Assembly: GCA_029940345.1 (NCBI GenBank)
Contig: JAOZRC010000067.1
Location: forward strand, 1-13,994
Source of the DNA: Desulfobacterales bacterium
GTDB taxonomy: Bacteria; Desulfobacterota; Desulfobacteria; Desulfobacterales; JAUCGF01
DNA length: 13,994 nt
Direction: 5' to 3'
Part shown: in pieces, positions 1 through 13,994 of the stretch
How the letters are laid out: the number at the start of each line of letters is the position of its first letter
Position numbering within the stretch: the first letter of the stretch is position 1
Program-made: the position numbers and the translations under genes
The notes under the pieces: generated by a model
Databases searched by the model: none
The model's input: only the letters and a program-made list of their open reading frames with translations
Told to the model about the DNA's origin: nothing

Positions 1-709
1 TACCTTCCCATTCATATCCGCTACGAATACTTCGCGCCACCTTTTTATCCTTGGATTTCTCATTCGTTTTCAGGGTTCGAACGGCTTTCTGGCAAGAAGG
101 ATTAAAATCAGTTTCATTACAGCAGAAAGGTTCCACCCTTTGCTTATAAAGCAAATCTTCCAGGTCGGATGGAAATTCAGACATGAGTTTAAGCAATTTT
201 ATCGGATCAAGGTTTACAGGTTGCTCCGCCTGATAGTGGTTAATAAGTTTTTTCATATCCTCAACAGTATGAATGATATCCATAATCACCTGCTGAATAG
301 TTTTCTTTATCACATCATTTTTATAATCCTGCAATTCCCTGTGAAGCGTATCTATAATTTTTTCTTTATGCTTATCGTATTGCAATTTGCTTTGAAATTC
401 TCTTTCCAAACGTCCCAAATAATCGCGAATATCTACTATATTGTCTTTAATCAGAAGAATATTATCATCATTTTCGAACTTTTCCGCTTCCTTCTTTGGC
501 AATGAAAGAGTCTCAACCTCAGGTTCACCCGCGTCATTTAAATCAACAGGTTTATCCTTTGCGATTGAAGAAGAATTAACTGAATCAACCTCGTCATCAT
601 CTGCGTCTTCATTGCATTCAGATATGTCCGATCTGCTTGTTTCCCGTTTAGATTTATTAAAATTTTCTGCTGTTCCGCCATTGTCATATTTTTTTATATC
701 GTTATCCAT
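1..709 (-). CDS. grpE: Divergent GrpE nucleotide exchange factor (3' end outside window)
   Basis: The frame is open from ATG at 709 to the left edge (236 residues, last codon cut), so the C-terminal end is missing. GrpE releases ADP from DnaK/Hsp70 in the cytoplasm. Residues 1-80 are acidic and low in complexity. Residues about 85-155 form the charged helical region with the GrpE-type stretch YDKHKEKIIDTLHRELQDYK. The beta-domain signature follows: FNPSCQKAVRT, a charged loop, then RSGYEWEG at the edge, which should continue as the usual GrpE hairpin. A Shine-Dalgarno-like GAAAGG lies about 7 bases before the ATG. The N-terminal helix differs from the textbook YENYRKR form and resembles a GrpE subfamily found beside Hsp70 paralogues (recollection, not a search). 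An hsp70/dnaJ partner may lie just outside the window. The gene follows the TRAP operon on the same strand after 247 bases, and Hsp20 is the only other chaperone here. Confidence 0.88.
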   Translation of the reverse strand, partial: MDNDIKKYDNGGTAENFNKSKRETSRSDISECNEDADDDEVDSVNSSSIAKDKPVDLNDAGEPEVETLSLPKKEAEKFENDDNILLIKDNIVDIRDYLGRLEREFQSKLQYDKHKEKIIDTLHRELQDYKNDVIKKTIQQVIMDIIHTVEDMKKLINHYQAEQPVNLDPIKLLKLMSEFPSDLEDLLYKQRVEPFCCNETDFNPSCQKAVRTLKTNEKSKDKKVARSIRSGYEWEG

Positions 710-791
710 ATATTACCTTTCATTTTGAGGATAAGAACTTGGGGCAGGGAAATTGCATGAAAGTACGATCTCAAAAGCTACCGTATAGAAA

Positions 792-956
792 TCAATCTGA
801 AACCTTATAATCGGATACTTTCTGACGAACTTCCTCAAGCCCCATCAATTGATTAAACGCATCAAAGGTAATCATCCGGTCTTCCAGACCAGTGGTTGTT
901 CCGGATTGGCGGAGCGTTGTGAAAATCTCCTGAACTGTTTTTGCAATATTTTCCCC
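792..956 (-). CDS. Possible small ORF or gene remnant directly after dctM
   Basis: Immediately after the dctM TAA, the same frame stays open for 54 codons to a TGA at 792-794. It contains a protein-like stretch: TVQEIFTTLRQSG, then ITFDAFNQLMGLEEVRQKV. A strong Shine-Dalgarno-like AAGGGG (954-959) overlaps the dctM stop. The in-frame codon at the right distance from it is ATT (945-947), a rare start. A TTG in another frame gives only 24 residues, and the first in-frame ATG leaves 27. I do not recognise the product. It could be a real small gene with a non-canonical start, the surviving 3' end of a decayed gene, or chance. There is no other coding candidate between dctM and grpE. Confidence 0.35.
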   Translation of the reverse strand, partial: GENIAKTVQEIFTTLRQSGTTTGLEDRMITFDAFNQLMGLEEVRQKVSDYKVSD

Positions 957-2249
957 TTAACCCGCAACAAACCGAGGCAGAAAAGTGACCAATCCAGGGA
1001 AAAACACCAGTAGCAAAATTACCGCCAAAATCGGTATAAGAAATGGTAAGATCGCTTTGACAACATCTTCAAAAGAGGAATTCGTAATTCCCACCATAAC
1101 ATAGATAACATTGCCGAATGGTGGGGTGATAACGCCCACAGACAGGGAGATCACCATTAAGACACCGAAAAAAAGCGGGTCTATTCCAAGCATCTTCACC
1201 ATTGGCGCCATCACCGGTGTAAAAATCAGAACCGATTCGATTACGGACATAAAACATCCGACAATCAGAAAAAAGAGGACAATCAGAATTAGCAGCACCG
1301 TTGTATTTGTAGAAACCCGTACCACAAGTTCGGCCAACGTCAACGGAATCTGCAGCCGCACCAATAGCCATCCGTAGAGAACTGCCAAAGAAATAATAAA
1401 TAGAACGATGGCTGTAAACGCAATCGTGTTTTGAAATACCTTTAACAAGTCTGCCCAAGTGATATCCTTATAGATGACCATCCCCAAAACAATGGCATAC
1501 GCGCTGGCAACGACGCCGGATTCAGTCGGCGTAAACACGCCCGACCAGATGCCGCCGACAATAATAACGGGCGCCATCAGTGATAAAAGCGCCCGTTGTG
1601 AAAGCCGGAACACTTCGCCGATTGGCGGACGAGGCTGAATGGGCATGTTAATCCGATAGGAAAGAATGACGGTCATCGCCATAAGACTGAGTCCCATCAG
1701 AACACCGGGAATCAAGCCGCCGATAAAAAGCGCTCCCACACTGACATCCCCAAGCCATCCATAGATGACCATCGCCACACTGGGAGGAATGATCGGGCCG
1801 ATGACCGATGAAGCGCCGGTGATGCCGATGCTGTATGGCAACGGATACCCCTGGTCGCGCATCGCTTTTATTTCAAGACTTCCCAACCCGGCGGCGTCGG
1901 CGACGGCGGTTCCGGACATGCCCGCAAAAATCATGCTGGCGATGACATTCACATGGCCCAAACCACCCCGCAAATGTCCCACCAAGCCGTTTGCGAAATT
2001 AAAAATCCGGGGCGTGGCACTGCCCGCATTCATCACGTTCGCAGCTAAGATGAAAAAAGGAATGGCTAAAATGGGAAAACTATTGATGCCGTGCATCATT
2101 TTTAAGGGGAAAAGGGATAGCGGAATGCTGACAAAATCATTTTGTACCCATAATACGGCCATGCAGGTCAGGCCGATAGAAATACCGACGGGAACGCCCA
2201 TAATAAAAAAAATAATTAACAGGCCGATAAAAACAACCAGCATTTCCAT
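957..2249 (-). CDS. dctM: TRAP transporter large membrane subunit (DctM family)
   Basis: This 430-residue protein has the length and hydrophobic profile of the 12-helix TRAP-T large permease. It couples sodium- or proton-driven import to substrate delivered by the periplasmic DctP protein. Visible family marks are an N-terminal GVPVGISIGL segment, the MNAGSATPRIFNFANGLVGH region, the conserved MSGTAVADAAGLGSLEIKAM stretch, GASSVIGPIIPPSVAMVIYG, and near the C-terminus SVGVITPPFGNVIYV. The ATG at 2249 overlaps the dctQ stop by one base (TAATG), so translation is probably coupled. A second ATG two codons later is possible. There is no strong ribosome binding site of its own, consistent with coupling. 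The gene is third in the minus-strand order dctP-dctQ-dctM. Substrate cannot be read from this subunit. Confidence 0.95.
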   Translation of the reverse strand: MEMLVVFIGLLIIFFIMGVPVGISIGLTCMAVLWVQNDFVSIPLSLFPLKMMHGINSFPILAIPFFILAANVMNAGSATPRIFNFANGLVGHLRGGLGHVNVIASMIFAGMSGTAVADAAGLGSLEIKAMRDQGYPLPYSIGITGASSVIGPIIPPSVAMVIYGWLGDVSVGALFIGGLIPGVLMGLSLMAMTVILSYRINMPIQPRPPIGEVFRLSQRALLSLMAPVIIVGGIWSGVFTPTESGVVASAYAIVLGMVIYKDITWADLLKVFQNTIAFTAIVLFIISLAVLYGWLLVRLQIPLTLAELVVRVSTNTTVLLILIVLFFLIVGCFMSVIESVLIFTPVMAPMVKMLGIDPLFFGVLMVISLSVGVITPPFGNVIYVMVGITNSSFEDVVKAILPFLIPILAVILLLVFFPGLVTFLPRFVAG

Positions 2250-2740
2250 TAAAGTGAATCCTTGGCTTGCTCAATGGTTCCCGTCAGAAAAAGATCTTTA
2301 ATGATGCGAATCATCACATCTAACTGGAAAATGACCATTCCGGTGAGTCCCAGGAAAAGCCCCAGATAGAAATAGCTGATGCTGATTTCTAAGGCCGTCG
2401 TCTTGGAGGGATAGCTGGTTTGCATGATGGACAGAGCGCCCAACCATACGGCGCAAAGAAATACAAAGCAGAGGGTGTTTACTGACACTTGCAGTGCTGT
2501 TTTACTGAAACCGCTTATTCTTGCACTCAGAACATCAATGGCGATATGTGCACCGCGGCGCCAGGCGGATGCCGAACCTAAAAAAACACTCCATACGCAA
2601 AAAAGGCGCGAAGCTTCCTCCGCCCAAGTGGTTGGCATGAAAAAAAGGTTCCGGCAGACGACTTCAATCAGTATACATGCAAACATAGCACTGAAACAGA
2701 TCAATGCCGTAAAATCATAAAAACTGACAATGAATTTCAT
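2249..2740 (-). CDS. dctQ: TRAP transporter small membrane subunit (DctQ family)
   Basis: DctQ is the four-helix membrane partner of DctM. From ATG at 2740 the protein has 163 residues, with hydrophobic segments near residues 8-25, 44-58, 82-105 and 121-141 and the family stretches IEVVCRNLFFMPTTWAEEASR and GAHIAIDVL. The open frame extends upstream to a TTG at 2812. Those 24 extra residues (FSRSNASALEHRNHHTW and so on) are translated from the palindromic repeat at 2779-2802 and look like repeat DNA rather than a TRAP N-terminus, so I chose the ATG. No good Shine-Dalgarno sequence precedes either start, which is odd. Reinitiation after dctP or loss of the original leader by repeat insertion are possible reasons. 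The stop overlaps the dctM start. Confidence 0.9.
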   Translation of the reverse strand: MKFIVSFYDFTALICFSAMFACILIEVVCRNLFFMPTTWAEEASRLFCVWSVFLGSASAWRRGAHIAIDVLSARISGFSKTALQVSVNTLCFVFLCAVWLGALSIMQTSYPSKTTALEISISYFYLGLFLGLTGMVIFQLDVMIRIIKDLFLTGTIEQAKDSL

Positions 2741-2766
2741 AAGCGTAAGGCGAACGTTCCAAGTGT

Positions 2767-2804
2767 GATGGTTCCTGTGTTCCAACGCCGAAGCGTTGGA
2801 ACGA
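2767..2804. repeat. Palindromic intergenic repeat between dctP and dctQ
   Basis: A perfect 10-bp inverted repeat GTTCCAACGC/GCGTTGGAAC (2779-2788 and 2793-2802) encloses the tetraloop CGAA. Flanking bases (ATGGTTCCTGT before, GAG after) resemble the dispersed GTTCC...GGAAC intergenic repeats I associate with Desulfobacterota genomes (recollection). In mRNA it forms a stable hairpin between dctP and dctQ. It may lower downstream expression or protect the dctP message, which would fit the excess of binding protein over permease in TRAP systems (inference). Confidence 0.75.
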
Positions 2805-2829
2805 GAAAACAAAGTATGCCGGATTGGAA

Positions 2830-3813
2830 CTACTGTTTAGAAACCCGCGCCACTTCTTCAGCAACGCCAGGGGCTAACGCTTTAATCGCTTTTTCAATCG
2901 CCGGCATTGCTTTGGCGCGAATGGCCGCTACATCCGGAGTAATAAATTCCATACCTTTCTTTTTCAATTCCTCTGTATAAAAAGCGTCTTTTTTATCTTC
3001 CATTGCCGTGCCGTACTTGCGAGCCTCGGCGATGGCGGTTTTGATAATCTCCTGATTCTTGGGATCAAGTTTGGTAAACCAAGCCTTGCTGACCACCCAG
3101 TGCCAGGGGAAATATACATGGCTTGTCAGGATAATATATTTTTGGACTTCCCAGAGTTTACGCGAGTAGGGCGATACAAGTGAGTTTTCATGGGCTTCAA
3201 CCTGGCCGGTTTTCATTGCCAGATAAATTTCCGGAGCCGGAATGACGGTTGGCAGGGCGCCAACCTCTTTCCATACATCCACCCAGATCGGAATCGCGGG
3301 AAGACGCATTTTTAGCCCTTTAATATCATCCGGTCCTGTTATTTTACGATTGGAAGTCATTTGCCGTGGCGCTCGCTTTTGAGGACCGAAGTCCAAAACG
3401 CCGCCTTTTTCTTCAGCCAGTTGCCCAATTTTTTTCCCCATGGGCCCCTCCAGGTAAGCAACAATGCTTTCCCATGACGGCATATAGAATGGTATGGTAA
3501 TCGGGTCGTATTCCTTGGCAAACATGGTGCGAAACAGGCCACCGGTCAAAGCCATCTGGGTTTGACCGATTTTCATCAATTCTAATACCGCTTTTTCTTT
3601 GCCCAGTTGCCCGCTCATAAAAATTTTTACCTTCATGTTTCCGGCAGAATTATTCTCAACTGACTCTTTGAATTTATTAATGGCGGCTTCTTCGGAGCCT
3701 CCGGGTTTCATGGTGCAATTAATGTCAATGTTAATTGTTTTCGCCATAACATTCCCACCCATCAGAACAATGGCCAACACCCCCAAAACTGCGACTAACT
3801 TTTTGCAATACAT
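2830..3813 (-). CDS. dctP: TRAP transporter periplasmic solute-binding protein (DctP family)
   Basis: This 327-residue protein has a Sec signal peptide (YCKK, then LVAVLGVLAIVLMGGNVMA, cleavage near residue 24). In the periplasm it captures a small organic acid and delivers it to DctQM. Family features include FKESVENNSAGNMKVKIF, GLKMRLPAIPIW with the family's carboxylate-binding arginine at R170, and the EIYLAMKTGQVEAHEN region (about 195-210). The GLKMR arginine suggests a carboxylate ligand; the exact substrate is unknown. ATG at 3813 is supported by a strong GGAGGG 5 bases upstream. It is the first gene of the dctPQM unit, so the promoter should lie in the AT-rich divergent region to its right, where an operator-like palindrome occurs. 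A palindromic repeat separates it from dctQ. Confidence 0.95.
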   Translation of the reverse strand: MYCKKLVAVLGVLAIVLMGGNVMAKTINIDINCTMKPGGSEEAAINKFKESVENNSAGNMKVKIFMSGQLGKEKAVLELMKIGQTQMALTGGLFRTMFAKEYDPITIPFYMPSWESIVAYLEGPMGKKIGQLAEEKGGVLDFGPQKRAPRQMTSNRKITGPDDIKGLKMRLPAIPIWVDVWKEVGALPTVIPAPEIYLAMKTGQVEAHENSLVSPYSRKLWEVQKYIILTSHVYFPWHWVVSKAWFTKLDPKNQEIIKTAIAEARKYGTAMEDKKDAFYTEELKKKGMEFITPDVAAIRAKAMPAIEKAIKALAPGVAEEVARVSKQ

Positions 3814-4037
3814 CCTTTCCCTCCTTTTTTGAATAATAATTATAATGATTTATATTACGCTATAACCTCGATTTTAAATGGCGACGTGATGTCTTTATGA
3901 TTTTTATCAATATTGAAATCAGGATTTATAAACAGGTGTTCATTTATTGAATTCATAATCACCCTCTGTTTTACTCTCTTTTTTGAATACATCCTGCAAT
4001 TAGTGAACCTGCCTCAACCTTTTGTTTGTTCTATACT

Positions 4038-4058
4038 TTGTAATGATGTCAATTACAA
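4038..4058. promoter_or_regulatory. Operator-like palindrome
   Basis: TTGTAAT and ATTACAA flank a 7-base centre, a perfect 7-bp dyad, in the region between dctP and hsp20. TTGT...ACAA dyads are typical of GntR-family operators, and TRAP transporters are often under such regulators. No regulator gene lies in the window, so the assignment is inference. Confidence 0.4.
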
Positions 4059-4219
4059 GCAAAATGTATGTGTTTTCTGTAACCCGCCATCAAACATTAC
4101 TATTATGGTTAATGCCTATTAAGTAATAATTGATTTAATATGTTTTATTATTTGACATGCACTTAATTATGATTACTTTAATTTCAACGAAGGAAAAAAG
4201 CAAAATTAATATAATTAAA

Positions 4220-4263
4220 GGGATGCTAAATAAAAGGCGTCCCCCAAAATTCAATAGGAGGTG
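4220..4263 (+). promoter_or_regulatory. hsp20 leader hairpin and ribosome binding site
   Basis: GGGATGC (4220-4226) pairs with GCGTCCC (4237-4243) over a 10-base loop, with one G-U pair. A strong AGGAGGTG (4256-4263) follows, 5 bases before the hsp20 ATG. The C-run at 4241-4245 could instead pair partly with the Shine-Dalgarno G's, giving a switchable leader. Heat-shock genes of this family often carry RNA thermometers; here that role is only a hypothesis. Confidence 0.4.
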
Positions 4264-4268
4264 CGATT

Positions 4269-4712
4269 ATGCAACTTGTAAGATTTAACCCGATGGGGAA
4301 TAGGCTCAGTTTTCAGAACCATTTCAACCAGGTGTTTGATAATTTTTTTTATCCGGCTGCAAGAGGAGCAGAGGAAACACAAGAACCAAGCTGGAGTCCG
4401 CGTGTGGATATTTATGATGATAAAGATAACTTTGTTGTGAAGGCCGAACTTCCCGGTATTGAAAAAAAAGATATTGTTGTCGATCTTAAAGGCCAGGTGC
4501 TGACCCTCAAAGGAGAGCGTTCTTATGACAATGAAGTCAAAGAGGACAAATATTTCCGCCGCGAAAGTTGTTTTGGAAGGTTTGAACGGTCTTTTAAATT
4601 GCCCGGCGATGTTGATTCTGAGGCCGTTAAAGCGGAATATAAAGACGGTGTTCTTAAAATAAATATTCCCAAACCGGAAGAAAACAAATCAAAGGCAATT
4701 ACGATTCACTAA
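4269..4712 (+). CDS. Small heat-shock protein, Hsp20/alpha-crystallin family
   Basis: An ATP-independent holdase that binds unfolding proteins in the cytoplasm. The 147 residues show a short phenylalanine-rich N-terminal arm (1-40), an alpha-crystallin domain from about residue 43 (SPRVDIYDDKDNFVVKAELPG) to about 135, the conserved AEYKDGVLKINIP strand (122-134) with its A-x-x-x-D-G-V-L motif, and a C-terminal ITI (144-146) matching the IxI oligomerisation motif. The FFYPAARG linker and ESCFGRFERSFKLP segment are typical of bacterial class A proteins. The start is fixed by AGGAGGTG 5 bases upstream. It is a single-gene unit closed by an intrinsic terminator. A leader hairpin may tune translation. 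Confidence 0.96.
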   Translation: MQLVRFNPMGNRLSFQNHFNQVFDNFFYPAARGAEETQEPSWSPRVDIYDDKDNFVVKAELPGIEKKDIVVDLKGQVLTLKGERSYDNEVKEDKYFRRESCFGRFERSFKLPGDVDSEAVKAEYKDGVLKINIPKPEENKSKAITIH

Positions 4713-4740
4713 CACGAATTAAACATCAGTATCATAGCAG

Positions 4741-4769
4741 GGGCGGTTCTCGTTGAACCGCCCTTTTTA
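4741..4769 (+). terminator. Rho-independent terminator of hsp20
   Basis: A perfect 9-bp stem GGGCGGTTC/GAACCGCCC (4741-4749, 4755-4763) with a 5-base loop is followed by TTTTTA. It lies 28 bases after the hsp20 stop. The T-run is only on the plus strand, so it serves hsp20 rather than the facing PAP2 gene. Confidence 0.93.
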
Positions 4770-4815
4770 TTGTAAAGGCAAAAGTTCTTATACATGTGCG
4801 AAAAGCGGACAGCTT

Positions 4816-5481
4816 TTATACGGATGAAGGGGATTTATTACGATAAGGAAAAATGAACATGAATTCATAGATCAAAAACGCGATGATATAAACAAAGAAG
4901 AATGCAAAAACAATATCACTTAGATAATGCACACCCCGTAGAATCCTAGCCAAACCGATCAGCGCACCGTAAAAAATCGCGCCGGCAATAATTTTTTTAC
5001 GATGTGTACGCCAAATAAAACCAAATGAAACGAAATAAAAGCCAATAGAAGCATGGCCGGAAACAAAAGCACAATTTTTCTGGCATTGATCTGATATGAC
5101 AAATGCACGTGTAAATTTTTGGACGCCGCCAAATGCCTCAATCCGACCGGGTCGAGCCCGGCCCCAGTGATCTTTGAACACGACGTTGACAACTAAGCCC
5201 GGCCCTATAATTAAAACAAGCAATAAATATATCATATACTTTTTATTCATTGAAAACGGGTTGTGTTTCCATAAAAGCAGGATGATGAGGCATATACTTA
5301 ACATCCCAACAATCACTTCTACTGACCGGTTAATGATAACGATCGTAAGGGAGTTGTATAAAAAAAAATGGCCTTTTTCAAAAAATAGTGAGGAGAACCA
5401 AATATCCAGTTCAGGAAATCCAACAAAAAGAATCGTGGCCAGGGTGAAGGCGATCAGATATATTTTCAATCGTTTAAACAC
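4816..5481 (-). CDS. PAP2-family membrane phosphatase, possibly LpxE-like
   Basis: This 221-residue integral membrane protein has about six hydrophobic helices. All three catalytic motifs of the PAP2 / lipid phosphate phosphatase family are present: KxxxxxxRP at 103-111 (KDHWGRARP), SGH at 141-143, and RxxxxxHxxxD at 179-189. H143 and H185 are the expected catalytic pair at the periplasmic face. The usual proline before SGH is valine here. Candidate substrates are lipid A 1-phosphate, undecaprenyl diphosphate or phosphatidylglycerol phosphate. Its place 31 bases after msbA in the same orientation favours a lipid A or envelope lipid role (inference). The start is GTG at 5481, with AAGG about 9 bases upstream. 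The end faces the hsp20 terminator. Confidence 0.9.
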   Translation of the reverse strand: MFKRLKIYLIAFTLATILFVGFPELDIWFSSLFFEKGHFFLYNSLTIVIINRSVEVIVGMLSICLIILLLWKHNPFSMNKKYMIYLLLVLIIGPGLVVNVVFKDHWGRARPGRIEAFGGVQKFTRAFVISDQCQKNCAFVSGHASIGFYFVSFGFIWRTHRKKIIAGAIFYGALIGLARILRGVHYLSDIVFAFFFVYIIAFLIYEFMFIFPYRNKSPSSV

Positions 5482-5512
5482 GGCGCATATCCTTAGTTTG
5501 ATCAGGATTTAA

Positions 5513-7267
5513 TCAGGAATTTTCTTTAGCGAACTGCATCCGATAAAGTTTGGCGTATTCACCCTGACGACGAAGGAGTTCTTCATGGGCACCCTCTTCC
5601 ACAATCTTACCATTAACAATTACCACAATTCGATGGGCATACCCAATGGTGGACAAGCGATGGGCGATGATAAGCGTTGTGCGCCCCTGCATCAGATTTC
5701 CAAGCGCCTTCTGCACCAGTAACTCCGATTCACTATCCAGGGAAGAAGTCGCTTCATCAAGAATTAAAATCGGTGCGTCTTTTATTAACGCACGGGCGAT
5801 GCATAAACGCTGCTTTTCGCCACCGGAAAGCCTTGAACCTAACTCTCCAATTTGGGTTTCAAATTTATCAGGCAACGATTGAATAAAATTATAAGCATAC
5901 GCCGCACGTGCGGCGTCTTCAATTTCTTTTAAGGATGCGTTCCGGTTTCCGTAGGCAATATTATTGAAAATAGTATCATTGAATAAAATCGGCTCTTGTG
6001 TGACAATCGCAATTCGATTCCGCAGTGTTTTAATCTCAATATCGCGAATATCCACACCGTCAATAAGAACGGACCCGTCGCTCACATCATAGAACCGTGG
6101 GATCAGATTGACCATAGAGGTTTTTCCGCCGCCGCTCATACCGGCTAAAGCGACGATTTCACCGGCCTTTACATTAAGGCAGATATTTTTCAACACATCC
6201 GTCTTATCATAACGAAAATAGACATTTTGAAAAGTGACCGCGTGATTCCCATTCCCAATCAGTTTGGGGTGCGGCGGATCCAGAATATCGGAACCCGTTT
6301 CAATAATATCAAAAATACGGTCGGTGGCGGCCAATCCCTGTTGCACCGAATTATTCAAACGACTCAATTTTTTAACCGGGTCGTAAAGCATGATAACGGC
6401 TGCCATAAAAGAAAAAAAAGTGCCCGCTGTTGAAGCGCCCGTAACGACATTATACCCACCATACCATATAATAAAAGCAATCCCCAAGCCGCCTAAAAAT
6501 TCCATAATCGGCGAAGAAAGCGAACGGGCTATAACAGCGTGAATTTCAAGATTAAACAATGCATCAGTCATTTTATGAAACCGTTTTTTTTCATACGGTT
6601 CCATTCCGAAAGCTTTAACGATCTTGTTGCCGACAAAAGTTTCATGAAGAAAAGCGTTTAAGTCGGCCATCGATTCCTGACACCCGGTGCTGACTTTACG
6701 CACGCGCCGGCCAAATATAAAAATCGGGAAAAAAGCGATCGGTAAGATTGCAAGAGCGCATAGCGCCATTTTCCAGTTTTGATAAAAAATAACAACAGTC
6801 AATCCGATAATCGTAAAAAAGTCTCTCAATGCACCGGTAACGGCATTAGAGACCATCATTTTGATTACAGAAACATCATTGGTCACGCGCGACATCAAAA
6901 CGCCGGTTCTTTCTTTTTGAAAAAAAGCCAGGGGCAAATCCTGAATTCGGTCATAAAGATCATTCCGAATTCGTCGGATAACACTTTCCCCCACATACGT
7001 CATAAAATATTCCTGACCGTACATTCCTAAACCGCGAACGATATAGATTAAAACGACGATGAAGGGTAACAGGGTTAGCATGGAGACATCCTGCTTAAAA
7101 AAAATATCATCCAATACGGGTTTGATCATATAAGCCGATGCCGCTGTAGATGCCGCCATCATAAGCATACAGCACATTGCCAGGAAAAGCCGAAAGCGGT
7201 TTTCTTTAATCAGGGCTAAAAGGTGGCGGTGGCGGGATCGAAGCGTGGGTAGTTGTAATTTTAGCAT
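5513..7267 (-). CDS. msbA: Lipid A export ABC transporter, ATP-binding/permease (MsbA)
   Basis: A 584-residue half-transporter, the normal length of MsbA. As a homodimer it flips lipid A-core across the inner membrane. Six transmembrane helices lie in residues about 25-300, including AYMIKPVLDDIF, typical of MsbA TM1. The ATPase domain shows Walker A GMSGGGKT (376-383), Q-loop Q424 in IVTQEPILF, signature LSGGE (480-484), Walker B ILILDE (500-505) and the H-loop H536 in IIAHRLST. All catalytic residues are intact. ATG at 7267 has no clear Shine-Dalgarno sequence. A PAP2 phosphatase follows 31 bases downstream, probably cotranscribed. A 136-bp MITE-like element sits about 130 bases upstream. 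Other ABC exporters share this architecture, but length and N-terminal motifs favour MsbA. Confidence 0.93.
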   Translation of the reverse strand: MLKLQLPTLRSRHRHLLALIKENRFRLFLAMCCMLMMAASTAASAYMIKPVLDDIFFKQDVSMLTLLPFIVVLIYIVRGLGMYGQEYFMTYVGESVIRRIRNDLYDRIQDLPLAFFQKERTGVLMSRVTNDVSVIKMMVSNAVTGALRDFFTIIGLTVVIFYQNWKMALCALAILPIAFFPIFIFGRRVRKVSTGCQESMADLNAFLHETFVGNKIVKAFGMEPYEKKRFHKMTDALFNLEIHAVIARSLSSPIMEFLGGLGIAFIIWYGGYNVVTGASTAGTFFSFMAAVIMLYDPVKKLSRLNNSVQQGLAATDRIFDIIETGSDILDPPHPKLIGNGNHAVTFQNVYFRYDKTDVLKNICLNVKAGEIVALAGMSGGGKTSMVNLIPRFYDVSDGSVLIDGVDIRDIEIKTLRNRIAIVTQEPILFNDTIFNNIAYGNRNASLKEIEDAARAAYAYNFIQSLPDKFETQIGELGSRLSGGEKQRLCIARALIKDAPILILDEATSSLDSESELLVQKALGNLMQGRTTLIIAHRLSTIGYAHRIVVIVNGKIVEEGAHEELLRRQGEYAKLYRMQFAKENS

Positions 7268-7710
7268 GGATTTAAAAATTGTATTAAACTGGTTTTAGAT
7301 TGATATGGTGATGAGTTATTTCAATTATTGTAACTCACGGAACTTTCGCAAATTTAAAGTGTACAGTATTCCGATATTTTGTAATATTATTATATCCTCG
7401 TCAGTCATAAGTTCTTATAAGTTACTGAAAGCATTGAAACCGAAAATATGGTATTGAATTTATAAGTTTCAATCAATTCAAGGGGTTACGTGACAACTTG
7501 AAACTTAACACTCAAAACGTGTAACTGACGAGTTATATCGTATCACATAGCCGAACAGTGTCAAGGAAACAGTCTTAGCGGTCAAAATTGTTACGCATAC
7601 ACATAATATCTTGTAACGTTAAGTTTTTTATGATACATAGCGTGTAAAAAGAATTAAACTTTGAAAGAGCATCAATTAAATTATCAGATACTTATAAGGA
7701 AAGCGAATCA
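7268..7710. other. Divergent intergenic region carrying a MITE-like element
   Basis: 443 bases lie between divergent msbA and the small four-cysteine gene. About a third is the element at 7397-7532 plus its direct repeats. On the msbA side there is a 6-bp dyad GAGTTA/TAACTC (7313-7318, 7331-7336), about 50-70 bases upstream of the msbA start. It could be an operator or chance. I see no convincing -35/-10 pair for either gene and no further coding frame. Confidence 0.6.
7390..7539. mobile_element. 136-bp MITE-like element, copy 1, with 7-bp target duplication
   Basis: The element spans 7397-7532. Its ends are inverted: the left starts CTCGTCAGTCATAAGTTCT, and the right arm, reverse-complemented, starts CTCGTCAGTTACACGTTTT (15 of 19 identical, first 9 perfect). 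It is flanked by perfect direct repeats TTATATC at 7390-7396 and 7533-7539, the mark of transposition. It has no coding capacity, so it must move with a transposase supplied elsewhere. It aligns over much of its length with the reverse complement of the element at 13792-13927 and has exactly the same size. Confidence 0.85.
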
Positions 7711-7875
7711 ATGTCGGAAAAATATCCTGAATGCCCTCTTTATAACCCTTTAAATTGTAAAGAGTATTATAATCCCAAGATATGCGCTTTTGTCAAAAAA
7801 GATAAGATATGTCTCAAAAAAAAGAAACCCAAGCCGAAGAAAAAAAATAACGCGATTAAAGAAACACAGGGCTAG
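7711..7875 (+). CDS. Small four-cysteine basic protein, function unknown
   Basis: A 54-residue frame starting MSEKYPECPLYNPLNCKEYY, with ATG at 7711 preceded by AAGGAAAG at an ideal distance. It has four cysteines (C8, C16, C25, C34) spaced 7, 8 and 8 residues apart in a CPLY...NC...ICAF...ICLKKKK pattern. The tail (about 35-45) is almost all lysine and proline. Evenly spaced cysteines suggest a small metal-binding (zinc or iron-sulfur) module, and the basic tail suggests nucleic acid contact; both are inference. It resembles short uncharacterised proteins I associate with syntrophic Desulfobacterota. It ends 11 bases before the convergent end of algH. There is no signal peptide. Confidence 0.75.
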   Translation: MSEKYPECPLYNPLNCKEYYNPKICAFVKKDKICLKKKKPKPKKKNNAIKETQG

Positions 7876-7886
7876 AGTGTTCGGTT

Positions 7887-8456
7887 TCAGGCATGACCGG
7901 CTGTATTCGACAACATATCAGGGTCTATTCCCAATTTGTTGATAGCCGTTTCCCATCTCATTTCCACGGGCGTATTAAATAATATTTCTTCAAAAACGTG
8001 GCTTATCAGCCATATATTTTCCATTATTTCCGCTTCCAGTTGGCCGGGGCCCCAGCCTGCGCATCCCAAAGTGATTAAAAAGGACTGCGGCCCCCGGTCA
8101 GTTGCAATGGCCTTGATTATATCCGTTGACCGACTCATGGCCAAGGATGGGGTGATCAGAAAACTGCCCTGCCAGTTCAAGGGTGGACCGTGAAGGATAA
8201 ATATCTCGCCCATATGAACCGGCCCGCCAATGAATATGGGAATCTCAGCCGCATTGGCCGAGTAGTCCATATTAAGCCCCTCAAAAAGATCCTTTCCGAA
8301 AATGACAGTTCCTATCCGGTTGATTGAAATCCCCACGGCACCGTCCTGCGTGTGTTCGCAAATACAGGTGACGGTTTTCGCAAAATTCGGGTCAGCCAGA
8401 CCGGGCATAGCCAAAATAAACTGGCCTTTTAAATAAGACGTCGATTGTGTTTCCAC
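7887..8456 (-). CDS. AlgH/YqgE family protein (UPF0301)
   Basis: A 189-residue cytoplasmic protein of the AlgH/YqgE family, at the usual length of about 185. It shows the family N-terminus LKGQFILAMPGLADPNFAKTV (residues 9-29), CICEHTQDGAVGISINR, the IFIGGPVHMGEIFILH segment and the LGCAGWGPGQLEAEI signature (about 129-143). The molecular role of the family is unsettled; AlgH was linked genetically to alginate regulation in Pseudomonas. The start is GTG at 8456, supported by AGAGGAA a few bases upstream. No neighbour shares its operon: the facing gene is the small four-cysteine protein, and an inverted repeat lies directly upstream. Confidence 0.93.
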   Translation of the reverse strand: METQSTSYLKGQFILAMPGLADPNFAKTVTCICEHTQDGAVGISINRIGTVIFGKDLFEGLNMDYSANAAEIPIFIGGPVHMGEIFILHGPPLNWQGSFLITPSLAMSRSTDIIKAIATDRGPQSFLITLGCAGWGPGQLEAEIMENIWLISHVFEEILFNTPVEMRWETAINKLGIDPDMLSNTAGHA

Positions 8457-8471
8457 TGCTTCCTCTCTCTG

Positions 8472-8583
8472 TTCTGAATAATAAATAACCGTTCATAAGT
8501 TTTCCTGTGTTTAACCCAGATTATTATAGGAACAGTGGCGAAAAGAACCAGAAAACTTATGGCCGGTTACTTATGATTGACGC
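8472..8583. repeat. Large imperfect inverted repeat, possible decayed MITE relative
   Basis: The core arms TAACCGttCATAAGTTTTC (8486-8504) and its inverted partner at 8551-8569 match at 17 of 19 positions. With flanks, 25 of 33 positions match around a 46-base centre. The outermost right end, reverse-complemented, reads CGTCAATCATAAG. This differs at one base from CGTCAGTCATAAG in the terminus of the 136-bp elements. No direct repeat flanks it, and the left outer end is poorly conserved. Relatedness to that family is therefore tentative. Confidence 0.55.
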
Positions 8584-8685
8584 AAAATAACTGCAGTATG
8601 GAATTAAAAGTGATATTTTTCAAGTTTTTTCCCAAAATGCTGCCAAACATTAATCTGTTTAGAATCAAAGTCAAATCCTAAAAGA

Positions 8686-8714
8686 TTGACATGCCATGGG
8701 GGGGATGATATAGA
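8686..8714 (+). promoter_or_regulatory. Predicted sigma70-type promoter of tatA
   Basis: A perfect TTGACA (8686-8691), a 17-base spacer and TATAGA (8709-8714, 4 of 6 to consensus). A start near 8721 would give a leader of about 86 bases before tatA. Confidence 0.6.
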
Positions 8715-8806
8715 GCGTGATATTTTGGCTTTGCGATTAATAGGGAGTGCTTTTATTTGATCTGTAAATTTATTTTACAATGTCGTTAAACGACTAGGAG
8801 GCTGTT

Positions 8807-8989
8807 ATGTTTGGAATAGGTATGTGGGAACTTGGCTTTATTCTGATAATTGTTTTAATTATTTTCGGGGCCGGAAAACTTCCGGAAATCGGCACAGGAA
8901 TGGGTAAAGCGATTCGAAATTTTAAAGGTGCCACTTCGGATTCGGAAAAAAAAGAACATGAAAAGATTGACGATAAATCCAATGCTTAA
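8807..8989 (+). CDS. tatA: Twin-arginine translocase subunit TatA/TatE
   Basis: TatA polymerises into the pore-forming or membrane-thinning part of the Tat system, which exports folded proteins with twin-arginine signals. The 60-residue protein has one N-terminal helix (about 5-20, [18 protein letters not shown]), the conserved FGxGKLPEIG hinge (20-29), the amphipathic helix ending in RNFKG (37-41), and a charged tail rich in D, E and K. AGGAGG lies 5 bases before the ATG, and a good sigma70 promoter lies upstream. No tatB or tatC is nearby, so it is a stand-alone gene like many Desulfobacterota tatA copies. The length fits the short end of the family. Confidence 0.95.
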
Positions 8990-9094
8990 TATTTGCTCTA
9001 AGAGTTTAATCTTATAACAGCGAAATATTGAATGATCTTTTTATTTTAACAAAAACCACAGCGCATTAAGCATAACTTCTCAACCTTTCCCACA

Positions 9095-10597
9095 ATGATT
9101 CAACTTCCCAAATTAAATTTCTACACCCGGGAATGCAATACAAATTTTGGGATAAATTTTACAGTGAAACACTTATCAATTTTAGTTTTGTTTGCAATCC
9201 TGGTCGGTGTGGCTCCGAACGGTTTACTGGCAAAATGTATCCGTGGAGATTGTCAAAATGGCCCCGGTGTTATGATGCTTCCAGGCGGTGAGCAGTATAG
9301 CGGCCAATGGAAAAACGGAAAATTTGACGGCCAGGGAACCTACACCTTTTCAAGCGGGAAAAAATATATTGGGAACTGGTGCCAAAACCAACGCGATGGC
9401 CAAGGGATAATAACATATAACAATGGCGACCAATATAACGGTCATTGGCGCAATGGTAAACATCATGGCTATGGTGTTATGCATTTCACCAGTGGCCAAT
9501 TATTTACGGGGCATTGGGAGAACGGCAAGATCAATGGCCATGGAACCATGAATGATCCTGATGGCAAACAATATATCGGCGAATGGCAAGACGGACAGTT
9601 AAACGGTCAGGGAACGCTTATTTTCCCTTCAGGCGCTAGATATAGCGGACTTTGGTTAGATGGGACGCAAAATGGTCAGGGTTCCATGCGCTACGCTGAT
9701 GGTGGAAAATATGTTGGTGATTGGAAGGATGGTGAACGGTGCGGTCAAGGTACGCTTAGGCTTTCCGATGGACAAACCTACACGGGACAATGGCGTAAGG
9801 ATGTTTTTAACGGTCAGGGAACGATGCTCTTTGCCAATGGCGATGTGTATGTCGGTGACTGGAAAGATGGCAAATTCCATAGACATGGCGTCATGAATTT
9901 TGATAGCGGTAAAAAATACACGGGTAGCTGGGAAAAGGGAAAATTCCATGGCTACGGAATGATGAAATTTGCCAATGGTGATAAATATAACGGAGAATGG
10001 GTAATGGGTAAAATTACGGGTAAAGGGGTGATGCACTATTCCGAAGGCCGTCGCTATTCCGGACAATGGGTGAATAATCAGTTTAACGGTAAAGGCGTTA
10101 TGCACTTCGCGAATGGGTCCCAATACGATGGGCATTGGGAAAATGGCAACTTTGAGGGACTGGGAGCCATGCTATTTCCTGATGGTAAAAAATATAACGG
10201 CTCCTGGTCCGCAGGTAAATACCATGGCCAAGGTACATTCGTTCATCCTGATGGCCAGACATATAAAGGCGCTTGGAAAAATGGCATTCGTCAAGGGCAA
10301 GGCGTTATGATCTATCCCAGCGGGTGTAAATATTCAGGTCAATGGAAAAAAGACAGGTATAATGGCAAGGGAACGATGACCTTGGCCGATGGTTCCAAAT
10401 ACATTGGCAATTGGAAAAATGGCCGTTTTTGCGGTAAAGGAACCATGCTTTATGCGGACGGGAAAAAATATGTTGGCCAGTGGAGAAATGATAATTGTAA
10501 CGGCAAAGGTACGTTAATATTTCCTGATGGCCGTAAGTATAAAGGCGTATGGAAAAATGGTAAGTTTTATAAAAAAACCACAAAAAAGAAAAAGTAG
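9095..10597 (+). CDS. Exported protein of 19 tandem MORN repeats
   Basis: The frame is 500 residues from ATG at 9095, but a Sec-type signal peptide starts at residue 24 (VKHLSILVLFAILVGVAPNGLLA, then KC). GTG at 9164 is therefore an attractive alternative start; neither site has a clear Shine-Dalgarno sequence. After a short Cys-containing segment (CIRGDCQNGPG) the whole protein is MORN repeats, each with one YxGxW motif. I count 19 (EQYSGQW to RKYKGVW) in strict 23-residue phase, ending in a lysine-rich tail (KKTTKKKK). MORN repeats form an extended beta-hairpin solenoid that binds proteins or lipids; no enzymatic domain is present. The cysteine near the cleavage site lacks a proper lipobox, so a soluble periplasmic or secreted protein is more likely than a lipoprotein. 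It lies 105 bases after tatA but has no twin-arginine signal. Confidence 0.9.
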   Translation: MIQLPKLNFYTRECNTNFGINFTVKHLSILVLFAILVGVAPNGLLAKCIRGDCQNGPGVMMLPGGEQYSGQWKNGKFDGQGTYTFSSGKKYIGNWCQNQRDGQGIITYNNGDQYNGHWRNGKHHGYGVMHFTSGQLFTGHWENGKINGHGTMNDPDGKQYIGEWQDGQLNGQGTLIFPSGARYSGLWLDGTQNGQGSMRYADGGKYVGDWKDGERCGQGTLRLSDGQTYTGQWRKDVFNGQGTMLFANGDVYVGDWKDGKFHRHGVMNFDSGKKYTGSWEKGKFHGYGMMKFANGDKYNGEWVMGKITGKGVMHYSEGRRYSGQWVNNQFNGKGVMHFANGSQYDGHWENGNFEGLGAMLFPDGKKYNGSWSAGKYHGQGTFVHPDGQTYKGAWKNGIRQGQGVMIYPSGCKYSGQWKKDRYNGKGTMTLADGSKYIGNWKNGRFCGKGTMLYADGKKYVGQWRNDNCNGKGTLIFPDGRKYKGVWKNGKFYKKTTKKKK

Positions 10598-10613
10598 TAT
10601 CTTATTCAAATTC

Positions 10614-10802
10614 AGGCATCCTTCATATCAGTCTAAAAGTAGTTTACACTTTTGAAGGAGTGCGGCCCTTAACGAACTGCTAATAAACACGAATGATTGA
10701 TTTTTATCAGAGTTCATTAGCGTTTATTCGTGGTTCGCATTTCTTTATGACTACCTAATTGTTAACTGGAAAATGAAGGATGCCTAAAGTTGTTTACACT
10801 TT
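10614..10802. repeat. Nested inverted and direct repeats between the MORN and kinase genes
   Basis: Three layers occur in this convergent intergenic region. First, a perfect 13-bp inverted repeat, AGGCATCCTTCAT (10614-10626) and ATGAAGGATGCCT (10773-10785). Second, a 17-bp direct repeat, AAAGTAGTTTACACTTT (10636-10652) and AAAGTTGTTTACACTTT (10786-10802), 16 of 17 identical, the second overlapping the kinase stop codon. Third, an interrupted hairpin at 10674-10736 made of GAAC/GTTC, AATAAAC/GTTTATT and AATG/CATT arms. The hairpin arms resemble the CACGAATAAAC-type dispersed repeats of some bacterial genomes (recollection). It could act as a bidirectional transcription barrier. Confidence 0.7.
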
Positions 10803-12006
10803 AAATGATTTCCTCCACGGGCAGAGCAACTATAAATTGACTCCCGGAACCCGAGGGATTCTGTTCCGCCCAGATATCACCTTGATGGCCTTCGATAATC
10901 TTACGGCAAATTGCCAGACCGATGCCTTTACCACCTGCGCCTGTTTTGGTTTTGCTGCTTTGAATAAAGCTGTCAAAAATATTCTGGCATTCTGCCAGGG
11001 GAATTCCGATGCCTTGATCAATAAAAAATATTTTTACAGCCGGAATCTTGGTGTTGTCAGTTGTTTCAATTTGGCCTTTCTGAACACGAATCGTTATCTT
11101 CTTGCCTTCAGGGGAAAATTGCACCGCATTTGAAATAAGATGATGAAACACTTCGCGTATTTTCATCTGATCGCAAAAAATCTTTTCCTCTGACAAGGGC
11201 TCTGTCAATTCCACGGAGAGTTGCTTCGCGCGCACCTCCGAATATAAATCGGCAATCACCGAATTAATAATTGGCAGCGTATCATATTGTTTTTTTTTGT
11301 ATTTTACCCGTCCGGTTTCCAAACTGGCCAGCTCCAAAATAGAAGCCAGCAATTGCATCAACCTTTCCCCGCAAATGCCGATTTGTTTAAAATAAGTCAG
11401 AAATTTATCACGCGTCGCTTTCTCTATATTCCTGATTCCAAAATCAGAATAATTCAAAATACCATGTAAAGGCGTCCGAATTTCATGGGACATATTGGCT
11501 AGAAATTCGCTTTTGGCAAGATTGGCGGCTTCCGCCATCTCTTTGGCAATTTTTAATTCCGCTGTGCGTTCCTGAACCCGTTTTTCCAGATGTTCCCGGT
11601 GCCGTTTCAGTTCTTCCTGCGCATATTTCAATTTGAGATGGGTGTTGATACGGGCAAACACTTCAGCTCGCTGAAAGGGTTTGGTTATGAAATCAACCCC
11701 TCCTGCTTCAAAGCCCTTCAGCTTATCATCAATGTCACTGAGAGCGCTGATAAAGATAATTGGCGTCTCTTTTGTCCCTGGCTGGCGTTTTAGCCGACGG
11801 CAGACTTCATAGCCATCCATTTCGGGCATAACGACATCCATCAGAATCAGATCAGGAGCTCTTTGAGCGGCCACTTCCAAGGCAGCGATTCCATCTCGGG
11901 CCACCTGGAGATGATAATTCTTACTTCTGAGCATATCTGCCAGAATTTGTAAATTGCCCAAACTATCATCTACAATTAATATGAGTGAATTTGTATCGTT
12001 GACCAT
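10801..12006 (-). CDS. Hybrid sensor: response regulator receiver fused to histidine kinase
   Basis: A soluble 401-residue protein in the order REC (about 8-125), coiled coil (about 128-165), HisKA (166-235) and HATPase_c (about 270-398). In REC, D13/D14, phosphoacceptor D57 ([13 protein letters not shown]), S87 and K109 are all present. The H-box is [10 protein letters not shown] with H174. The ATPase has an N-box ([14 protein letters not shown]), DQGIGIP and GGKGIGLAI. All residues for both phosphotransfer halves are intact. With no transmembrane or PAS domain, it probably receives its signal through the REC domain from another kinase and relays it onward; no partner is visible nearby. ATG at 12006 is preceded by AAGGAAA. 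The radical SAM gene lies 197 bases upstream on the same strand. The stop lies inside a 17-bp direct repeat. Confidence 0.94.
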
Positions 12007-12203
12007 GAAATTTTCCTTAAGATATCGAATTTGGAAATTCAGAGTTCAGATAACTACCCAATTTTAAGCCCGATTTTAGGATTTGGGTCAAAAGGCTTGG
12101 GGGATGCTTTTATTGAAAGGAAATACATCGACAACAGCCAAAACAATGAAACAAATCATCTGGATATTTCAGACATTTTATTGTGTAATCGGGCAGATAT
12201 TAT
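12007..12203. other. Gap between radical SAM and hybrid kinase genes
   Basis: 197 bases without a supported gene. A 6-bp dyad ACCCAA/TTGGGT (12056-12061, 12083-12088) lies 50-80 bases upstream of the kinase start and could be a regulatory site. No terminator-like hairpin with a T-run follows the radical SAM gene on its strand, so the two genes may be cotranscribed. Confidence 0.45.
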
Positions 12204-13559
12204 TCATGCGGCAATTAAATTTTTCAGATATGTGATCACTTCCCATGAAAAATTTTTCTGCTGACAAGGGAAGATAGCGTTATTCGTAAAAACCGGATCA
12301 GCTTCAAGATCATAACGTGAGGAGTTAACGGCTTCATCCCATAAAACGGTATGAGGGATCGGTGTATAGTAGGCCAATATAGGGCTTACACCACTTTTTT
12401 TTACCAATTTGATAGATGATTCAATTGAATAAAGTGTTTGTCCAGGTAAACCGACCAGCAAATAGGCACCCACCTGATTTTTTTTAAAACCGGCAGCTTT
12501 CAAATGCGCAACGGCTCTCCGGAATTCATCTGCTGTCACCTTGTTGTCTAATTTTTGCCTATCCCCAAAAAGGGCGCTTTCAAGCCCCAGACGCACTGTT
12601 TTAAACCCAACTTGAAACATCAGGTTCGCTGTCAAAGCAGTGATTTCACGAATATGAATCGCATTGGGCGTGTGAAACCTAAGCTTTAAACGGGCATTCA
12701 GAATTTTCTCCATTATCGGAACCGCGCGTTGGTCAGCATTTACTAAAAGCGCATCATCGTAAAACACGAAATCCTTAATGTTGTATTTCTGATGCCAGAA
12801 AATAATTTCCGACACGACAGTATCAGCACTTCGCTCCTGGAAAGAAGGGTTTAAATAGTGGGATGCACAGTAAGCGCACGCAAAGGGACATCCCGTGGAA
12901 GTGAGCAACGGAACAAATCCGATCTGTCGCTGAATATCCCAAGACGGATATGGATAGCTGTCCAAGTTAGCGGAATCAAATTGAAGACCGATATCAATAC
13001 CGCGGTCGGGTAAACCGGTGACATCGGCTACCACATTGAGTACCTCCGCATTGCAAACGCCCGAATATACTCGATCCGCACCCGAATGCTTTACGGCATG
13101 TTCATAGCAAAGGCTTGCATAAACACCACCTAATATCACAGGTGTATCGGGAAAACAATCCTTAATTAGCGCAATTGTTTCCTGTACCCCCGGATACCAG
13201 TAGGTCATCATTGACGAAACTAAAATCAGCGCCGGCTCCGGAACTGTTGCCAAATCATCATAAAGCCACTTTTTTTTAATCCCATAGCGGCTAAAACGCC
13301 TGTTAACGTCTTCCATTCCCTGGGGGCGCGCAATTCGTGTTTTTAAATAAGGGCCGCGACCTGATCGGGCAGTTGCCGATTGCGGTGATGACCGCGGATG
13401 GAAACGATCAAGACAGTCTATGTAGGTGACGGCAAATCCGTGGCTGCGTAAAATAGAAGCCAAAGATAACAGGCCCAGCGGCCGCGCCCAGAAATCATAA
13501 GCGGCAAAATCATGAATCCACGGATTAACTAATAGGATATTGGGTGCGTTTGAAAACAA
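12204..13559 (-). CDS. B12-binding-domain radical SAM protein
   Basis: A 451-residue protein. The N-terminal region (residues 5-180) has a Rossmann-like B12-binding fold pattern: NILLVNPW, LGLLSLASILRSHGFAVTYIDC, then LILVSSMMTYWYPG and VILGGVYAS (141-149). The radical SAM core begins with STGCPFACAYCAS, giving the CxxxCxxC cluster ligands C224, C228 and C231, followed by FVFYDDALL and LRLGLES strands. It should bind a 4Fe-4S cluster and SAM and generate a 5'-deoxyadenosyl radical. The DxHxxG cobalamin motif is not seen, as is common in this group, so cobalamin use is unproven. Substrate is unknown. TTG at 13559 is the only start that keeps NILLVNP near the N-terminus: an in-frame TAA lies 5 codons upstream and the next ATG is well inside the domain. 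No clear ribosome binding site is present. Confidence 0.88.
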   Translation of the reverse strand: MFSNAPNILLVNPWIHDFAAYDFWARPLGLLSLASILRSHGFAVTYIDCLDRFHPRSSPQSATARSGRGPYLKTRIARPQGMEDVNRRFSRYGIKKKWLYDDLATVPEPALILVSSMMTYWYPGVQETIALIKDCFPDTPVILGGVYASLCYEHAVKHSGADRVYSGVCNAEVLNVVADVTGLPDRGIDIGLQFDSANLDSYPYPSWDIQRQIGFVPLLTSTGCPFACAYCASHYLNPSFQERSADTVVSEIIFWHQKYNIKDFVFYDDALLVNADQRAVPIMEKILNARLKLRFHTPNAIHIREITALTANLMFQVGFKTVRLGLESALFGDRQKLDNKVTADEFRRAVAHLKAAGFKKNQVGAYLLVGLPGQTLYSIESSIKLVKKSGVSPILAYYTPIPHTVLWDEAVNSSRYDLEADPVFTNNAIFPCQQKNFSWEVITYLKNLIAA

Positions 13560-13621
13560 GTGTCTGAAGTTTTAAGTGCCTGAAGTTGTCGAATATAGTA
13601 TTCAACTTTTGTTTTTTCTGC

Positions 13622-13651
13622 TGGAACACGCAAACTGAAGTTTGCACTCTT
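13622..13651. repeat. Short palindromic repeat
   Basis: GCAAACT and AGTTTGC (13630-13636, 13639-13645) form a perfect dyad around GA. It is set in a GGAACAC...ACTC context that resembles dispersed GCAAACTTCAGTTTGC-type repeats I have seen in Desulfobacterota and other genomes (recollection). T-rich sequence follows, but the 2-base loop makes a terminator role doubtful. Confidence 0.5.
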
Positions 13652-13784
13652 TTATTTCGGAAAAACCAAAATCAGATTAGGATACTATTTAAATTGAATC
13701 CGCCACGATGCCACACACACATAATTATTTACAAAGCGTAATAATTGATTTATGAAGCACTCTTTTTCATATATTGATACCTTG

Positions 13785-13934
13785 TGTATTTCTCGACAGT
13801 CATAAGTTCTTCGTAATTTAGACAGCAAGTTTTATTAACTATCTGAAATAATAGGAAATTAATATTAGGCAGCCATTTTTAAAATATCAATAAATTCAGT
13901 AGGTTACAAGAACTTATGACTGACGAGTGTATTT
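13785..13934. mobile_element. 136-bp MITE-like element, copy 2, with 7-bp target duplication
   Basis: The element spans 13792-13927. The left end CTCGACAGTCATAAGTTCTT and the right end, reverse-complemented, are identical at 19 of 20 positions. It is flanked by perfect direct repeats TGTATTT at 13785-13791 and 13928-13934. It lies in the opposite orientation to the copy at 7397-7532: its reverse complement begins with the same 20 bases and then shares TAA, TACTGAA and ATTGA blocks at matching positions. No coding frame is present. Confidence 0.88.
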
Positions 13935-13994
13935 AAAGTTTGATTTTATTACATTTGGCATGAAAAGTTCAAGTAAAATTTTAAATTCGGAATT

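Follow-up and report, generated by a model that had tools for sequence, protein, structure and literature searches.

A MITE family of Desulfobacterales with A+T-rich target duplications and a likely partner insertion sequence

Two non-coding segments of identical length in a Desulfobacterales contig (JAOZRC010000067.1; the window is the whole stretch of 13,994 nucleotides analysed here) raise the question whether they are copies of a mobile element and, if so, which enzyme may have moved them. An earlier note on this DNA had described two 136-bp segments bounded by the perfect 7-bp repeats TTATATC and TGTATTT. Their positions and flanks were recovered exactly, comparison of both segments gave the opposite orientation that had been proposed, and no ORF of at least 60 aa overlaps either of them, in agreement with their non-coding nature. 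The features are the following.

7390-7396, unstranded: left target duplication of copy 1, TTATATC, 7 bp
7397-7532, plus strand: MITE copy 1, subfamily 1, 136 bp; empty site in G001:C76
7397-7416, plus strand: left terminal inverted repeat of copy 1, CTCGTCAGTCATAAGTTCTT, exact match to the family end
7417-7490, unstranded: internal inverted-repeat region of copy 1, imperfect (alignment columns 21-44 and 73-95)
7513-7532, minus strand: right terminal inverted repeat of copy 1, CTCGTCAGT and then diverged, 5 mismatches in 20
7533-7539, unstranded: right target duplication of copy 1, TTATATC, 7 bp
13785-13791, unstranded: left target duplication of copy 2, TGTATTT, 7 bp
13792-13927, minus strand: MITE copy 2, subfamily 2, 136 bp, orientation opposite to copy 1; empty site in G001:C76
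13792-13811, plus strand: terminal inverted repeat of copy 2, CTCGACAGTCATAAGTTCTT
13908-13927, minus strand: terminal inverted repeat of copy 2, CTCGTCAGTCATAAGTTCTT
13928-13934, unstranded: right target duplication of copy 2, TGTATTT, 7 bp

The termini of copy 1 form a perfect 9-bp inverted repeat (CTCGTCAGT) that weakens further in, while those of copy 2 are complementary over 19 of 20 bp. The family end consensus reads CTCG[A/T]CAGTCATAAGTTCT[T/C].

Copies, target duplications and empty sites

A search of the source genome with the 20-bp end, as the earlier note had proposed, revealed many further copies, with 95 matches in the draft (at most three mismatches) versus none for the reversed pattern. 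Exact target duplications of 6 to 8 bp flank 28 of 38 paired copies, whereas none of 303 shifted control placements showed such a duplication or even one of at least 5 bp. The duplications differ from site to site and are 87% A+T; the usual length of 7 bp (22 copies) thus stands, but not as a fixed one, since 6 and 8 bp occur too. The count concerns 38 distinct copies, in which copy 1 corresponds to L001, L078 repeats L004 and copy 2 was added; L036, whose right flank spans only 2 bp, and the alternative pairings L024 and L034 were left out. Loci with at most one clear end were excluded from the count and 35 of them were inspected, among which L051 and L078 could nevertheless be paired under a looser rule. 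Several copies are located at contig ends and may therefore break draft assemblies.

Evidence of movement also comes from G001, a relative of the same genus, whose contig C76 was among the matches listed in the search with the window flanks. Both window insertions are absent from it exactly at the expected base, and a third copy is likewise missing from this genome, so that all three orthologous sites are empty. The two window sites were read by joined-flank comparison, the MAFFT alignments being set aside because of a misplaced gap. Dispersed copies, duplications and empty sites together bear out the view that the family moved by transposition, and neither of the outcomes that the earlier note had named as refuting it was found. 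One MITE family accounts for both segments, 7397-7532 and 13792-13927: its members are short elements without a transposase gene that carry terminal inverted repeats and varied duplications, occur dispersed and are matched by empty sites.

The interior and its inverted repeat

The suggestion that the interior had diverged with selection on the ends only holds in part: the loop and the right spacer lie much nearer to chance, but four genomes conserve an internal inverted repeat, whose arms occupy alignment columns 21-44 and 73-95. Identity between groups reaches 0.72 and 0.66 in its arms versus 0.45 in the loop and 0.33 in the right spacer, for a chance level of 0.27-0.32, and pairing between the arms holds in 77.8% of cells, falling to 22-46% when they are slid. 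The interior alignment comprises 29 of the 38 own copies (L007, L011, L022, L031, L051, L052, L064, L066 and L073 were omitted), six of 19 copies from G001, two from G007 and one from G060. The repeat could be a second functional module, such as a site bound by the transposase or by a host factor, a reading also favoured by the recurrence of the 136-bp length in G000, G001, G007 and G060. We hold it as a tentative proposal with the odds against it, since covariation within the repeat is no higher than in shuffles, shared ancestry alone could produce such a pattern, and the few G007 and G060 copies were picked for their 136-bp length. Besides, MITEs with like ends in G074, G036 and G116, of other lengths and outside the alignment, contain other interiors, which indicates that the internal repeat is not needed for mobility. 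If the repeat does have a role, this may also lie in controlling genes nearby.

A likely partner insertion sequence

The earlier note also called for an insertion sequence (IS) that shares the MITE ends and duplicates 7 bp, and relatives indeed harbour seven elements of ∼1.6 to 1.9 kb with ends of the MITE kind and duplications of 6-7 bp. MITE and IS share 17 identical terminal bases in the window's own genome and 20 in G001. Six elements of the seven have CT as their terminal bases; the end of L242 was placed one base outward, on a T. The full-length elements with like ends and duplications, and the open transposase gene of L094 (a single 491-aa frame without stops), are all in relatives; the window's genome contains transposase fragments only, and in L080 the gene is split into two frames. 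Fourteen transposase loci were scanned without the MITE end, of which 11 gave no ends with a duplication; L096 has both ends and no duplication. Contig C562 was rejected as the left end of a partner IS, as it offers only a 24-aa match at the contig end and no end motif upstream.

The partner transposase is a DDE enzyme with the Y-(2)-R-(3)-E-(6)-K signature that defines the IS4 family (PMC2266710). The signature, together with DDE, is complete in 29 of 30 aligned proteins, that of L094 having R for K. Its predicted model shows a weakly Tn5-like fold; the nearest solved fold is the IS50/Tn5 transposase, at 10-12% identity and from a low-confidence model, and a search of solved structures by sequence with the transposase profile returned none up to E 1. 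ISDol1-like elements (ISNCY) duplicate 6-7 bp as well. They were tried as a candidate partner and provisionally set aside: NF033594 has no match in G000, although this model may not cover ISDol1.

We thus consider, with a probability of about 90%, that both segments represent a non-autonomous DNA transposon whose ends are probably recognized by the DDE transposase of the like-ended IS, its likely partner. This transposase would bind the ends CTCG[A/T]CAGTCATAAGTTCT[T/C], excise the MITE and insert it at an AT-rich target cut with a stagger of 7 bp (6-8), which would yield the flanking duplications. The enzyme would then act on the MITEs in trans, presumably by a Tn5-like cut and paste.

That the family is moved by an enzyme different from the YREK/DDE_5 transposase, the resemblance of ends reflecting convergence or distant kinship, appears improbable. 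In its favour, no such transposase is seen in five of 11 MITE-bearing genomes, the single-contig G116 among them, and these insertion sequences are not the source of the MITE interiors; yet some of the genomes, such as G007 with its 1190 contigs, are fragmented drafts, in which an IS present as a repeat may drop out. Against this alternative also stand the identical terminal bases, the same kind of end in the seven elements, the same duplication length and the co-occurrence of MITE and transposase. Finally, the reading as conserved functional non-coding elements (small RNA or regulatory hairpin), immobile and kept by descent, is hardly tenable. In its favour are the conserved internal repeat and single strands that give better folds than shuffled sequence (z -2.7 to -11.2; 10 strands of five copies). 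It is largely refuted, however, by the precise empty sites and by duplications that differ between sites, and further opposed by a consensus fold that pairs the termini only (RNAalifold), by covariation not above shuffles and by Rfam, where the window, L057, L229 and L231 have no match that reaches the gathering threshold. Promoter-like sites near the copies are not clearly above shuffles (6 versus a mean of 3.0, sd 2.1; 3 versus a mean of 2.1, sd 1.7). The sole terminator-like site, at 13630-13645, lies outside the MITE.

Spread and relation to known elements

Within the order, several families carry the MITE. No duplication was seen at eight more loci of relatives (L083, L084 and L087-L092), two of which coincide with L220 and L232. 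Phylum-wide, the end occurs with at most two mismatches in 10 of 297 genomes, the own genome included; eight of them fall outside the order, seven with one match each and G153 with ten. As the reversed control pattern matches 11 genomes, no claim is made for the family outside the order. A broader picture, in which an order-wide MITE superfamily goes with an undescribed IS4-like subgroup making 7-bp duplications, and with a 136-bp form that has a working internal repeat and moved between bacterial families, strikes us as rather unlikely.

Within IS4, the partner recalls the ISPepr1 subgroup, whose published description gives 5'-CT ends, 7-8 bp duplications, AT-rich targets and a size of 1500-1600 bp (De Palmenaer 2008, PMC2266710). 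By that description it shares the YREK signature and resembles the subgroup in part in the other features, with CT at the ends of all elements but L242, duplications of 6-7 bp in the full elements, and A+T-rich ones of 6-8 bp, usually 7, around the MITEs. However, the partner and MITE end CTCG[A/T]CAGTCATAAGTT does not follow the ISPepr1 consensus YT-AA-YTT---A (Table 1, PMC2266710), six of the seven elements are longer, and NCBIfam places the transposase nearest to an IS701 model. This model, NF049999 (transpos_IS701_3), is the only NCBIfam one to match all 30 aligned transposases. The likeness to IS701 (NF049999, NF033540; Pfam DDE_5) extends to DDE_5 on 72 of 120 homologues among the matches listed, but L094 scores 84 bits against NF049999, below the cut-off of 170. 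In addition, the published descriptions give IS701 a 4-bp duplication, in contrast to 6-7 bp in the seven elements, and the signature tyrosine in only four of 27 elements, in contrast to a complete YREK in 29 of 30; for the IS50 subgroup, the duplication is 8-9 bp (Table 1, PMC2266710). As set apart by these descriptions, the partner is not a clean fit to IS701 or to any published IS4 subgroup. A group lying between both definitions is useful for IS classification, and the partner may already carry a name in ISfinder.

Large genomes among the relatives of sulphate reducers gain here a well-defined MITE family, together with its likely partner, duplication, copy number and empty sites, and an end consensus that allows easy annotation of these repeats. 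As generally holds for bacterial MITEs, its ends resemble those of resident or related insertion sequences. Our search of the literature on Desulfobacterales MITEs, or on Desulfonema transposases and inverted repeats, found no such elements. As far as their descriptions go, MITEAba12, the TIMEs and the MITE-like repeats of Thiohalocapsa PB-PSB1 (PMC10907252) are similarly short, non-coding and multicopy with inverted ends, and the present family stands apart from them by its end sequence, by a duplication usually of 7 bp and by its host group. It is a new family in a familiar class of elements, a MITE with a likely partner IS.

Copies in the source genome

The analysis supports well a new MITE family, ordinary in kind, with a likely partner subgroup of insertion sequences (ISs). 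Two copies lie in the window:

5513-7267, minus strand: msbA, nearest left gene of copy 1
7397-7532: MITE copy 1, 136 bp, flanked by the perfect 7-bp repeat TTATATC
12204-13559, minus strand: radical SAM gene, nearest left gene of copy 2
13792-13927: MITE copy 2, 136 bp, flanked by the perfect 7-bp repeat TGTATTT

The earlier note had described two segments of equal length with shared inverted ends, starting CTCG[A/T]CAGT, and different perfect 7-bp repeats; all of this was borne out, as was the opposite orientation of the copies. No ORF of at least 60 aa overlaps either copy. Searches of the source genome (a 6.05-Mb draft of 1024 contigs, one of which, C646, is the entire window) with the terminus and the full 136 bp, as the note had proposed, revealed further copies: 95 sites matched the 20-bp end with 3 or fewer mismatches (reversed control pattern, 0), and BLAST gave 40 and 43 matches with copy 1 and copy 2 as query, respectively. 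After flanks were fetched and ends paired, 38 distinct copies were obtained, 27 of them exactly 136 bp long; loci with a single clear end, often decayed or at contig ends, were left out of the duplication counts. Exact target duplications of 7 bp (n = 22), 6 bp (n = 3) or 8 bp (n = 3) flank most paired copies, the remainder having a 6/7-bp match (n = 5) or no duplication (n = 5), and duplications of at least 5 bp occurred in 0/303 shifted-flank control placements. The exact duplications are 87% A+T, and sequence-identical pairs can carry different ones, such as the loci L009 (TCAATA) and L011 (TATATGA). One paired copy, a 283-bp element with family ends and a 6/7-bp duplication (L066:1497-1779), is perhaps a nested or longer form of the family.

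Among the 35 copies of 125-140 bp, 6 make up a group that includes copy 1 (subfamily 1), 27 a group that includes copy 2 (subfamily 2), and 2 remain ungrouped. Among the matches listed in G001, a relative of the same genus, those to copy 2 span one end part only and many full-length ones are similar to copy 1; from this pattern, subfamily 2 seems to have expanded in the lineage of the source genome.

Empty sites and spread in the order

Contig C76 of G001 is syntenic with window positions 4822-13994. When the MITE and one duplication were deleted and the joined 80-base site was compared ungapped with G001, 52/80 bases matched for copy 1 and 65/80 for copy 2, as opposed to at most 46 and 49 with shifts (1-4 bases for copy 1). 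Within the ∼1.23 Mb of G001 searched, both flanks could be placed for 3/38 copies (copy 1, copy 2 and L011), and all three sites are empty, which provides the empty sites in a relative that the note had called for. Conversely, a G001 copy on contig C116 is absent at the corresponding place of source contig C624; the intervals (879 versus 198 bp) differ by more than the MITE, so this empty site is imprecise.

Two other window segments also differ from G001. The ∼106 bp at 8483-8588, upstream of algH (inverted repeats 8477-8504/8551-8578; 16 bp in G001), are probably another small insertion, outside the MITE family by its ends. Positions 10608-10800 (193 versus 32 bp; inverted repeat CAGGCATCCTTCAT at 10607-10626/10773-10792) probably represent another repeat family, 10615-10653 recurring in the genomes G007, G074 and G114. 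A repeated sequence at 13595-13685 carries the terminator-like palindrome GCAAACTGAAGTTTGC and is found in several fetched source-genome loci and, among the matches listed, many G001 loci. The 500-aa ORF at 9095-10597 contains 69-bp DNA repeats, which by eye we take to be MORN-like; it had no match in NCBIfam.

Across 146 genomes of the order, the source genome included, the end (up to 2 mismatches) is present in 23, with at least three ends in 11; the reversed control gave single matches in 8. The richest are the source genome (82), G074 (72), G001 (53), G036 (44) and G007 (28). Exact duplications of 6-7 bp flank 15/19 copies in G001, and exact ones of 6-8 bp flank 15/21 copies or sites in G074, G036, G116, G007, G060, G114 and G137, counts for which the pairing with a duplication was ranked first among alternatives. 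MITE length is 136 bp in all three G007 and G060 copies, 160-171 bp in G074, 101-106 bp in G036 and 235-237 bp in G116. In the one-contig genome G116, the 235-236-bp MITEs at L226 and L227 have family ends, and no transposase match was found there. Outside the order, a phylum search found ten identical CTTGACAGTCAAAAGTTCTT sites in G153, where they may mark the terminus of some other element.

The likely mover

ISs with like ends and a 7-bp duplication, which the note had suggested looking for, were found in relatives. The locus L080, from a Desulfobacteraceae MAG, holds a 1687-bp element with ends CTCGACAGTCCAAAGTTTT and CTCGACAGTCCGAAGTTTT and the duplication TTCCTTT, read by eye, and L102, L105 and L097 hold elements of 1605-1608 bp with CTGGACAGTAGAAAGTT ends and 7-bp duplications. 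L094, in G074, is 1756 bp long with a 6-bp duplication (ATTTAT) and a single open 491-aa frame behind AAAAAGGAGG; L082 has the exact 20-bp left end and shares IS end and flank with contig C75 of G001. A scan of 14 loci made without the MITE end recovered L097 and added L242 (1569 bp, 6 bp) and L244 (1857 bp, 7 bp). In the ISs at L094 and L096, the end motif recurs 44 bp inside the left end (L094:1350-1369, L096:1432-1451), perhaps as a second transposase site. In the source genome, an end at C342:547-566 sits 68 bp behind a 158-aa transposase C-terminus that begins at the first bases of its contig; the search for further copies of this transposase there yielded just 24 matching aa, at one end of contig C562.

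With presence called at E up to 1e-10, the transposase occurs in 6/11 genomes with at least three ends versus 10/135 others (one-sided Fisher p 2.2e-4, uncorrected for shared ancestry and general IS richness), and in 4/9 versus 10/135 when the own genus is removed (p 0.0055, likewise uncorrected). No transposase match was seen in 5 of the 11 MITE-bearing genomes, including G116.

Internal repeat and comparison with known elements

Alignment of 38 copies from four genomes revealed an internal inverted repeat with arms GTAAC....CTGAAATnATTG. The note had interiors diverging much more than ends, as expected under selection on the termini alone; between-group identity is 0.45 for the loop and 0.33 for the right spacer, chance being ∼0.3, and 0.72 and 0.66 for the arms, which are thus conserved. 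Pairing between the arms holds in 77.8% of cells, versus 22-46% when they are slid; their covariation across the 38 copies was not above that of shuffles, so selection on pairing itself is without support. Since the MITEs of other lengths that were looked at have family ends and different interiors, the internal repeat is dispensable for mobility.

What is new here, besides this conserved repeat within a MITE, is the spread of such a family over several families of the order and a likely partner that is intermediate between IS4 and IS701 and has duplications of 7 bp.
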